Positions 1 through 64,000 of a stretch of DNA of 64,000 bases are shown in pieces. The DNA is from Variovorax sp. TBS-050B (GTDB lineage Bacteria > Pseudomonadota > Gammaproteobacteria > Burkholderiales > Burkholderiaceae_C): the NCBI RefSeq assembly GCF_029893635.1, contig NZ_JARXYR010000002.1, positions 4,253,001-4,317,000 of the forward strand. Reading direction: 5' to 3'. Position numbers and translations under genes: made by a program. Within the stretch, counting starts at the first letter, position 1; every line of letters starts with the position of its first letter. Below the pieces are notes generated by a model that saw only the letters and a list, made by a program, of their open reading frames with translations, was not told where the DNA came from and ran no database searches.

Positions 1-381
1 TCGCGCCGCCGCGTCGCCAGAACGTTCCGCCGCAAGGCCCCAGGCGCGCGCCGCGGCACCGTACTCGCCATAGCCGTTAGCCGGCAGCCGCACCCGCCGG
101 CCGCCGGCCTGTGCGAAGGCGGCGGTGATGCGCTGGATGAACTCGCTCGCACTCGCGGCGATCACGATGCGCTCCGCCGCCACGCCGTGGAAGCGCGCGA
201 GTGCGCCGCGCAGCGCGGTGTAGGCCGGATCGGGGTAGCGCGAGGCGTCGGCGTCGCGCAGGGCGGCCAGTGCCGCGGGGCAGGCGCCGACCGCATTGCC
301 GTTGGTCGAGAAGTCGTGCGCGGCGGCACCGCCCGCGTCGGGGCCGCCGTGCGGCAAGGCGTCAATGCCCAGGTTTTCCAT
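1..381 (-). CDS. cobC: Threonine-phosphate decarboxylase CobC/CobD-type, C-terminus cut by window edge
   Basis: PLP-dependent aminotransferase-fold enzyme that would decarboxylate L-threonine phosphate to (R)-1-amino-2-propanol phosphate for the nucleotide-loop arm of cobalamin. Only the first 127 residues are in the window; the gene runs off position 1. The translation opens MENLGIDALPHGGPDAGG and carries the family's early DFSTNGNAVG segment (the DLSTGxNP-like substrate loop), then RYPDPAYTALR and an AASASEFIQR stretch typical of the family. The ATG is 9 bases after the cobD stop, as expected for the last or near-last gene of the minus-strand cobalamin operon. Which cob nomenclature applies (CobC in Pseudomonas, CobD in Salmonella) is a naming matter only. 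The missing part includes the PLP lysine, so activity cannot be judged. Confidence 0.85.
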   Translation of the reverse strand, partial: MENLGIDALPHGGPDAGGAAAHDFSTNGNAVGACPAALAALRDADASRYPDPAYTALRGALARFHGVAAERIVIAASASEFIQRITAAFAQAGGRRVRLPANGYGEYGAAARAWGLAAERSGDAAAR

Positions 382-390
382 TCGCAGCCC

Positions 391-1359
391 CTACACCGCC
401 ACCAGCGCCAGCGATGCGCAGGCGGCCCAGGCCAGCACCGCCCGGCCCCCGATCCGCGCACTGCGCCGCGTGTCGTCCGCGCCGGCCGCCCGGACCTCGG
501 CGTTCAGCGCGTAGACGCCCGGCTTCGCGAGCCGCACGCCGAGCAGCAGCGCCATCGCCGCCATCGGCCAGCCGCTGTTGGGCGAAGGCGTGCGCCCTGC
601 CTCGCGCGCCAGGCCGCGCGGCCAGCGCCCGGCCGCGAGCGCGAGCAGCAGCGCCGTGATCCGTGCCGGCAGCCACGAGAGCAGGTCGTCGGCGCGCGCG
701 GCCCATTTGCCGAACCAGGTCCAGTCGCGCCCCTGGCGTTCGCCGCGGTAGCCCCACATCGCATCGGCCGTGTTCGCGAAGCGGTAGACCGCCGCGCCGG
801 GCAGGCCGAGCAGCACGAACCAGAACAACGGCGCCACGAGCGAATCGTTGAGGTTCTCGGCCAGCGATTCGATCGCGCTCTCGCGCACCTCGCGTTCGCC
901 GAGCGCCTCCACGTCGCGGCTTACCAGCCGCGCGAGCCGTGCGCGGCCCGCGGCCAGCGAATCGCCCAGCGCCGCCTCGACCGCCAGCACTTCGTCACGC
1001 AGCATGCGCCATGCAAAGAGCGGCTTGAGCGCGAGCCCGAGCACCAGCGCCGCCGCCCAGGCCGGCAGCCCCTGCACCGCCGCCCCCTGCACGGCCGCGG
1101 CCACCGCACCGGTGGCGATCGCCCCCACGCACCACACCAGCGCGCCGCAGCCAAAGCGCGGCCAATCCACCGGCCGTGCCTGCGCCGCCGGCGGTGCGAT
1201 GCGCGCGCCGGTCCAGCCCAGGTAGCGGCCGATCCACACCACCGGATGCCAGCGCGCGGGCGGCTCGCCGAGCCAGCGGTCGATGGCCAGCGCGAGCCAC
1301 AGCGCGGCGATCAAAACCAGCGAAAGCGCGGACGATCCTGGTGCTTGCAGCGGCGCCAA
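391..1359 (-). CDS. cobD: Adenosylcobinamide-phosphate synthase CobD/CbiB
   Basis: 322-residue integral membrane enzyme that joins adenosylcobyric acid to aminopropanol phosphate. Visible family marks are the N-terminal hydrophobic helix followed by DRWLGEPPARWHPVVWIGR (close to the CbiB D-x-x-L-G-x-P-x-x-x-HPV motif), and the later VSRDVEALGEREVRESAIESLAENLND-type region (residues about 145-170), where the family has its conserved E-S-x-x-E-N-x-x-D block. Several further hydrophobic segments match the polytopic family, and the length is normal (about 310-330). It lies 4 bases after cobO and 9 bases before cobC, all read leftwards, so it is almost certainly co-transcribed with them. Confidence 0.93.
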   Translation of the reverse strand: MAPLQAPGSSALSLVLIAALWLALAIDRWLGEPPARWHPVVWIGRYLGWTGARIAPPAAQARPVDWPRFGCGALVWCVGAIATGAVAAAVQGAAVQGLPAWAAALVLGLALKPLFAWRMLRDEVLAVEAALGDSLAAGRARLARLVSRDVEALGEREVRESAIESLAENLNDSLVAPLFWFVLLGLPGAAVYRFANTADAMWGYRGERQGRDWTWFGKWAARADDLLSWLPARITALLLALAAGRWPRGLAREAGRTPSPNSGWPMAAMALLLGVRLAKPGVYALNAEVRAAGADDTRRSARIGGRAVLAWAACASLALVAV

Positions 1360-1363
1360 TCAA

Positions 1364-1933
1364 TCAATCCTCGATGCCGCGCTGCGCGGGAATGCCGGCC
1401 TTGAAGGCATGCTTGACCATCGTCATCTCGGTCACGGTGTCGGCCAGCTCGACGATCTCGGGCGGGCAGCGGCGGCCGGTGAGCACCACGTGCACATGGG
1501 CCGGCCGCGTGCGCAGCGTCTCGAGCACGCCTTCGAGCGGCAGCCATCCGTAGATCAGCGGATAGGTGATCTCGTCGAGCACGACCAGAAAGTGCTCGCC
1601 CGCGAGGATCGCCGCCCTCGCCCTCTCGCAGCCGTCGCGCGCGAGCTGTGCGGAGCGTTCGAGGTCCTGGCTCTTCCAGCTGAAGCCGTCGCCGAGCCCT
1701 TCGATCGGAATGCCGATCTGCTCGAACATGCGGTGCTCGCCGAAGCGCGCCGTCGGCACCTTCATGAACTGGTAGATCTTCACGGCCTTGCCGCGGCCGT
1801 GCGCGCGCAGCGCCAAGCCGAAGGCCGCGGTGCTCTTGCCCTTGCCGTCGCCGGTGTTGACGATCACGAGGCCGCGGCGCTCGCCTTCGGGCTTGTCGTA
1901 GGGCTTGTCGGTGGGTGGGGTTTCTATTTGCAT
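1364..1933 (-). CDS. cobO: Cob(I)yrinic acid a,c-diamide adenosyltransferase CobO/BtuR
   Basis: Transfers the adenosyl group of ATP to cobalt(I) of corrinoids. The 189-residue protein has the CobA/CobO P-loop [19 protein letters not shown] (residues about 28-46) after a short polar N-terminus, then the family segments [15 protein letters not shown] and [12 protein letters not shown] (the Walker-B-like DE), and the C-terminal [19 protein letters not shown] signature. Length is normal. It is upstream of cobD with 4 bases between them. A 158-base gap containing a long inverted repeat separates it from btuD, so transcription from the riboswitch may or may not reach it at full strength. Confidence 0.95.
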
Positions 1934-1973
1934 GTGTACCTCTTCAATCAGGCCTGGAAAGCGGACTTGACCG

Positions 1974-2082
1974 GGAACGCAGAGGTCGCGAAAAAACGCA
2001 AAGGTCGCAGAAGGAGAACAGGCAGATTCTTGTCTTCATTTCTGGGACCTTTGCGAAACCTTCGCGACCTCTGCGTTCGGCT
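1974..2082. repeat. Long imperfect inverted repeat, family R, copy 1
   Basis: The left arm (about 1975-2012) begins GAACGCAGAGGTCGCG and the right arm (about 2044-2080) ends CGACCTCTGCGTTCGG. The arms are reverse complements with a few mismatches around a ~30-base AT-richer centre. The same arms recur at 12428-12537 and 55347-55456. It fills the gap between btuD and cobO inside the cobalamin operon. Transcribed, it would fold into a long hairpin, so it could stabilise, process or attenuate the message; that role is inference. Confidence 0.85.
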
Positions 2083-2091
2083 GCCCGCATC

Positions 2092-2916
2092 TCATTCCGG
2101 CAACGCAATCCATTGCTCCGCCACCCAGTGCACCCGGATGCGGTGGTCGAACACGCGTTCGAGGGCGGCGTGCGTGGCGGGATCGTCGCTGGCGCCGTGG
2201 TGCACCACGCGGCCCTGGTCCATCACCACGAGTTCGTCGGCGGCCAGCGCCATCGGCAGTTCGTGCAGCACGCTGACCACCGTGCGGCCTTCGGCCACGA
2301 GGGCGCGCACGGCCTGCATCCAGTCGGCCTGGTGCGGCGGGTCGAGGTTGGCGAGCGGTTCGTCCATCAACAGCAGTTCGGCCTCGACCGCGAGCGCGCG
2401 CGCCAGCAGCACGCGCTGGCGCTCGCCGCCCGAGAGCTGGCCGAGCGGGCGCTCGCGCCAGTCCCAGGCCTGGGTGCTGCGCAGCGCGCGCTCCACCGCG
2501 CGATGGTCGGCCGCGCTCGGCGTCGCCAGCCAGCGCTGGTGCGGCAGGCGGCCGAGCATCGCGATGTCGTAGACCATCAGGTCGTCGGCACTGCCCTCGC
2601 CCGCCGCGCCGCTCTGGCCGAGCCACGAGAGCCGCTGCGCGCGCACGCGGTGCGAAAGCTGCGCCGCAGCCTCGCCGAACAGCCGCACCTCGCCGCGGTG
2701 GGCGAGCAGGCCCGCGAGCACCTTGAGCAGCGTCGACTTGCCCGCGCCGTTCGGCCCGACGATGCTGGTCCAGCGCCTGGCGCCGATCGCCAGGTCGATG
2801 CCGTGCAGCACCTCGGCGCTGCCGAGCCGGGCAGTCACGCCGCATGCTTCGAGCGCGGGGGCGTTCACCGGACTGGCTGCGGTGCGGGCCGCTTCGGGCC
2901 GCCGGGTGGCGCTCAT
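2092..2916 (-). CDS. btuD: Cobalamin/iron-siderophore-type ABC transporter ATPase BtuD
   Basis: ATPase of a vitamin B12 importer. The 274-residue protein has Walker A GPNGAGKS (residues 54-61), ABC signature LSGGERQ (161-167), Walker B LLLMDEPLANLD (about 175-186) and the switch His in SVLHELPMA. This is the FecCD/BtuCD-type importer class. The start was placed at 2916 because the ATG overlaps the btuC stop as ATGA and everything upstream in frame belongs to the other genes. It shares an operon with btuC and btuF, whose neighbours are cobalamin synthesis genes, which makes cobalamin or cobinamide the likely substrate rather than a siderophore. Confidence 0.92.
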   Translation of the reverse strand: MSATRRPEAARTAASPVNAPALEACGVTARLGSAEVLHGIDLAIGARRWTSIVGPNGAGKSTLLKVLAGLLAHRGEVRLFGEAAAQLSHRVRAQRLSWLGQSGAAGEGSADDLMVYDIAMLGRLPHQRWLATPSAADHRAVERALRSTQAWDWRERPLGQLSGGERQRVLLARALAVEAELLLMDEPLANLDPPHQADWMQAVRALVAEGRTVVSVLHELPMALAADELVVMDQGRVVHHGASDDPATHAALERVFDHRIRVHWVAEQWIALPE

Positions 2917-3938
2917 GCCATCCCTCCGCGCGCGCTGCGCCGGTGCATCAGCCACAGCAGGTAGCTGCCGCCGAGCACCGCGGTGAGCACGCCCACGGGC
3001 AGCTCCTGCGGCGCGATCAGCCAGCGCGCGAGCAGGTCGGCCGACATCAGCAGCAGGCCGCCCATCGCGGCCGACAGCACGATCAGCCGCGCATGCGTGG
3101 TCTTGACCAGCGAGCGCACGAGGTGCGGCGAGGCCAGGCCCACGAAGGCGATCAGGCCCGTCTGCGCGACGGCCGCGCCGGTGGCCAGCGCGAGCACCAC
3201 CACCAGCGCCGCGCGCATGCCGGCGAGCGGCAGGCCCAGGCTGCGCGCGGTGGCTTCGCCGAGCGACAGCCCGTCGAGCAGCGGCGCGAGCGCCCAGCCC
3301 GCCAGCAGGCAGACCGCGCCGACGATCGCCATCACCGCGCATGCGCTCCAGCCGACCAGGCCGGTGCTGCCCATGATGAAGCCCTGGATCGCCTGCAGCA
3401 CGTCGGCCGAGGCGATGGTGATCAGGTCCTTCACCGCGCCGAGCACCACGCCGACGATCACCCCCGCCAGCAGCAGCCGCAGCGTCTGCTGCACGCCGCG
3501 CGCCAGCGTGAGCGTGAGCATCACCGCGAGCACCGCGCCGACGAAGGCCGCGCCCGTGAGCCCGAGGCGCATCGCCCATTGCGCATGCGCGGCGGTGCCG
3601 CCGAACAGCATCAGCGCCACGGCCACGCCGAGCGAGGCGCCCGAGGCGCTGCCGAGCAGGTAGGGATCGGCGAGCGGGTTGCGGAACAGCCCCTGCGCCA
3701 CCGCGCCCGCCAGCCCGAGCAGCGCGCCCGCGAGCCAGGCGCCGAGGGTGCGCGGCAGGCGGATGTCCCAGACGATCTGCAGCGCCACCGGATCGCGCCC
3801 GGCCGCCAGCAGGCTTTGGTAGCCGGTGCTGCCGATGCCGAGGCCGAGCACGGCGAGCGCGGCGCCCAGGCCGAGCAGCGCCGCGCCGACCAGCCAGACG
3901 CGGCGCTGGTGCTGCGTGTGCATGACGCCCTCGCGCAC
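2913..3938 (-). CDS. btuC: Cobalamin ABC transporter permease BtuC (FecCD family)
   Basis: 341-residue inner-membrane permease with the roughly ten hydrophobic segments of the FecCD family. Characteristic stretches are DIRLPRTLGAWLAGALLGLAGA (family R-x-P-R-x-x-x-A-x-x-x-G-A-x-L-A-x-x-G), the NPLADPYLLGSASGA loop, GFIMGSTGLVGW, and the C-terminal GLASPHLVRSLV cytoplasmic L-loop that contacts the ATPase. Length is normal. It overlaps btuD by 4 bases and begins directly after the btuF stop. Substrate assignment rests on the operon and the upstream AdoCbl riboswitch. Confidence 0.92.
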   Translation of the reverse strand: MREGVMHTQHQRRVWLVGAALLGLGAALAVLGLGIGSTGYQSLLAAGRDPVALQIVWDIRLPRTLGAWLAGALLGLAGAVAQGLFRNPLADPYLLGSASGASLGVAVALMLFGGTAAHAQWAMRLGLTGAAFVGAVLAVMLTLTLARGVQQTLRLLLAGVIVGVVLGAVKDLITIASADVLQAIQGFIMGSTGLVGWSACAVMAIVGAVCLLAGWALAPLLDGLSLGEATARSLGLPLAGMRAALVVVLALATGAAVAQTGLIAFVGLASPHLVRSLVKTTHARLIVLSAAMGGLLLMSADLLARWLIAPQELPVGVLTAVLGGSYLLWLMHRRSARGGMA

Positions 3939-4817
3939 TCAGCCGCCCTTCTCGGCCAGGCAGCGCGCCATCAGCCGCGCCGCCTCGTCCATGCGCGGGC
4001 CCGGGCGCACCAGGATGTCCGACTGCGCGGCATCGAAGCGGCAGATGCGCCCTTCGCGCACCGCGCGGATCGCGCCCCAGCCGGGGCGCTGCTCCAGGCC
4101 CTGCGCGCTGCGCGTGCCGACCATGATCAGGTCGGGGTCGGCGCGCACCACGTACTCGGGGTTGAGCTTGGGAAAGGGACCGAGCGCGGCCGGCACGATG
4201 TTCTTCGCGCCGAGCCGCGCCAGCGTCTCGCCGATGAAGGACGATTCGCCGGCCGCGTACGGCACGCTGTTGACCTCGAAGTAGACCTTCAGGCCGCGGG
4301 CGCGCGCGGGCACCGATTCGGCCGCGGCCGAGACGCTCGCGTCGATGGTGCGCCAGACCGCGGGCGCCTCGCCGGTGCCGAGCACCTGGTCGAGCTTGTC
4401 GAGCACGCGGCGCACGTCGGCATGGCTCTTCGGCTCGAGCACCAGCACCTTGAGGCCGAGCGCCTCGAGCCGCTGCGTGACGCGCGAGGACTTCGCGAGC
4501 AGCACCGCATCGGGCCGCAGCGCGACGATGGCCTCGACGTTCGGATCGAGCCCGCCGCCGAGCTGCGGCAGGCCGCGCACCGACTCGGGCGAATTGGAGT
4601 AGCTGTCGACGCCGACGATCCGCGAACAGGCGCCGAGCGCGCACACGCCCTCGGTCAGCGAGGGCAGCAGCGTGACGATGCGCTGCGGCGGCCGCGGCAG
4701 CGCCACCTTCACGCCGCGCTCGTCGCTCACCTCGAGCGCCTGCGCACCGAGCGCGGCCAGGCCGAGCGCGGTTGCGAACGCGAAGGCGCGGAGTCGTTGC
4801 TTCGTGGCCGGGATCAT
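3939..4817 (-). CDS. btuF: Periplasmic cobalamin-binding protein BtuF
   Basis: 292-residue substrate-binding protein of the B12 importer. It has an N-terminal signal peptide (RLRAFAFATALGLAALGAQA, about residues 8-27) and the TroA/BtuF fold landmarks: QRIVTLLPSLTEGVCALGA, GVDSYSNSPESV, LPQLGGGLDPNVEAIVALRPD and a C-terminal LVRPGPRMDEAARLMA helix. The ATG at 4817 was chosen because it gives the signal peptide and overlaps the cobU stop as ATGA. It abuts btuC without a gap. Confidence 0.93.
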   Translation of the reverse strand: MIPATKQRLRAFAFATALGLAALGAQALEVSDERGVKVALPRPPQRIVTLLPSLTEGVCALGACSRIVGVDSYSNSPESVRGLPQLGGGLDPNVEAIVALRPDAVLLAKSSRVTQRLEALGLKVLVLEPKSHADVRRVLDKLDQVLGTGEAPAVWRTIDASVSAAAESVPARARGLKVYFEVNSVPYAAGESSFIGETLARLGAKNIVPAALGPFPKLNPEYVVRADPDLIMVGTRSAQGLEQRPGWGAIRAVREGRICRFDAAQSDILVRPGPRMDEAARLMARCLAEKGG

Positions 4818-5389
4818 GCGGGGGCCTTGAGGGTGAGCGGCAGTCCGGCCGCCATCAGCGTGACGCGGCCGCAGGCCGCGGCCACTTCCTGGTTCAGGCG
4901 GCCGAGCGCATCGACGAAGGCGCGGGTTTCGCGGCCGAGCGGGATCACGCCCAAGCCGATCTCGTTGCCGACCAGCACCAGCGGTCCGCGTGCGTCGCGC
5001 AGCGCGCGCTGCAGCATGCCGGCGTGCAGCTCCGGCGTGCGGGTGGCCGGCCGCGCATGCGCGTCGCGCAGCGGCATCAGCAGGTTGGTGAGCCAGAGCG
5101 TGAGGCAGTCGACCACCACCAGCGTGTCCGGCGCACTGTGGCTGACGATGGCGCGCGCCAGCTCGACCGGCTCCTCGACCGTGCGCATCGCGGGCACGCG
5201 CCCGGCGCGGTCGGCCTGGTGGCGCGCGATGCGCGCGCGCATCTCCGCGTCGTGCGCCTGCGCGGTGGCGATCAGCACGGCGCGGCGCGCGCCGGGCGCC
5301 TCGGCCAGCCAGTCGATGGCGCGCTGCTCGGCACGCCGCGATTTGCCGCTCTTCTGGCCGCCGAGGATGAATTCGTGCGCAGGGGTCAT
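4814..5389 (-). CDS. cobU: Adenosylcobinamide kinase/phosphate guanylyltransferase CobU/CobP
   Basis: Bifunctional enzyme that phosphorylates adenosylcobinamide and then transfers GMP from GTP, the step before addition of the lower ligand. The 191-residue protein opens with Walker A FILGGQKSGKSRRAE (residues about 7-21), followed by the family's TAQAHDAEMRARIARHQADR segment (containing the His used as GMP acceptor in CobU), TVEEP, VVVDCLTLWLTNLL (Walker B) and LVGNEIGLGVIPLGRETRAFVDALGRLNQ. All CobU landmarks are present. It is the first cobalamin gene after btuB (38-base gap) and overlaps btuF by 4 bases. Confidence 0.95.
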   Translation of the reverse strand: MTPAHEFILGGQKSGKSRRAEQRAIDWLAEAPGARRAVLIATAQAHDAEMRARIARHQADRAGRVPAMRTVEEPVELARAIVSHSAPDTLVVVDCLTLWLTNLLMPLRDAHARPATRTPELHAGMLQRALRDARGPLVLVGNEIGLGVIPLGRETRAFVDALGRLNQEVAAACGRVTLMAAGLPLTLKAPA

Positions 5390-5427
5390 GGGCGTTTCGC
5401 GGTCGGTGCCTATCGGTCGGGCTTGCG

Positions 5428-7374
5428 CTACCGCGGCGTCCACTTGAGGCCGAGGTAGGCGTTGCGTCCGCCGGTGTCGTAGCCGCGCGCGAGCATGTAG
5501 TCCTTGTCGCCCACATTGTCGATGCGCGCGACGAGGCCGATCTCGGGCGTGAGCTGCGTGCTCGCCACCAGGTTCAGCACGGTGTAGCCGCCGAGCCGGC
5601 GGGTGTTGGCCGCGTCGTCGTAGCGCTTGCCCGAGCTCTGCACCTCCGCGCCCAGCGTCCAGGCGCCGATGCGCCAGTCGGCGCCCAGCGTGCCGTGGCG
5701 GCGCGCGCGGCGTGCGAGCAGCAGGTCGGTGTCGCGGTCGCGTGGATCCTGGAAGTCGGCCGACGCGCGCAGCGTCACGTCGCCGATGCGGTGGCCGCCC
5801 GAGAGCGTGACGCCGCGGTAGCGCGCGCGCGCGGTGCTCGCGTAGCAGCCGAAGCTCGAGCTGCAGCCGGTGGCCGCGCCGTCGAACACGATCAGGTTCT
5901 CGACCCGGTTCTCGTAGACCACGATGCCGGCGTGCGTCGCGCCGTCGGTGTAGCGCAGGCCGAGCTCGACGTTGCGCGCCGACTCGGGCTTGAGGCTCGC
6001 GTTGCCGTATTCGCTGAAGCGCTGGTACAGCGTGGGCGCGCGGAACGCGGTGCCGGCCGAGACGGTGGCGCGCAGCTTCGGCGTGATCGCGTAGCCGTAG
6101 GCGGCGCTGCCGGTGGTCTTGCCGCCGAATTCGCTGTCGTCGTCGTGGCGCACGTGCAGCTGCAGCGAATGCGGGCCCTGCACGAAGCCGTAGCCGAGCG
6201 ACACCGCGTCCTGCGAGCGGTCGCGCGCGAACAGGCCGCTGCTGGTGGTGGGCGCGTTCTCGAGCGCATCCTCGCGGCGCTCCAGCGTGGCCGTCACGAG
6301 GTGCGGGCCGAAGCGGAATTCGTTCTGGAACAGGTAGCCGCGCAGCCTGGTTTCGGTGCGGTAGAACGAGGGCTGCGTCTTGTAGATCGACTGCGAATCG
6401 GTCACCTGCACGCGGGTGCTGTAGACCTCGTTCCACTTGGCCGACCACGAGAGCCCGGCCGTCTGCAGCGTGTTGCTCGAGACGTCGTTCTTGAAGAGGA
6501 TCGGCGGGCGGGTCCTGAAGCTCACCGGGGCGTCGTAGCCGGCGTTGGTGTCGCTGTAGAGCAGCGTGGCGTCGAGCCGCTGGTCCGGGGTGATCTGGTA
6601 GCCCAGGCGCAGGTTGCCGGCGTTGGTGCGGTAGCCGTCGCGGTCGGGGCTGGTGAAGCCGTCCTTCGAAGGCGTGCGCTTGTCCATCGGCAGCACGTTG
6701 AAGCCCTTGCTCTCCTCGTGCGACACGCCGACCGCGTAGTCGAAGCCGCCCGACTTGCCGCTCACGCCGGCCTCGCCACGGCGCAGGCCATGGCTGCCGA
6801 TGCCGACGCCCGCGTAGGGTGCCACGCCCTCCTCGCCGCGGCGCGTGAAGAGCTGGATCACGCCGCCCACCGCGTCGGAGCCGTACACCGCCGCGGCGGG
6901 GCCGCGCAGCACCTCGATGCGGTCGATCTGCGACAGCGGAATGCTTTCCCAGGCGGCACCGCCGGTCGATTGCGAGTCGACGCGCACGCCGTCGATGTAG
7001 ACCGCCGTGAACCGCGTCTCCGCGCCGCGCACGAACAGGCTGGTGGTGTTGGCCACGCCGCCGCTGCGCGCGATCTCGATGCCGGGCAGCCGCGCGAGCA
7101 CGTCGGCCACGCCGACGGCGCCGCTCTTCTCGATGGTCTCGCGGTCGACGATCGACACGTCGCCGACGAGATCGGCCAGCGGCTGCGGCGTGCGGTTGGC
7201 CGTGACCACCGTCTCGCCGAGGGTGGCCGGCCCTTGGGCCTGGGCGCGCGCGGTCGAGGGCAGATGCAGCAGCGCGGCGCCGCCGAAGGCGGAGGCGAGC
7301 GCGAGCGGCAGGCAGGCGAGGCGGCTGCGGCGCGCGGGTGCACGGCCGAAGGAAACTGGAACGCAGGAAGTCAT
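5428..7374 (-). CDS. btuB: TonB-dependent vitamin B12 outer-membrane receptor BtuB
   Basis: 648-residue outer-membrane receptor. It has an N-terminal export signal ending near STARAQAQ (residues 40-47), a TonB box ETVVTA (54-59), a plug domain with GVADVLARLPGIEIARSGG, TSLFVRGAETRFTAVYIDGVRV and the IDRIEVLRGPAAAVYGSDAVGGVIQLFT signature, then a beta-barrel ending in a typical aromatic strand (NAYLGLKWTPR). Length matches BtuB/cobalamin receptors. The upstream AdoCbl riboswitch, read in the same direction, strongly supports cobalamin as ligand. No strong Shine-Dalgarno sequence is visible before the ATG; two hairpins lie between the riboswitch and the start. Confidence 0.93.
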   Translation of the reverse strand: MTSCVPVSFGRAPARRSRLACLPLALASAFGGAALLHLPSTARAQAQGPATLGETVVTANRTPQPLADLVGDVSIVDRETIEKSGAVGVADVLARLPGIEIARSGGVANTTSLFVRGAETRFTAVYIDGVRVDSQSTGGAAWESIPLSQIDRIEVLRGPAAAVYGSDAVGGVIQLFTRRGEEGVAPYAGVGIGSHGLRRGEAGVSGKSGGFDYAVGVSHEESKGFNVLPMDKRTPSKDGFTSPDRDGYRTNAGNLRLGYQITPDQRLDATLLYSDTNAGYDAPVSFRTRPPILFKNDVSSNTLQTAGLSWSAKWNEVYSTRVQVTDSQSIYKTQPSFYRTETRLRGYLFQNEFRFGPHLVTATLERREDALENAPTTSSGLFARDRSQDAVSLGYGFVQGPHSLQLHVRHDDDSEFGGKTTGSAAYGYAITPKLRATVSAGTAFRAPTLYQRFSEYGNASLKPESARNVELGLRYTDGATHAGIVVYENRVENLIVFDGAATGCSSSFGCYASTARARYRGVTLSGGHRIGDVTLRASADFQDPRDRDTDLLLARRARRHGTLGADWRIGAWTLGAEVQSSGKRYDDAANTRRLGGYTVLNLVASTQLTPEIGLVARIDNVGDKDYMLARGYDTGGRNAYLGLKWTPR

Positions 7375-7400
7375 GAATGGAACGAACGTCTATGCCCTTC

Positions 7401-7451
7401 GCCGGCTTCCCCGCCGGCGTGTGGGCGCAATGGCTGCCGAATGCGGCAGCC
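7401..7451 (-). other. Two hairpins between B12 riboswitch and btuB start
   Basis: Two perfect inverted repeats lie between the riboswitch B12 box and the btuB ATG: GGCTGCCG/CGGCAGCC at 7432-7451 (4-base loop) and GCCGGC/GCCGGC at 7401-7418 (6-base loop). Neither is followed by a U-run, so they do not look like intrinsic terminators. They may form the expression platform that hides or exposes the ribosome-binding region, or serve as a Rho or RNase landmark. This is inference from position. Confidence 0.5.
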
Positions 7452-7459
7452 GCCTTGTT

Positions 7460-7680
7460 GGCCGGTATCCGGGCTGGCAGTGCGGCCTCACCGCCTTCCC
7501 AGGGCGCCTGTTTCAGGGCGCCCAGTGGCTGTGTGGATGAGGCTGACGCGCGCGGCGTCGACTGCTTGACCGTTGCGGGGGCAGCGCAGGCGGCTTCGGC
7601 CCGGACTTCGTTTCCGAAAGGGGCGTTCACTCCTGCTTCCCGTTGAACCGCGGCGCGTGAACCACGCCGCAGGCACCAAC
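7460..7680 (-). promoter_or_regulatory. Adenosylcobalamin riboswitch
   Basis: Read on the minus strand the element shows the conserved cobalamin-riboswitch blocks in order: GGTGCC near 7677-7672, a GGGAAGC block, CTGCCCCCGCAACGGT in the middle, GCCACTG at 7529-7523, GGGAAGGCGGTGAGGC, and the terminal B12 box CAGCCCGGATACCGGCC at 7476-7460. Blocks and spacing match the class I AdoCbl aptamer. It precedes btuB and the whole btu/cob operon and should reduce their expression when cobalamin is plentiful. Confidence 0.95.
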
Positions 7681-7838
7681 GGCGGGGATTCTAGGCGCAG
7701 TAAGCCGAAAGTTGCGCCGGCGCCGCGCGGCCGAGAAAGTTTTTGAAGGACGGCCGCGGGTGGCCGCAGAATCCGTGCGGTTCACCACGGCGCGTGGCGC
7801 CGCGGACCCGCAACCCCGGGAAACTACAATCGTCAACC
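7681..7838. other. Divergent intergenic region, btuB riboswitch / ZapB-like gene
   Basis: This 158-base stretch must hold the promoter for the btu/cob operon (leftwards) and that for the zapB-like/zapA pair (rightwards). I see no convincing -35/-10 pair for either; the sequence is GC-rich with a slightly AT-richer part near 7815-7835 (GGAAACTACAATCGTC). No gene is visible in it. Confidence 0.4.
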
Positions 7839-8063
7839 ATGCCCGCCTCCAGCCCCATCGACCAGATCGCCGAGCGTGTGGAACGCCTGCTCGTGCGTCA
7901 TGAAGAGGTGCAGCGCACCAATGCGCTGCTGCAGGAGCAGGTCGAGGCGCTCACGCGCGAGCGCGACCAGCTGAAGTCGCGGCTCGCCGCGGCCCGCACG
8001 CGCCTCGACGCGCTGCTCGAGCGGCTGCCGGCCGAACCACCTTCCGAAGATTCCCCCGCATGA
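7839..8063 (+). CDS. Small coiled-coil protein, ZapB/DUF904-like
   Basis: 74-residue acidic, almost wholly helical protein. From residue 8 to 62 it is one heptad-rich coiled coil (IAERVERLLVRHEEVQ..., LLQEQVEALTRERDQLKSRL, TRLDALLERL) ending in a short proline/acidic tail. Small coiled coils of this kind (ZapB/DUF904, TIGR02449-like) sit directly before zapA in many Beta- and Gammaproteobacteria. Here the stop overlaps the zapA ATG as ATGA, so the two are translationally coupled. A role at the Z-ring is inferred from that linkage; the sequence itself shows only the coiled coil. Confidence 0.8.
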   Translation: MPASSPIDQIAERVERLLVRHEEVQRTNALLQEQVEALTRERDQLKSRLAAARTRLDALLERLPAEPPSEDSPA

Positions 8064-8383
8064 AGCAGATCGAAGTTCAGATCATGGGCCAGAGCTACCT
8101 GCTCGGCTGTCCCGACGGCGGCGAAGCGCAATTGCGCGAAGCCGTCGACCGCGTCGACGCGGCCATGTGCAAGATCCGCGATGCGGGCAAGGTCAAGGCG
8201 CGTGACCGCATCGCGGTGCTGGCCTCGCTGAACCTCGCCTTCGACCTCGCCGCGCAGCAGGCGGCAGCACCCGCGCCGGCGCCCGAGGCCGCCGCCCCGG
8301 CCGACGACGATGCCGACGCCAAGGCCACGCAGCTCATTCATAAACTCGATCAAGCCCTCGCGGGCGATGACCATTTACTCTGA
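8060..8383 (+). CDS. zapA: Cell division protein ZapA
   Basis: 107-residue FtsZ-bundling protein. The N-terminus IEVQIMGQSYLLGCPDGGEAQLREAVDRVDAAM matches the ZapA globular domain (the Q-I-x-G-x-x-Y-x-x-x-C-P-x-G/E pattern), followed by the RDRIAVLASLNLAFDL helix and a C-terminal coiled coil broken by an alanine/proline-rich insert (about residues 74-90) that is low complexity and probably flexible. Length is typical. Downstream is the 6S RNA gene, the same zapA-ssrS arrangement known from many proteobacteria. Confidence 0.92.
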   Translation: MKQIEVQIMGQSYLLGCPDGGEAQLREAVDRVDAAMCKIRDAGKVKARDRIAVLASLNLAFDLAAQQAAAPAPAPEAAAPADDDADAKATQLIHKLDQALAGDDHLL

Positions 8384-8410
8384 GCGGAGGCACCCGGCGC
8401 GGTGCAGGCG

Positions 8411-8416
8411 TAAAAT
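8411..8416 (+). promoter_or_regulatory. Probable -10 box of the 6S RNA promoter
   Basis: TAAAAT lies 6 bases before the first base of the terminal stem of the 6S RNA (8423), the spacing expected of a sigma-70 -10 element. No strong -35 is visible. Confidence comes from position rather than from the motif alone. Confidence 0.5.
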
Positions 8417-8422
8417 CCGAAC

Positions 8423-8596
8423 TGTCTGCGGTGCGCGTCGGGCTTAATATTTCCTTGTTCCAATGCTCTCCGGAGCCGGGCTTGGTACATCGCTCGACGG
8501 GCGTGATCATCTCGCGTCAGATGAACCCGAAGTCTTGCTGCCCTCGCCCACCTGAACCCTGGTTCAGGATGCGGGTTCGGCGCCCACTTGCAGACA
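8423..8596 (+). ncRNA. ssrS: 6S RNA (SsrS)
   Basis: About 174 bases immediately downstream of zapA. The ends pair (TGTCTGC at 8423-8429 with GCAGACA at 8590-8596, continuing inward through GGTGCGC/GCGCCCAC), giving the long closing stem of 6S RNA. Near the 3' side is CACCTGAACCCTGGTTCAGG, closely resembling the E. coli 6S segment CACCTTGAACCAAGGGTTCA. Size, genomic position after zapA and the following U-rich terminator all agree. It should bind sigma-70 RNA polymerase in stationary phase. Exact ends are estimated from the stem. Confidence 0.82.
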
Positions 8597-8612
8597 CCTT
8601 TTTCCGTTCATA

Positions 8613-8649
8613 CGGCCCCTGCATGCACTGCACGGGGCCGTTGCTTTTT
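8613..8649 (+). terminator. Intrinsic terminator after 6S RNA
   Basis: A perfect 8-base stem CGGCCCCT.../CGGGGCCG (8613-8620 with 8633-8640; inner bases TGCA/TGCA extend it) is followed by TTGCTTTTT. It ends 6S RNA transcription or that of a zapA read-through message, just before the TauE gene. Confidence 0.8.
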
Positions 8650-8668
8650 CTTCTCAAGGCTTCCTCGC

Positions 8669-9490
8669 GTGACTTCCCTGCTCGACCCCCTCCTGATCGC
8701 CGAATTGGCCGCACTCGGCCTGGGCACCGGTTTTTTGGCGGGCCTGCTCGGTATCGGGGGCGGCATGCTGATGGTGCCGTTCATCACGATCATCATGGGT
8801 CACCGGGGCGTGGCTTCCGACCTGGCGGTGAAGATGGCGATCGCCACTTCGATGGCCACGATCATCTTCACTTCGGTCTCCAGCGTGCGTGCGCACCACA
8901 AGCGCGGCGCGGTGCGCTGGGACATCGTCCGGCGCCTGGCGCCCGGCATCGTGATCGGCAGCCTGATCGGCAGCCTGGGCGTGTTCGCGCTGCTCAAGGG
9001 GACGGTGCTCGCGATCGTGTTCGGCCTCTTCGTGGGCTTCTCGGCCACGCAGATGTTCCTCGACCGCAAGCCTAAGCCCACGCGCCAGATGCCCGGCACC
9101 GCGGGGCAGCTCGGCGCGGGCGGTGCGATCGGCTTCATCTCGGGCCTGGTCGGCGCGGGCGGCGGCTTCGTGAGCGTGCCCTTCATGACGTGGTGCAACA
9201 TCTCGATCCACAACGCCGTGGCCACGAGCGCAGCGCTGGGCTTTCCGATCGCGGTGGCCAACGTGCTCGGCTACGTGGTGAGCGGACAGACGGTGCAGGG
9301 ACTGCCGGACGGCTCGTTCGGCTACATCTGGCTGCCGGCGCTCGCCGTGATCGCGGTGTGCAGCGTGCTCACCGCACCGCTGGGCGCGAAGGCCGCGCAC
9401 AACCTGCCGGTGAAGAAGCTCAAGCGCGTGTTCGCGAGCATCCTGTACCTGCTCGCGGTCTACATGCTCTGGAAGGGGCTGCAGGGCTGA
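8669..9490 (+). CDS. TSUP/TauE-SafE family membrane permease
   Basis: 273-residue polytopic membrane protein of the TauE/SafE (TSUP) family, which moves sulfite, sulfonates or related organic anions. It shows the internal repeat typical of the family: GFLAGLLGIGGGMLMVPFI near the N-terminus and GFISGLVGAGGGFVSVPFM in the middle, each opening a four-helix half. The start is taken as GTG at 8669, with an AAGG ribosome site at 8656-8659; an earlier in-frame ATG lies within the 6S RNA and its terminator and is unlikely. It stands alone between the 6S terminator and uspA, so its substrate cannot be inferred from neighbours. Confidence 0.85.
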   Translation: MTSLLDPLLIAELAALGLGTGFLAGLLGIGGGMLMVPFITIIMGHRGVASDLAVKMAIATSMATIIFTSVSSVRAHHKRGAVRWDIVRRLAPGIVIGSLIGSLGVFALLKGTVLAIVFGLFVGFSATQMFLDRKPKPTRQMPGTAGQLGAGGAIGFISGLVGAGGGFVSVPFMTWCNISIHNAVATSAALGFPIAVANVLGYVVSGQTVQGLPDGSFGYIWLPALAVIAVCSVLTAPLGAKAAHNLPVKKLKRVFASILYLLAVYMLWKGLQG

Positions 9491-9577
9491 GACCGGCCTT
9501 CGCCCTTTGGCTAAAAAGCCCTTCGGTCTCCGGGTGGATCGGTTGCGGCACGCGGAGGCGGCCCGTATAACCGCCGC

Positions 9578-10003
9578 ATGAAAATCCTCATCGCCGTCGA
9601 CGGCAGCCCCTACACGCAGAAGGCGCTCAGCTATCTGCTCGCCAACCGGGCGATGTTCGTGGACGGCCACGAACTCGTCTTCGTGCACGTGGTCACCGGC
9701 ATCTCGGGCCATGTGGCGCGCCACCTCAGCAAGGAGGTGGTGGACGACTATTACGCGGAAGAAAGCGCCAAGGTGCTCGATCCCGTGGTCGCCCTGCTCG
9801 CCAAGGAAGGCGTGACCGGCTACACGATGGACAAGCGCCACGGCCATGCGGCCGAGGAGATCCTCAAGTCCGCGGCCGCGGCGAAGGCCCAGCTGATCGT
9901 GCTCGGCACGCACGGCCACGGCATCCTCGGGCGCGCGCTGATGGGTTCGGTGGCCACCAAGGTGATCTCGGAGACCGACACCTCCGTGCTGCTCGTGCAG
10001 TAA
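9578..10003 (+). CDS. Universal stress protein, UspA family, ATP-binding type
   Basis: 141-residue single-domain Usp. It starts with the KILIAVDGSPYTQKAL strand-loop-helix and ends with GTHGHGILGRALMGSVATKVISETDTSVLLV, where G-x2-G-x9-G-(S/T) of the ATP-binding Usp subclass is visible (GTHGHG...GS). Length is typical. It stands alone; the 87 bases before it hold no clear promoter. It probably binds ATP and helps survival in stationary phase or stress; the exact role is unknown. Confidence 0.9.
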   Translation: MKILIAVDGSPYTQKALSYLLANRAMFVDGHELVFVHVVTGISGHVARHLSKEVVDDYYAEESAKVLDPVVALLAKEGVTGYTMDKRHGHAAEEILKSAAAAKAQLIVLGTHGHGILGRALMGSVATKVISETDTSVLLVQ

Positions 10004-10093
10004 CGGCGGCCGCCGCGCCGCCGCCGTGCGCGGCAATCGTCCGCGGTGATCCACGGGTTACAGTGGGACCGCTCCCCGACGACCGGATCAACC

Positions 10094-10786
10094 ATGGCAT
10101 CCATCAATTTCATCGGCGGCGAGAAAGGCGGTGTCGGCAAGTCGGTCACCGCGCGCGTGCTGGCGCAGTACTTCATCGACCACAGCCGGCCCTTCACCGG
10201 CTTCGACACCGACCGTTCGCACAGCTCGTTCACGCGCTTCTACGAAGGCTTCGCCTCGCCCGTCGTGGTCGACAGCTTCGAGGGACTCGACACCGTGGTG
10301 AACGGCTTCGAGACGAATCCGCAGCAGAGCGTGATCGTCGACCTCGCGGCGCAGACGCTCGCGCCGCTCGCGCGCTGGATCAAGGAGTCGGACCTGTTCG
10401 ACGTGTTCGACGAACTCGGCGTGGCGGTCAACTTCTGGCACGTGCTCGACGATGGCAAGGACGCCACCGACCTGCTCGGCACCCTGATCGACACCTTCGG
10501 CAACCGGCCCAACTACATCGTGGTGCAGAACTACGGCCGCGGCAGCGATTTCGGCATGCTGCTCGCGTCGCAGTCGCTCTCGAAGGCCACGGCCGCCGGC
10601 GCACGCGTGATCGCGCTGCCGCGCCTGCACGAGGCCAGCATGCGCAAGATCGATGCGCAGAACACGAGCTTCTGGAAGGCGGTGAACGACCGCGAGAGCC
10701 CGCAGGCCCTCGGCCTGCTGGAGCGCCAGCGCGTCAAGTCGTGGCTCGCGACCGCCTACGCGGCCTTCGACACGCTGCCGCTCTGA
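10094..10786 (+). CDS. Orphan ParA/MinD-like P-loop ATPase
   Basis: 230-residue protein with a deviant Walker A GEKGGVGKS (residues 9-17) right at the N-terminus, a switch-I-like DTDRSHSS segment (about 39-46) and VIVDLAAQT as the Walker-B-like strand. This places it with the ParA/MinD/CobQ group, of the type often named mobilisation or TraL-like ATPase in databases. There is no parB partner or relaxase nearby, and neighbours (uspA, dsbB) give no hint. The ATG at 10094 was chosen over one 48 bases upstream because the fold starts immediately (MASINFIGGEKGG). Function unknown; it may position a cargo or regulate another protein. Confidence 0.8.
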   Translation: MASINFIGGEKGGVGKSVTARVLAQYFIDHSRPFTGFDTDRSHSSFTRFYEGFASPVVVDSFEGLDTVVNGFETNPQQSVIVDLAAQTLAPLARWIKESDLFDVFDELGVAVNFWHVLDDGKDATDLLGTLIDTFGNRPNYIVVQNYGRGSDFGMLLASQSLSKATAAGARVIALPRLHEASMRKIDAQNTSFWKAVNDRESPQALGLLERQRVKSWLATAYAAFDTLPL

Positions 10787-10792
10787 ACGGCC

Positions 10793-11317
10793 TCAGGCCC
10801 TTGTCGTTGCCGCGCGGCGGCGGAACAGCAGCACCAGCAGCAGGACCGTGAGGACGGCGAAGGCCACGAACGACCAGTTCGCGAGCGTGAGGCCGAACAG
10901 CGACCAGTCGACCTTCGAGCAGTCGCCGCCGCCGCGGAAGATCATCGGCAGCGCGCGCTTGAGCGGAAAGGTCTCGATCATTCCGTAGAGGTCGCGGCCG
11001 CACGTGACCACCTCGGGCGGATTCCACTGCAGCCAGCTTTGCGCGGCCGCGGTGTAGGCGCCGCCGATCGCCGACAGCAGCGCGAGCGCCGTGCCCGCGA
11101 GGCGCAGCCCCTGCGCGCGGAACAGCGCCGCGAGCCCCGCGAACACCGCCACCAGCACCAATGCATAGCGCTGCACGATGCACATGGGACAGGGCTCGAG
11201 GCCCACCACGTGCTGCAGGTAGAGCCCGAAGGCCAGCATCAGCACGCAGGCGAGGCAGATCAGAGCAAGCGCGCGGCGCGGCGCGCCGAAAAACCAAGCG
11301 ATCAAGGGGAAACCCAA
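10793..11317 (-). CDS. dsbB: Disulfide bond formation protein B
   Basis: 174-residue inner-membrane quinone reductase that reoxidises periplasmic DsbA. Four hydrophobic helices are clear, with the first catalytic pair in [12 protein letters not shown] (CxxC after helix 1-2) and the second pair as single cysteines in [10 protein letters not shown] and [15 protein letters not shown]. All four DsbB cysteines are present. The likely start is TTG at 11317, which overlaps the end of cysA by 16 bases; no better start lies close by. It follows cysA in the same direction and may be read at low level from the sulfate operon. Confidence 0.92.
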
Positions 11318-12399
11318 TCTTCTTCGACGAACACCCTGGCCTTGCGCGGCGTGGCGACCACGGTGTCGCCCTCGTTCAAGCCCAGGTCGCGGAACTGTTG
11401 CGCAGGGATTTGCGCTTCGATGATGGTTCCGGAGCCCGGATTATCTGGATTCGTCCCGGTGGGCTCAAGTTCCAGCCGCGCGATCGGACCGACCACGATG
11501 GCGCGCGACAGCGTGGCGACGATGCCGCTCGCGCCGGCGGTGTAGCGCTCCACGCTGAGGTCGTGCGGCCGCACGTAGGCCATGGCCTTGGCGCCGCGCG
11601 CGTCGCGGTGCTCGGGCGAATCGAGGCGCATGCCGTCGAGCTGCACCGCGCCGTCGTCGGCACGGCCATGAAACAGGTTCACGTCGCCGAGGAAGCCGTA
11701 GACGAAGGGGCTCGCGGGCTGGTCCCAGACCTCCTGCGGCGAGCCCACCTGCTCGATGCGGCCCTTGTTGATGACGACCACGCGGTCGGCCACCTCGAGC
11801 GCCTCTTCCTGGTCGTGCGTGACGAAGATCGAGGTCACGTGCAGCTCGTCGTGCAGCCGGCGCAGCCAGCGCCGCAGCTCCTTGCGCACCTTGGCGTCGA
11901 GCGCGCCGAAGGGCTCGTCGAGCAGCAGCACCTTGGGCTCGACCGCGAGCGCACGCGCGAGCGCGATGCGCTGGCGCTGGCCGCCCGAGAGCTGCGACGG
12001 ATAGCGGTCGGCCAGCCAGTCGAGCTGCACCAGCTTGAGCAGGTCGGTCACCTTGGCCTTGATCTGCGCCTCGCTCGGCCGCTCGCGGCGCGGCTTCACG
12101 CGCAGGCCGAAGGCCACGTTCTCGAACACCGTCATGTGGCGGAACAGCGCGTAGTGCTGGAACACGAAGCCCACCTGCCGCTCGCGCACATGCACGTCGG
12201 TGGTGTCCTCGCCCGCGAACAGGATGCTGCCGGTGTCGGCCGTCTCCAGCCCCGCGATGATGCGCAGCAGCGTGGTCTTGCCGCAGCCCGAGGGACCGAG
12301 CAGCGCGACCAGCTCGCCCGAGGCGACGTCGAGGTTCACGTCGTTCAGGGCGCGGAAGTCGCCGAACTGCTTGCTGATGTTGCGTATTTCGATGCTCAT
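11302..12399 (-). CDS. cysA: Sulfate/thiosulfate ABC transporter ATPase CysA
   Basis: 365-residue ATPase. The ABC domain has Walker [10 protein letters not shown] (about 36-44), [15 protein letters not shown] (about 134-148), [11 protein letters not shown] and [16 protein letters not shown]-terminal regulatory region follows (TOBE/CysA-C, about residues 240-365), including [17 protein letters not shown]. The QEEALEVAD and [11 protein letters not shown] stretches are typical of CysA rather than of Pot or Ugp ATPases. It closes the sulfate operon but is separated from cysW by 149 bases that hold repeat R copy 2. Confidence 0.95.
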
Positions 12400-12427
12400 G
12401 TCATTCTTTCAAAACCGAATACGGACT

Positions 12428-12537
12428 CCGAACGCAGAGGGCGCGAAGGTTTCGCGGAAGTCACACAAAAATTCAAAGAAATTTTTGAGTGTCTTCTTTC
12501 GCGCTCTTTGCGAAACCTTCGCGTCCTCTGCGTACGG
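12428..12537. repeat. Long imperfect inverted repeat, family R, copy 2
   Basis: The left arm starts CCGAACGCAGAGGGCGCGAAGG (12428 on) and the right arm ends CCTTCGCGTCCTCTGCGTACGG (to 12537), around an AT-rich centre (AAATTCAAAGAAATTTTTGAG). Arms match copies at 1974-2082 and 55347-55456. It sits between cysW and cysA inside the sulfate operon and would form a long mRNA hairpin there, possibly altering the cysA:cysW ratio. Confidence 0.88.
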
Positions 12538-12548
12538 CTGTTCTGTCT

Positions 12549-13439
12549 TCAGGTGGTCGGCCGCTCCGGCGGCAGTTCGGCGATAGCCTTCATCTCGCGC
12601 TCGTGGCGCCATTCGATCACCGACTTGATCACCAGCGTGACCAGCGCGAGGATGGCCAGGAGCGAGGCGACCGCGAAGGCCGCGACCGACTGGTATTCGT
12701 TGTAGAGCACTTCGACGTGCAGCGGCATGGTGTTGGTCTGGCCGCGGATGTGGCCCGAGACCACCGACACCGCGCCGAACTCGCCCATCGCGCGCGCATT
12801 GCAGAGGATCACGCCGTACAGCAGGCCCCACTTGATGTTGGGCAGCGTCACGCGGCGGAAGGTCTGCCAGCCGGTGGCGCCGAGCACGATCGCGGCCTGC
12901 TCCTCGTCGCTGCCCTGCGCCTGCATCAGCGGGATCAGCTCGCGCGCGATGAACGGGAAGGTCACGAAGACGGTCGCGAGCACGATGCCGGGCACCGCGA
13001 AGATGATCTTGATGTCGTGCGCCGCGAGCCAGGGCCCGAGCCAGCCCTGCGCGCCGAACACCAGCACGTAGATCAGGCCTGCGACCACGGGCGAGACCGC
13101 GAACGGCAGGTCCACCAGCGTGGTCAGGAAGGCCTTGCCGCGGAACTCGAACTTGGCGATGGCCCAGGCCGCGGCCACGCCGAACACCAGGTTCATCGGC
13201 ACGGCAATGGCGGCCGTGATCAACGTGAGGCGGATCGCGCTCCAGGCGTCGGGCTCCTGGAGCGCCTCGACGTAGGCCGCGGCGCCCTTGCGCAGCGCCT
13301 CGGTGGCGACGGCCGCGAGCGGCAGCACCAGGAACAGGAACATGAACGCGAGCGCCAGGCCGATCAGCAGCCAGCGCACCCACGGCGCCTCGGTGGTGCC
13401 CGCCTGGACGCGGCGGATGACTTTGGAGGGAGCACTCAT
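12549..13439 (-). CDS. cysW: Sulfate ABC transporter permease CysW
   Basis: 296-residue membrane permease with about six hydrophobic segments. It shows the CysW-type segments [40 protein letters not shown], and the EAA loop [31 protein letters not shown] (about residues 195-225), which docks on the ATPase, then [24 protein letters not shown], diagnostic for CysW. The start at 13439 ([10 protein letters not shown]) was preferred to an ATG 15 bases earlier because that one lies inside the cysT stop region. Follows cysT with 1 base between the coding regions. Confidence 0.94.
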
Positions 13440-13440
13440 C

Positions 13441-14328
13441 TCAGGCCCCCGCACGGCGACGCTGCCACGCCTGCAGGCCGTTGATGACCAGCAGCAGCAG
13501 GAACGAGATGACCAGCATCACGAGCGCGACCGCGGTGGCGCCCGCGAAGTCGTACTGCTCGAGCTTGCCGATGATGATGAGCGGCGTGATCTCCGAGATC
13601 ATCGGCATGTTGCCGGCGATGAAGATCACAGAGCCGTACTCGCCGATGGCGCGCGCGAAGGCCATCGCGAAACCGGTGAGCAGCGCGGGCGCGATCGAGG
13701 GGAAGATCACCTTGGTGAAGGTCTGCAGGCGCGTCGCGCCGAGCGAGGTGGCGGCTTCTTCCAGCTCCTTCTCGGCGTCCTCGAGCACCGGCTGCACCGT
13801 GCGCACCACGAAGGGCAGCCCGATGAAGATCAGCGCGATCACCACGCCCGCGGGCGTGAAGGCGAGCTTGATGCCGTGCGGCTCGAGCAGTTGCCCGATC
13901 CAGCCGTTGCCCGCGAGCAGCGCGGTCAGCGAGATGCCGGCCACGGCCGTCGGCAGCGCGAACGGCAGATCGACCAGCGCATCGACGATGCGCTTGCCCG
14001 GGAACTTGTAGCGCACCAGCACCCAGGCCACGAGCAGGCCGAACACCGCGTTCACCATCGCCGCGAGCAGCGAGGCGCCGAAGGTCAGCCGGTACGAGGC
14101 CATCACGCGCGGCGCGGTGACGGCCACCCAGAACTGCTCCCAGCTCAGCGTGAAGGTCTTGAAGACCAGCGCCGACAGCGGGATCAGCACGATCAGGCAC
14201 AGGTAGAAGACCGAGAAGCCGAGCGTGATGTGAAAGCCCGGCAGCACGCGCTTGGCGCCCGCTGCCCGGTTCGAACGTGAAAACGGCGCTCCCGCGGACG
14301 GGAGCGCCGAAGGAACAGCGCCGCTCAT
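13441..14328 (-). CDS. cysT: Sulfate ABC transporter permease CysT
   Basis: 295-residue permease, partner of CysW. Family landmarks: [56 protein letters not shown], the EAA loop [35 protein letters not shown] and [36 protein letters not shown] (near-identical in bacterial CysT/CysU). About six transmembrane helices. It is directly after sbp with 3 bases between and immediately before cysW. Confidence 0.95.
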
Positions 14329-14331
14329 CGA

Positions 14332-15351
14332 TTACTTCGCGCCGGGCGTGTAGAGCTTGTCGAACTGGCCGCCGTCGTTGAAGTGCACCTTCTGCGCCTC
14401 GCCGAGGCTGCCGAAGAGTTCCTGCACCGTGAACAGCTGCAGCGGCTTGAAGGTGGCGGCGTACTTCTTGAGCACCGCCTGCGAGCGCGGACGCAGCGCA
14501 TGCTTGGCCGCGATCTCCTGGGCTTCCTCGGAGTAGAGCCAGTCGAGGTAGGCCTTGGCGAGCTCGCCCGTGCCCTTCTTCTTGACCGTGCGCTCGACGA
14601 TCGCGACCGGGTTCTCGGCCACGATGCTGATCGACGGGTAGACCGTGTCGACCTTGCCGGTGCCGAAGTCGCGGTCGATCGAGACCACTTCCGATTCGAA
14701 GGTGATCAGCGCGTCGCCGATGTTGCGTTGCAGGAAGGCGGTGGTCGCGTCGCGGCCGCCGCGCGCGAGCACCGGCACGTTCTTGAACAGCTTGCCGACG
14801 AACTCGGCCGCCTGCGCATCGGTGCCGCCCTTCTTCTTCACGTAGCCCCAGGCCGCGAGGTAGGCGTAGCGCCCGTTGCCGCCGGTCTTGGGGTTGACGA
14901 TCACCACCTGCACGCCGGGCTTGACGAGGTCTTCCCAGTCCTTGATGCCCTTGGGATTGCCGTTGCGCACCAGGAACAGCATGGTCGAGGTGGTGGGCGC
15001 GGCGTTCTCGGGGAACTTCTTGTTCCAGTCCTTCGCGACCACGCCGGCGTTGGCGAGGAAGTCGATGTCGGTGGTGGTGTTCATGGTCACCACGTCGGCG
15101 TCGAGGCCGTCGGCCACCGCGCGCGCCTGCGCGCTCGAGCCGCCATGCGACTGGTCGATCTTCACGTCCTTGCCCGTGGTCTTCTTGTAGTGGGCGGCGA
15201 AGGCGGCGTTGTAGTCCTTGTAGAACTCGCGCGCCACGTCGTACGACGCGTTCAGCAGCGTGTTGCCCTGCTGGGCCAGCGCGCTGCTGGCTGCGAGTGC
15301 GGAAGAAGCCAGCACGAGCACGGCGGCGAAGGTCTTGAGTCTGGAAGTCAT
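14332..15351 (-). CDS. sbp: Periplasmic sulfate-binding protein
   Basis: 339-residue binding protein with a Sec signal peptide (TFAAVLVLASSALAASSALA, cleavage near residue 26). Family marks: LLNASYDVAREFYKDYN at the mature start, DQSHGGSSAQARAVADGLDADVV (sulfate-binding loops), NPKTGGNGRYAYLAAWGY and FLQRNIGDALITFESE. It resembles Sbp/CysP; the copy at 30201-31241 is a paralogue. Start at 15351 is set by the signal peptide and the 4-base ATGA overlap with the hydrolase gene. First transporter gene of the sulfate operon. Confidence 0.94.
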   Translation of the reverse strand: MTSRLKTFAAVLVLASSALAASSALAQQGNTLLNASYDVAREFYKDYNAAFAAHYKKTTGKDVKIDQSHGGSSAQARAVADGLDADVVTMNTTTDIDFLANAGVVAKDWNKKFPENAAPTTSTMLFLVRNGNPKGIKDWEDLVKPGVQVVIVNPKTGGNGRYAYLAAWGYVKKKGGTDAQAAEFVGKLFKNVPVLARGGRDATTAFLQRNIGDALITFESEVVSIDRDFGTGKVDTVYPSISIVAENPVAIVERTVKKKGTGELAKAYLDWLYSEEAQEIAAKHALRPRSQAVLKKYAATFKPLQLFTVQELFGSLGEAQKVHFNDGGQFDKLYTPGAK

Positions 15352-15920
15352 GTGGTTGCCAAGTTTTCTGAAGATGCACGGCCCGCCGGCCACGCGGCGG
15401 GCTCGTCGGTCAGCGACTGGAGCAGGGCCAGGCCCAGCGGCCAGTCCCCGTGCCCCGAGTCGATGTTGATATGGCCCGCATTCTGCATGCGAACGAACTC
15501 GCTGCCCCAGGCGCGCGAATATGCGCCCGCGAGACGGATCGGGCAATACGGGTCGTTGCTGCTCGCGACCACGATGCTGCGGTACGGCAGCGCGGCATAG
15601 GGCACGGGTGCGAAGTCCGCGAGCGCGGCGCGGCGCTCGGGATCGGCCGGCGCCACCAGCAGCGCACCGCGGATGCGGGCGGCGGCCTCGGGCGGCAGGT
15701 GCGCGGTCGCGATGCAGCCGAGGCTGTGCGCCGCGATCACCACCGGCTGCGGGCTCTCGAGCACCAGCCGGGCCAGCGTGCCGACCCAGGCCTCGCGCTT
15801 GGGCGAGGCCCAGTCGTCCTGCACCACGCGCACCGCGTCGGGAATGCGCTCCTGCCACAGGCTCTGCCAGTGGCCCGGGCCGGAGTCGCGCCAGCCGGGA
15901 ACGATCACGATGCGAGTCAT
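15348..15920 (-). CDS. RBBP9/YdeN-type alpha/beta hydrolase
   Basis: 190-residue serine hydrolase of the RBBP9/YdeN family. It opens with RIVIVPGWRDSGPGHWQSLW, has the nucleophile elbow AAHSLGC (Ser about residue 65), the acid in VVASSNDPYCP and the catalytic His in NAGHIN followed by DSGHGDWPLG, a hallmark of this family. It is the first gene of the minus-strand unit and overlaps sbp as ATGA, so it is coupled to sulfate uptake genes; why is not known. Substrate unknown. A repeat of family V lies just upstream. Confidence 0.85.
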   Translation of the reverse strand: MTRIVIVPGWRDSGPGHWQSLWQERIPDAVRVVQDDWASPKREAWVGTLARLVLESPQPVVIAAHSLGCIATAHLPPEAAARIRGALLVAPADPERRAALADFAPVPYAALPYRSIVVASSNDPYCPIRLAGAYSRAWGSEFVRMQNAGHINIDSGHGDWPLGLALLQSLTDEPAAWPAGRASSENLATT

Positions 15921-15926
15921 TGGCTC

Positions 15927-16016
15927 TCCCCCAGGCTTCGCGCACTTCGTGTCGCTTCGCCCACCCCCTCGCCGGGGGCAACACCAGCGGCCCGGCAGAG
16001 CCGGTTCCGCGGTGTT
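15927..16016 (+). repeat. Dispersed intergenic repeat, family V, copy 1
   Basis: About 90 bases beginning CCCCCAGGCTTCGCGCACTT, with the central CCCCCTCGCCGGGGG hairpin and ending GAGCCGGTTCCGCGGTGTTC. The same unit is at 44946-45036, 45994-46084 and 53507-53596, always in this orientation. Here the flanking genes are read leftwards, so the unit lies antisense to them, upstream of the hydrolase start and downstream of the peroxiredoxin. Confidence 0.9.
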
Positions 16017-16058
16017 CCCTGAAGGAGCATCGAAGCCTGCACCCTTGCTGTCCCTGTC

Positions 16059-16700
16059 TTACTTGTTGGGCTGTGGCGTGATGCGCAGGTACGGCCGCAC
16101 GGCCTTGAAACCCTTGGGGAAGCGCTGGGCGAGTTCGGCCGGGTCCTGGATGCTCGGGACGATGACCACGTCGTCGCCGTCCTTCCAGTTCACGGGCGTG
16201 GCGACCTTGTGGCTGTCGGTGAGCTGCAGCGAGTCGATCACGCGCAGGATCTCGTCGAAGTTGCGGCCGGTCGAGGCCGGGTAGGTGATGGTCGCGCGGA
16301 TCGTCTTCTTCGGATCGATGATGAACACGCTGCGCACCGTGGCCGTGGCCGAGGCGTTCGGATGGATCAGGTCGTAGAGGTCGGCCACCTTGCGGTCATG
16401 GTCCGCGATGATGGGGAAGTTGACCGTGGTGTTCTGCGTCTCGTTGATGTCGCCGATCCACTCCTTGTGCTTGTCGGCAGGGTCCACGCTGAGCGCGATC
16501 GGCTTCACGCCGCGCTTGGCGAACTCGCCCGACAGGGCCGCGGTCTTGCCGAGTTCGGTGGTGCACACCGGCGTGAAGTCGGCCGGATGCGAGAAGAACA
16601 CCACCCATGAGTCGCCCGCCCACTGGTAGAAGTCGAGGGGGCCTTCGCTCGAGTCCTGGGTGAAATTGGGGGCGGTATCGCCGAGTCGCAGGGTCGCCAT
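16059..16700 (-). CDS. 1-Cys peroxiredoxin (Prx6 type)
   Basis: 213-residue peroxidase. It carries the peroxidatic motif HPADFTPVCTTELG (Cys about residue 46) and the long Prx6-type C-terminal domain (ATPVNWKDGDDVVIVPSIQDPAELAQRFPKGF) that distinguishes it from shorter AhpC proteins. Only one cysteine is present, so reduction must come from an external thiol. Length is typical (210-225). Neighbours on both sides are separate units; the gene appears monocistronic. Confidence 0.94.
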   Translation of the reverse strand: MATLRLGDTAPNFTQDSSEGPLDFYQWAGDSWVVFFSHPADFTPVCTTELGKTAALSGEFAKRGVKPIALSVDPADKHKEWIGDINETQNTTVNFPIIADHDRKVADLYDLIHPNASATATVRSVFIIDPKKTIRATITYPASTGRNFDEILRVIDSLQLTDSHKVATPVNWKDGDDVVIVPSIQDPAELAQRFPKGFKAVRPYLRITPQPNK

Positions 16701-16804
16701 GGTCGCTCTCCTTGGAAGATGGAACCCGCGATTGTGCGAACGGTCGCTTCAATGCCAAACGAATATCTGCTTGTTTGGTTATGGCGATTTTCGAATAAGC
16801 CTTT

Positions 16805-17719
16805 TCAATACATCGGCGACTGGCTGCCGCTCAGGTGCTCGGCGAGGAAATCGATCAGCTTGCGCACCGCCGGCACCAGCGCGCGCCGCGCCGGAAAGAC
16901 CATGTGCGCGATCGCCTGCGCCGGCCCCCAGTCCGGCAGCAGCTGCACCAGCCGGCCCGCGGCGAGGTCGGCGCGGCACATGTAGCCGGGCAGGAGCGTC
17001 GCGCCGACGCCTTCGAGCGCGGCCACTTGCAGCGAGGCAAGGTCGTCCGCCACGTAGCGCGGGGTGTGGAGGTGCACGTGGATCTCGCCGTTCGGCCCCT
17101 CGAGCCGCCATTCGCTGCGGCCCTCGGCGTTGGCCGACATGGCCGCGCTCGGCAGCTTCGCGAGGTCGGCGGGCGTCTGCACCGGGCCGAAGCGCTCGAG
17201 CAGGTCCGGCCGCACCACCATCACCGCCCGGCTGGTGCCGAGCACCTTGGCGACCAGCGTGGTGCTGTCCTCGATCGCGGGGCGCACGCGCAGCGCGATG
17301 TCGATGCCTTCCTCGATCAGGTCCACCGGCCGGTTCAGCACGCGCAGGTCGATGCGCACCGCGGGATAGAGCGCCATGAAGCGCGGCAGCAGCTGCGCGA
17401 GTCCGCTGTGGGCCACCGTGATCGGGCAGGCCAGGCGCACGATGCCGCAGGGTTCGGTGTGCACCTGCGCCACCGCCTCGGTCGCCGCCTGGGCCGCATC
17501 GCGCACCGCCGCCGAATGGCGCAGGAAGAGTTCGCCCGCCGGCGTGAGCGACAGGCGCCGGGTGCTGCGCTGCATCAGCTGCACGCCGAGCCAATCCTCC
17601 AGTTCCGCCACGCGGCGCGAAAGGCGCGATTTGGGAATGCCAAGTGCGCGGCTGGCGGCGGCGAAGCCGCCACGCTCGGCCACTTCGGCAAAGAAAACCA
17701 TGTCGTTGAGGTCCTGCAT
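16805..17719 (-). CDS. LysR-family regulator, divergent from azoreductase
   Basis: 304-residue LysR regulator. N-terminal winged helix-turn-helix at residues about 5-63 ([54 protein letters not shown]) and a periplasmic-binding-like effector domain from about 90. It most resembles the AaeR/YafC/QseD group by the [12 protein letters not shown] helix. It is divergent from azoR across 133 bases that contain a 21-bp palindrome (17748-17768), the probable binding site. Such divergent LysR genes usually activate the neighbour in response to its substrate, here perhaps quinones or azo/nitro compounds. Confidence 0.92.
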
Positions 17720-17747
17720 GGCTTCGATTGTCCTGCATATGGAACGA

Positions 17748-17768
17748 AGTCGTCAAAATTTGACTACT
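17748..17768. promoter_or_regulatory. Candidate LysR operator, 21-bp palindrome
   Basis: The sequence reads AGTcGTCAAAATTTGACtACT. Ten bases on each side of a central A are complementary except one pair (c/t). It contains the LysR T-N11-A pattern and is 29 bases before the LysR start and about 85 bases before azoR. AT-richness in otherwise GC-rich DNA adds weight. Confidence 0.7.
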
Positions 17769-17852
17769 TATCAGCCACTGGCACCAAAAATAGAATTCTC
17801 ACGTCGCCGGCCACTTTCGAGCGCCGGCTTTCCATCAAGAAAGCGATCGATC

Positions 17853-18500
17853 ATGAAACTGCTGCACATCGACTCCAGCGTCCTCGCCAACGGCTCGGTC
17901 TCGCGCCAGCTCACCGCCGAGATCGTGGCCGCCTGGAAGGCTGCGCACCCCGACACCACCGTCGAGTACCTCGACCTCGCCCTCGACGCCCCGCCCCACT
18001 TCGGTCCTGACTCCCTGGGCGCCAAGATCGGCCTGCAGGCCCAGCCCAGCGAAGCCCAGCAGCGCGAGAACGCGCTGTCCGAGAAGCTGGTGAGCCAGTT
18101 CCTCGCGGCCGACGTGGTCGTCGTGGGCGCACCGCTCTACAACTTCTCGATCCCGACGCAGCTCAAGGCCTGGATCGACCGCCTCGCGCAGCCCGGCCGC
18201 ACCTTCAAATACACGGAAAAGGGCCCCACGGGCCTCGCCGGCGGCAAGACCGTGATCGTGGCTTCGAGCCGCGGCGGCATCTACTCGACCACCGAGGCCG
18301 GCCAGGCCACCGAACACCAGGAGAGCTACCTCAAGGTGATCTTCGGCTTCTTCGGCATCACCGACGTGCGCTTCGTGCGCGCGGAAGGCCTGGCGATGGG
18401 CGATGCGCCCAAGGCCGCCGCACTGAGCGCGGCGCGTGGCGACATCCTCGCGGTCACCGCCGAGGCTGCGAACCAGCAGAACGTGGCCCAGGCGGCCTGA
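17853..18500 (+). CDS. azoR: FMN-dependent NADH:quinone oxidoreductase/azoreductase AzoR
   Basis: 215-residue flavodoxin-fold enzyme that reduces quinones and azo compounds with NADH. It opens [25 protein letters not shown] (FMN phosphate loop S-S-x-x-x-x-x-S-x-S), has [40 protein letters not shown] (FMN isoalloxazine and active-site segment), and ASSRGGIYS. All AzoR landmarks are present and length is normal. It is divergent from a LysR gene and is followed by a strong terminator, so it is a single-gene unit. Confidence 0.94.
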
Positions 18501-18534
18501 GCGGGCGTCCGCCCTCCTGCGTTCCGCCCTGCCA

Positions 18535-18567
18535 GAAAAAAGGCCGCCCCGAGGGGCGGCCTTTTTC
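18535..18567. terminator. Bidirectional intrinsic terminator, azoR / FMN reductase
   Basis: AAAAAAGGCCGCCCC, GAG, GGGGCGGCCTTTTT: an 8-9 base GC stem (AGGCCGCCCC/GGGGCGGCCT) with an A-run on one side and a T-run on the other. It can end transcription of azoR (plus) and of the convergent reductase gene (minus). Confidence 0.93.
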
Positions 18568-18583
18568 ATGGTCGCGCGGCGGC

Positions 18584-19141
18584 TCAGGCTGCCGCGTGGC
18601 TCTTGATCCAGGCCACGTACTTGTCCATCCAGCCCTGCAGGAACTTCTTCGTGCCTTCGTTGCCGATGTGGCCGCGGTCGTCGAACAGGTCGTCCTTCGC
18701 CTGCAGGAACACCTCGGGCGCGCCGAGCGTGGGCACGTCGAGGTAGGCCAGCACGTTGCGCAGGTGCTGCTGCGCCAGCGCAGTGCCGATGGCGCCCACC
18801 GACACGCCCAGCACGCCGGCCGGCTTGCCGCCCCAGGCGCTCTGCCCGTAGGGGCGCGAAGCGTGGTCGATCGCGTTCTTCAGCACGCCGGGGAAGGAGC
18901 GGTTGTATTCGGGCGTGACGAACAGCAGGCCGTCGGCCGCGGCGATCTCGCTCTTGAGCCGCCGGACCGGGGCCGCCTGGTTGCCGTCGTCGTCCTGGTT
19001 GTACAGCGGCAGGTCGTCGATGCGCACATGCTCGAAGGTGAAGTCCGAGGGCGCGAGGTGCGCCAGCGCAAGCGCCAGCTTCTGGTTGAACGAATCCTTG
19101 CGGAGGCTGCCGACGATGACGGCGATCCGGGTCTGGCTCAT
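18584..19141 (-). CDS. NADPH-dependent FMN/quinone reductase (ChrR/YieF type)
   Basis: 185-residue flavodoxin-like reductase. It opens RIAVIVGSLRKDSFNQKLALAL (FMN phosphate loop G-S-x-R-x-x-S-x-N), with LPLYNQDDDGN, FVTPEYNRSFPGVLKNAIDHASRP (the T-P-E-Y-N motif of the NADPH-dependent FMN reductase family) and GGKPAGVLGVSVGAIGTALAQQHLR. Typical substrates are quinones and chromate. The start at 19141 follows an AAGGAG site; a homopurine/homopyrimidine tract lies just upstream. Convergent with azoR. Confidence 0.9.
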   Translation of the reverse strand: MSQTRIAVIVGSLRKDSFNQKLALALAHLAPSDFTFEHVRIDDLPLYNQDDDGNQAAPVRRLKSEIAAADGLLFVTPEYNRSFPGVLKNAIDHASRPYGQSAWGGKPAGVLGVSVGAIGTALAQQHLRNVLAYLDVPTLGAPEVFLQAKDDLFDDRGHIGNEGTKKFLQGWMDKYVAWIKSHAAA

Positions 19142-19158
19142 GGGTGAGGCTCCTTGAT

Positions 19159-19187
19159 GAAAGAAAAGAAGAAGAAGAAGAAAAAGT
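19159..19187. repeat. GAA-rich simple repeat in the leader of the FMN reductase gene
   Basis: The plus strand reads AAGAAAAGAAGAAGAAGAAG followed by AAAAAG, so the message upstream of the reductase carries a CUU/U-rich pyrimidine tract about 20-45 bases before the start. It is too short for confident phase variation but is unlike the surrounding GC-rich DNA. Confidence 0.6.
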
Positions 19188-19329
19188 CGGGCCGGACGAT
19201 TATGCGAAGCGCCCATGACCTTTTCCGGAAAAGTTCATCGGCCGCACCCGCCTTTGGCAGGCGCCGAGCACGCCTGCGCGATCGCGGGCATCATGGCCCG
19301 CGTCATTCTTCGACCAGGAGCGAATCGCG

Positions 19330-20265
19330 ATGAGATTTCTGATGGTGGGCGCCGGCGCGCTCGGCGGCTATTTCGGCGGACGGCTGCTCGAGGCCGGACG
19401 CGACGTGACTTTTCTGCTGCGACCGCGCCGCGCCGCGCAGATCGCAAAGACCGGGCTCGTGGTCCGAAGCCCCTTCGGCGACCTCGACCTGCCCTCGCCG
19501 CCGCACGTGCTGGCCGAGGACATCGAGGCGCCGTACGACGTGGTCGTGGTGGGCAGCAAGGCCTACGACCTCGAATCGGCCATGGACGCGTTCGCGCCCG
19601 CGGTGGGCCCCGACACCGTGATCCTTCCGCTGCTCAACGGCCTGCGCCACGTCGACCGGCTGGCCGCGCGCTTCGGCGATGCGCGCGTGCTCGGCGGGCT
19701 CTGCATGATCTCCGCCACGCTCGACGACGAGGGCCGCGTGCTGCACCTCAACGACATGCACGGCCTGAGCTACGGCGAGCGCGGCGGCGGCCGCTCGGCG
19801 CGCGTCGAGGCGATCGCGGCCGAGTTCGCGGGCGCGAAGTTCGACGCCACGCTGAGCGAGAACATCTCGCAGGACATGTGGGAGAAGTGGGTCTTCATCG
19901 CCTCGGCCGCCGGCCTCACGAGCCTGATGCGCGCCTCCATCGGCGACATCGCGGCCGCGGGCGGCCGCGACGTGGCGCTCTCGATCTTCGACGAATGCGC
20001 CGCCATCGCCGCCCACAACGGCTTTGCGCTGCGCCCTGCCGCCATCGAGCGCGGACGTGCCTTCCTCACCGCGCCGGGCTCGCCGATGACGGCCTCCATG
20101 TACAAGGACATCGTGCGCGGCGCACCCGTGGAGGCCGACCACATCGTCGGCGACCTGCTCGGCCGCGCGCCCTCGCCCGCCCCTTCGGCCGCGCCGTCCA
20201 TGCTGCGCGCCGCCTACGTCCACCTCAAGGCCTACGAAGCCCGCCGCGCGCGCGAAGCCGCCTGA
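19330..20265 (+). CDS. panE: Ketopantoate reductase-family protein (2-dehydropantoate 2-reductase)
   Basis: 311-residue protein. The N-terminal Rossmann fold opens MRFLMVGAGALGGYFGGRLLEAG (GxGxxG, residues 7-12), and the ApbA-type C-terminal helical domain contains MWEKWVFIASAAGLTSLMR (the K of this W-x-K segment is catalytic in PanE) and SPMTASMYKDIVRGAPVEADHIVGDLL, the PanE C-terminal signature (S-M-x-x-D). It would reduce ketopantoate to pantoate with NADPH for pantothenate/CoA. Families with this fold include paralogues of other function, so the substrate is probable, not certain. Stands alone. Confidence 0.85.
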   Translation: MRFLMVGAGALGGYFGGRLLEAGRDVTFLLRPRRAAQIAKTGLVVRSPFGDLDLPSPPHVLAEDIEAPYDVVVVGSKAYDLESAMDAFAPAVGPDTVILPLLNGLRHVDRLAARFGDARVLGGLCMISATLDDEGRVLHLNDMHGLSYGERGGGRSARVEAIAAEFAGAKFDATLSENISQDMWEKWVFIASAAGLTSLMRASIGDIAAAGGRDVALSIFDECAAIAAHNGFALRPAAIERGRAFLTAPGSPMTASMYKDIVRGAPVEADHIVGDLLGRAPSPAPSAAPSMLRAAYVHLKAYEARRAREAA

Positions 20266-20292
20266 ACGCAGCGGCGCCGGGCGGCGCGCCGG

Positions 20293-21660
20293 TCAGTCAG
20301 CCTTGAGGATCGTCTCGCCCTTGAGCGCACCCATGTCGCGGATGTTGAAGCGGTGCCGCTTCCATCCTTCCCAGGTGCGCCGCATGTGGGTGATCGAGAT
20401 GAAGTAGTAGAGGAACTTGAACATGCCGAGCGCACGCCAGATCGGCGTGTCGCGGTAGATGTCGCCGGCCAGCAGCGACATCAGGCCTTCCTTCACGCGG
20501 AACGGATTGCCCGGGTGCATGAACATGTCGCGGATCGTCGGGTTCGTCACGCGGTAGATGAACCATGAATACTCGCGCGGCCCCTTGCGCATCATGGCCT
20601 CGAAGTCGCGCCGCGCCGCGGCCAGCGCGGCCGGCCGGTCGAGCGCGGTCGCCACGAGTTCGGCGCCGTCGAAGGCGCTGTGCATGGCCAGGTACACGCC
20701 CGAGGAGAACATCGGGTCGATGAAGGTGAAGGCGTCGCCCAGCATCAGGTAGCGGTCGCCGGTGGCGTGCGTGCTCGAATACGAGAAGTTGCCGGTGGCG
20801 TGCACCGCGTCGTCCACCAGCGTGGCGTTCTTCAGCCGGTCCACGAGCACCGGGCAGAGCGCGATGGTGTCGTAGAAGAAGTCCTTCAGCGGCTTGTCGC
20901 GCGTCTTCAGGTAGTACGGCCAGCAGACCGCGCCCACGCTCGTGGTGCCGTCGGCCAGCGGAATGAACCAGAACCAGCCGTGGTCGAACCAGCAGATGCT
21001 GATGTTGCCTTCCTTCTTGCCCTCGAGCCGCTCGGCGTTGGTGAAGTGGCCGAACAGCGCGGTGCTGTTGTGGTCGGGGTTCTTCTCCTTGCAGCGGAAT
21101 TTGTTGGCGAGCAGCGTGTCGCGGCCCGTGGCATCGACCAGGAAGCGTGCGCGCCAGCTGCGCTTCGCGCCGTCGTCCATCACCGCCTGCACCGTGGCGC
21201 CCTCGGCGTCGAAGGCCACGTCGCGCACCTTGCAGCCCTCGATCGCCTCGGCACCGCGCGCGGCGGCGTTGCGGAACAGCAGTTCGTCGAGCTCGGAGCG
21301 GCGCACCTGCCAGGCCGAGTCGAGCGACTTGTCCCAGCCCTCGGCGAAGTCCACGTAGCTGCGGTGCTCGTGGTCGGGCGAGACGAATTCGATGCCGAAC
21401 TTCGGCATGCCGATCTTCTCGACCTGGTCGCGCACGCCGAGCTTCTCGAACAGCTCGACGTTCGCGGGCAAGAGCGATTCGCCGATGTGGAAGCGCGGAT
21501 GGTGCTCCTTCTCGACCAGCACCACCTTGCGGCCCTGCTGCGCGAGCAGCGCCGCGATGGTGGAACCGGCAGGGCCGCCGCCGACGACGAGGACGTCGCA
21601 GGATGCCGCGGCGGGCGCGGTGGAAGCGGGAGCGGAAGAAGCGGCTTGTGGCTGGAACAT
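20293..21660 (-). CDS. Halogenase-like FAD-dependent monooxygenase
   Basis: 455-residue flavoprotein of the tryptophan-halogenase/geranylgeranyl-reductase superfamily. It has an FAD dinucleotide motif VVGGGPAGS (residues 25-33), FHIGESLLPANVELFEKLG (57-75), a lysine (K87) in the position where phenol/pyrrole halogenases carry their catalytic lysine (MPKFGIEF), and GWFWFIPL (228-235), which fits the halogenase W-x-W-x-I-P motif. A second FAD motif is YLMLGDAFTFIDPMFSSGV. There is no biosynthetic cluster beside it; cysE lies upstream in the same direction. It may act on a small-molecule or carrier-bound substrate, or be a non-halogenating relative. Confidence 0.75.
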   Translation of the reverse strand: MFQPQAASSAPASTAPAAASCDVLVVGGGPAGSTIAALLAQQGRKVVLVEKEHHPRFHIGESLLPANVELFEKLGVRDQVEKIGMPKFGIEFVSPDHEHRSYVDFAEGWDKSLDSAWQVRRSELDELLFRNAAARGAEAIEGCKVRDVAFDAEGATVQAVMDDGAKRSWRARFLVDATGRDTLLANKFRCKEKNPDHNSTALFGHFTNAERLEGKKEGNISICWFDHGWFWFIPLADGTTSVGAVCWPYYLKTRDKPLKDFFYDTIALCPVLVDRLKNATLVDDAVHATGNFSYSSTHATGDRYLMLGDAFTFIDPMFSSGVYLAMHSAFDGAELVATALDRPAALAAARRDFEAMMRKGPREYSWFIYRVTNPTIRDMFMHPGNPFRVKEGLMSLLAGDIYRDTPIWRALGMFKFLYYFISITHMRRTWEGWKRHRFNIRDMGALKGETILKAD

Positions 21661-21737
21661 GCGGATGCAGGCGACAGGGTTGGGAAACGACCGCGAAGCA
21701 TAGCGCGGCCCGCGGCGCCCGTCGCCTGGCCGAACGC

Positions 21738-22643
21738 TCAGCCCCGCGGCGCGTTCTGCAGGCTCGCCTGCGTCACGCTCGCACCGGGCGGCACGTCGTC
21801 GGTGATCCAGACGTTGCCGCCGATCACCGCGCCCTTGCCCAGCGTCACGCGTCCGAGGATGGTGGCGCCGGCGTAGATGACCACGTCGTCCTCCACCACC
21901 GGATGCCGCGGCAGGCCCTTCTGCAGGTTGCCTTCGGCGTCGGTCGGGAAGCGCTTGGCGCCGAGCGTCACGGCCTGGTAGAGCCGCACGCGCTTGCCGA
22001 TGACCGCGGTCTCGCCGATCACGATGCCGGTGCCGTGGTCCATGAAGAAGCCGGCATCGATCTGCGCGCCGGGGTGGATGTCGATGCCGGTCTGCGCATG
22101 CGCGAGTTCGGCCACGATGCGCGCCAGAAGCGGCAGCCCGAGCCGGTAGAGCTCGTGCGCGAGCCGGTGGTGGATCATCGCGAGCACGCCCGGATAGCAC
22201 AGCAGCACCTCGTCAACGCTGCGCGCGGCCGGATCGCCGTGGTAGGCCGCGAGCACGTCGCTGTCGAGCAGCCGGCGCAGCCGCGGCAGCGCGAGCGCGA
22301 ACTGCCGCACCGCCTCGGCGGCGGTCTGGTCGATGTCGACCGCGGCGTCGGGCGCGTGGCGCGCATTGAAGTTGAGTTCGAGCCGCGCCTGCAACAGCAG
22401 CGCCTGCAGCGCGGTGTTCAGCGTGTGGCCGACGTAGAAGTCCTCGCTCTCGTGCCGCAGTTCGGGCGGGCCGAGCCGCATCGGGAACAGCGCGCCCTTG
22501 AGCGATTCGACGATCTGCGCGAGCGCATCGCGCGACGGAAACTCGCGCGCGCCGGGCTCGCGCGAACGGCGCTGCGAATCGCGCCACTCGTTGCGCGCCT
22601 CGTGCAGCGCGCGGACGATCTCGCCGACTTCGAAATGGACCAT
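21738..22643 (-). CDS. cysE: Serine O-acetyltransferase, EpsC type
   Basis: 301-residue hexapeptide-repeat acyltransferase making O-acetylserine for cysteine synthesis. An N-terminal helical region (1-175, YHGDPAARSVDEVLLCYPGVLAMIHHRLAHELY) is followed by the left-handed beta-helix (GIDIHPGAQIDAGFFMDHGTGIVIGETAVIG) with catalytic H-x-x-x-x-x-x-x-D/H residues and the C-terminal NVWITDDVPPGASV. The longer N-terminal part marks the EpsC/SATase group. The start MVHFEVGEIV at 22643 was preferred over an ATG 63 bases upstream because the latter lies near the terminator of the upstream gene. Separated from the ssu operon by a terminator. Confidence 0.92.
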   Translation of the reverse strand: MVHFEVGEIVRALHEARNEWRDSQRRSREPGAREFPSRDALAQIVESLKGALFPMRLGPPELRHESEDFYVGHTLNTALQALLLQARLELNFNARHAPDAAVDIDQTAAEAVRQFALALPRLRRLLDSDVLAAYHGDPAARSVDEVLLCYPGVLAMIHHRLAHELYRLGLPLLARIVAELAHAQTGIDIHPGAQIDAGFFMDHGTGIVIGETAVIGKRVRLYQAVTLGAKRFPTDAEGNLQKGLPRHPVVEDDVVIYAGATILGRVTLGKGAVIGGNVWITDDVPPGASVTQASLQNAPRG

Positions 22644-22687
22644 GCTTGCTTCTCCGGTGACAGCGTCCGTTGCACTGTAAAGCAAGC

Positions 22688-22718
22688 AAAAAGAACCCGG
22701 CGCCAACGCGGCGCCGGG
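22688..22718 (-). terminator. Intrinsic terminator ending the organosulfur operon
   Basis: Read on the minus strand: CCCGGCGCC, loop GCGTT, GGCGCCGGG, then TTCTTTTTGC. A perfect 9-base GC stem with a T-rich tail 21 bases after the Mop gene stop. It separates the operon from cysE. Confidence 0.9.
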
Positions 22719-22739
22719 ATTCGCAAGCCCCGGGGTCCG

Positions 22740-22955
22740 TCAGAGCTTGGCGATCGAAACCTCCGTCGACTTCACCAGCGCGACCACGTCGGAGCCGACC
22801 TTGAGCTGGAGCTCGTCGATCGAGCGCGTGGTGATCACCGAGGTGACGATGCCCCAGGCGGTCTCGACGTCGACTTCGGAGACGACGTCGCCGCGGATGA
22901 TCTCGCGGACCTTGCCCTTGAACTGGTTGCGCACGTTGATGGCCTGGATGGACAT
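22740..22955 (-). CDS. Mop/TOBE-domain molybdate-binding protein (molbindin)
   Basis: 71-residue single-domain protein matching the Mop/TOBE fold: AINVRNQFKGKVREIIRGDVVSEVDVETAWGIVTSVITTRSIDELQLKVGSDVVALVKSTEVSIAKL contains the family's N-x-x-x-G-x-V-x-x-I and VTSVIT...L-x-x-G-x-x-V-x-A-x-x-K-x-(S/T)-x-V pattern. Such molbindins store or buffer molybdate in the cytoplasm as oligomers. It is the last gene of the organosulfur unit, 65 bases after metY and just before a terminator. The link to sulfur metabolism may be that molybdate and sulfate compete in transport; that is inference. Confidence 0.92.
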   Translation of the reverse strand: MSIQAINVRNQFKGKVREIIRGDVVSEVDVETAWGIVTSVITTRSIDELQLKVGSDVVALVKSTEVSIAKL

Positions 22956-23020
22956 GGTGGGTTCTCTTTCGGATGGTTCGGGTGGAGGGAAGAATGAAAA
23001 AAGCACGCCTGCGGCCGTGC

Positions 23021-24310
23021 TCATGCGGCCGCGGCGGCGAGCGCCCGGTCGAGGTCGGCGAGCAGGTCGTCGATGTGCTCGATGCCCACCGACAGCCGCA
23101 CCGTGTCCTCGGTCACGCCGGCGCGCGCGAGTTCCTCGGGCGAGAGCTGGCGGTGCGTGGTCGAGGCGGGATGGGTGGCGAGCGAGCGCACGTCGCCGAT
23201 GTTCACGAGCCGGGTGAACAGCTGCAGCGCGTCGAGGAACTTCGCGCCGCCCGCGCGGCCGCTGCCGATGCCGAAGGTCAGCACGCCGCTCGCGCGGCCG
23301 CCGAAGTACTTCTGCGCCAGCGCGTGGTCGGGATGGTCCTCGAGCGCGGCGTAGTTGACCCAGCTCACGGCCGGGTGGCGCTTCAGGTGCTGCGCCACCG
23401 CGAGCGCGTTGCTGCTGATGCGGTCCATGCGCAGCGCGAGCGTCTCGATGCCCTGCAGGATCTGGAAGGCGTTGAACGGCGAGATCGCCGCGCCCGTGTT
23501 GCGCAGCGGCACCACGCGCGCACGGCCGATGTAGGCCGCCGGGCCGAGCGCCTCGGTGTAGACCACGCCGTGGTAGCTCACGTCGGGTTCGTTGAGGCGC
23601 CGGAAGCGCTCTTTGTGCTGCGCCCACGGGAACCTGCCCGAATCGACGATGGCGCCGCCGATGCTGGTGCCATGGCCGCCGAGGTACTTGGTCAGCGAAT
23701 GCACCACGATGTCGGCGCCGTGCGCGATCGGCCGGCTCAGGTACGGCGAAGGCACGGTGTTGTCGACGATCAGCGGCACGCCGTGGCGGTGCGCGATCTC
23801 GGCCACGGCGGCGATGTCGGTCACGTTGCCGGCCGGGTTGCCGAGCGATTCGACGAACACGGCCTTGGTGCGCTCGTCGATCAGCGGCTCGAAGCTCGCC
23901 GGGTCGCGGTGGTCCGCGAAGCGCGTGCCGATGCCGAACTGCGGCAGCGTGTGCGCGAACAGGTTGTAGGTGCCGCCGTAGAGCGCGGTGCTGCTCACGA
24001 TGTTGTCGCCGGCTTCGGCGATGGTCTGGATCGCATAGGTCACGGCCGCCTGGCCCGAGGCCAGCGCGAGCGCGGCGATGCCGCCTTCGAGCGCGGCCAC
24101 GCGCTGTTCGAGCACGTCCTGCGTGGGGTTGTTGATGCGGGTGTAGATGTTGCCCGGCACCTTGAGGTCGAACAGGTCGGCGCCATGCTGCGCGCTGTCG
24201 AAGGCATAGGCCACCGTCTGGTAGATCGGCGGCGCCACCGCGCGCGTGGTGGGATCGGGCGAGTAGCCGGCGTGCACCGAGAGGGTCTCGAATTTCCAGT
24301 TCTGCGACAT
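23021..24310 (-). CDS. metY: O-acetylhomoserine sulfhydrylase / cystathionine gamma-synthase-family enzyme
   Basis: 429-residue PLP enzyme of the Cys/Met metabolism family. It opens with KFETLSVHAGYSPDPTTRAVAPPIYQTVAYAF, has the family's long ENIYTRINNPTQDVLE region (YxRxxNP), and the PLP lysine in VVHSLTKYLGGHGTSIGG (about residue 209). The length (about 430) and the G-x-H-G-x-S/T-I-GG segment fit O-acetylhomoserine sulfhydrylase, which makes homocysteine from O-acetylhomoserine and sulfide. It lies 36 bases after ssuB in the organosulfur operon, a placement that would couple released sulfite/sulfide to methionine synthesis. The start MSQNWKF at 24310 was chosen because an upstream ATG gives 10 poorly conserved residues. 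Confidence 0.92.
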   Translation of the reverse strand: MSQNWKFETLSVHAGYSPDPTTRAVAPPIYQTVAYAFDSAQHGADLFDLKVPGNIYTRINNPTQDVLEQRVAALEGGIAALALASGQAAVTYAIQTIAEAGDNIVSSTALYGGTYNLFAHTLPQFGIGTRFADHRDPASFEPLIDERTKAVFVESLGNPAGNVTDIAAVAEIAHRHGVPLIVDNTVPSPYLSRPIAHGADIVVHSLTKYLGGHGTSIGGAIVDSGRFPWAQHKERFRRLNEPDVSYHGVVYTEALGPAAYIGRARVVPLRNTGAAISPFNAFQILQGIETLALRMDRISSNALAVAQHLKRHPAVSWVNYAALEDHPDHALAQKYFGGRASGVLTFGIGSGRAGGAKFLDALQLFTRLVNIGDVRSLATHPASTTHRQLSPEELARAGVTEDTVRLSVGIEHIDDLLADLDRALAAAAA

Positions 24311-24346
24311 GGGAGGTCTTTCGTCCTGCGTTGGGAACAATGAATC

Positions 24347-25180
24347 TCAGATCGCCCAGCGCAGCGCGTGCGCGGGCGGCGGCAGCCAGGCACCGGGCTC
24401 TCCGGCCTCGCCGTCGGCCGACTTCTGCAGCACGCGGTCGAGGATGCGCTTCTCGATCGCCGCGAAGGCCGGGTCGCCCTGCGAGCGCGGCCGTGCGAGT
24501 GCGATGTGCTCGTCGAGCGCGATGCGGCCGTCCTCGATCAGGATCACGCGGTCGGCGAGCGCGACCGCCTCCTGCACGTCGTGCGTCACCAGCAGCGCGG
24601 TGAAGCGGTGGCGCTGCCAGAGGTCTTCGATCAGGCGGTGCATCTCGATGCGCGTGAGTGCATCGAGCGCGCCCAGCGGCTCGTCCAGCAGCAGCAGCCG
24701 CGGCCGGTGCACCAGCGCGCGCGCGAGCGACACGCGCTGGCGCTGACCGCCCGACAGCCGCGCGGGCCATTCGTTCTCGCGGTCGGCCAGGCCCACCTGC
24801 GCCAGCACTTCCCGGCCCCGCGCACGGGCGGCGTCGGACAGGCCGAGCGTCACGTTGTCGAGCACGCGGCGCCAGGGCAGCAGCCGCGCCTCCTGGAACA
24901 TGATGCGCGTGTCGTCGTGCAGCCCGTCGATCGCCCGGCCGTCGGCGAACAGGCCGCCGGCGCTGGGCGCCTCCAGTCCCGCGACCAGCCGCAGCAGCGT
25001 GCTCTTGCCGCAGCCGCTGCGCCCGACGATGGCGATGAACTGCCCCGGCTCGATCGCGAGCTGCGTGTTGCGCAGCACCTCGCGCTCGCCGTAGCGCTTG
25101 TGGAGCCCGCGCGCCTCGAGGCGCACGCCGCCCGCGAGGGCCGCGTCGGACTGTCGGATGTCTTCGTGCACTGCACTCAT
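24347..25180 (-). CDS. ssuB: Aliphatic sulfonate ABC transporter ATPase SsuB
   Basis: 277-residue ATPase with Walker [10 protein letters not shown] (about 55-63), [34 protein letters not shown] and [50 protein letters not shown] is the SsuB/TauB C-terminal pattern. The start at 25180 overlaps the ssuA stop (ATGA). It serves the SsuC permease two genes upstream. Confidence 0.93.
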
Positions 25181-26157
25181 GATGTCGAGCCTGGTTGGAA
25201 CAGCGCCACGTCGAGCGCGTTGATTTTTCGGGGCAGCAGCTTCTCGGCGAAGAAGGCGTCGGCGATGCGCTGCTGTTCGGCGAGCGCCTCGGCGCGCACC
25301 GGCCGCACCGCATAGCTGCGGCGCGCGTTGGCCTGCTCGATGGTCGCGGTGTCGAGCCCCCACACGGGCGACAGCAGGGCCGCCGCGTCCTTCGGGTTCT
25401 GCTTGACCCAGCGGCCGGCCTTCTCGAGTTCGGCATACACCACCCGCAGCACGTCGGGCCGGGCCTTCGCGAAGCGCGTGCTCGCGAGGTAGTAGCGCTG
25501 GTACTGGGCGATGCCCGTGCCGTCGGCCAGCACGCGCACCTTGGCCTGGCGCTCGGCCGCGGCGAGGAACGGGTCCCACACCACCCAGGCGTCGATGGCG
25601 CCGCGCTCGAAGGCCGCGCGGCCGTCGGCCGGCGTCAGGTACGCGGGCTCGATGTCCCGGAAGGAAAGGCCGGCCTTCTCGAGCGCCGCGATCAGCAGGT
25701 AGTGCGCGCCCGCGGCCTTGGCGAAGCCGACCTTCTTCCCCTTGAGGTCCGCGACCCTGCGCAGCGGCGAGTCTTCGCGCACGAGGATCGCCTGCGCGGT
25801 CGGCGAAGGCGCTTCCTGTGCGACGAAGGTCAGCGCGGCGCCGGCGGCCTGCGCGAACACCGGCACGGTGTCGGCCACGTCGGCGCTGAAGTCGAGGTTG
25901 TCGAGGTTCAGGGCCTCGAGCAGCGGCAGGCCGCTGGTGAACTCGTGCCAGCTCGGCACGACGTGGAGCGGCGCGAGCCGCTGCTCGAGCGTGCCCTGCG
26001 CCTTCAGCACCGCGGTCAGCGTGGACGACTTCTGATAGCCGAGCCGCACCACCGCGGGCCGCGGCGTGGCGCCCTGGGCCCACACGGCGCCGGCACCGAA
26101 GGCGCCTAGCGCGGCCACCGCGGTGCGGCGGCCGATGTTGAAAGACTTCCGGTTCAT
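25177..26157 (-). CDS. ssuA: Aliphatic sulfonate-binding protein SsuA, first paralogue
   Basis: 326-residue periplasmic binding protein. The signal region ([27 protein letters not shown]) contains a twin arginine (residues about 9-10), so Tat export is possible. The mature part shows [60 protein letters not shown] and [14 protein letters not shown], all SsuA hallmarks. It lies between ssuC (10 bases upstream) and ssuB (4-base overlap). A second SsuA-like gene lies upstream of ssuD. Confidence 0.93.
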
Positions 26158-26167
26158 TGCCCTGCCC

Positions 26168-27013
26168 TCACTTCGCCTTCTTCTGGTAACCCGGGTGCCA
26201 GCGCAGCCACCATTGCTCCAGCCCGCGCGCGAACAGGTCGGCCAGCTTGCCGAGCAGCGCATAGAGCAGGATGCCCACGAGCACGATGTCGGTCTGCAGG
26301 AACTCGCGTGCGTTCATCGTCAGGTAGCCGATGCCGGCCTGCGCCGAGATGGTCTCGGCCACGATCAGGATCACCCACATCAGCCCGAGCGAAAAGCGCA
26401 GCCCGACGAGGATCGACGACAGTGCGCCCGGCAGGATCACCTCGCGGTAGAGCTGCCAGCGCGAGAGCCCGTAGGTGCGCCCCATCTCGATCAGTTGCGG
26501 ATCGACGTTGCGGATGCCGTGGAAGGTGTTGAGGTAGATCGGAAAGAACACCGACACCGAGATCAGGAACAGCTTGGCCGATTCGTCGATGCCGAACCAC
26601 AGGATCACGAGCGGGATCAGCGCGAGCGCGGGAATGTTGCGCACCATCTGGATCGTGGAGTCGAGCAGCGTCTCGAAGGACTTGACCGAGCCGGTGAGCA
26701 GCCCCAGCGCCAGCCCCGCGCCGCCGCCGATCGCCAGCCCCGCGAGCGCGCGGCCCGCGCTGACCTTGACGTGCGTCCAGAGCTCGCCCGACACCGTGAG
26801 CGACCAGGCCGCCTTGACCACGTCGAGCGGCGCGGGCAGCACGCGCGTGCTGAGCCAGCCGAGCGACGAGGCGATCTGCCAGGCGACGATCAGCGCCACC
26901 GGCACGATCCACGGCACCAGCCGCTTCGCGACATGGCCGCCGAAGGCGCGCAGCGCGCGGCCCGTGCCTTCGGCCGGCGCGACCGCCGGCAGTTCCTGTA
27001 CCTGTTCCACCAT
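26168..27013 (-). CDS. ssuC: Aliphatic sulfonate ABC transporter permease SsuC
   Basis: 281-residue permease of the SsuC/TauC family with about six transmembrane helices. Landmarks: LVPWIVPVALIVAWQIASSLGWLSTRVLPAP, SAGRALAGLAIGGGAGLALGLLTG, VRNIPALALIPLVILWFGIDESAKLFLIS, and the EAA-type loop IEMGRTYGLSRWQLYREVILPGALSSILVGLRFSLG. Length is typical. The start at 27013 gives MVEQVQELPA, 16 bases after the ssuD stop; in-frame sequence upstream belongs to ssuD. Confidence 0.94.
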   Translation of the reverse strand: MVEQVQELPAVAPAEGTGRALRAFGGHVAKRLVPWIVPVALIVAWQIASSLGWLSTRVLPAPLDVVKAAWSLTVSGELWTHVKVSAGRALAGLAIGGGAGLALGLLTGSVKSFETLLDSTIQMVRNIPALALIPLVILWFGIDESAKLFLISVSVFFPIYLNTFHGIRNVDPQLIEMGRTYGLSRWQLYREVILPGALSSILVGLRFSLGLMWVILIVAETISAQAGIGYLTMNAREFLQTDIVLVGILLYALLGKLADLFARGLEQWWLRWHPGYQKKAK

Positions 27014-27029
27014 GGGTGTTCCTGTCCTT

Positions 27030-28199
27030 CTAGCTTTGGGAGACGAGCCGCGACGGCGCATCGAGATTGGCGACCACTTCGCCGAAGGGCCCCGTGACCG
27101 GCCCGCCGGCGAGCCGCGTCCGCGTCTTGCGCGAGAGCAGCGGGAACACCAGTTCGGCGAAGCGATAGGCTTCCTCCAGGTGCGGGTAGCCCGAGAAGAT
27201 GAACTTGTCGAGGCCGAGCGCCGCGTATTCCTCGATGCGCGCCGCGACCGTCCGCGGATCGCCCACGAGCGCGGTGCCCGCGCCGCCGCGCACCAGCCCC
27301 ACGCCGGCCCAGAGGTTGGGCGCGATCTCGAGCTCGGCACGCGAGCGCTTCGTCCCCGACGCATGCAGGGCCGCCATGCGGCGCTGCCCTTCGGAGTCCA
27401 TGCGGGCGAACGCCGCCTGTGCGCGCACCACGGTCTCGTCGTCGACGCGGCTGATCAGTTCTTCCGCGGCCTGCCAGGCGTCCGCCTCGGTCTCGCGCAC
27501 GATGACGTGCAGCCGGATGCCGAACTGCACCGTGCGGCCCTTCTGCGCCGCGCGGTTGCGCACGTCGGCGATCTTCTTCGCCAGCTCGGCCGGCGGCTCG
27601 CCCCAGCTGAGGTAGGCGTCGACCTGCTCGGCCGCCAGTTCGTGCGCAGCGGCCGAGGAGCCGCCGAACCACACGGGGGGATGCGGCTTCTGCACCGGCG
27701 GATAGAGCAGCTTCGCGCCCTTCACGCGCAGGTGCTCGCCCTCGTAGTCGAAGGCCTGGCCCTCGTGGCTGCGCGCGATGATCTCGCGCCAGATGCGGAT
27801 GAACTCGGCCGACTGCGCGTAGCGCGCCGCATGGTCGAGGAACACGCCGTCGCCTTCGAGCTCGGCCTGGTCGCCGCCGGTCACGAGGTTCACGAGCAGC
27901 CGCCCGCCCGAGAGCCGGTCGAAGGTGGCGGCCATGCGCGCGGCCAGCGCGGGCTGGTGCAGGCCGGGCCGCACCGCCACCAGGAAGCGCAGCCGCGTCG
28001 TCGCACCGATCAGGCTGGAGGCGATGACCCACGGGTCTTCGCAGGAGCGGCCGGTGGGAATCAGCACGCCCTCGTAGCCCAGGTGGTCGGCCGCGCCGGC
28101 GATCTGCTGCAGGTAAGCGAGGTCGACCGGGCGCGCGCCTTCGGTGCTGCCGAGATAGCGGCTGTCGCCGTGCGTGGGAAGGAACCAGAAGATCTGCAT
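27030..28199 (-). CDS. ssuD: FMNH2-dependent alkanesulfonate monooxygenase SsuD
   Basis: 389-residue luciferase-like monooxygenase that cleaves alkanesulfonates to aldehyde and sulfite with reduced FMN and oxygen. It opens [17 protein letters not shown] (the SsuD N-terminus), with [18 protein letters not shown] (the catalytic cysteine region), [41 protein letters not shown], and the C-terminal [23 protein letters not shown] (arginine-rich flexible loop before it). All key SsuD stretches are present and the length is normal. It needs an FMN reductase, supplied here by the ssuE-like gene upstream. Confidence 0.95.
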
Positions 28200-28210
28200 G
28201 GGGTTGCTCG

Positions 28211-28375
28211 TCAGATGGCGAAGAAGAAGCCGCGCACGCACGGCGGCGCAAGGCGAAGGCGCACCGGCCCCGCGTGCGGGCGCGGGCGCGCATGCAGGCC
28301 CCAGGCGCGCGAGGTGGTGGCGAGCACCTGCGCGGCGCGGTGCGGCAGGGTGCGGGAGGTCGCGGCGGGCGTCAT
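28211..28375 (-). CDS. 54-residue arginine-rich peptide coupled between ssuA2 and ssuD (uncharacterised)
   Basis: I do not recognise this product. The reading frame starts with an ATG that overlaps the upstream stop as ATGA and ends 11 bases before the ssuD ATG, so it fits the operon exactly. The peptide begins [16 protein letters not shown], is rich in Arg, His, Pro and Ala (about ten arginines, no acidic residue), and ends [11 protein letters not shown], with a single cysteine and a strongly hydrophobic tail. No signal peptide or long membrane segment is seen. It has no Shine-Dalgarno site of its own, so translation would depend on coupling. High-GC DNA gives random open frames; conservation is needed to prove it is real. 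Confidence 0.45.
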
Positions 28376-29328
28376 GCGGTGCCCGCCGCGGCGGCCTCGT
28401 AGACGCTGATCTTTCGGGGGATCAGCTTCAGCTCGAAGAAGGTGTCGGCGATCTGCTGCTGCTCCGCGAGGATCGCCCGGGTGATCGGGCCGGTGCCGTA
28501 GGCCGCGCGCGCCACGGTCAGGTCGGCCACGGGCTTGGGCAGGCCCCAGAGCGCCGCGAGCTCGGCCGCGAGCGCGTCCTTGTTCGCGTTGCCCCAGGCA
28601 TCGACGCGGTTGAGCTCCTCGATCGCGATGGCCAGCACGTCGGCGTTCCTGGCCGCATAGCCGAGCGACGAGAAGTAGTAGGAGCGGTTGCCCACCACGC
28701 CCGTGGCATCGGCCAGCACGCGCGCATCGAGCGACTTCTCGGCCGCGGCGAGGAACGGGTCCCAGATCACCCACGCGTCGACCGAGCCCTTCTCGAAGGC
28801 CGCGCGCGCATCGGCCGGCGGCAGGAAGACCGGGTTCAGGTCGCCGTACGACAGGCCGTGCTTCTCGGCCAGCTTGACGATGAAGTAGTGGACGTTCGAG
28901 CCCTTGTTGAGCGCGACCTTCTTTCCCTTGAGATCGGCCACGCTGCGGATCGCCGAGCCCCTGGGCACCAGCACCGCTTCCGACTGCGGGCGCTGCGGCG
29001 AGGCCGCCACGTAGGCCAGCGGCGCGCCCGCGGCCTGCGCGAAGATCGGCGGCGCCTCGCCCACGTCGCCGAAGTCGATCGAGCCGACGTTGAGCGCCTC
29101 GAGCTGCACCGGCCCGGCCGTGAACTCGGTCCACTTGACCGAGACGCCGAGCGGCGCGAGCCTCTTCTCGAGCGTGCCGCGGCCCTTGAGGATGCTCAGC
29201 AGGCCCTTCTGCTTGCCGATGCGGAACTGGCGCGCGGGCTGCTGCGCGAGCGCGGAGAACGAAGGCAGCGCAATGGCTGCGGCCGCGCCCTGCAGCAGGC
29301 GGCGGCGCGGGATCGGGAGCGATGTCAT
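28372..29328 (-). CDS. Sulfonate-binding protein, second SsuA paralogue
   Basis: 318-residue periplasmic binding protein with a twin-arginine-type signal ([26 protein letters not shown]). It shares the SsuA pattern of its operon neighbour ([84 protein letters not shown]) but is clearly divergent from it. It may bring a different sulfonate to the same SsuBC. Start: a second ATG at 29328 lies at good distance (7 bases) from GGAG, while the first at 29334 is only 1 base away; I chose the second. Confidence 0.9.
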
Positions 29329-29339
29329 GCGCATGCTCC

Positions 29340-29474
29340 TCAGGCCGAGATGAAGCCGGCGATCAGCGCGACCGCGGTGACGACGATGGCGCTGACCGCG
29401 AGGTCGCGCAGCGCGTGCCAGAACGAGCGCGGCGGCGTCTCGAGCACGGAATCTTCGGTGGCAACGGGATTCAT
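29340..29474 (-). CDS. 44-residue single-helix membrane protein (uncharacterised)
   Basis: The frame encodes a polar N-terminus (MNPVATEDSVLETPPRSFWH), then one strong hydrophobic helix (residues about 24-43, LAVSAIVVTAVALIAGFISA). It has a near-ideal AAGGAG ribosome site 5 bases before the ATG, ends 11 bases before ssuA2, and its TGA overlaps the GAGGAG site of that gene. This combination of own ribosome site, tight spacing and one clean membrane span makes it a real small gene, though I do not recognise it. It could be an accessory subunit of the sulfonate permease or binding proteins; that is inference from context. Confidence 0.75.
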   Translation of the reverse strand: MNPVATEDSVLETPPRSFWHALRDLAVSAIVVTAVALIAGFISA

Positions 29475-29587
29475 GGGGACTCCTTCTTCGGAAATTCAGG
29501 CAAAGCCGGCCCCTTCCGCCGGCGCACGAGGAGCGGGCAGCGGGGGTCTTGGGGGAGGGAAAGCAGGGACCGCGAGAGCGGCCGTCT
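29475..29587 (-). other. 113-base gap inside the organosulfur operon
   Basis: Between the ssuE-like stop and the 44-aa gene. GC-rich; no intrinsic terminator and no clear promoter are visible. It holds the AAGGAG ribosome site of the 44-aa gene at its downstream end. It is the largest break in the unit, so an internal promoter or processing site is possible. Confidence 0.4.
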
Positions 29588-30172
29588 TCAGACGCTACAT
29601 CGCACCTGCGAAAAAGGGACTGGCTCGAAGCCGTGTCTTGCCGGCAGCTGCAGCCCTTCGGTCGCAAGCACCTCGGCCGCATCGTCGAGCCGCTCGGCCA
29701 GCTCGGCATGCACCTGCCAGGCGTTCTCGGGCGTGAGCGTGATCTGCGCGTCGGTCGCGTAGACGCCCGGCAGGATGTGGCGCGCCGAGAGCGCATGCAG
29801 CACCGGCCGCAGCGCATAGTCGAGCGCGAGCATGTGGTGCGGACTGCCGCCCGTGGCGAGCGGCAGCACGGTCTTGCCCTTGAGCGCGTTCTGCGCGAGC
29901 AGATCGAGGAACACCTTCAGCACCCCGCCGTAGGCCGCCTTGTAGACCGGCGTCGCGACCACCACCGCGCGCGCCGCCGCCACCTTGGCGATGGCGGCCG
30001 CGATGGCGGGATGGCCCCACTCGGCGCGGAGCAGCGCTTCGGCCGGGAGATCGCGCACCACGAGGCGGTCGATGCGCGCCGCGCGGGCGGCGAGCCGCGC
30101 GCCCACGGCCTCGAGCAAGGCGGTGGAACGCGAGGGTGCGGAGGGGCTGCCGGCAATCAGGAGAACGGACAC
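29588..30172 (-). CDS. ssuE: NADPH-dependent FMN reductase, SsuE-like
   Basis: 194-residue flavodoxin-fold reductase that would supply FMNH2 to SsuD. It opens VSVLLIAGSPSAPSRSTALLEAV (phosphate loop G-S-P-S-x-x-S-R-S as in SsuE), with VVATPVYKAAYGGVLKVFLDLL (the SsuE T-P-V-Y-K-A-S/A-Y-x-G-x-L-K segment, including a Tyr near the SsuE pi-helix position), LPLATGGSPHHMLALDYALRPVL and a C-terminal region of usual length. The start is GTG at 30172, by family length and because frame upstream runs into sbp2. It follows the second sulfate-binding gene by 28 bases. Confidence 0.9.
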   Translation of the reverse strand: MSVLLIAGSPSAPSRSTALLEAVGARLAARAARIDRLVVRDLPAEALLRAEWGHPAIAAAIAKVAAARAVVVATPVYKAAYGGVLKVFLDLLAQNALKGKTVLPLATGGSPHHMLALDYALRPVLHALSARHILPGVYATDAQITLTPENAWQVHAELAERLDDAAEVLATEGLQLPARHGFEPVPFSQVRCSV

Positions 30173-30200
30173 GAGGGGCTTTCTTTCCGATGAAGGTCGA

Positions 30201-31241
30201 TTACTTCTGCTTCGGACCGTAGATCTGGTCGAAGGAGCCGCCATCGGCGAAATGCGCCTTGTCGGCCGCGGCCCAGCCGCCGAAGGCCTGGTCGATGCTC
30301 ACGAGCGTGAGCTTCGGGAACTGCTTGTCGTACTTGGCCTTCGCCTTGTCGGAGGTGGGCCGGTAGAAGTTGCGGCCCGCGATGTCCTGGCCTTCGTCCG
30401 AGTACAGGTACTTGAGGTATTCCTCGGCCACCGCGCGCGTGCCCTTCTTGTCGACCACCTTGTCGACGACCGCCACGGTCGGCTCGGCGAGGATCGAGAT
30501 CGACGGCACCACGATCTCGAACTTCTCGGCGCCGAATTCCTTCAGCGCGAGGAAGGCCTCGTTCTCCCAGGCCAGCAGCACGTCGCCCACGCCGCGCTGC
30601 ACGAAGGTGATGGTCGCGCCGCGCGCGCCGGTGTCGAGCACCGGCACGTTCCTGAACAGGTTGCCGATGTATTCCTTGGCCTTGGCGTCGCTGCCGTACT
30701 TGCGCTTCGCGAATTCCCATGCGGCCAGGTAGTTCCAGCGCGCGCCGCCCGAGGTCTTGGGGTTGGGCGTGATCACCTGCACGCCGGGCTTCACCAGGTC
30801 GTCCCAGTCCTTCAGGCCCTTGGGGTTGCCCTTCTTCACCAGGAACACGATGGTGGAGGTGTAGGGCGCCGAGTTGTGCGGCAGGCGCTTCTGCCAGTCG
30901 GCCTTGACCACGCCGCCGTGCGTGACCAGCGCATCGATGTCGCCGCCGAGCGCGAGCGTGGCCACGTCGGCGTCGATGCCGTCGATGATCGAGCGCGCCT
31001 GCTTGCCCGAGCCGCCGTGCGACTGCTTGATGGTCACGTCCTGACCGGTCTTGCCCTTCCAGTACTTGGCGAAGGCGCGGTTGTAGTCCACGTAGAGCTC
31101 GCGCGTCGGGTCGTAGGACACGTTGAGCAGCGTCACGGGGCCCGCGCCCTGCTGCGCGAACGACGGCAACGCCGTCAGGGCCATGGCGCCGGCCACGCCG
31201 GCACCGAGGGAAAGCTTGATAAAGTCGCGGCGGATGCTCAT
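30201..31241 (-). CDS. Sulfate-binding protein, second copy, heading the organosulfur operon
   Basis: 346-residue binding protein paralogous to the one at 14332-15351. The signal region has a twin-arginine motif [12 protein letters not shown] (from residue 4), so Tat export is likely, unlike the Sec signal of the other copy. Mature-part landmarks: [75 protein letters not shown]. It is the first gene of the unit and has an AGGA site before the ATG. No cysTWA permease is beside it; it presumably feeds the sulfate permease encoded at 11-14 kb, or binds a related oxyanion. Confidence 0.92.
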
Positions 31242-31377
31242 TGTTGTCCTGCTCAAAAAGGCATATCGATGAAGCCACCTATTCTCAATACGGCATATGG
31301 AAACGGGAACGACCGAGTTCTCAGTTCTAAATAGCCAAATCAACTAAGCAACCGCTTTCCCCCACAGAGGCAATCAA
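31242..31377. promoter_or_regulatory. Divergent promoter region of the organosulfur operon
   Basis: 136 bases of unusually AT-rich DNA between the sulfonate operon (left) and the Fe-trafficking gene (right). GCATAT occurs twice, at 31261-31266 and 31293-31298, 32 bases apart (three helical turns), and TATTCTCAATA lies between them. Position and composition suit a CysB-type activator site and promoter, but I cannot assign -35/-10 boxes with confidence. Confidence 0.5.
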
Positions 31378-31653
31378 ATGGCACGCATGGTTCAGTGCAT
31401 CAAGCTCGGCAAAGAGGCCGAAGGGCTCGACTTCCCGCCCTATCCCGGAGAACTGGGCAAGCGCCTGTGGGAAAACGTGAGCAAGGAGGCCTGGGCCGCC
31501 TGGCTCAAGCAGCAGACGATGCTGGTCAACGAGAACCGGCTCAACCTGGCCGATCTGCGCGCGCGCCAGTACCTCGCGCGGCAGATGGAGAAGCACTTCT
31601 TCGGTGAAGGCGCCGACGTGGCGCAGGGCTACGTGCCTCCTTCGGGCAGCTGA
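31378..31653 (+). CDS. yggX: Fe(2+)-trafficking protein YggX
   Basis: 91-residue protein with the conserved YggX N-terminus ([73 protein letters not shown]). The conserved cysteine (C7) is present. Implicated in iron trafficking and protection of Fe-S clusters from oxidation. It is divergent from the sulfur operon and precedes mnmC by 16 bases, so both may be co-transcribed. Confidence 0.96.
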
Positions 31654-31669
31654 GCACCGTGGCCCGGCT

Positions 31670-33553
31670 GTGAGCGCCGAGCCCGTCACCTGGCGGCCGG
31701 ACGGGGTTCCGCACAGCGCGCGCTTCGACGACATCTATCACACCGAAACCGGGGCGCTGGCGCAGGCCCGCCATGTGTTCCTCGGCGGCTGCGGCCTGCC
31801 CGAAGCCTGGGCCGGACGGCCGCGCTGGCTGATTCTCGAAACCGGATTCGGGCTCGGCCTCAATTTCCTGACAGCCTGGCAGGCCTGGCGCGCGGATGGC
31901 GCGCGGCCGGAAATGCTGCACTTCGTCGCCATCGAGGCCCATCCCGTGGCCGCGGACGATCTGCTGCGCGCGGCCGAGGCCTACCCTGAACTCACGCCGC
32001 TCGCACAGGCCCTCGCCGCGCAATGGCACGGGCTGCTGCCGGGCTTTCACCGGCTCGCCTTCGACGACGGCCGCGTGCTGCTCACGCTCTGCGTCGGCGA
32101 GGTGCAGGCGATGCTGCGCGCGCAGCGCTTCGAGGCTGACAGCATCTTTTTGGACGGCTTCAGCCCGCAGAAGAACCCGGCCATGTGGTCGCCCGAGACG
32201 CTGAAGGCGGTCTCGCGCTTCGCACGCCAGGGCACCGGCCTGGCCACCTGGACCTTCGCGCGCGCGGTGCGGGACGCACTGGCCCAGAACGGTTTCCGGC
32301 TCGAACGGCGGCCGGGCCTGCCGCCCAAGCGCGACTGCCTCGGCGCCGTGTTCGCACCGGCCTGGACCGTGCGGCGCCGCGGCCCGTCGCCCGCGCAGGC
32401 GGAGCCCGCGCGCTGCGCTGTCGTGGGCGCCGGCCTGGCGGGCGCTGCCGTGGCCGCGAGCCTGGCACGGCGCGGCTGGCAGGTCACGGTGCTCGATGCC
32501 GCCGCACATCCCGCGGCCGGGGCCTCGGGGCTGCCGGTCGGCGTGATGGCGCCGCATGTGTCGCCCGACGACGCGCTGCTCTCGCGCCTCACGCGCGCGG
32601 GCGTTCGCGCGACCTGGACCGAGCTCGAGCGCCTGCTGCCGGAAGGGCGCGACTGGCGCGCGAGCGGCGTGCTCGAGCGCCGTCCCGACGGCGACCTGCG
32701 CCTGCCGCCCGCGTGGCGCGAGGACGGTCCCAACGAATCGTGGCGCGCCGATGCCGCCTGCCTGGCCGCGGCCGCACTGCCGCCCGACGCGCCGGCGCTG
32801 CGGCATGCGCGCGCGGGCTGGGTGCGCCCGGCACGGCTGGTGGAGGCCTGGCTGCGCACGCCGGGCGTGGTGTTCCGCGGCGGAGCGCGGGTCGAGCGCC
32901 TGGTCCGCGGCGCCGCGGGCTGGCAACTGCGCGATGCCGCCGGCGCCACGCTGGCCGAGGCGGAGCGCGTGGTCGTGGCCGCGGGCTGCGCATCGCAGCA
33001 CTTCGCGCCCGCCCTGCCGCTGCAGCCGGTGCGCGGCCAGGTCGCCTGGGGCCGCGCGGCCGATGGGGGCGATGCCGCCGCCCTGCCCGCGATGCCGATC
33101 AACGGCGACGGCCATCTGATCGCCGGGGTGCCCGAGCCCGACGGCGCTCGGCTCTGGCTCGCGGGCGCCACCTACGACCGCGGCGACACCGACCTCGCGC
33201 CGCGGCCTGCCGATGCGGCCGCGAACCGCCAGCGGCTCGAACGCCTCGCACCCGCGGCCGCCGCCGCCCTCGCGCCGGCCTTCGCGCGCGGCGAGGTCGA
33301 AGCCTGGGTCGGCATCCGCTGCGCCTCGGGCGACCGCCGCCCCCTCGTCGGACCGCTCGACGCGGCCGCCGGCCTCTGGGTCTGCACCGCGCTGGGCTCG
33401 CGCGGCCTGAGCTTTGCCGCGCTGTGCGCGGAGCTGCTGGCGGCGCAATGGCACGCAGAGCCGCTGCCGCTGCCGGCGCGGCTGGCGGACGCGCTCGGCA
33501 CCGCCCGCGTGCGGGCACCCGGCGCGCCGCTCGAAGGCGGTTCCGAGACATAA
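31670..33553 (+). CDS. mnmC: tRNA 5-methylaminomethyl-2-thiouridine synthesis bifunctional protein MnmC
   Basis: 627-residue two-domain enzyme of tRNA wobble-uridine modification. The N-terminal methyltransferase (about 1-235) has FDDIYHTETGALAQARHVFLGG, ILETGFGLGLNFL (SAM motif) and FLDGFSPQKNPAMW; the C-terminal FAD domain begins CAVVGAGLAGAAVAASLARRGW (about 243) and ends GIRCASGDRRPLVGPL...LGSRGLSFAALCAELLA. Length is a little below E. coli MnmC (668). Start: GTG at 31670 (VSAEPVTWRPDGVPHS), which aligns with family starts; other starts further up have no such match. Confidence 0.93.
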   Translation: MSAEPVTWRPDGVPHSARFDDIYHTETGALAQARHVFLGGCGLPEAWAGRPRWLILETGFGLGLNFLTAWQAWRADGARPEMLHFVAIEAHPVAADDLLRAAEAYPELTPLAQALAAQWHGLLPGFHRLAFDDGRVLLTLCVGEVQAMLRAQRFEADSIFLDGFSPQKNPAMWSPETLKAVSRFARQGTGLATWTFARAVRDALAQNGFRLERRPGLPPKRDCLGAVFAPAWTVRRRGPSPAQAEPARCAVVGAGLAGAAVAASLARRGWQVTVLDAAAHPAAGASGLPVGVMAPHVSPDDALLSRLTRAGVRATWTELERLLPEGRDWRASGVLERRPDGDLRLPPAWREDGPNESWRADAACLAAAALPPDAPALRHARAGWVRPARLVEAWLRTPGVVFRGGARVERLVRGAAGWQLRDAAGATLAEAERVVVAAGCASQHFAPALPLQPVRGQVAWGRAADGGDAAALPAMPINGDGHLIAGVPEPDGARLWLAGATYDRGDTDLAPRPADAAANRQRLERLAPAAAAALAPAFARGEVEAWVGIRCASGDRRPLVGPLDAAAGLWVCTALGSRGLSFAALCAELLAAQWHAEPLPLPARLADALGTARVRAPGAPLEGGSET

Positions 33554-33605
33554 GTCTCGGCGCGCGGTCGAAGCCGCGCACGGCCGAGGCAGGACAATGC
33601 GGCCC

Positions 33606-34505
33606 ATGGCCATCCACTACGACATCACGCACACCACCGTCTACCGCTACAGGAAGCCCGTGAGCTTCGGGCTGCACCGGGTGATGTTCCGCCCGCGCGA
33701 CAGCCACGACCTGCGCGTGCTCGCCACCGACCTGCAGGTGAGCCCCGAGGCGGCGATGCGGCTGATCCAGGACCCACACTCCAATTCGGTCGCGCTCGTG
33801 CAGCCGCTCGGCGAAGCGACCGAACTGCGCATCGTCTGTTCCTTCACCATCGAACACGTGCCCGCGCCGCAGGACCAGCTCACACTCGATCCGGCGGCCG
33901 AGTTCCTGCCCTTCGCGTATTCGGTGCAGGAGCGGCTCGACCTCGAGCACTACCTGCGCCCGCACCACGACGACGACGATGCCGGCACGCTGATCCGCTG
34001 GGCCCACCAGTTCCTGCACAGCGACAAGCCCAACAGCACGCGCGAAGTGCTCACGCGCATGAACGCGCACATCGGCCAGAGCCTCGAGTACAAGGCACGC
34101 GACGAGGAAGGCACGCAGACGCCGCTGCAGACGCTCGCGCTCGGCAGCGGCAGCTGCCGCGACTACGCGCTGCTGATGATGGAGGCCGCGCGGCGCCTGG
34201 GCATTGCCACGCGCTTCGTCTCGGGCTACCTCTACGACGCCGCGCTCGACACCGCCGCGCGCGCGCAGGGCGAATCGATGACCGGCGCCGGCACCACGCA
34301 TGCGTGGCTGCACGCCTACCTGCCGGGCGCCGGCTGGCTCGCCTTCGACCCGACCAACAACCTCATGGGCAGCGGCCAGCTGATCCGCGTGGCGGTCTCG
34401 CGCGATCCGGCGCAGGCGGCGCCGATCTCGGGCAGCTGGTACGGCGATGCCGATGCCTTCGAAAGCCTCGAAGCGGCCGTGGTGGTGACCAAGCGCGACA
34501 GCTGA
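33606..34505 (+). CDS. Transglutaminase-like cysteine protease family protein
   Basis: 299-residue protein with an N-terminal Bact_transglu_N domain (IHYDITHTTVYRYRKPVSFGLHRVMFRPRDSHD) and a C-terminal transglutaminase core with Cys-His-Asp triad in GSGSCRDYALLMMEAARRLGIATRFVSGYL (Cys about residue 184), THAWLHAYLPGAGWLAFDPTNN. This arrangement is the common bacterial transglutaminase-like protease (amidase/peptidase). An in-frame ATG 9 bases earlier (33597) is an alternative start. Cytosolic; no signal peptide. Substrate unknown. It stands alone after mnmC. Confidence 0.87.
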   Translation: MAIHYDITHTTVYRYRKPVSFGLHRVMFRPRDSHDLRVLATDLQVSPEAAMRLIQDPHSNSVALVQPLGEATELRIVCSFTIEHVPAPQDQLTLDPAAEFLPFAYSVQERLDLEHYLRPHHDDDDAGTLIRWAHQFLHSDKPNSTREVLTRMNAHIGQSLEYKARDEEGTQTPLQTLALGSGSCRDYALLMMEAARRLGIATRFVSGYLYDAALDTAARAQGESMTGAGTTHAWLHAYLPGAGWLAFDPTNNLMGSGQLIRVAVSRDPAQAAPISGSWYGDADAFESLEAAVVVTKRDS

Positions 34506-34572
34506 GCCGCTGGCGACGGCTCAGGCGATGCGCACGAGCCCGGCATCGAGCCCGGCCACCACTGGCGTGGCG

Positions 34573-35748
34573 TCAGATCACGTTCTTCTCAACCAGCGGC
34601 CGGTTCTCGCGCACGCGCGCGAACGACAGCGCCGACAAGTCGAGGCTGCGGTACTCGCCGAAGCGGATCAGCTCCGCCAGCCCGCGCCCCACCGCGGGAC
34701 ACTGCTGCAGGCCATGACCCGAGAAGCCGTTGGCGAAGTACAGGTTGGCGCAGTCCGGGTGCAGGCCGAGGATCGCGTTGTGGTCGAACAGGTTCATCTC
34801 GTAGTAGCCGGCCCAGGCGCCGGTCATGCGGACCGCCTCGAACGCCGGCACGCGCGCGGCCAGCGTGGGCCAGACGAAGCTTTCGAAGGCCGCGTGGTCG
34901 ACCTCGAGCGGCGCGTCGTCCGCGTCATGGTCCTCGGGCGGCGCGAAGCCGCAGATGAACTGCCGCCCTTCGGGCCGCAGCCAGATGCCCGAGGTGTCGA
35001 TCACGAGCGGGCAGCCCGGCAGCCGCTCGGGGCAGGAGAAGCTGAACACGCTGCGGCAGCGCCCGCGCACCGGCAGCGCGATGCCGGCCCAGTCCGCGAC
35101 CTTCGCGGCCCAGGCGCCCGCGGCGTTGACCACCACGTCGGCATCGAGCGTCTCGCCGCCTTCGAGCTGCACGCCGGTCACGGTCCGTCCCTCGAGCCGC
35201 AGCCCCGTCGCGCTTGCCTGCAGGTAGCGCACGCCCTGCGCCGCGGCCTTGCGCCGGAAGGCCTGCAGCACGCTGTAGCCGTCGTACCAGCCTTCGCCCG
35301 AAAGGCCGAGCGAGCCGAGCGCCACGCCCTCGGTCGAAAGCCACGGGAAGCGCGCCTGCAGTTCGGTCGGCGCGAGCAGCGCCACGTCCACGCCTTCGGC
35401 CTGCTGCAGCGCGTGGTTCTCGCGCAGCACGTCGGCGCCCGCGGCCGATGCGAGGTAGAGGTAGCCGGGCTCGACGAGGCCGATGTCGGGCACCTCGTCG
35501 CCGATGCGCAGGTGCTCGCCGATCTGCCGAAAGAAGTCGATGCCGTAGCGCGACATGCGGATGTTGACGGCGGTCGAGAACTGCTGGCGGATGGAGCTGG
35601 CCGAGAGCGCCGACGAGGCCTGGCGGTACGAGAAGTCGCGCTCCACCACTGTGACCGCGAGCGGCTCGTCGCCGGGCGAGCCGCAGCTCAGGAAGCAGGC
35701 GATCGCGGAGCCGATGGCGCCGCCGCCGATGATGACCACCCGACGCAT
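34573..35748 (-). CDS. FAD-dependent D-amino acid/sarcosine oxidase-family protein
   Basis: 391-residue DAO-family flavoprotein. FAD motif RVVIIGGGAIGSAIACFLS (GxGxxG at residues 8-13), followed by YRQASSALSASSIRQQFSTAVNIRMSRYG, DADVVVNAAGAWAAKVADWAGIALPVRGR and the C-terminal LYFANGFSGHGLQQCPAVGRGLAELI (NGFSGHGxQ, typical of sarcosine dehydrogenase/oxidase-like enzymes). It would oxidise a secondary or D-amine. It is divergent from a GcvA-like LysR regulator, which probably controls it. Specific substrate not determinable from sequence. Confidence 0.85.
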   Translation of the reverse strand: MRRVVIIGGGAIGSAIACFLSCGSPGDEPLAVTVVERDFSYRQASSALSASSIRQQFSTAVNIRMSRYGIDFFRQIGEHLRIGDEVPDIGLVEPGYLYLASAAGADVLRENHALQQAEGVDVALLAPTELQARFPWLSTEGVALGSLGLSGEGWYDGYSVLQAFRRKAAAQGVRYLQASATGLRLEGRTVTGVQLEGGETLDADVVVNAAGAWAAKVADWAGIALPVRGRCRSVFSFSCPERLPGCPLVIDTSGIWLRPEGRQFICGFAPPEDHDADDAPLEVDHAAFESFVWPTLAARVPAFEAVRMTGAWAGYYEMNLFDHNAILGLHPDCANLYFANGFSGHGLQQCPAVGRGLAELIRFGEYRSLDLSALSFARVRENRPLVEKNVI

Positions 35749-35808
35749 GATGTGCCCTTCTCGCTCGTGCGCGCTGCCATGGGATGACCGAGCAGAATAG
35801 CGCCACCG

Positions 35809-36702
35809 ATGAGAAAAGACATTCCCAACCTCGGCGCGCTGCAGGCCTTCGAGGCCTCGGCGCGGCTGGGGAGCTTCACGCGCGCGGCGGCCGAACTCGC
35901 GCTCACGCAAAGCGCCGTCGGCCGGCAGGTCGCCATGCTCGAGCAGCGCCTGGGCGTGCCGCTGTTCTCGCGCGTGCGGCGGCGCCTCACGCTCACCGAC
36001 ACCGGCCGCGAATACGCCGCGCGCATCCGCCGCCACCTCGACCAGATCCGGCGCGACACGCTCGAGATCAGCGCGGGCCACGACATGGGCTTCGTGCTCG
36101 AAGTCGCCGTGGTGCCCACCTTCGCGACGCAGTGGCTGATCCCGCGGCTGCCCGCGTTCAGCCGCCTGCATCCGAACATCACGGTCAACCTCTGGTCGCG
36201 CTCGCAGCCCTTCTCGTTCCAGGAGAACGCCTACGACGCGGCGATCTACTTCGGCGAACAGTTCTGGCCCGGCACCGAGGGCGGCCTCATCTTCGCCGAG
36301 GGCGAGATGGTGCCCGTGTGCAGCCCGGCCTTCCGCGACGCGAACGCGCCCTGGGACGAAGCCGCCTTCGCGCGCTGCCGCCACGTGCACCTGGGCACGC
36401 GCGCCCACGCGTGGCGCGACTGGTACGCGCAGCAGGGCTGGGACTACACCGTGAACGCCTCGCGCGGACCGCGCTACGAGCTTTTCACCATGGTCACCGC
36501 CGCGGCCGCCGCGGGCATGGGCGTGGGCCTCGCGCCGCGCATCCTGGTCGAGCGCGAGCTGCGCACCGGCGAGCTGGTGGTGCCGACCGACCGCCACCTC
36601 GAGGTGCGCCAGGGCTACTACTTCGCCCATCCCGAAGGCCGCACGGCCTCGGCCGCGCTCGAGCACTTCAAGCGCTGGGTGCTCGGGCTCACGCCGGGCT
36701 GA
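35809..36702 (+). CDS. LysR-family regulator, GcvA-like
   Basis: 297-residue LysR regulator. The winged helix (residues about 8-65: LGALQAFEASARLGSFTRAAAELALTQSAVGRQVAMLEQRLGVPLFSRVRRRLTLTDTG) has the L-x-A-F-x-A-x-A-R-x-x-S-F-x-x-A-A-x-E-L start of the GcvA subgroup. The effector domain contains VVPTFATQWLIPRLPAFSRLHPNITVNL. It is divergent from the FAD oxidase gene across 60 bases, so amino acid or amine degradation is the likely target. Confidence 0.92.
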   Translation: MRKDIPNLGALQAFEASARLGSFTRAAAELALTQSAVGRQVAMLEQRLGVPLFSRVRRRLTLTDTGREYAARIRRHLDQIRRDTLEISAGHDMGFVLEVAVVPTFATQWLIPRLPAFSRLHPNITVNLWSRSQPFSFQENAYDAAIYFGEQFWPGTEGGLIFAEGEMVPVCSPAFRDANAPWDEAAFARCRHVHLGTRAHAWRDWYAQQGWDYTVNASRGPRYELFTMVTAAAAAGMGVGLAPRILVERELRTGELVVPTDRHLEVRQGYYFAHPEGRTASAALEHFKRWVLGLTPG

Positions 36703-36787
36703 GGCCGCCCGCGCGGCATCGGCCTACGAGCGCACCTTCGCGGCCACGGCAGGCTCGACCTCGACGCAACCTCCGCCGACAGCCCAC

Positions 36788-37546
36788 GTGTCCGACCGCC
36801 CTCCCGCCTCCTCGTCGCGCCGCGCCCGATGGCTCGGCGCCGGCCTCTGCGCTGCCGCGCTGGCCGCGCTCGCCTGGGCGATGGCAAGCGGCGCCATCGC
36901 GATCCCCGAGCGCTTCAACCCCTGGGCACCGCTCGACCTCGCGGCCGAGCCCGGCTGGCTCACGGGCTTCAAGCTCGCACGCGCGAAGCGCGACCCCGCG
37001 CGCTGCTTCGCGGCGCTGGCGCGCACCGGCATGGCGTACGACCGCCTGCCCGACCGCGTCACCGGGCCGGGCTGCGGCTTCGAGAATGCGGTGCGCCTGC
37101 GCGACGCCGGGGGCGTGCAGCTCGGCAGCGCGCCCTCGCTGAGCTGCCCGATGGCGCTGTCGTTCTTCATGTGGGAGCGGCATGCGCTGCAGCCCGCCGC
37201 GCGGCGGCATTTCGACCAGCCGGTGCGCGCAATCGAGCACCTCGGCAGCTATGCCTGCCGCAACATCAACCGCGGCGAAGGCGCGGTGCCGGGCGCCTCG
37301 CGCAGCCGGCATGCGACCGCCGATGCGCTCGACGTCGCCGGATTCACGCTCGCCAACGGGCGGCGGATCAGCGTGCGGCGGGACTGGTCAGCCCAGGCCG
37401 ACGCGAACGACCCCGCCGCGCGGCTGCTGCGCGATGCGCACCGAGGCGGCTGCCGCTTCTTCGACGGCGTGCTCGGGCCCGAATACAACGCGGCGCACCG
37501 GGATCATCTGCATCTGGAGACGGGTGGGTTCTCGGTGTGCCGATGA
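36788..37546 (+). CDS. Extensin-like / LAS-type peptidase protein
   Basis: 252-residue protein anchored by one N-terminal hydrophobic helix (residues 14-38). The C-terminal extensin-like domain has the metallopeptidase pattern H175-x6-D182 (SRHATADALD) and H240-x-H242 (HRDHLHLE) known from LAS-fold (M15-like) D,D-peptidases, plus paired cysteines (C73, C96, C120, C157, C222, C251) suggesting disulfides outside the cytoplasm. It therefore may act on peptidoglycan, by fold analogy. Start is GTG at 36788. No operon partner. Confidence 0.85.
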   Translation: MSDRPPASSSRRARWLGAGLCAAALAALAWAMASGAIAIPERFNPWAPLDLAAEPGWLTGFKLARAKRDPARCFAALARTGMAYDRLPDRVTGPGCGFENAVRLRDAGGVQLGSAPSLSCPMALSFFMWERHALQPAARRHFDQPVRAIEHLGSYACRNINRGEGAVPGASRSRHATADALDVAGFTLANGRRISVRRDWSAQADANDPAARLLRDAHRGGCRFFDGVLGPEYNAAHRDHLHLETGGFSVCR

Positions 37547-37572
37547 AGGGCGACGGCGAGGCACCAGCGTGA

Positions 37573-37589
37573 ATGGCAAAGATTGCCAT
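37573..37589. promoter_or_regulatory. Candidate ParD operator, perfect 17-bp palindrome
   Basis: ATGGCAA, AGA, TTGCCAT: a perfect 7-base inverted repeat with a 3-base centre, ending 20 bases before the antitoxin ATG. TGGCAA at 37574-37579 could act as -35 with TACAGT at 37597-37602 as -10 (17-base spacer). That would put the transcription start at about the ATG itself. Autorepression by ParD or ParDE at such palindromes is usual. Confidence 0.65.
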
Positions 37590-37609
37590 CGTGCGATACA
37601 GTGAACCGC

Positions 37610-37927
37610 ATGACGACGATGAACATTTCCCTGCCGGCCGAAATGAAGGCCTTCGTGGACGCGCAGGTCGCCGATCGCCGCTACGGCAACGCCAGCGAAT
37701 ACATGCGCGACCTCATTCGCCGCGACCTGGCCCGTGAGCAGTTTCGGGCCGCCGTTCTTGCCGGCCTGGAATCGGGCGCGGCCGAGGAATGGACGGCAAC
37801 GCATTTCGATGATCTGCGTGCCGAGATCGCGCGCGCTGAAACGGCGGGCACGAAGTCGGCTGCGCCCGGAACGCGGCGCCCACCGGCCCCCGCCACCCAA
37901 AAGAAGAAGAAAGCGACCAGGGCTTGA
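37610..37927 (+). CDS. ParD-family antitoxin
   Basis: 105-residue antitoxin of a type II module. The ribbon-helix-helix DNA-binding N-terminus is clear (MNISLPAEMKAFVDAQVADRRYGNASEYMRDLIRRDLARE), followed by the ParD toxin-binding segment FRAAVLAGLESGAA and a lysine/proline-rich tail (KKKKATRA). A second ATG three codons later (37619) would give the more usual start MNISLP. The stop TGA overlaps the toxin TTG start. A palindromic operator lies just upstream. Confidence 0.9.
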   Translation: MTTMNISLPAEMKAFVDAQVADRRYGNASEYMRDLIRRDLAREQFRAAVLAGLESGAAEEWTATHFDDLRAEIARAETAGTKSAAPGTRRPPAPATQKKKKATRA

Positions 37928-38253
37928 AGGGCGTCACGCGGTTTCTCGTGCGTCCCCGCGCGAGGATGCAGATCGAGGCCGCCATCCGGTACTACGCCAT
38001 CACCATGCAGGCGCCGAGCGCGGCCAGGGGCTTCGTGGACGAACTCCAGGACGCCTACGCGCTGCTCAAGCGAAACCCCGATGCGGGTTCCCCGCGCCTC
38101 GAAGCCGAACTCGACATGCCCGGCTTGCGCTCGTGGGCGCTGTCGACGTACCCGTACCTGATCATCTATTTCCGCCGCCCCGACTGCGTGGACGTGGTGG
38201 ACGTGCCGCACACGCGCACCAACTATGTGGCGGAGCTGATGCATCGGCTTTGA
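37924..38253 (+). CDS. ParE/RelE-superfamily toxin
   Basis: 109-residue toxin with the ParE fold pattern: RFLVRPRARMQIEAAIRYYAI (usual R/K-x-x-A-x-x-D/E-I helix), FVDELQDAYALLKRNPDAGSPRLEAE, the core RSWALSTYPYLIIYFRRPDCVDVVDVPHTRT (R-S-W/F...Y-L-I-x-Y-x-V/R pattern) and VAELMHRL. ParE toxins poison DNA gyrase; related RelE-like members cut mRNA. The TTG start overlaps the antitoxin stop, ensuring antitoxin first. Its 3' end overlaps by 31 bases a gene on the opposite strand. Confidence 0.88.
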   Translation: MKGVTRFLVRPRARMQIEAAIRYYAITMQAPSAARGFVDELQDAYALLKRNPDAGSPRLEAELDMPGLRSWALSTYPYLIIYFRRPDCVDVVDVPHTRTNYVAELMHRL

Positions 38254-38894
38254 GCAATGCCGCACGCCGCGTCGATCGACAGCCGCGGCCACCGCTCGGC
38301 AAAACGCTTCGACGCCACGCGCTGCCGGTAGGTCGCCGCGCTCGCCCGCGCGGGGTTGTGCCGCACGCGCAGGCCGAACAGGTCGCCGAGCCCATGCGGC
38401 GCGATGACCTCGATCGCATCGTCTGCGCCCAGCCGCACGCCGACGCAGGTCGCGAACTCGGGCCAGGTGGCGACGCCCTCTTCCAGCGAGCGCAAGGGCG
38501 CGACGATCTGCCCGAGTTCCGCGGCAAACCAGTGATGGACGGTGGCCTGGTTCGTGACTTCCCAACGCACGCCCGGCATCAGCCCACGGAGGCGGCTTTC
38601 GAGGCAGGCATCGTCGCCGGCGCCGGCGGTCTCGTCGAAGTACACGACGTCGACGTCGTCCAAGGTCGAGGGCTGCGCGAAGCCGTGCAAGCGGTCCCAC
38701 ACCAGCGACCGCACGGCCCCGGCGCCGATGCACCACGCATCCAGCGCGAGGGAGCGCACCGCGGCGAGTGCCGTCATCAACGCCGGCGACGAACGGACCA
38801 TCGCGACGAGCCGCCGCTCGAGCTCGGGCTCCAACGGCTCGGCGCCGGCGTCGGCGCGACCGGGTCCTGTGCGCCGATCGCCGCTCGCACTCAC
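38223..38894 (-). CDS. Nucleotidyltransferase-family protein (DUF925-type)
   Basis: 223-residue protein. The region WCIGAGAVRSLVWDRLHG, then STLDDVDVVYFDETAGAGDDACLESRL, matches the nucleotidyltransferase-6 (DUF925/YiaA-like) family, with the DVDVVYFD acidic pair as metal ligands. Length fits. Target unknown (families with this fold add NMP to tRNA, protein or small molecules). The start is GTG at 38894, overlapping the VOC gene stop as GTGA, so the two are coupled. Its 3' end overlaps the toxin gene by 31 bases. Confidence 0.82.
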   Translation of the reverse strand: MSASGDRRTGPGRADAGAEPLEPELERRLVAMVRSSPALMTALAAVRSLALDAWCIGAGAVRSLVWDRLHGFAQPSTLDDVDVVYFDETAGAGDDACLESRLRGLMPGVRWEVTNQATVHHWFAAELGQIVAPLRSLEEGVATWPEFATCVGVRLGADDAIEVIAPHGLGDLFGLRVRHNPARASAATYRQRVASKRFAERWPRLSIDAACGIAQSRCISSAT

Positions 38895-39295
38895 GCGCCT
38901 TGCCCCTCCGCGTCATGGCAGACCACGCAGAGCTTGTTGCCGTCCGGATCGCGGAAGTACGCGCCGTAGTAGTTCGCGTGGTAGTGCGGCCGAAGCCCCG
39001 GCGGGCCCTCGCAGGTTCCGCCGTGCTTCAGCGCGATTTCATGGCATGCGCGCACCCGCTCCCTGGACGCCGCGGTGAAGGCGACCATCTGGCCGTTGCC
39101 CGGGTGGTGCGGCTGGCCGTCGTAGGGCCTGCAGATGACGAACAAGGGCCGCGCGCCGCCTGCGCCATGCCAGCCGGCCCACGGCTTCTCCGGCTCGCAG
39201 AAGCGCAGTTCGAAGCCGAGGCCTTCCATCAGGGCGCCGTAGAAGCCGAATGCGCGGTCGAAGTCGCCGACGCTCGTGAAGACATGGGAGAACAC
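38891..39295 (-). CDS. VOC-family (glyoxalase/bleomycin resistance) protein
   Basis: 134-residue single VOC domain pair: MFSHVFTSVGDFDRAFGFYGALMEGLGF at the start and HYHANYYGAYFRDPDGNKLCVVCH at the end, the usual first and last beta-alpha-beta-beta-beta units (metal ligands H and E/H implied). Functions in the family range from lyase to resistance to unknown. It overlaps the nucleotidyltransferase by 4 bases and is read first. Confidence 0.88.
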   Translation of the reverse strand: MFSHVFTSVGDFDRAFGFYGALMEGLGFELRFCEPEKPWAGWHGAGGARPLFVICRPYDGQPHHPGNGQMVAFTAASRERVRACHEIALKHGGTCEGPPGLRPHYHANYYGAYFRDPDGNKLCVVCHDAEGQGA

Positions 39296-39415
39296 GGGAG
39301 CTCCTTGGTGGCGGCCACGGCATCCACGCCGTCACCGTCCGCGCAGCATAAGGGAGGCCCTCGCCCGCGGGCCCCGACGCCCTGGCCCGGAATTTGCACC
39401 CTTTCGACTCAAAAT

Positions 39416-39438
39416 GACAAAAATTTTTCTTTTTTGTC
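39416..39438. promoter_or_regulatory. Candidate RpiR operator/promoter: GACAAAAA-N7-TTTTTGTC
   Basis: A perfect 8-base inverted repeat (GACAAAAA at 39416-39423, TTTTTGTC at 39431-39438) in a sharply AT-rich stretch 55 bases upstream of the RpiR gene. The region then continues TATATTTGAAAATCC, suitable for a promoter. Typical for autoregulation by an RpiR dimer; no known RpiR consensus is claimed. Confidence 0.6.
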
Positions 39439-39492
39439 TTATATTTGAAAATCCATTGTCACAACCGCACCCCATGGGTGCACCATCGCGGA

Positions 39493-40458
39493 ATGAACGG
39501 CACCAACGTCGACACCACCGGCACCACGGTGGCCCAGCGCATCGCGCAATCGCTGCCGCGGCTCACGCGCTCGCACCGGCAGGTGGCCGACTACGTGCTC
39601 GAGCATCCGCTGCAGGTCGCGACGCTGCCGATCGACGAACTCGCGGCGGCCGTGGGCGTGTCCGTGGCCACGGCCAACCGCTTCGCGCGGGCGCTCGACT
39701 TCGACGGCTACGCCACCTTCCGCGCCGAGCTCGTGCGCGGCTTCGAGTCGCTGGTGGCGCCGGTCGAGCGGCTGCGCGGCAACCTCGAGCGGCCGAGCAC
39801 GGTGGCCGAGGTGTTCGCCACCGCGCTCGACGAGAGCCGGCGCAACATCGAGGCCACGCGCCAGACGCTGGACCACGCCGCCTGCGAGGCCGCGGTGGAA
39901 CGCATCGGCAAGGCGCGCTCGATCTACATCGCGGGCTTCGGCGCCAGCGCCTGGCTCGCGGGCCTGCTGCAGCATGGGCTCGACGGCAGCTGCAACGACG
40001 TGCGGCTGCTCTCCAGCGTGAGCGGGGTCACGCATGCGGCGCGCACGCTCACGCATGCGGGACCGCAGGACCTGTGCATCGCGCTGACCTTTCCGCGCTA
40101 CCTCACCGACACGGTGGCGCTGGCGCGGATCGCCAAGGGCCAGGGCTGCGCGCTGCTCGCGCTGACCGACCGCCCGAGCTCGCCGGTCGCGCCGCTGGCC
40201 GACGTGGTGCTCTACTGCCAGACCGAAACCAGCTACCGCCCCAACTGCGAGACCAGCGTGCTCGCGCTGATCGAGGCGCTGACCAGCGCGGTGGCGCTGC
40301 GCGCGCCCGGCGCGGTGCAGTCCGCGAGCCGCATCCTGCAGGCCGTGCGGCCGTGGCTGCATGGCGGCCAGGGCCCCGTGCGCGGCGAACTGCCCGCCAC
40401 CGCCGCGAGCGCCGCCCCCGCGGGCAAGCGCCGCAAGAAAAAGAAAGCCGCTTCATGA
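39493..40458 (+). CDS. MurR/RpiR-family regulator of the peptide operon
   Basis: 321-residue regulator. The N-terminal RpiR helix-turn-helix (residues about 12-80: VAQRIAQSLPRLTRSHRQVADYVLEHPLQVATLPIDELAAAVGVSVATANRFARALDFDGYATFRAEL) precedes a SIS domain (about 130-260: GKARSIYIAGFGASAWLAGLLQHGLDG) that usually binds a sugar phosphate; here the ligand may be a muropeptide-like or other compound. The C-terminus is a lysine/arginine tail. The start was set at the ATG 48 bases into the open frame (MNGTNVDTTG). The stop overlaps the isoaspartyl peptidase ATG (ATGA), making it the operon's first gene. Confidence 0.88.
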   Translation: MNGTNVDTTGTTVAQRIAQSLPRLTRSHRQVADYVLEHPLQVATLPIDELAAAVGVSVATANRFARALDFDGYATFRAELVRGFESLVAPVERLRGNLERPSTVAEVFATALDESRRNIEATRQTLDHAACEAAVERIGKARSIYIAGFGASAWLAGLLQHGLDGSCNDVRLLSSVSGVTHAARTLTHAGPQDLCIALTFPRYLTDTVALARIAKGQGCALLALTDRPSSPVAPLADVVLYCQTETSYRPNCETSVLALIEALTSAVALRAPGAVQSASRILQAVRPWLHGGQGPVRGELPATAASAAPAGKRRKKKKAAS

Positions 40459-41423
40459 CGAACCGAATCCCCGTCATCGCCATCCATGGCGGTGCCGGCA
40501 CCATCAGCGCCGCCACCACGAGCCCGGCGCAGGCGCAGGCCTACCTCGATGCGCTCGACGGCATCGTGCGCGCGGCGCAGGCGCTGCTGCTTGCGGGCGC
40601 ATCGGCGCTCGACGCGGCCTGCCGCGCGGTCGAGCTGCTCGAGGAATGCCCGCTCTTCAACGCCGGCCACGGCGCGGTCTTCACGCACGACGAGACGCAC
40701 GAGCTCGACGCCGCCGTGATGGACGGCGCCACGCTCGCGGCCGGCGCGGTGGCGGGCGTGTGCCGCATCCGGCGCCCGGTGCGCGCGGCGCGCGCGGTGC
40801 TGGAAGACGGCGCGCACGTGCTGCTCGCGGGCGCCGGCGCCGAGGCCTTTGCGCGCGAGCGCGGGCTGGAGATGGTCGAGCCCTCGTTCTTCTCGACCGA
40901 GGCGCGCCGCCAGCAGCTCCACCGCGTGCGCGACACCGGCCGCGTGGTCGTCGACCATGAAGGCGCCGCGATGGCCGCTGCGGCCGCCGCGCCGCTCGAC
41001 GAGGACAGGAAGTTCGGCACCGTCGGCGCGGTCGCGCTCGACGTGCACGGCCACCTCGCGGCCGCCACCTCGACCGGCGGCATGACCAACAAGCGCGTCG
41101 GCCGCATCGGCGATTCGCCGCTGATCGGTGCGGGCACCTATGCCGACGACCGCACCGCCGCCATCTCCTGCACCGGCAGCGGCGAAATGTTCATCCGCGT
41201 CGCGGCCGCATACGACGTGTGCGCACGCATGGCCTACGGCGGCGCCACGCTCGAGGCCGCCACCCACGCGGTGGTGCGGCAGTCGCTGCCCGCCATCGGC
41301 GGCACCGGCGGCCTGATCGCCATCGACCGCGACGGCAACCTGAGCCTGGCCTTCAACACCGAAGGCATGTACCGCGGCCACGCGCGCGGCGACGAAGCCC
41401 CCGTCACCGCCATCTTCGCCTGA
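40455..41423 (+). CDS. iaaA: Isoaspartyl peptidase / L-asparaginase (Ntn hydrolase)
   Basis: 322-residue plant-type asparaginase precursor that cleaves isoaspartyl dipeptides. Self-cleavage would occur before T189 in [13 protein letters not shown] (GT/VGAV is the family cleavage site), giving alpha and beta subunits. Other landmarks: [10 protein letters not shown] at the N-terminus, [52 protein letters not shown], and [11 protein letters not shown]. In E. coli iaaA lies beside gsiABCD in the same way as here, which supports the assignment of the downstream ABC genes. Confidence 0.95.
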
Positions 41424-41449
41424 GCGCAGCCCCTTTTCCTCTCGCAACC

Positions 41450-43330
<1,881 letters not shown>

Positions 43331-43340
43331 TTTTTCACCC

Positions 43341-43367
43341 GCAGGTTTTTTTAACGCCTGCTTTTTT
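43341..43367 (+). terminator. Weak terminator-like hairpin between gsiA and gsiB
   Basis: GCAGG (43341-43345) pairs with CCTGC (43357-43361) and is followed by TTTTTT. The stem is only 5 bases with a possible G-T wobble pair next to it. It may attenuate transcription or protect the upstream message end, letting the binding protein be expressed at a different level. Confidence 0.4.
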
Positions 43368-43391
43368 CCACGAACCGACTGGAGTTCTTCC

Positions 43392-44942
43392 ATGAAGCCA
43401 TCCTCTTCCTCCCTGCGCTGGGCATCCGCACTGCTGGGCCTGGCCGCACTCGCGGCCTCGGGCACGGCGCTGGCCGCCAAAGACGTGGTGCTGTCCATCG
43501 GCTACCAGCCGGAAACGCTGGACCCGTACAACACCAACACCACCATCACCACCGCGGTGACCAAGACCTTCTACGAAGGCCTGTTCCAGTTCGACAAGGA
43601 CCTGAAGGTGCAGAACGTGCTCGCCGAGAGCTACGAAGTCTCGAAGGACGGCCTGGTCTACACCATCAAGCTGCGCTCGGGCGTGAAGTTCCACGACGGC
43701 ACCGACTTCAACGCCGAAGCGGTGAAGTTCACGCTCGACCGCGTGCTGAACCAGGACAACAAGCTGCTGCGCTACAACCAGTTCAACCGCGTGAGCAAGG
43801 TCGAAGCGGTGAACCCGACCACCGTGCGCATCACGCTGAAGGAGCCCTTCGGCCCCTTCATCAACTCGCTGGCCCATGCATCGGCCGCGATGATCTCGCC
43901 CACCGCGCTCAAGAAGTGGGGCAACAAGGACATCGCCTTCCATCCCGTGGGCACCGGCCCCTTCGAGTTCGTCGAATGGAAGCAGACCGAAGCGGTCAAG
44001 GCCAAGAAGTTCGACGGCTACTGGAAGAAGGGCTTCCCGAAGGTCGACACGGTGCAGTGGAAGCCGGTGCTCGAGAACAACACGCGCGCCGCGATGCTGC
44101 AGACCGGCGAAGCCGACTTCGCCTTCCCGATCCCCTACGAGCAGGCCGAGCTGCTGAAGAAGAGCGACAAGCTCGAAGTGGTGGCGACGCCCTCGATCAT
44201 CACGCGCTTCCTGGCCTTCAACATGCTGCAGAAGCCGTACGACAACCCGAAGGTGCGCGAAGCCATCGGCTACGCCATCAACAAGGAAGCGCTCGCGAAG
44301 GTGGCCTTCGGCGGCTACGCCTTCCCCGCGCAGGGCGTGTTGCCGCAGGGCGTGAAATACGCCGAGAAGATGGCGCCCATTCCGTACGACGTGAAGAAGG
44401 CCAAGGAGCTGATGAAGGAAGCCGGCTACCCCGACGGCTTCGAGTCCGTGCTCTGGAGCGCCTACAACAACACCACGAGCCAGAAGACGATCCAGTTCGT
44501 GCAGCAGCAGCTCGCGCAGATCGGCATCAAGCTGCAGGTGCAGGCGCTCGAAGTGGGCCAGCGTGCCGAGATGGTGGATTCGTGGCCCGATCCGAAGACC
44601 GCCAAGGTGCGCATGTACTACACCGGCTGGTCCTCGTCGACCGGCGAAGCCGACTGGGGCCTGCGCCCGCTGTTCGCCTCTGAAGCCTGGGCGCCGAAGC
44701 TCAACAACATGTCGTTCTACAAGAACGAAGTGGTCGACAACGCGCTCGCCAAGGCACTGGTGACGGTGGACGACGCTGAAAAGGCCGCGCTCTACAAGAC
44801 CGCGCAGGAACAGATCCGCAAGGACCTGCCGCGCGTGCCGATGGTGACCGAGCAGAACCTGTCGGCGCACGCCAAGCGTCTGTCGGGCGTGCACGTGATG
44901 CCTGACGGCAACATCAACATCGACGCCATTTCGACAAATTGA
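43392..44942 (+). CDS. gsiB: Peptide/glutathione-binding protein, GsiB-type
   Basis: 516-residue SBP_bac_5 family binding protein with a Sec signal peptide (SLRWASALLGLAALAASGTALAA, cleavage about residue 28). Mature landmarks: VVLSIGYQPETLDPYNTNTTITTAVTKTFYEGLFQFD, YEVSKDGLVYTIKLRSGVKFHDGTDFNAEAVKFTLDR, HPVGTGPFEFVEWKQ, and the C-terminal KRLSGVHVMPDGNINIDAIS. Length is normal. The substrate is some di- or oligopeptide; glutathione is suggested by similarity to gsiB, and isoaspartyl or D-amino acid peptides by the operon peptidases. Confidence 0.93.
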   Translation: MKPSSSSLRWASALLGLAALAASGTALAAKDVVLSIGYQPETLDPYNTNTTITTAVTKTFYEGLFQFDKDLKVQNVLAESYEVSKDGLVYTIKLRSGVKFHDGTDFNAEAVKFTLDRVLNQDNKLLRYNQFNRVSKVEAVNPTTVRITLKEPFGPFINSLAHASAAMISPTALKKWGNKDIAFHPVGTGPFEFVEWKQTEAVKAKKFDGYWKKGFPKVDTVQWKPVLENNTRAAMLQTGEADFAFPIPYEQAELLKKSDKLEVVATPSIITRFLAFNMLQKPYDNPKVREAIGYAINKEALAKVAFGGYAFPAQGVLPQGVKYAEKMAPIPYDVKKAKELMKEAGYPDGFESVLWSAYNNTTSQKTIQFVQQQLAQIGIKLQVQALEVGQRAEMVDSWPDPKTAKVRMYYTGWSSSTGEADWGLRPLFASEAWAPKLNNMSFYKNEVVDNALAKALVTVDDAEKAALYKTAQEQIRKDLPRVPMVTEQNLSAHAKRLSGVHVMPDGNINIDAISTN

Positions 44943-44945
44943 GCG

Positions 44946-45036
44946 CCCCCCCAGGCTTCGCGCACTTCGTGTCGCTACGCCAACCCCCTCGCCGGGGGCG
45001 ACACCAGCGGCCCGGCCGAGCCGGTTCCGCGGTGTC
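44946..45036 (+). repeat. Dispersed intergenic repeat, family V, copy 2
   Basis: About 91 bases, CCCCCAGGCTTCGCGCACTTC...CGGTTCCGCGGTGTC, nearly identical to the other three family V copies and with the CCCCCTCGCCGGGGG core hairpin. It fills most of the gsiB-gsiC gap inside the operon, sense strand. Confidence 0.9.
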
Positions 45037-45069
45037 TCCCGCATGAGGTGCTGACTGTTTTTGCAAGCC

Positions 45070-45991
45070 ATGCTGAATTACTTCCTCAAACGACTGCTGG
45101 GCCTGATCCCCACACTGCTCATCGTGGCGGTGCTGGTGTTCCTGTTCGTCCACATGCTTCCCGGCGATCCGGCGCGCCTGGCCGCCGGGCAGGACGCCGA
45201 CGAGCAGACCGTGGCCATGGTCCGCGCTGAGCTCGGCCTCGACAAGCCGCTGCCGCAGCAGTTCGCGAGCTTCTTCACCCACATGCTGCAGGGCGACTTC
45301 GGCACCTCGATCCGCACGCGCCGCCCGGTGGCGACCGAGATCTCGGAGCGCTTCTTCCCGACGGTGATGCTGACCATCACCAGCATGGTGTGGGCAGTGA
45401 TCTTCGGCATGGGCATCGGCATCGTCTCGGCGGTGTTCCGCAACCGCTGGCCCGACCGGCTCGGCATGACGCTGGCCGTCTCCGGCATCTCCTTTCCCGC
45501 ATTATGCACTCGGCATGCTGCTGATGCAGATCTTCTCGGTCCAGCTCGGCTGGCTGCCCACGGTGGGCGCCGGCACCTGGAAGCACTACATCCTGCCCTC
45601 GATCACGCTGGGCGCCGCGGTGGCCGCGGTGATGGCCCGCTTCACGCGCGCCTCCTTCGTCGAGGTGATCCAGGAGGACTTCGTGCGCACCGCGCGCGCC
45701 AAGGGCGTGCGCGAGCGCGTGGTGATCATCAAGCACTGCCTGCGCAATGCGCTGATCCCGGTGGTCACGATGATGGGCCTGCAGTTCGGCTTCCTGCTCG
45801 GCGGCTCGATTCTCGTGGAGGCGGTGTTCAACTGGCCCGGCCTCGGCCGCCTGCTGGTCGATGCGGTGCAGATGCGCGACTACCCGGTGATCCAGACGCT
45901 GGTGCTGCTGTTCTCGCTCGAATTCATCCTGATCAACCTGATCGTCGACGTGCTCTACGGCTTCATCAATCCCACCATCCGGTACAAATGA
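45070..45991 (+). pseudogene. gsiC: Peptide ABC transporter permease GsiC, disrupted by a +1 frameshift
   Basis: The product would be a 306-residue permease of a peptide importer, but the reading frame changes once. Up to about 45500 the frame beginning [19 protein letters not shown] reads a normal GsiC ([38 protein letters not shown]), then goes wrong. From about 45503 the frame one base further on resumes the family sequence ([25 protein letters not shown]...INPTIRYK). An extra base around 45500-45505 (GCATTATGCACTC, where relatives have A-F-A-L) is the simplest explanation. Rejoined, length and every landmark fit E. coli GsiC. Either a true loss or a sequencing error; the well-preserved second half argues for recent change or error. 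Confidence 0.9.
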
Positions 45992-45993
45992 CC

Positions 45994-46084
45994 TCCCCCA
46001 GGCTCCGCGCACTTCGTGTCGCTTCTCCTCCCCCCTCGCCGGGGGCGACACCGGCGGCCCGGCCAAGCCGGTTCCGCGGTGTCC
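45994..46084 (+). repeat. Dispersed intergenic repeat, family V, copy 3
   Basis: About 91 bases, CCCCCAGGCTCCGCGCACTTC...CGGTTCCGCGGTGTC, diverging most from the others (CTCCCCCCTCGCCGGGGG core). It begins 3 bases after the gsiC stop and ends 20 bases before gsiD, inside the operon, sense strand. Confidence 0.88.
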
Positions 46085-46103
46085 CGCGAAAGGGCCCGCT
46101 CGA

Positions 46104-47030
46104 ATGACCCCCATGACTCAAGCCACCGCCAACGACACGCCCGCAACAGCGCCGGCCCACGCAGTGCAGACCGCGGGCAAGGTCCGCACGCCCTGGGGCG
46201 AATGCTGGCGCCGCTTCAAGAACCAGCCGGTGGGCATCGTCGCCGCGCTCTTCGTGCTGCTGCTGGTGTTCGTCGCGGTGTTCGCGCCCTGGATCGTGCC
46301 CTTCGATCCCGAGAACTACTTCGACTACGACATGCTGAACACCGGCCCCTCGGCAACGCACTGGTTCGGCGTCGATCCGCTCGGGCGCGACATCTTCAGC
46401 CGCATCCTCGCGGGCACGCGGATCTCGCTGATGGCCGGCTTCCTCTCGGTGCTCGTGGGCGGCATCGTCGGCACCACCTTCGGCCTGCTCGCGGGCTACT
46501 ATGAAGGCTGGTGGGACCGCATCGTCATGCGCATCTCGGACGTGCTGTTCGCCTTCCCCGGCATCCTGCTCGCGCTCGGCGTGGTCGCCATCCTCGGCAG
46601 CAGCATGACCAACGTGGTGGTGGCGGTGTCGGTGTTCAGCGTGCCGGCCTTCGCGCGGCTGGTGCGCGGCAACACGCTGGTGCTCAAGCAGCAGACCTAC
46701 ATCGAGGCCGAGCGCAGCATCGGCGCCTCCGACTGGACCATCATCGTGCGCCACATCCTGCCGGGCACGATCTCGTCGATCGTGGTGTATTTCTCGATGC
46801 GCGTGGGCACCTCGATCATCACGGCCGCGAGCCTTTCGTTCCTCGGCATGGGCGCGCAGCCGCCGACGCCCGAATGGGGCGCGATGCTCAACGAGGCGCG
46901 CGCCGACATGGTGACCTCGCCGCACGTGGCGCTGTTCCCGAGCCTCGCGATCTTCTTCACCGTGCTCGCCTTCAACCTGCTCGGCGACGCGCTGCGCGAC
47001 GCGCTCGATCCGAAGATCGACCGGCAGTGA
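46104..47030 (+). CDS. gsiD: Peptide ABC transporter permease GsiD
   Basis: 308-residue permease with an N-terminal cytoplasmic extension (residues 1-42, Ala/Thr rich) and six hydrophobic segments. Landmarks: [26 protein letters not shown] (OppC/DppC-type), [22 protein letters not shown], the EAA loop [26 protein letters not shown] and [27 protein letters not shown]. Intact, unlike its partner gsiC, so the transporter is functional only if the gsiC frameshift is not real or is suppressed. Start MTPMTQ at 46104; an alternative ATG lies at 46113. Confidence 0.94.
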
Positions 47031-48085
47031 GCGCCGCGCACACGCCCGCCCCGCTGCCCCTCGTCGGCAGCCTGCGCGCCGGCCCGCGCGACGCGATCAG
47101 CGACGTCGCGGGTGTCACGGTGGGCCACCGCACGCTCGCCGACGGGCCGGTGCAGACCGGCGTGACCGTGATCCGCCCGCATGCCGGCGATCCGTTCCGC
47201 GACAAGGTGCCGGCCGCGGCCGTGGTGCTCAACGGCTTCGGCAAGAGCGTGGGCCTGGTGCAGCTCGAGGAACTCGGCGTGCTCGAAACGCCGGTCGCGC
47301 TGACCAACACCTTCTCGGTCGGCACGGTGGCCGCGGCGCAGATCCGCGCCTGCATTGCCGCCAACCCGGAGACCGGCCGCGCGCTGCCCACCGTGAACCC
47401 GCTGGTGTTCGAGTGCAACGACGGCTATCTCAACGACATCCAGCGCCTCGCGGTGCGCGAAGACGACTACCTGCACGCGCTGGCTGATGCGGATGCCGAT
47501 TTCGCACAGGGCGCGGTCGGCGCGGGCCGCGGCATGTCGAGCTTCCAGCTCAAGGGCGGCATCGGCAGCGCCTCGCGCATCGTGCCGGGCGACGGCGCCG
47601 CCTCGCACACCGTGGGCACGCTGGTGCTCGCGAACTACGGCCGCCAGCCCGAGCTCCGGCTCGCGGGGCATGCGCTGGGCGCGCGGCTTGCCGCGCTGAG
47701 CGCGCCGGCGGCGCCGGAGACCGAGAAGGGCTCGATCATCATCGTCGTCGCGACCGACGCACCGCTCGACGCGCGCCAGCTGCGCCGGCTCGCGCTGCGC
47801 GCCGGCGCTGGGCTCGCGCGCACGGGCTCCGTGTTCGGCCACGGCAGCGGCGACATCGTGCTCGCCTTCTCCACCGCCTACACCGTGCCCGATCGCGCCG
47901 AGCGCGCGATGCCGGCCGTGGCGATGCTGCACGAGACCCGGCTCGACGGCCTGTTCCAGGCCGCGGCCGACGGCGCCGAGCAGGCGATCCTGCATGCGCT
48001 GTGGCGCGCCGAACCCGTGACCGGGCGCGACGGCCACCACCGCGCCGCGCTGCGCGACCTGCTGTCCCCTTCCCTTCTTGCCTGA
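47027..48085 (+). CDS. dmpA: DmpA-type aminopeptidase (P1/S58 family)
   Basis: 352-residue N-terminal nucleophile hydrolase of the DmpA (L-aminopeptidase/D-esterase, BapA-like) family. Self-cleavage is expected between G235 and S236 in [15 protein letters not shown], with S236 as nucleophile. Other marks: [14 protein letters not shown] near the start, [39 protein letters not shown], and [13 protein letters not shown]. Family members remove D- or beta-residues from peptides. GTG start overlaps the gsiD stop (GTGA), coupling it to the transporter. Confidence 0.93.
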
Positions 48086-48106
48086 TCTGTTCCGGAACGC
48101 TGTGCC

Positions 48107-48925
48107 ATGAAAGTCCTGATCTCCACCGACATCGAAGGCGTCGCAGGCGTCTACCACCCCGAGCAGGTGCGCCCCGGCAACCCCGAGTTCGAGCGCGCGC
48201 GCCTCTTGATGGCGCACGAGGCCAACGCCGCGATCGCCGGCGCCTTCGACGCGGGCGCGACCGAGGTGCTGGTGAACGATTCGCACGGCGGCTTCCGCAA
48301 CATGCCGCCCGACGTGCTCGATCCGCGCGCCCGCGTGGTGCAGGGCAAGCCGCGCTACCTGAGCATGGTGGCGGGCGTGGAGGAAGAAGGCGTGGAGGCC
48401 GTCTGCATGGTCGGCTACCACTCGCGCGCGCAGGGACGCGGCATCCTCGCGCACACGATCAACAGCTTCGCCTTCGCCAGCGTGTCGCTCGGCGGCCAGG
48501 AGCTCGGCGAGGCCGGGCTCTATGGCGCGCTCGCGGGCGAGTACGGGGTGCCGGTGGTGATGGCGAGCGGCGACGACGTGTTCATCGACGAGAACCGCGC
48601 GCTGTTCCCCGGGGCCGTGTTCGTCGAGACCAAGCGCGCGACCGGCAACACCAGCGGCGTTTCGCTGTCGCCTGAGAAGGCGCGGCTTGCGATCCGCGAC
48701 GGCGCGAAGCGTGGGGTCGAGGCGCGGGCTGCGAAGCCGCTGGTCTTCGCGGGGGCGCAGACGGTCACGCTGCGGGTGCAGACGGCGGCGCTGGCGGATC
48801 TGTTCTGTCAGTGGCCGGCGTTCGAGCGCGTCGACGGGGTCACGCTGCGCTTCGATGCTCCCTCGGTCGAGGCCGCTGTGCGGATGCTGAACTGTTGTTC
48901 GGCGATGTCTTCTATGTTGCGCTGA
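48107..48925 (+). CDS. dppA: M55-family D-aminopeptidase, DppA-like
   Basis: 272-residue zinc peptidase of the DppA family. Metal-binding N-terminus MKVLISTDIEGVAGV (D8, E10), NDSHGGFRNMPPDVL (the catalytic H), MVGYHSRAQGRGILAHTINSFAFASVSLGGQELGEAGLYGALAGEYGVPVVMASGDD (metal and substrate residues) and the R-T/K family tail. It would remove N-terminal D-amino acids from peptides. It ends the peptide operon, 21 bases after dmpA, and the unusually composed repeat begins shortly after. Confidence 0.93.
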   Translation: MKVLISTDIEGVAGVYHPEQVRPGNPEFERARLLMAHEANAAIAGAFDAGATEVLVNDSHGGFRNMPPDVLDPRARVVQGKPRYLSMVAGVEEEGVEAVCMVGYHSRAQGRGILAHTINSFAFASVSLGGQELGEAGLYGALAGEYGVPVVMASGDDVFIDENRALFPGAVFVETKRATGNTSGVSLSPEKARLAIRDGAKRGVEARAAKPLVFAGAQTVTLRVQTAALADLFCQWPAFERVDGVTLRFDAPSVEAAVRMLNCCSAMSSMLR

Positions 48926-48939
48926 TTTGTTTGGGGGCG

Positions 48940-49491
48940 GGGGCCGGGTCTCGCCCCGGCGGGCGACTCACTTTCTTTTGCTTCGCCAAAAGAAAGTAAG
49001 CAAAGAAAAGGCGACCCTACTGTCTGTGTCCCTCCGCTTCGCTGCGGGCAACCTGCGGTGCTCGACTCCGGCGGGGGTCCGCAGAACTCGCTCCGCTGCG
49101 CTGCGCTCAGACAGCTGCGGCCCTGATCCCGCCTCCATCTCCGCTCCTCGGCACAGCCAGAAGGGAGGGGGAGCCCAGCCGGGCCATCGCTTCGCTCGGC
49201 CAGCAACGCGCGCACGCGCAGCGTGCGCGCTTGTGTTTGGGGCCGAGCGAAGCGATGGCCCGTCCGTTTCCCTCCCCCTCTGGCTGCGCCGAGGAGCGGA
49301 GTGTTTCGCGGATCAGGGCTCGCAGCTGTTTGAGCGAAGCGAGTTCTGCGAGACCCCGCGAAACGCGAGCACCGCAGGTTGCCCCGTAGCGCAGCGAAGG
49401 GGTCGCAGACAGCGGGGGTCGCCTTTCTTTGCTTACTTTCTTTGGCGAAGCAAAGAAAGTGAGTCGCCCGCCGGGGCGAGACCCGGCCCCG
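48940..49491. repeat. ~550-bp near-perfect palindrome (giant inverted repeat)
   Basis: The left arm starts GGGCCGGGTCTCGCCCCGGC (48941) and the right arm ends GCCGGGGCGAGACCCGGCCC (to 49489). They run as reverse complements, by eye with a minority of mismatches, for about 270 bases on each side and meet at GCGCGCACGC-GCA-GCGTGCGCGC (49208-49230). Within each arm are smaller inverted repeats (TTTCTTTGCTTCGCCAAAGAAA). Long frames exist on both strands (48927-49589 plus; 48808-49554 minus) but are fold artefacts of the repeat, with no ribosome site and no domain. Very like ~500-bp repeats known from many Variovorax, Xanthomonas and Lysobacter chromosomes. Confidence 0.9.
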
Positions 49492-49720
49492 GAAAACAAA
49501 CCCCAAACAGCGCCAAAAAAAAACCGACCTTCCCTTATCCAAAAACAACCCCAAAACCCCCGCAAACCCGCATGAACACTGGCGAATAAGCTTATCCGCA
49601 TAAAGCCCGAACCAAAAAATAGTTTGATCCCATAAGCCGAACTTTCAGAATCTCGGCTTCTTGCTGCTGGGGCGCCCCGTTGATCGTGCGGCACCGCACT
49701 TCTCATCAAGAACTCACACG
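49492..49720 (+). promoter_or_regulatory. Leader and promoter region of the cysI operon
   Basis: AT-rich by the standard of this genome. Candidate sigma-70 boxes are TTGATC (49624-49629) and CAGAAT (49646-49651), 16 bases apart. Around 49585-49605 lies GAATAAGCTTATCCGCATAAAG, with palindromic ATAAGCTTAT, and CATAAG recurs at 49631; CysB sites often contain such ATAAG repeats. It is therefore a likely CysB-activated promoter. No open frame of credible composition is visible in it. Confidence 0.5.
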
Positions 49721-51499
49721 ATGTACCAATACACAGAATTCGACCGCCAGTTCGTCCGCCTGCGTGCGGCCCAGTACCGCGACCAGCTCGAACGCTGGCA
49801 GAAGGGCAAGCTGCCCGAGGACGAGTTCCGCCCGCTGCGGCTGCAGAACGGCTGGTACGTGCAGCGCTACGCGCCGATGCTGCGCGTGGCCGTGCCCTAC
49901 GGCGAGCTGTCGAGCCGCCAGATCCGCGTGCTGGCGAAGATCGCGCGCGAGTACGACGAGCCCGAAGCCGAGGTCTACCGCAAGGCCGTCGAGACCCAGG
50001 GCAAGCTCGGCAGCCAGAAGCTGCCCACTCACTACGCCCACTTCACCACGCGCCAGAACGTCCAGTACAACTGGATTCCGCTGTCCAAGTCGGCCGACGT
50101 GATGGACCTGCTCGCCTCGGTCGACATGCACGGCATCCAGACCAGCGGCAACTGCATCCGCAACATCACGAGCGACGAGCGCGCCGGCATTGCGGTCGAC
50201 GAGGTGGCCGATCCGCGCCCCTACGCCGAGATCATGCGCCAGTGGAGCACGCTGCATCCCGAGTTCGCCTTCCTGCCGCGCAAGTTCAAGATCGCGATCA
50301 CGGGCGCCAAGGAAGACCGCGCCGCCACCGGCTGGCACGACGTGGGCCTGAAGCTCGTCAAGAACGAGGCCGGCGAGATCGGCTTCCGCGTGCAGGTGGG
50401 CGGCGGCATGGGCCGCACGCCGATCGTCGGCACGGTGCTGCGCGAGTTCCTGCCGTGGCAGCAGATCATGAACTACCTCGAGGCCGTGATCCGGGTCTAC
50501 AACCGCTACGGCCGCCGCGACAACATCTACAAGGCGCGCATCAAGATCCTGGTGAAGGCCGAAGGCCAGCGCTACATCGACGACGTCGAGGCGGAATACA
50601 GGCAGATCATCGAGCACGACGGTGCGCCGCACACGATCACGCAGCAGGAGTTCGACCGCGTGGCCGCGTCCTTCGTGCCGCCCACGCTCGCCACCCGCGT
50701 GCTGCAGAGCGCCGAGAAGACCGATGCCGAGCTGCGCGCCCATGCCGCCGACGACGTGCAGTTCGCACGCTGGCTCGCGCGCAACGTCGCGCCGCACAAG
50801 AACCCCGCGCTGCGCGCGGTGACGCTGTCGTTCAAGCGCCTGAAGCAGGCGCCCGGCGACGCCTCGGCCGACCAGCTCGACACCATCGCGGTGCTGGCCG
50901 ACCGCTTCTCGGCCGGTGAAGCCCGCGTCACGCACGACCAGAACATCGTGCTGCCCTGGGTGCATGCCGAAGACCTGCATGCGCTGTGGCTCGCCGCGCG
51001 CGCGGCCGGCTTCGCGAGCGCCAACGTGCATCTCCTGACCGACATGATCGCCTGCCCTGGCGGCGACTTCTGCGCGCTCGCCAACGCGCGCTCCATTCCG
51101 ATCGCCGAGGCGATCACCGAGCGCTACCAGGACCTCGACGAGCTCGACGACCTGGGCGAGATCGACCTGCACATCAGCGGCTGCATCAATTCGTGCGGCC
51201 ACCACCACAGCGGCCACATCGGCATCCTCGGCGTCGACAAGGACGGCAAGGAGTGGTACCAGGTCACGCTCGGCGGCGCCGACGGCTCCGACCTGGGCGG
51301 ACCGGCGGTGGCCGGCAAGGTGGTCGGCCCCTCGTTCTCGGCGGCCGAAGTGCCGGGCGTGATCGAGGCCGTGCTCACGACCTACCGCGACACCCGCGAG
51401 AGCGGCGAGAACTTCATCGACACGCTGCGCCGCGTCGGCCACGACCCGTTCAAGGCCGCCGCCAACGGTGCGCGCTTCAAGATGGAGGAAGCAGCATGA
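49721..51499 (+). CDS. cysI: Assimilatory sulfite (nitrite/sulfite) reductase, siroheme type
   Basis: 592-residue hemoprotein reducing sulfite to sulfide with siroheme and a [4Fe-4S] cluster. Cluster ligands: C445 and C451 in CPGGDFCALA, C488 and C492 in HISGCINSCGHH. The N-terminal half has TRQNVQYNWI, TSGNCIRNIT and PRKFKIAITGAKEDR (siroheme and sulfite side-chain contacts). It is a single-chain, CysI/NirA-like enzyme that takes electrons from ferredoxin (downstream fdxA/fnr) or a flavoprotein. Start at 49721 by family alignment. First gene of the sulfate-reduction operon. Confidence 0.95.
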   Translation: MYQYTEFDRQFVRLRAAQYRDQLERWQKGKLPEDEFRPLRLQNGWYVQRYAPMLRVAVPYGELSSRQIRVLAKIAREYDEPEAEVYRKAVETQGKLGSQKLPTHYAHFTTRQNVQYNWIPLSKSADVMDLLASVDMHGIQTSGNCIRNITSDERAGIAVDEVADPRPYAEIMRQWSTLHPEFAFLPRKFKIAITGAKEDRAATGWHDVGLKLVKNEAGEIGFRVQVGGGMGRTPIVGTVLREFLPWQQIMNYLEAVIRVYNRYGRRDNIYKARIKILVKAEGQRYIDDVEAEYRQIIEHDGAPHTITQQEFDRVAASFVPPTLATRVLQSAEKTDAELRAHAADDVQFARWLARNVAPHKNPALRAVTLSFKRLKQAPGDASADQLDTIAVLADRFSAGEARVTHDQNIVLPWVHAEDLHALWLAARAAGFASANVHLLTDMIACPGGDFCALANARSIPIAEAITERYQDLDELDDLGEIDLHISGCINSCGHHHSGHIGILGVDKDGKEWYQVTLGGADGSDLGGPAVAGKVVGPSFSAAEVPGVIEAVLTTYRDTRESGENFIDTLRRVGHDPFKAAANGARFKMEEAA

Positions 51500-51900
51500 A
51501 CCGCAAGCTCAACATCCTGTCCGCCGAGGAACACGTCGACGACGGCGATCCGAAGGTGCTGCAGCTGCCCAACGACGCCGACCCGCTCGCGATCGAGGTC
51601 TGCCTCGAGGACATCGAGCGCATCGACCTGCACTTTCCGAAGTTCACCGACGGGCGCGCCTACAGCCAGGCCTTCCTGCTGCGCCGCCGGCTCGGCTTCA
51701 AGGGCGACATCCGCGCCACCGGCGACGTGCTGATCGACCAGCTGGTGCAGATGGAGCGCACGGGCTTCTCGAGCGCGGTGCTCAAGGAAGGCGTGGACGC
51801 CTCCGACGCGCAGCGCCAGTTCGACCGCTTCGCGGCCTTCTACCAGGGCGATGCGGTCACGCCCGCGCCGCTCTTCAAGCGCGAAGGCGCCGAAGCATGA
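51496..51900 (+). CDS. DUF934 protein, sulfite-reductase partner
   Basis: 134-residue protein of the DUF934 family, which is nearly always found next to a cysI-type gene in Burkholderiales and Pseudomonas. Landmarks: LPNDADPLAIEVCLEDIERIDLHFPKFTDGRAYSQAFLLRRRLGFKGDIRATGDVLIDQLVQMERTGF, then a short Phe-rich tail. Overlaps cysI at its start (ATGA) and cysH at its end (ATGA). Function not experimentally established; a role in sulfite-reductase activity or electron supply is inferred from linkage. Confidence 0.9.
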   Translation: MNRKLNILSAEEHVDDGDPKVLQLPNDADPLAIEVCLEDIERIDLHFPKFTDGRAYSQAFLLRRRLGFKGDIRATGDVLIDQLVQMERTGFSSAVLKEGVDASDAQRQFDRFAAFYQGDAVTPAPLFKREGAEA

Positions 51901-52517
51901 GCATCGACCTCGCACGCATCAACGCCGAGCTCGGCCGCAATGCCGAAGGCCTGGTGGACTGGGCCATCGGCCTGGGCCGCAAGGCCATCGTGACGACCAA
52001 CTTCCGGCCCTTCGAGGCCGTGATCCTGCACATGGTCACGCGCGCCAGGCCCGACGTGCCCGTGATCTGGATGGACAACGGCTACAACACCGAGGCCACC
52101 TACCGCTTCGCCGACGAAGTCACGAAGCAGCTGGGCCTGGACCTGCACATCTACCTGCCGCGTCGTTCGCGCGCGCACCGCGAGGCGGTGGAGGGCCCGA
52201 CGCCGGCGCTCGACGATCCGCGCCATGCCGCCTTCACCGAGGAGGTGAAGCTCGAGCCCTTCGCGCGCGCGCTGCGCGAGACGGCGCCCGAGGTCTGGTT
52301 CACCGCGCTGCGCGCCACCGACACCGCTGTGCGCGCGCAGATGGACCCGGTCAGCATCAACCCCGACGGGCTGATCAAGGTGGCGCCGCTGCTGCACTGG
52401 TCGTCGAAGGACCTCTACACCTATTGCGAAGCGCACGGCCTGCCGAACAACTTCGACTACGTGGACCCGACCAAGGGCGAAGACAACCGCGAATGCGGGC
52501 TGCATCTCTCCCACTGA
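51897..52517 (+). CDS. cysH: Phosphoadenylyl-sulfate reductase-family CysH, short, no CC motif
   Basis: 206-residue PP-loop reductase that would reduce activated sulfate to sulfite using thioredoxin. The catalytic cysteine is in the C-terminal ECGLHLSH (C200). It has IVTTNFRPFEAVILHMV in place of the P-loop region and IWMDNGYNTEATYRFADEV. The [4Fe-4S] CC pairs used by APS reductases are absent (the region reads FTEEVKLEPFARAL), which points to PAPS rather than APS. It is shorter than E. coli CysH (244). Overlaps the DUF934 gene (ATGA). Confidence 0.85.
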   Translation: MSIDLARINAELGRNAEGLVDWAIGLGRKAIVTTNFRPFEAVILHMVTRARPDVPVIWMDNGYNTEATYRFADEVTKQLGLDLHIYLPRRSRAHREAVEGPTPALDDPRHAAFTEEVKLEPFARALRETAPEVWFTALRATDTAVRAQMDPVSINPDGLIKVAPLLHWSSKDLYTYCEAHGLPNNFDYVDPTKGEDNRECGLHLSH

Positions 52518-52561
52518 ACGCCGCCGACCTCGCCCGCCCCTCGTCACACGCACCTCCTCCG

Positions 52562-53503
52562 ATGAACGCCCGTACCGAAACCGAACTGCTGCTGCCGCCG
52601 GCGCATCTGTCCAACACGCATCTCGATGCGCTGGAGGAAGAAACCATCTTCATCCTGCGCGAGGTGGCGGCCGCCTTCGAGCGCCCTGCCCTGCTGTTCT
52701 CGGGCGGCAAGGATTCGCTGGTGCTTCTGAAGTGCGCCGAGAAGGCCTTCGGCGTGGGCCGCATCCCGTATCCGCTGCTGATGATCGACACCGGCCACAA
52801 CTTCCCCGAAGTGACCGAGTACCGCGACCAGCGCGCAAAGGAACTTGGCGCGGAGCTGATCGTGCGCAGCGTGGAAGACTCGATGGCGCGCGGCACCGTG
52901 CGCCTCGCGCATCCGGGCGAATCGCGCAACGCGCACCAGTCGGTGACGCTGCTGGAAGCGATCGAGGAGTTCCGCTTCGACGCGCTGATCGGCGGCGCAC
53001 GCCGCGACGAGGAGAAGGCGCGCGCCAAGGAGCGCATCTTCTCGCACCGCGATGCCTTCGGCCAATGGCAGCCCAAGGACCAGCGCCCCGAACTCTGGAC
53101 GCTGTTCAACACCCGCCTCGCGCCCGGGGAGCACTTCCGCGTGTTCCCGATCTCGAACTGGACCGAGCTCGACGTGTGGCAGTACATCGCACGCGAGCAG
53201 GTCGGCCTGCCCTCGATCTACTACACCCACAAGCGCGAGGTGGTCGAGCGCCGCGGCCTGCTGGTGCCGGTCACGCCGCTGACGCCGGCGCGCGACGGCG
53301 AGACGGTGCAGACGCGCGACGTGCGCTTCCGCACCGTGGGCGACATCACGACCACCTGCCCGGTCGAGAGCGTCGCGGCCGATGCTGACGACGTGGTGCT
53401 CGAAACGCTCTCGGTCGACGTGAGCGAGCGCGGCGCGACGCGCATGGACGACATGACGTCCGAAGCCTCCATGGAGAAACGCAAGAAGGACGGGTACTTC
53501 TGA
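52562..53503 (+). CDS. cysD: Sulfate adenylyltransferase subunit 2, CysD
   Basis: 313-residue catalytic subunit of ATP sulfurylase, making APS. PP-loop LLFSGGKDSLVLLKCAEKAF (residues about 42-62), DTGHNFPEVTEYRDQ, GGARRDEEKARAKERIFS and ISNWTELDVWQYI are all CysD signatures. It ends EASMEKRKKDGYF, typical. The start at 52562 gives MNARTETELL; 44 bases separate it from cysH. Followed by a family V repeat and cysN. Confidence 0.95.
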   Translation: MNARTETELLLPPAHLSNTHLDALEEETIFILREVAAAFERPALLFSGGKDSLVLLKCAEKAFGVGRIPYPLLMIDTGHNFPEVTEYRDQRAKELGAELIVRSVEDSMARGTVRLAHPGESRNAHQSVTLLEAIEEFRFDALIGGARRDEEKARAKERIFSHRDAFGQWQPKDQRPELWTLFNTRLAPGEHFRVFPISNWTELDVWQYIAREQVGLPSIYYTHKREVVERRGLLVPVTPLTPARDGETVQTRDVRFRTVGDITTTCPVESVAADADDVVLETLSVDVSERGATRMDDMTSEASMEKRKKDGYF

Positions 53504-53506
53504 CCC

Positions 53507-53596
53507 ACCCCCAGGCTTCGCGCACTTCGTGTCGCTACGCCCACCCCCTCGAAGGGGGCAACACCAGCGGCCCGGCAGAGCCGGTTCCGCGGTGTT
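53507..53596 (+). repeat. Dispersed intergenic repeat, family V, copy 4
   Basis: About 90 bases, CCCCCAGGCTTCGCGCACTTC...GGTTCCGCGGTGTTC, almost identical to copy 1 except the core (CCCCCTCGAAGGGGG). It lies between cysD and cysN, 3 bases after the cysD stop, and ends 22 bases before the cysN ATG. It separates two subunits of one enzyme that must be made in fixed amounts. Confidence 0.9.
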
Positions 53597-53618
53597 CCAC
53601 GAATTGGAGAACCACTCA

Positions 53619-54959
53619 ATGAACGCTGCTGTCACTTCCAACGCCGTGCCCGCCGATGTCCACGGCGACACCGCCACCGCCCTGCGCTTCATCACCTGCG
53701 GCTCGGTCGACGACGGCAAGAGCACGCTGATCGGCCGCCTGCTGGTCGACAGCAAGACCGTGCTGCAGGACCAGCTCGCGGGCGTGCAGCGCGGCGGCGA
53801 GACCGATCTGGCGCTGCTGACCGACGGCCTGTCGGCCGAGCGCGAACAGGGCATCACGATCGACGTGGCCTACCGCTACTTCTCGACCGCGAAGCGCAAG
53901 TTCATCATCGGCGACGCGCCGGGCCATGAGCAGTACACGCGCAACATGGTCACGGCCGCCTCGGCCGCCGACGCCGCCGTGGTGCTGGTCGATGCCACCA
54001 AGCTCGCCTGGGCGGCCGAGGTGGAGGACGGCACGGTGGTGAAGCGCGAGCTGCTGCCGCAGACGCGCCGCCACACGCTGCTCACGCACCTGCTGCGCGT
54101 GCAGTCCATCGTGTTCGCGGTCAACAAGCTCGACGCGATCGCCGACGCCGGGCTGGCCTTCGAGCGCATCTCGACCGCGCTCCAGGCCTTCGCCGAAGCC
54201 GCGGGCGTGAAGGTCGCGGCCATCGTGCCGATCTCCGCGCTCAAGGGCTGGAACGTGGCCACGCGCCACGCCGACTGGGTCGGCTACGAGGGCCCGAGCC
54301 TGCTCGAGCTGCTCGAAGACCTGCCGGTCACGGTGCAGGACGAGGCCGTGCCCTTCGCCTTCCCCGTGCAGTGGGTGGAGAAGTTCTCCGCCTCGGCCGA
54401 CACCTCGCAGGGCCGCCGCGTGTTCTGGGGCCGCGTGGCCGCGGGCCACGTGGAGCCCGGCCAGCGCGTGACCGTGCTGCCGAGCAACCAGACGGCCACC
54501 GTGGCCCAGGTGCTGAGCCACACGCGCCAGCCCAAGGCGGTGCATGCGGGCCACAGCGCCGGCATCGTGCTCGACCGCGAGGTCGACGTGTCGCGCGGCG
54601 ACTGGCTGCTGGCGCCCGGCGCCTTCGAGCCGGTGCGCGAGATCACCGCCACGGTCGCCTGGCTCGACGACGAGCCGCTGGTGGCGGGCCGCATCTACTG
54701 GGCGCTGCAGGGCCACCGCTGGGTCAAGGCCAAGGTGGCGCGCATCGTCGACCGCGTGAACATCACCACGCTCGAATCGGAAGCCGCGAGCCAGCTCGAG
54801 GCCAATGCCATCGGCGACGTGGTGCTCGCGCTGCAGCAGCCGCTCGCGGTGCTGCCGTTCACGCAATCGCGCGCGCTGGGGTCGCTGGTGCTGGTCGATA
54901 CCGCCTCGCACAAGACCGCCGCGGCCGTGCTCGTGCAGCCGGCCGCCGTAAAAGCCTAA
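53619..54959 (+). CDS. cysN: Sulfate adenylyltransferase subunit 1, CysN
   Basis: 446-residue GTPase subunit of ATP sulfurylase. G1 GSVDDGKSTLIGRLL (about 28-42), G2/G3 ITIDVAYRYFSTAKRKFIIGDAPGHEQYTRNMVTAAS, NKLD (G4), then EF-Tu-like domains 2 and 3. No C-terminal APS-kinase extension is present. Length is usual for CysN (about 440-475). Its end is 39 bases before fdxA, which has no terminator between. Confidence 0.94.
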   Translation: MNAAVTSNAVPADVHGDTATALRFITCGSVDDGKSTLIGRLLVDSKTVLQDQLAGVQRGGETDLALLTDGLSAEREQGITIDVAYRYFSTAKRKFIIGDAPGHEQYTRNMVTAASAADAAVVLVDATKLAWAAEVEDGTVVKRELLPQTRRHTLLTHLLRVQSIVFAVNKLDAIADAGLAFERISTALQAFAEAAGVKVAAIVPISALKGWNVATRHADWVGYEGPSLLELLEDLPVTVQDEAVPFAFPVQWVEKFSASADTSQGRRVFWGRVAAGHVEPGQRVTVLPSNQTATVAQVLSHTRQPKAVHAGHSAGIVLDREVDVSRGDWLLAPGAFEPVREITATVAWLDDEPLVAGRIYWALQGHRWVKAKVARIVDRVNITTLESEAASQLEANAIGDVVLALQQPLAVLPFTQSRALGSLVLVDTASHKTAAAVLVQPAAVKA

Positions 54960-54998
54960 AATCCCGGGTTTTCCCGACCACTGACGTTAGAACACCCA

Positions 54999-55328
54999 AT
55001 GACCCACGTCGTCTCCGAAGCCTGCATCCGCTGCAAATACACCGACTGCGTGGACGTTTGCCCCGTGGACTGCTTCCGCGAAGGCCCCAACATGCTGGTG
55101 ATCGATCCGGACGAATGCATCGATTGCGCGGTGTGCATTCCGGAATGCCCGGTCAATGCGATCTACGCCGAGGAAGACCTCCCGGCCAACCAGATCGCCT
55201 TCATCAAGCTCAACGCCGAACTCGCCCAGGCCGACGGCTGGAAGAGCATCACCAAGCGCAAGCCGGCGCTGCCCGACGCCGAAGAGTGGAAAGACAAGAC
55301 CGACAAGATCGGCGAGCTGGTCCGCTGA
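54999..55328 (+). CDS. fdxA: Seven-iron ferredoxin, FdxA type
   Basis: 109-residue 7Fe ([3Fe-4S][4Fe-4S]) ferredoxin. Cluster motifs: [17 protein letters not shown] (C9, C12, C17, C21, C25) and [16 protein letters not shown]. The C-terminal extension [22 protein letters not shown] is the usual FdxA tail. It sits after the sulfite-reduction genes and before ferredoxin-NADP reductase and would be a suitable electron donor to sulfite reductase; it is also widespread alone. Confidence 0.96.
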
Positions 55329-55346
55329 GAGACCGAATGCGGGCTT

Positions 55347-55456
55347 CCGAACGCAGAGGACGCGAAGGTTTCGCAGAAGACGCGAAAGAATCCGAAAGAA
55401 ATTTCTGATGCCTTCTTCTGCGTCCTTTGCGGAATCTTCGCGCCTTCTGCGTTCGG
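55347..55456. repeat. Long imperfect inverted repeat, family R, copy 3
   Basis: The left arm begins TTCCGAACGCAGAGGACGCG and the right arm ends CGCGCCTTCTGCGTTCGGCA, matching copies 1 and 2; the centre is AAAGAATCCGAAAGAAATTTC. Lies between fdxA and fnr, 18 bases after the fdxA stop, so once again between two genes read in the same direction. Confidence 0.88.
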
Positions 55457-55477
55457 CAGTCCGATCCCGCCTTCCCG

Positions 55478-56500
55478 ATGTCGAATCGGATTGAAACCGA
55501 CGCGCTGATCATCGGCGCCGGTCCCGTCGGGCTGTTCCAGGCCTTCCAGCTCGGCCTGCTCGAGATCTCCTGCCACATCGTCGATGCGCAGCCCGCCCCC
55601 GGCGGCCAGTGCGTGGCGCTCTATGGCCACAAGCCGATCTACGACATTCCCGGCACGCCGGTGACCAGCGGGCGCGAGCTCGCGCAGTCGCTGCTGCAGC
55701 AGGTGGCGCCTTTCAAGCCCCAGTTCCACTTCGGCGAGCAGGTCGAAACGCTCGCGCGCCAGGGCGACGGGCGGCTGCTGCTCTCTACCTCGGCCGGCAA
55801 GTCCTTCCTCGCGAAGACGGTGTTCATCGCGGCCGGCGTGGGCGCCTTCGTGCCGAAGCGCATCGCGCTCGACGGCCTTGCGGCCCACGAGGGCCGCACG
55901 CTCTTCTACCACCCCGATGCGCTCGACCGCTTCGCCGGCCAGGCGGTGGTGGTGAACGGCGGCGACGAGGCGGCGCTCGAGACCGCCATCGCCCTCACGC
56001 GCATCGCGCGCGAGGTCACGCTGGTGCACCGGCGCGATGGCTTCCAGGCCGACGAGGCCACGGTGGCGGCGATGCGCGCGCTCGTGGCCGAGGGCAGGCT
56101 CGGCTTCGCGGTGGGCCAGCCGAGCGCCTTCGACGGCCGCACGCTCCGGATCGCCACGCCCGAGGACACGACGATCGAACTTCCGCTCGACGCGCTGGTC
56201 GCCTGCCTCGGCATCTCGCCGCGGCTCGGGCCGATCGCGGACTGGGGTTTCGAACTCGAACGCAAGCAGGTGCCGGTCGACACCGAAAAGTACCAGACCC
56301 GCGAGCCCGGCGTGTTCGCGGTCGGCGACATCAACACCTACCCCGGCAAGAAGAAGCTGATCGTCTGCGGCTTCCACGAAGCCACGCTGGCCGCCTGGGG
56401 TGCCGCGGCGATCGTGTTCCCGGGCAAGGCGATCCCGCTGCAGTACACGACCACCAGCACCCGGCTGCACGAACTGCTGGGCGTGGCCGGCCGCTCCTGA
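55478..56500 (+). CDS. Ferredoxin-NADP reductase, thioredoxin-reductase-like type (TrxB-like Fnr)
   Basis: 340-residue flavoprotein. FAD motif DALIIGAGPVGLFQAFQLGLL (about 8-26), then GGQCVALYGHKPIYDIPGTPVTSGRELAQSLLQQ, the NADPH motif VVVNGGDEAALETAIALTRIAREVTLVHRRD, and VFAVGDINTYPGKKKLIVCGFHEATLAAWGAAAIV. There is no CxxC disulfide pair, so it is the ferredoxin-reductase subgroup and not thioredoxin reductase. Start MSNRIETD at 55478 was preferred to an ATG inside repeat R. It should reduce FdxA and hence feed sulfite reduction. Confidence 0.92.
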   Translation: MSNRIETDALIIGAGPVGLFQAFQLGLLEISCHIVDAQPAPGGQCVALYGHKPIYDIPGTPVTSGRELAQSLLQQVAPFKPQFHFGEQVETLARQGDGRLLLSTSAGKSFLAKTVFIAAGVGAFVPKRIALDGLAAHEGRTLFYHPDALDRFAGQAVVVNGGDEAALETAIALTRIAREVTLVHRRDGFQADEATVAAMRALVAEGRLGFAVGQPSAFDGRTLRIATPEDTTIELPLDALVACLGISPRLGPIADWGFELERKQVPVDTEKYQTREPGVFAVGDINTYPGKKKLIVCGFHEATLAAWGAAAIVFPGKAIPLQYTTTSTRLHELLGVAGRS

Positions 56501-56506
56501 GCCGGC

Positions 56507-57814
56507 TCAGCCGGCCTTCGGCAGCAGCGCGCGGTGGTCGGCGATGAAGCTGGCGACGGCGGCGACGTAGCGGTCGATGTCGGCCTCGGTCACCGGCAGC
56601 GACAGCACCACGAAGCCGCGCGGCGAGGCGTAGATGCCCTCGGCCAGCAGATGGAAGAACAGCAGCTGCCGCAGCCGCGCATCGACCGCCGCCAGGTCGG
56701 CCACGCTGCCCACCTCGCCCTGCACGAAATGCGCGTTCATCAGCGAGCCGATGCCGGTGAACTGCAGCGCCACGCCCTCGGCCGCGCCGAGCGCGTTCAG
56801 CCGCGCGCGCATCGCCGCGCCGCGCTCGGCCAGCGCGCCGGCCGCCTCGGGCGTGAAGAGCTTCGTCAGCCCCGCATGGCCGGCCGCCATGGTCATGACG
56901 TTGTTGTTGAAGGTGCCCGAATGCGCGAGCGCCCCGGTGCGCGGATCGAACTGCGCCATCACGTCGGCGCGTCCGCCGAAGGCGCCGAAGGACATGCCGC
57001 CGCCGATGTACTTGCCGAGCGTGGTGAGGTCGGCGCGGATGCCGAGCTGGTTCGCGAGGCCCTGCGGCCCGAGGCGCGAGGTCATGACCTCGTCGAAGAT
57101 CAGCAGCGCCCCGGCCCGCGTGGCCGCCTCACGCAGCGCCTGCAGGAACGCGGGCCGCCCGGGGATGCAGCCGGCCGCGCCCTGCATCGGCTCCACGAGG
57201 ACGGCCGCGATCTGCGGGCCGTGCTGCGCGATCTGCGCCAGCGCCGCCTCGGTGTCGTTGTAGCGCAGCACGAGGAAGTCGAAAGGCACGGTGGTGGGCA
57301 GCGGCCGGCCATCGCCGAAGCCGAGCACGCCGCCGTGGTAGCCGCCCGAGAACACCACGATCCTGCGCCGTCTCGTGAAATGCAGCGCAGCCGTGAGCGC
57401 CATCAGGTTGGCCTCGGTGCCCGAGTTGGTGAAGCGCAGCTGCTCGATCTGCGGAAAGCGCTCGCAGATGAGCCGCGCGAGCCGGCCTTCGAGCAGGTTG
57501 TGGCCGGTGAGGTTGATGCCGGCGTCCATCGCCTGGCGTACCGCCTCGCGGATCTCGGGCGCCGAGTGGCCGTAGACGCCCGCCGTGTACTCGGCGATGA
57601 AGTCGGCATAGCGGTGGCCATCCGCATCCCACAGCGCCGCCCCCTCCCCCCTGGCGATGGTGAGCGGGAACGGCGGATAGAACAGCACCGAGCGCGTGTT
57701 GGCGCCCGGCAGGTAGCGCGCCTGGGCTTCGAACTGCGCCCGGCTCGCGGGGTTGGCGTCGGCGAAGCGGCGCTGTGCGTCGGCAAGGGCCCGGTCGAGC
57801 GTGTCGGCGGTCAT
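56507..57814 (-). CDS. Beta-amino acid (beta-phenylalanine) aminotransferase, class III
   Basis: 435-residue fold type I PLP enzyme. From memory the sequence is very close to the beta-phenylalanine aminotransferase of Variovorax paradoxus (PLP Lys there at 267, here K268 in TTLGKYIGGG; R41 in GANTRSVLF at the position binding the substrate carboxylate). Other landmarks: DADGHRYADFIAEYTAGVYGHSAPEI, FTNSGTEANLMAL, FSGGYHGG, IFDEVMTS, TFNNNVMTMA. It also resembles glutamate-1-semialdehyde aminomutase, its family fold neighbour, but the loop around R41 is characteristic. It stands alone between fnr and the cyclase. Confidence 0.88.
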   Translation of the reverse strand: MTADTLDRALADAQRRFADANPASRAQFEAQARYLPGANTRSVLFYPPFPLTIARGEGAALWDADGHRYADFIAEYTAGVYGHSAPEIREAVRQAMDAGINLTGHNLLEGRLARLICERFPQIEQLRFTNSGTEANLMALTAALHFTRRRRIVVFSGGYHGGVLGFGDGRPLPTTVPFDFLVLRYNDTEAALAQIAQHGPQIAAVLVEPMQGAAGCIPGRPAFLQALREAATRAGALLIFDEVMTSRLGPQGLANQLGIRADLTTLGKYIGGGMSFGAFGGRADVMAQFDPRTGALAHSGTFNNNVMTMAAGHAGLTKLFTPEAAGALAERGAAMRARLNALGAAEGVALQFTGIGSLMNAHFVQGEVGSVADLAAVDARLRQLLFFHLLAEGIYASPRGFVVLSLPVTEADIDRYVAAVASFIADHRALLPKAG

Positions 57815-57869
57815 GGCGGTTCCTCGGGGAAGTGCGGCTGTGGCCGCATGATCGCCGATCCGCCGCCGC

Positions 57870-59804
57870 TCAGGACGCCGCGGCGTCCCCCGGCTGCGGC
57901 TCGAGCAGTTCGTAGAGCACCATCCGCGTCTGCCGGCCGCGCAGCGCCACCTGCTCCTCGATGCGGCGCGTGGCCAGCCGCCCGCGCAGCCCGGCGTGGG
58001 TGGCTTCCGACATCAGGGTGCTCGTGCCCAGGTGCTTGTTCGCGCCCTCGATGCGGCTCGCCACGTTGATCACGTCGCCCACCGCGGTGTACGAGAGCCG
58101 GTCGCTCGAACCGAGCACGCCGGCGATCACCACGCCGGTGTGGATGCCGACGCGGGTGCGGAACGCCTGCAGGCCTTCGGCCTCCCACCGCCGGTTGAGC
58201 GCGGTCATCTCGGCATGCAGATCGAGCGATGCGAGGCAGGCGCGGTACTCCGCATCCGGCAGGTCCACCGGTGCGCCCCAGAGCACCATGATGCCGTCGC
58301 CCATGTACTTGTCGACCACGCCGCCGTGCCGCGCGAACACGCGCCCGGCCAGGTTGAAATACTCGGTGAGCTGCCGCACCAGCACGCCGGCCTCCAGCGA
58401 TTCGGAAATGCCGGCGAAGCCCTCCACGTCGGTGAACATCGCGGTCACGCGGCGCGGCGAGCCGCCCGGCGCGAGGTCGTGGCCCTCGGCGACGAGCTGG
58501 CGGATCAGGTCGATCGGCACGAACTTGGCGAAGGCCCGCAGGCTGCGCGCCGAGTCGTCGAGCGCACGATTGAGGTGCTGGATCTCGAGCACGCGGCTGT
58601 GCTCCTGCGGCAGTTCGTCGAGTTCGAGGCGGCCGATGCGGCGCGCGGTGTTGGCCAGGTTCTCGATCGGCGCGGTCACGAGCCGCGACAGGCGCAGCGA
58701 GATGAGGAGCGCGAGCACCAGGAAGGCGAGCGTCAGCAGCAGGCCCCAGTGCACCAGGCGATCCAGGTCGGCGATCAGCGGATCCTGCGGCTCCCAGCTG
58801 ATCAGTTCCCAGCCGGTGGGATCGACGTGCGACGCCTCGACGCGGTAGCGCGTGCCGTCGTGGACCACGACGAAGCTCTCGTCCGCAACGTTCTCGGAGA
58901 TGCCGTGCGCCTTCATGTAGTCATGGATCGCGCCCAGCACGCCGCCTTCGGCCCACTGCAGCGCACGGACCACCTCGGGATGGTCGCTGCGCGCGAGCAC
59001 ATGGTGGTCGTCGCTGAGCAGCGCGCTCTCGCCATGGCCGGGACGGCCGAACTGGCGCAGCAGCGTCGACAGGTGCCCGAGCGACACGCGCGCCACCACC
59101 ACCAGCGGCTGGATGCGGCCTTCGTCGTCGACGCGGCGGGCGGGCTGGGCGTAGCCGACGCTGATCTCCTGGCCCGCGGCCGCCTGGAACGGCGGCGTCC
59201 ACGTCGGCGCCGCGGCCTTCAGCACGTCGCGGAACCAGCGCTGGTCGGTCGCATCGGCGCCGGTGCGGAAAGCCTCGATGCGCTGGGTGGCATAGCGCTG
59301 GCGCGCGTCGCCGCCCTCGGCATCGGGCGAGGGCTTGAACTGCCAGGTCTCGGTGCTGAGGGCGCCGTTGCGCTCCACCTGCCGGATCACCGGTTGCGGG
59401 TAGCGCTCGGCCATCAGCAGGTGGCCGTCCGGGCTGGCCACGCCGATGCAGTCGAGCTCGGAGGCCTCCTCCAGCATCGTCCACAGCATCTCGGCGCTGC
59501 GCTCGCCGTCCTCGCCGAGCGGATGCAGGCTGGGCGAATCGCCGACCGCATGCACCACGGCCTTCGACTTCGCGAGGAAGGCGAGCAGGTTGTCCTCGAT
59601 GCGGCCATGGCCGAGCTTGTGCGCCGCCTCCCCGACGCGCGACACCAGCCGCTCGGCGCCCCAGTAGCCGAGCGCCACCAGCAGCAGCGACTGCACGAGC
59701 GCGACGGCGCAGATGATGGTGCCGACGTCGACCCGGAAGCGGCGAATGCGCTTCTGCGGCCGAACCGAAAGGTCTGCAGCGGATGGACCCTGAACTCGTG
59801 ACAT
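57870..59804 (-). CDS. Membrane-bound class III adenylate/guanylate cyclase with CACHE-like sensor and HAMP
   Basis: 644-residue signalling protein: cytoplasmic N-terminus, a first helix (about 27-50), a periplasmic CACHE-like sensor (about 50-330), a second helix (about 347-368), a HAMP domain (about 368-425, RLSRLVTAPIENLANTARRIGRLELDELPQ) and a C-terminal cyclase domain (about 455-625). The cyclase has metal-site FTDVEGFAGISES and GDGIMVLWGAP, and the GSSDRLSYTAVGDVINVASRIEGANK motif of class III enzymes. It likely makes cAMP (substrate not provable) in response to a periplasmic ligand. No partner gene adjacent. Confidence 0.9.
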   Translation of the reverse strand: MSRVQGPSAADLSVRPQKRIRRFRVDVGTIICAVALVQSLLLVALGYWGAERLVSRVGEAAHKLGHGRIEDNLLAFLAKSKAVVHAVGDSPSLHPLGEDGERSAEMLWTMLEEASELDCIGVASPDGHLLMAERYPQPVIRQVERNGALSTETWQFKPSPDAEGGDARQRYATQRIEAFRTGADATDQRWFRDVLKAAAPTWTPPFQAAAGQEISVGYAQPARRVDDEGRIQPLVVVARVSLGHLSTLLRQFGRPGHGESALLSDDHHVLARSDHPEVVRALQWAEGGVLGAIHDYMKAHGISENVADESFVVVHDGTRYRVEASHVDPTGWELISWEPQDPLIADLDRLVHWGLLLTLAFLVLALLISLRLSRLVTAPIENLANTARRIGRLELDELPQEHSRVLEIQHLNRALDDSARSLRAFAKFVPIDLIRQLVAEGHDLAPGGSPRRVTAMFTDVEGFAGISESLEAGVLVRQLTEYFNLAGRVFARHGGVVDKYMGDGIMVLWGAPVDLPDAEYRACLASLDLHAEMTALNRRWEAEGLQAFRTRVGIHTGVVIAGVLGSSDRLSYTAVGDVINVASRIEGANKHLGTSTLMSEATHAGLRGRLATRRIEEQVALRGRQTRMVLYELLEPQPGDAAAS

Positions 59805-59981
59805 GAAACTCCCCTGACCGCCGGGCGGTCGCGCTCTGATCTTGTGGTTGCCGCGATTTTCGCCGCCTTGGCGCAGCCCCGGGGCGCGGTGAATCCCGGC
59901 CCAAAGCCGCTGCTGGCGTCACAGCCTTTGCGACACCGGATAAACTCGGCCCCGCGCCGCGGTTCGCCGGGGCGCATTGGC
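59805..59981. other. Divergent intergenic region, cyclase / TPP riboswitch
   Basis: 177 bases that must hold promoters for the cyclase (left) and for the riboswitch-controlled permease (right). TAAACT at 59941-59946 could be a -10 for the latter, though no matching -35 is clear. CTGACCGCCGGGCGGTCGC at 59815 is a small hairpin. No gene visible. Confidence 0.4.
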
Positions 59982-60107
59982 TAGGGGTGCTGGGCGGCTT
60001 GCCGACCGGCTGAGAAAGTCCCTTTGAACCTGTCCGGTGGTGTCACCGGGGGCCCGCACCGTTGCTGACGGTGCAGGCTCGAGGCAATCCTCGCGCAGGG
60101 AAGCTGG
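59982..60107 (+). promoter_or_regulatory. Thiamin pyrophosphate (TPP) riboswitch
   Basis: The canonical TPP aptamer blocks are present in order: TAGGGGTGC, CTGAGAAAGTCCCTTTGAACCTG, then a variable stem, and CAATCCTCGCGCAGGGAAG closing it. It lies about 90 bases before the CytX-like permease ATG and should shut it when thiamin is abundant. Confidence 0.95.
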
Positions 60108-60196
60108 TCCGGTGGCCACTCACGTTCTTTCTTCGCGTGACGGCCGAGCCACCCGGGCCCCGCCCACCTGCCAAACCTTTTGCATGGAGCAAACGG

Positions 60197-61570
60197 ATGG
60201 CACGCATCGACGACAACACGGGCAACGAACCCGCCAGCGCCCCGCCGGGCCGCAACGAGGCGCTCACGCCGCTTGCCGACTCGCAGCGCGTCTTCGGCTG
60301 GCACGACCATGCCTCGCTGTGGTTCAGCCTCGGCGTGGGGCTGCTGGTGATGCAGGTGGGCGCCTATCTGGTGCCGGCCGTGGGCACGCGCGACGCGGCG
60401 ATCGCGATCGTGCTGGGCTCCGGCATCGGCGCCGCGCTGCTGGCCTGGACCGCCCGCATCGGCTGCGAAAGCGGCCTCGCGAGCGCGGGGCTGATGCATG
60501 CCACCTACGGCAGCGCCTTCGCGCGGTTGCCGGTGCTGCTCAACATCGTGCAGCTCGTGGGCTGGACCACCTTCGAACTGGTGATCATGCGCGAGGGCAC
60601 GCAGGCGATCGGCCAGCAGGCCTTCGGACTGAAGCTCGACGGCGCCCCCGGCGGCGCGCTCACCACGCTGCTGTGGGGCGCGGTGCTGATCGCGCTGCTC
60701 GCGGGCTCGATGGTGAAGCTGGTGCGCCGCTTCGTCAGCCGCTTCGGGCTGCCGCTGGTGGTGCTGTCGCTGCTGTGGCTCAGCTGGCAGTTCGCGACGC
60801 AGCTGCAGGCCAGGGGCCTCGAGGCCTTCTGGGCCCGGCCCGGCAACGGCGGCATGGGCCTGTTCGGCGCGCTCGACCTCGTGATCGCGATGCCGGTCTC
60901 GTGGCTGCCGCTGGTGGCCGACTATGCGCGCCACGGCCGGCGCAGTGCCGGCGGGCTGGGCGGCGCCTTCGGCGGCACCTGGCTGGGCTATGCGCTCGCC
61001 AACGTCTGGTGCTATGCGCTGGGCGTGATGGTGGTGAGCGTGGCCGAGCCCGGCACCGGCCTGGTGACCGCGCTGCTGCTGGCACAGGGCGGCCTGGTCG
61101 CGCTGGGCCTGATCCTCGTGGACGAGCTCGACAACGCCTATGGCGACGTGTATTCCGGCTCCGTCTCCACGCATAGCCTGCTGCCGCGCTGGAGCGTGCG
61201 GCGCTGGGGCCTGCTGCTGGCGGCGCTGTGCACCGCGCTCGCGCTGGTGCTGCCGATGCACACGCTCGAACCCTTCCTGCTGATGCTGAGCTCGGTGTTC
61301 GTGCCGCTCTACGGCGTGATCCTCGGCCGGCTCGGCACCGGCTCCGCGGCGCTGCCGGTGGTGGCCGCGCGGCGCGTGGACGTTGGTGCGGCACTGATCT
61401 GGATCGCCGGCATCGCGGCCTACCACGCCTGTGCCAAATGGGCGCCGCAGTTCGGCGCGGCCCTGCCGACGCTGGCCGCGACCTTCGTGCTGGCGTGGAT
61501 CAGCCGACCGAAGCCGACGGCCGCGACGACGGCAGGCGGTGCGTCGGCACTGGCGCGAAGCCGTGGTTGA
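60197..61570 (+). CDS. cytX: NCS1-family permease, likely thiamin-precursor (HMP) transporter CytX-like
   Basis: 457-residue permease of the cytosine/purine (NCS1) family with about 12 hydrophobic helices. Landmarks: DHASLWFSLGVGLLVMQVGAYLVPA near the N-terminus and ALDLVIAMPVSWLPLVADYARHGRRSAGGLGGAFGG in the middle (family consensus: W-x-x-x-x-x-D-Y-x-R). TPP-riboswitch control is strong evidence that it brings in hydroxymethylpyrimidine rather than cytosine. Its 3' end overlaps thiD on the other strand by 71 bases. Start ATG at 60197 by family length. Confidence 0.88.
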   Translation: MARIDDNTGNEPASAPPGRNEALTPLADSQRVFGWHDHASLWFSLGVGLLVMQVGAYLVPAVGTRDAAIAIVLGSGIGAALLAWTARIGCESGLASAGLMHATYGSAFARLPVLLNIVQLVGWTTFELVIMREGTQAIGQQAFGLKLDGAPGGALTTLLWGAVLIALLAGSMVKLVRRFVSRFGLPLVVLSLLWLSWQFATQLQARGLEAFWARPGNGGMGLFGALDLVIAMPVSWLPLVADYARHGRRSAGGLGGAFGGTWLGYALANVWCYALGVMVVSVAEPGTGLVTALLLAQGGLVALGLILVDELDNAYGDVYSGSVSTHSLLPRWSVRRWGLLLAALCTALALVLPMHTLEPFLLMLSSVFVPLYGVILGRLGTGSAALPVVAARRVDVGAALIWIAGIAAYHACAKWAPQFGAALPTLAATFVLAWISRPKPTAATTAGGASALARSRG

Positions 61571-62384
61571 GCGGACCATGGCCAGCACCCGTTCGCACCT
61601 GCGCGCCCGCGGCCATCGCGCCGAGGATGTAGGCGCGCGCGCGCTCGACCGCCTCGGGCAGCACGGCGCCGAGCGCGAGATGGGCCGCGACGGCGGACGA
61701 CAGCGTGCAGCCGGTGCCGTGCAGGTTGCGGCTTGCGATGCGCTGCGACGACAGGCGCCTGCGCGCGCCGCCGGCCTGCAGCAGCACGTCCACCACCTCG
61801 TCGCCCGGCAGATGACCGCCCTTGAGCAGCACCGCCCGCGCGCCGAGCGCCAACAGCTCGTCGGCGGCACCATCGAGCGCACCGATGCCTTCGATGGCAT
61901 GGCCGACGAGCAGCGCGGCCTCGTCGAGGTTGGGCGTGACCACGCTCGCGCGCGGGAACAGCTCGCGCACCAGCACCTGCACCGTCTCGGCGGCGATCAG
62001 GCGGTCGCCGCTGGTGGCCACCATCACCGGGTCGAGCACCACGTTGGGCAGCCGGTAGTGGTCGATGGCCCAGGCCACCACCTCGACCACCTCGGGCGCA
62101 TGCAGCATGCCGAGCTTGACGGCATCGACGCCGATGTCCTCGACCACGGCCTGGATCTGCGCCTTGAGGAACGCAGGCGGCACGCCGTGGATGCCCGAGA
62201 CGCCGAGCGTGTTCTGCGCGGTGAGCGCGGTGATGGCCGTCATGCCGTAGCAGCCGAGCGCCGAAAAGGTCTTGAGGTCGGCCTGGATGCCGGCGCCGCC
62301 GCCGCTGTCGGAGCCGGCGATCGAGAGCACGCGCGCATAGCGCAGGGGCGCTTGCGGCGCGTCGTCGGTAGGTGCTTGGGTCAT
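61500..62384 (-). CDS. thiD: Hydroxymethylpyrimidine/phosphomethylpyrimidine kinase ThiD
   Basis: 294-residue kinase phosphorylating HMP and HMP-P. Opens RVLSIAGSDSGGGAGIQADLKTFSALGCYGMTAITALTAQNT (the ThiD signature), with VVLDPVMVATSGDRLIA, VVTPNLDEAALL, VLLKGGHLPGDEVVDVLL and the anion-hole HGTGCTLSSAVAAHLA. It is convergent with cytX (71-base overlap of coding 3' ends) and divergent from thiO. No riboswitch is visible upstream. Confidence 0.95.
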   Translation of the reverse strand: MTQAPTDDAPQAPLRYARVLSIAGSDSGGGAGIQADLKTFSALGCYGMTAITALTAQNTLGVSGIHGVPPAFLKAQIQAVVEDIGVDAVKLGMLHAPEVVEVVAWAIDHYRLPNVVLDPVMVATSGDRLIAAETVQVLVRELFPRASVVTPNLDEAALLVGHAIEGIGALDGAADELLALGARAVLLKGGHLPGDEVVDVLLQAGGARRRLSSQRIASRNLHGTGCTLSSAVAAHLALGAVLPEAVERARAYILGAMAAGAQVRTGAGHGPLNHGFAPVPTHRLPSSRPSASVG

Positions 62385-62419
62385 GCGGAAAATTATCGGC
62401 GACGCGGAAAGGGGCGGCC

Positions 62420-63523
62420 ATGAACACGCCGGCTCCGCTGCCTTTCCGCTCGGTCGCGATCCTCGGCGCGGGCCTGATGGGCCGGCTGCTCGCGGTCACG
62501 CTGGCGCGCGCGGGCTGCCAGGTCGCGCTGCACGAGGCCGGCAGCGCCGAGGCCGAGGGCGCGGCCGCGCGCGTGGCCGCGGCCATGCTCGCGCCGCTGG
62601 CCGAATCGGCGGTGGCGCCCGCCCCCGTGGTGCGCATGGGCCACCATGCGCTCGCGCGCTGGCCCGAACTGCTGGCGCCACTGGCCGCGCCGGTGTTCTT
62701 CCAGCGCGAGGGCACGCTGGTGCTCTGGCACCGGCAGGACGCGGCCGAAGCGGCGCGGCTCTCGCGCGTGCTCGCGCGCACCGGCGAGCAGGTGCCCGAA
62801 CTCGCACCGATGCAGGCCATCGACGCGGCCGGCATCGCCGCGCTCGAGCCGTCTCTTGAACGGCGCTTCGCGCAGGGCCTCTACCTGCCGGGCGAGGGAC
62901 AGCTCGACAACCGCGGGCTGCTCGGCGCGCTGCGGGCCACGCTGGAGGCGAGCCCCAACGTGACGCTGCACTGGCAGTCGCCGCGCGCGCCGGAGGATTT
63001 CTCGCCCGGCGCACCGGGCCAGCCCGAGCAGCTCATCGACTGCCGCGGACTCGGCGCCCGGCCGCAGTGGCGCGCGCTGCGCGGCGTGCGCGGCGAGGTC
63101 ATCCGCGTGCATGCGCCCGAGGTGACGCTGCGGCGCCCGACGCGGCTGGTGCATCCGCGCTATCCGCTCTACATCGCGCCCAAGCCCGGCGGCGTGTTCG
63201 TGATCGGCGCGACCGAGATCGAGTCGGACGACATGTCGCCGGCCAGCGTGCGCTCCACGCTCGAACTGCTGAGCGCGGCCTATGCGGTGCACAGCGGCTT
63301 CGCGGAGGCGCGCATCCTCGAGATCGCCACCCAGTGCCGCCCCACGCTGCCCGACAACCTGCCCGCGATCCGGCGGCCGCATCCGCGCCTGCTGCAGATC
63401 AACGGGCTCTACCGCCACGGCTTCATGATCGCGCCCGCCGTGCTCGACGCCGCGATGGAGCTGCTCGCGCAGGGCCGTTCGCCGCTCGCCGACCGCCTGG
63501 GCCTGGAGATCCGCACCGAATGA
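62420..63523 (+). CDS. thiO: Glycine oxidase ThiO, FAD-dependent
   Basis: 367-residue DAO-family flavoprotein making the dehydroglycine needed for the thiazole ring. FAD motif SVAILGAGLMGRLLAVTLARAG (GxGxxG at about residues 16-21), then AARVAAAMLAPLAESA (ThiO A-x-G-M-L-x-P), IDCRGLGARPQWRALRGVRGEVIRVHAPEV and the C-terminal GLYRHGFMIAPAV (G-x-x-R-x-G/H-x-x-L/M-A-P). It is the first gene of the thiO-thiS-thiG unit and overlaps thiS by 4 bases (ATGA). Confidence 0.93.
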   Translation: MNTPAPLPFRSVAILGAGLMGRLLAVTLARAGCQVALHEAGSAEAEGAAARVAAAMLAPLAESAVAPAPVVRMGHHALARWPELLAPLAAPVFFQREGTLVLWHRQDAAEAARLSRVLARTGEQVPELAPMQAIDAAGIAALEPSLERRFAQGLYLPGEGQLDNRGLLGALRATLEASPNVTLHWQSPRAPEDFSPGAPGQPEQLIDCRGLGARPQWRALRGVRGEVIRVHAPEVTLRRPTRLVHPRYPLYIAPKPGGVFVIGATEIESDDMSPASVRSTLELLSAAYAVHSGFAEARILEIATQCRPTLPDNLPAIRRPHPRLLQINGLYRHGFMIAPAVLDAAMELLAQGRSPLADRLGLEIRTE

Positions 63524-63726
63524 CGACGATCCACGTACTGATCAACGACAAGCCCTTCTCGCTGCCCGACGGCGCCACGCTGGTGGACGCGATCGCGGCG
63601 ATCGAGGCCGTCCCGCCCTTCGCGGTGGCGGTGAACCGCGAGTTCGTGCCGCGCTCGGCCTATGCGGCGCGCATGCTGCGGGCCGACGACCGCATCGAAG
63701 TGATCCGCCCCGTGACGGGCGGCTGA
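63520..63726 (+). CDS. thiS: Sulfur carrier protein ThiS
   Basis: 68-residue ubiquitin-like sulfur carrier. Ends in the required GG (RPVTGG), which is thiocarboxylated; the body INDKPFSLPDGATLVDAI...FAVAVNREFVPRSAYAARMLRADDRIEVIRPV is typical. Overlaps thiO by 4 bases; its stop TGA shares a base with an ATG in thiG's frame. Confidence 0.96.
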   Translation: MTTIHVLINDKPFSLPDGATLVDAIAAIEAVPPFAVAVNREFVPRSAYAARMLRADDRIEVIRPVTGG

Positions 63727-63749
63727 TGGAACCGATGGAGACGACACAC

Positions 63750-64000
63750 ATGACCACGACGACCCCGAACGACCCGCTGGTGCTCTACGGCCAGACCTTC
63801 CAGAGCCGCCTGCTGCTCGGCACCGCGCGCTACCCCTCGCCCGACCTGCTCGAGGCGGCCGTGCAGCGCGCCAGGCCCGCGATGCTCACCGCCTCGCTGC
63901 GCCGCCAGACCGCCAACCAGGGCTCGGGCAACAGCGAGCTCGGCAACGGCTTCTGGGAGCTGCTGCGCCGGCTCGCGGTGCCGGTGCTGCCCAACACCGC
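63750..64000 (+). CDS. thiG: Thiazole synthase ThiG, 3' end cut by window edge
   Basis: Only the first 83 residues are in the window. After MTTTTPNDPLVLYGQTFQSRLLLGTARYPSPDLLEAAVQRARPAMLTASLRRQT, the F-x-S-R-L-x-x-G-T-x-x-Y-x-x-x-x-x-x-x-A pattern is that of ThiG. The catalytic lysine region lies beyond the edge. ATG 63750 has a GGAG site 9 bases before it; ATGs at 63726 and 63735 are in-frame alternatives. Follows thiS directly, in the same unit. Confidence 0.92.
   Translation, partial: MTTTTPNDPLVLYGQTFQSRLLLGTARYPSPDLLEAAVQRARPAMLTASLRRQTANQGSGNSELGNGFWELLRRLAVPVLPNT

Follow-up and report, generated by a model that had tools for sequence, protein, structure and literature searches.

Does the ssu operon of Variovorax sp. 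TBS-050B hold two overlooked small genes and, if so, where did they come from and what might they do? The window, i.e., the whole stretch of 64,000 nucleotides that was analysed (contig NZ_JARXYR010000002.1, positions 4,253,001 to 4,317,000), carries on its minus strand, in this order, sbp2, ssuE, p44, ssuA (A1), p54, ssuD, ssuC, ssuA (A4), ssuB and an O-acetylhomoserine sulfhydrylase gene, with p44 and p54 being small frames that encode 44 and 54 residues. The original prediction had placed both frames between sbp2 and ssuD, which is correct, with ssuE and ssuA also lying within that interval, and the coordinates, frames, overlaps and gaps that it gave were all as found here. Its setting of the two frames in an ssu operon beside SsuA paralogues agrees with the names of the neighbours: Sbp, SsuE, SsuA, SsuD, SsuC, the second SsuA and the O-acetylhomoserine sulfhydrylase passed the curated NCBIfam cut-off, and SsuB received its NCBIfam name with a score under that cut-off. 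Searches of Pfam and NCBIfam gave no match for p44 or p54. Overall, both tiny genes look real and appear to evolve as coding sequence. The features concerned are listed below in window positions.

30201..31241, minus strand: sbp2, sulfate ABC transporter binding protein (NCBIfam TIGR00971)
29588..30172, minus strand: ssuE, NADPH-dependent FMN reductase (NCBIfam TIGR03567)
29480..29485, minus strand: p44 ribosome-binding site AAGGAG, from sequence
29340..29474, minus strand: p44, 44-aa single-pass membrane peptide, very probably the orphaned signal anchor of SsuA paralogue A3
29336..29342, minus strand: p44 stop codon and overlapping GAGGAG before ssuA (TGAGGAG), putative translational-coupling geometry
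28372..29328, minus strand: ssuA copy A1, sulfonate-binding protein, 318 aa (NCBIfam TIGR01728)
28211..28375, minus strand: p54, which belongs to an unnamed family of small proteins, its start overlapping the ssuA stop as ATGA
28301..28348, minus strand: residues 10-25 of p54, predicted as a helix (overall pLDDT 66.8); conserved core similar to A2 signal peptides
28214..28246, minus strand: p54 conserved C-end, 11 residues (pN/pS 0.24)
27030..28199, minus strand: ssuD, FMNH2-dependent alkanesulfonate monooxygenase (NCBIfam TIGR03565)
26168..27013, minus strand: ssuC, permease (NCBIfam NF008470)
25177..26157, minus strand: A4, further SsuA paralogue (NCBIfam TIGR01728)

Comparable loci were sampled by using SsuD as an anchor. 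SsuD was found in 89 of 101 Variovorax genomes and 87 loci were read, the two left out (G520 and G027) having only a 70%-identical SsuD paralogue. In the wider family, 68 of 200 genomes had SsuD, and 65 loci from 63 genomes were read, one of them from Variovorax. Neighbouring genes were identified by sequence landmarks; the longest frames are misleading in GC-rich loci. Three types of SsuA were mapped, and the order across the bacterial family is ssuE, A3, A1, A2, ssuD, with any of A1, A2 and A3 present or lost locus by locus.

The 44-residue frame and SsuA paralogue A3

As originally described, p44 has its own AAGGAG, located 5 bases ahead of the ATG (ccgaagAAGGAGtccccATG), a single hydrophobic stretch (LAVSAIVVTAVALIAGFIS; mean Kyte-Doolittle hydropathy 2.47) and a gap of 11 bases to the ssuA ATG (29328), with a GAGGAG overlapping the p44 stop codon. 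Six proteins of a large protein database matched the p44 query, and tblastn found p44 in 57 of the 87 Variovorax ssu loci. In 15 of these 57 loci, the anchor is the start of a longer SsuA-type frame, 325-359 residues in length (349 in L131, for example), the junction between anchor and body in full-length A3 being mostly SAHAQ. Across the 87 Variovorax loci, the A3 position holds a stub in 42 (including one of 65 aa in L090), a full-length gene in 20 and neither in 22, and was undetermined in three. The p44 of the window is homologous to the N-terminus of the full-length A3 of its relatives, stops after the anchor without a binding-protein domain and ends in GFISA, without the A-x-A site of a cleavable Sec signal. 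No ortholog of A3 or A2 was found in the genome of the window, where the best matches to A3 were A1 (55%) and A4 (48%), and those to A2 reached 48% and 45%. Because fused homologues exist in relatives and this genome has no A3 ortholog, p44 very probably originated as the signal anchor of a lost A3.

The sequences indicate that A3 stubs have arisen repeatedly, and one stub was seen in another genus, where a full-length A3 in L329 and a 60-aa stub in L328 share a near-identical anchor. Placed on a 77-locus tree, the stub state shows 11 changes, nine or more of which are forced by starred branches; one starred clade holds both L127 (49-aa stub) and the full-length L131 and L132. Some of the changes may reflect recombination and not deletion. 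A broken A3 was found in L325, a plasmid locus of Variovorax sp. PBL-E5 (NZ_LR594673.1), in which the anchor, as read by eye, ends at a stop codon and a separate annotated 40-residue 'hypothetical protein' corresponds to the SsuA tail (76 bits); a p54-like gene and then a gene resembling the O-acetylhomoserine sulfhydrylase of the window follow. An alternative explanation is that the small proteins came first and that free p44 and p54 were fused onto SsuA bodies, giving rise to the signal regions of A3 and A2, and the same or similar sequences do occur both free and fused. We consider this order of events very unlikely, however, as matches to a p44 profile in 20 non-Variovorax genomes included, among the eight that were read, six full-length binding proteins (besides one stub and one unrelated sequence), and L325 has the make-up of a deletion intermediate.

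The original judgement that the 44-aa frame is real was borne out by its conservation as a protein: for 38 distinct stubs, pN/pS was 0.38 in frame compared to 1.06 and 2.33 in the other sense frames. By stub type, the ratio was 0.24 (n = 18, GFISA type) and 0.30 (n = 15, SFIAA type), and the equivalent region of 15 full-length A3 genes gave 0.55, which lies above the stub values in small sets compared without a formal test; the lower stub ratio fits a retained product rather than decay. The lowest antisense frame was also low in the p44 set (0.45) and in the p54 set described below (0.67), as it mirrors the third positions of the coding strand, and the ratios alone leave an antisense frame possible. 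Overall, it is almost certain that p44 is a coding gene.

The p54 family inside and outside the ssu operon

The arginine-rich p54 (net charge +8, one Cys) overlaps the ssuA stop as ATGA, both as originally reported, and has a conserved C-end of 11 residues, with 11 bases between its end and the ssuD ATG (28199). With the 54-aa query, 10 of 100 relatives matched at E values of 7.2e-7 or better, all of them after ssuA and just upstream of ssuD; the eight named relatives with p54 are all Variovorax, and one protein of the large protein database matched, at 94% identity. A p54-type frame stands between ssuA and ssuD in 28 of the 87 Variovorax loci (24 found by a motif script and four, L107, L111, L121 and L128, by eye), its start overlapping the ssuA stop in 21 of the 28. 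Frames resembling p54, picked by eye, precede ssuD in 12 of 64 loci of other genera, and in L164 and L166 such frames lie between ssuE and ssuD with no SsuA between. Members of the family share a plan: a helix of 16 residues (R..VL..TA.AWG.), then a middle part that is rich in Arg and Pro and varies in length, and last a conserved C-end, usually FAISY, LAHSW, FAI or FAV. Deviating ends were seen in L189 (AFNAS), L276 (PISH), L280 (LRISYCLSI) and L325 (LAWAV), the usual C-end being absent from L280, L189 and L325. An origin of the C-end from an SsuA tail found no support, since only L189 gave a weak match, with 6.5 bits compared to 7.2 for the best shuffle.

Beyond the slot before ssuD, copies of the family follow sbp and precede a cysB-like gene (L281, L282) or an ABC ATPase gene (L280), or precede a VOC gene (L266), in two cases together with an O-acetylhomoserine sulfhydrylase-like gene (L269, L273); these genes were named by eye. 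No p54-like frame was seen in the 26 loci of the order search, and a profile run over 300 order genomes gave five matches at E <= 1e-4, four in the same family and the fifth in G755 (E 6e-5). The search profile labelled A2 matched 57 of 299 family genomes at E <= 0.01, some of the matches being SsuA signal regions (L278, for example). The profile labelled A1, applied to 399 family genomes, gave out-of-genus matches that were mostly judged to be chance and set aside; L046 among them proved to be a member. Pfam, NCBIfam and PHROGs held no match to the family above cut-off, and a PDB search found nothing. One 39-aa member reached Pfam DUF6186 with an E value of 0.057, under the cut-off. The fold predicted for the p54 of the window is one helix at residues 10-25 (pLDDT 66.8), and a single-sequence fold of a 65-aa copy has three helices (pLDDT 73.5), both being judged low-confidence. 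Titles and abstract openings in the literature, with most subscription journals outside the scope, contained nothing on the p44 or p54 frames.

In 21 Variovorax sequences, p54 gave a pN/pS of 0.59 in frame compared to 1.16 and 1.31 in the other sense frames, with regional values of 0.88 for the first 11 residues, 0.48 for the core, 0.79 for the middle and 0.24 for the last 11 residues. Judging by the in-frame ratio and the conserved core and C-end, p54 behaves as a selected protein and is highly likely to be a coding gene. The length of the open frame (383 codons) was discarded as coding evidence, long frames being common in GC-rich DNA. The original prediction had allowed that the 54-aa frame could be chance, a doubt that does not hold in view of its conservation in other species, the presence of the family in other genera and its coding-like evolution. 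Conserved frames were present in the ssu operons of other species, and drift with frame breaks was not found; what stands of the overall prediction is the conservation of the 44-aa frame and the operon setting. The original prediction missed that p44 derives from a lost SsuA paralogue, whose signal anchor it retains, and that the p54 family is, in Variovorax, commoner away from ssu than in it.

At E <= 0.001, a profile built from 27 members had matches in 77 of the 101 Variovorax genomes. In a census of 91 Variovorax genomes (those with a read ssuD locus or a family match, from lists entered by hand), the family occupied the slot before ssuD in 28 (six of them also with a copy elsewhere), was found only elsewhere in 51 and in neither place in 12, so that 79 of the 91 genomes carry it. 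Five weak matches (E 2.6e-4 to 5e-4) are omitted from the census, and G037 and G529, counted under neither, had one each. The Fisher p value of the census was 1.6e-7, which overstates independence because the position of p54 follows clades. That both frames are functionless, decaying remnants of deleted SsuA genes is a disfavoured and highly improbable reading. The identified parent gene of p44 and the broken A3 of L325, with the anchor on the 5' side and 40 residues left on the 3' side, speak for it; against it stand the stub pN/pS below that of the parent (a difference without a formal test), the repeated origin of stubs with nearly the same end point, the persistence of p54-like frames in L164 and L166 and the spread of the p54 family over most of the genomes in the census. 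Neutral codon evolution, as in a pseudogene, was not seen, in-frame pN/pS being 0.24-0.59.

For the copies away from ssu, 29 loci were fetched and 26 analysed (L305, L309 and L316 were filtered out). They encode 65-73 residues (L292: MPQRSPYVSPAAQARHVLALTTAAWRIAPSSPHEVARRAPHGYVPIRAMRRFHAATALALLPHSW) and have an in-frame pN/pS of 0.37; the two other sense frames gave 1.21 and 2.02, and the lowest value for an antisense frame was 0.49. Downstream of the 26 copies, 11 have a P-loop kinase gene and four an LLM oxidoreductase gene, while another gene follows in three and none was recognised in eight, i.e., the copies have no constant neighbour, and no ssu genes adjoin them within the stretches read. 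This bears on the role originally proposed for the two proteins, that of accessory subunits in the importer (SsuABC) or the monooxygenase (SsuDE), which their operon position and conservation and the presence of p44 as a membrane anchor within an ABC importer operon would suit. However, ssuD is kept in 45 of 87 Variovorax loci that lack a p44 stub and in 59 of 87 that lack a slot p54, and for p54 the proposal is weakened because copies stand away from ssu; we therefore regard it as quite unlikely on the sequence evidence.

A motif, GCATCAGGTAACTTGGAATCCGTCTTTG or near to it, was found upstream of 19 of the 26 copies by pattern and of four more by eye (23 of 26; absent from L311, L318 and L320). 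Sites of this type may be CysB sites. When the 91 loci from the family and order searches were scanned with a weight matrix, eight sites exceeded 13 bits, and six of these lie just before ssuA, ssuD, ssuE, cysB or an A3 stub (genes named by eye); five shuffles gave 0-3 such sites each, with a best score of 25, and the motif is only moderately specific. No good match was found in the operon of the window itself. As a candidate sulfur promoter, the motif is suggestive only.

Likeness of the p54 core to the A2 signal peptide

The last slot before ssuD, in which p54 stands in the window, holds A2 in 31 of 64 loci outside Variovorax and in 10 of 87 inside, and no locus was found with A2 and p54 together in that slot. 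A2 is present in six of the 12 genomes that lack p54 altogether. With a model built from the p54 core, scores above 8 bits were reached by 22 of 51 A2 signals, one of 85 A1 signals, none of 37 A3 signals and two of 1020 shuffled A2 signals; 21 of the 22 came from the 41 A2 signals of the genus and family searches and one from the 10 of the order search, which include a same-family locus. One of the 35 rows of this model (L269) is misplaced. A model of members outside ssu gave similar counts above 8 bits (A2 17 of 51, A1 one of 85, A3 none of 37, shuffles three of 1020), and one A2 shuffle reached 16.6 bits with it. With a model of the window type only, the A2 likeness is barely visible (three of 51 signals and two of 1020 shuffles above 8 bits). 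The likeness rests on about 21 residues. The p54 of the window itself has an Arg inside the helix, no A-x-A and a best 19-residue hydropathy of 0.84, and lacks the Tat hallmarks of a twin Arg, an uncharged hydrophobic region and a cleavage site.

Overall, a common origin of the p54 core and the A2 signal is probable from these comparisons. The direction could also be the reverse, as fusion of a small gene to a binding protein would leave a similar picture. An alternative explanation is that p54 is an independent family and that its likeness to A2 signals is caused by convergence of Ala/Leu-rich helices. The C-half of p54 and several of its loci (sbp/cysB-like, VOC) have no visible A2 history, and the window-type model by itself barely scores A2, which would agree with convergence. 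The shared TA.xWG motif with its Trp, the occupation of the same slot and the scores of the family model, far above shuffled A2 and above A1 and A3 signals, argue against it, and we consider convergence possible though doubtful.

Possible roles of the two small genes

The explanation that we prefer as a whole, with modest confidence, is that both are genuine small genes that grew from tandem SsuA turnover. A3 and A2 would have been lost in the window, with p44 remaining from A3 as an uncleaved, presumably N-in membrane peptide, since its stop codon comes just before the cleavage site. Going by its own strong ribosome site and the overlap of its stop codon with the ribosome site of ssuA, p44 may bring ribosomes and mRNA to the membrane and feed translation into ssuA (A1). 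In the simplest model it would be a membrane-directed translational lead-in to ssuA, the sequence of its product also mattering, as the selection on it suggests. In the slot of A2, p54 would have turned into a cationic helix that has a conserved C-end of its own. Its product may work in trans when sulfur is limiting, with the membrane or the uptake/translocation machinery as the likeliest targets. Action in trans is suggested by the presence of the family away from ssu, the lack of a constant neighbour and the shared promoter-like element, and we regard it as evenly balanced; the targets named are a guess, and a rather doubtful one.

A further alternative is that p44 and p54 are cis-acting leaders, translated only to couple or pace the translation of ssuA and ssuD, with no role of a product in trans. 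Such leaders would account for the ribosome-site and stop-codon geometry of p44, the overlap of most slot p54 starts with the ssuA stop, the conserved p54 C-end right before its stop, reminiscent of arrest peptides, and the position of all slot members before ssuD. However, p54 relatives also precede unrelated genes, with differing downstream genes among the 26 copies, and in 11 of 12 loci 23-36 bases separate the p54 stop from the ssuD ATG (14 in the window), which leaves space for a separate ribosome site. An Rfam search of window positions 22000-34000 gave no match, and p44 is constrained throughout and not at its end alone. Purely cis-acting leaders are accordingly unlikely.

Several known systems resemble p44 and p54 in part. 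Similar to SsuA (TIGR01728), p44 is homologous to the A3 anchor and the p54 core resembles the Tat-like signal of A2, but both lack the binding-protein body, p44 ends before the A-x-A and p54 has an Arg in its helix and its own C-end. SecM, VemP and MifM are regulatory leaders with a signal or membrane segment, and p44 and p54 are likewise small and would be membrane-directed and translated just upstream of the gene served; they differ in that relatives of p54 are also found where no constant gene follows, and the likeness comes without an arrest motif or structure. The small protein SsuF of Pseudomonas ssu operons is soluble and molybdopterin-binding-like; p44 and p54 are also small products of an ssu operon, but they gave no match in Pfam or NCBIfam. 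Sulfur operons of Streptomyces and mycobacteria have cysteine-rich leader peptides, which share with p44 and p54 that they are tiny frames tied to sulfur genes, whereas p54 has a single Cys and a conserved C-end, and its family also occurs as an independent gene.

Tentatively, the loss of binding-protein genes would have released signal peptides as selected genes, those of the p54 type leaving the operon, gaining a sulfur-type promoter and becoming trans-acting. In that reading, which we hold just as tentatively, release would be repeated at the p44 slot and probable at the p54 slot, and most Variovorax genomes would have a p54-type product. Compared to the original prediction, p44 can now be traced to its parent gene, and p54 leads to an unnamed family that is linked to organosulfur genes in a genus common in soil and on roots and is without an above-cut-off match in three profile libraries. 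How new small proteins originate is an open question, and for p44 the donor gene has been identified. With related genomes that keep either the donor or the stub, with repeated origins and with a measure of selection, experiments can test how a signal peptide turns into an independent gene. As both p44 and p54 are conserved as proteins, gene loss may be one way in which new small proteins arise.

p54-family copies at other loci
The p54 family, to which the 54-aa frame between ssuA and ssuD belongs, was also read at loci in relatives. Frames of this family in G246 and G118 (L281 and L282) are flanked by sbp and a cysB-like gene, and their C-ends read FAISY or FSISY. L283 (G031:C17:1525172-1525330) is a second p54-type copy, which is possibly decayed; its C-end is extended into a longer frame, and a DoxX-like gene, read by eye, adjoins it. 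The top match in the window to the promoter-like motif of non-ssu p54 genes was found at 55411 on the minus strand and is weak (9.3 bits).

The A3 anchor in other contexts
In a genus other than Variovorax, the gene of the SsuA paralogue A3 was found as a stub (anchor without body) in G169 (L328) versus full length in G274 (L329). The database protein P0007, which contains the 44-aa A3 anchor of the window, carries the source name "VanZ family protein", probably a misnaming. In Variovorax sp. PBL-E5, a sulfur gene cluster on a plasmid (L325; NZ_LR594673.1:421568-431708) contains a broken A3 anchor, a p54-like gene and an O-acetylhomoserine sulfhydrylase-like gene. It also encodes rhodanese and serine acetyltransferase, as well as the shell of a family 2A encapsulin; CysB-type regulator, TauD and LLM genes lie on the opposite strand.

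SsuA genes of the window operon
A further SsuA copy was located in the operon:
25177-26157, SsuA paralogue (A4), between ssuC and ssuB
With this extra paralogue, two SsuA genes are kept in the operon, besides the two that were lost.
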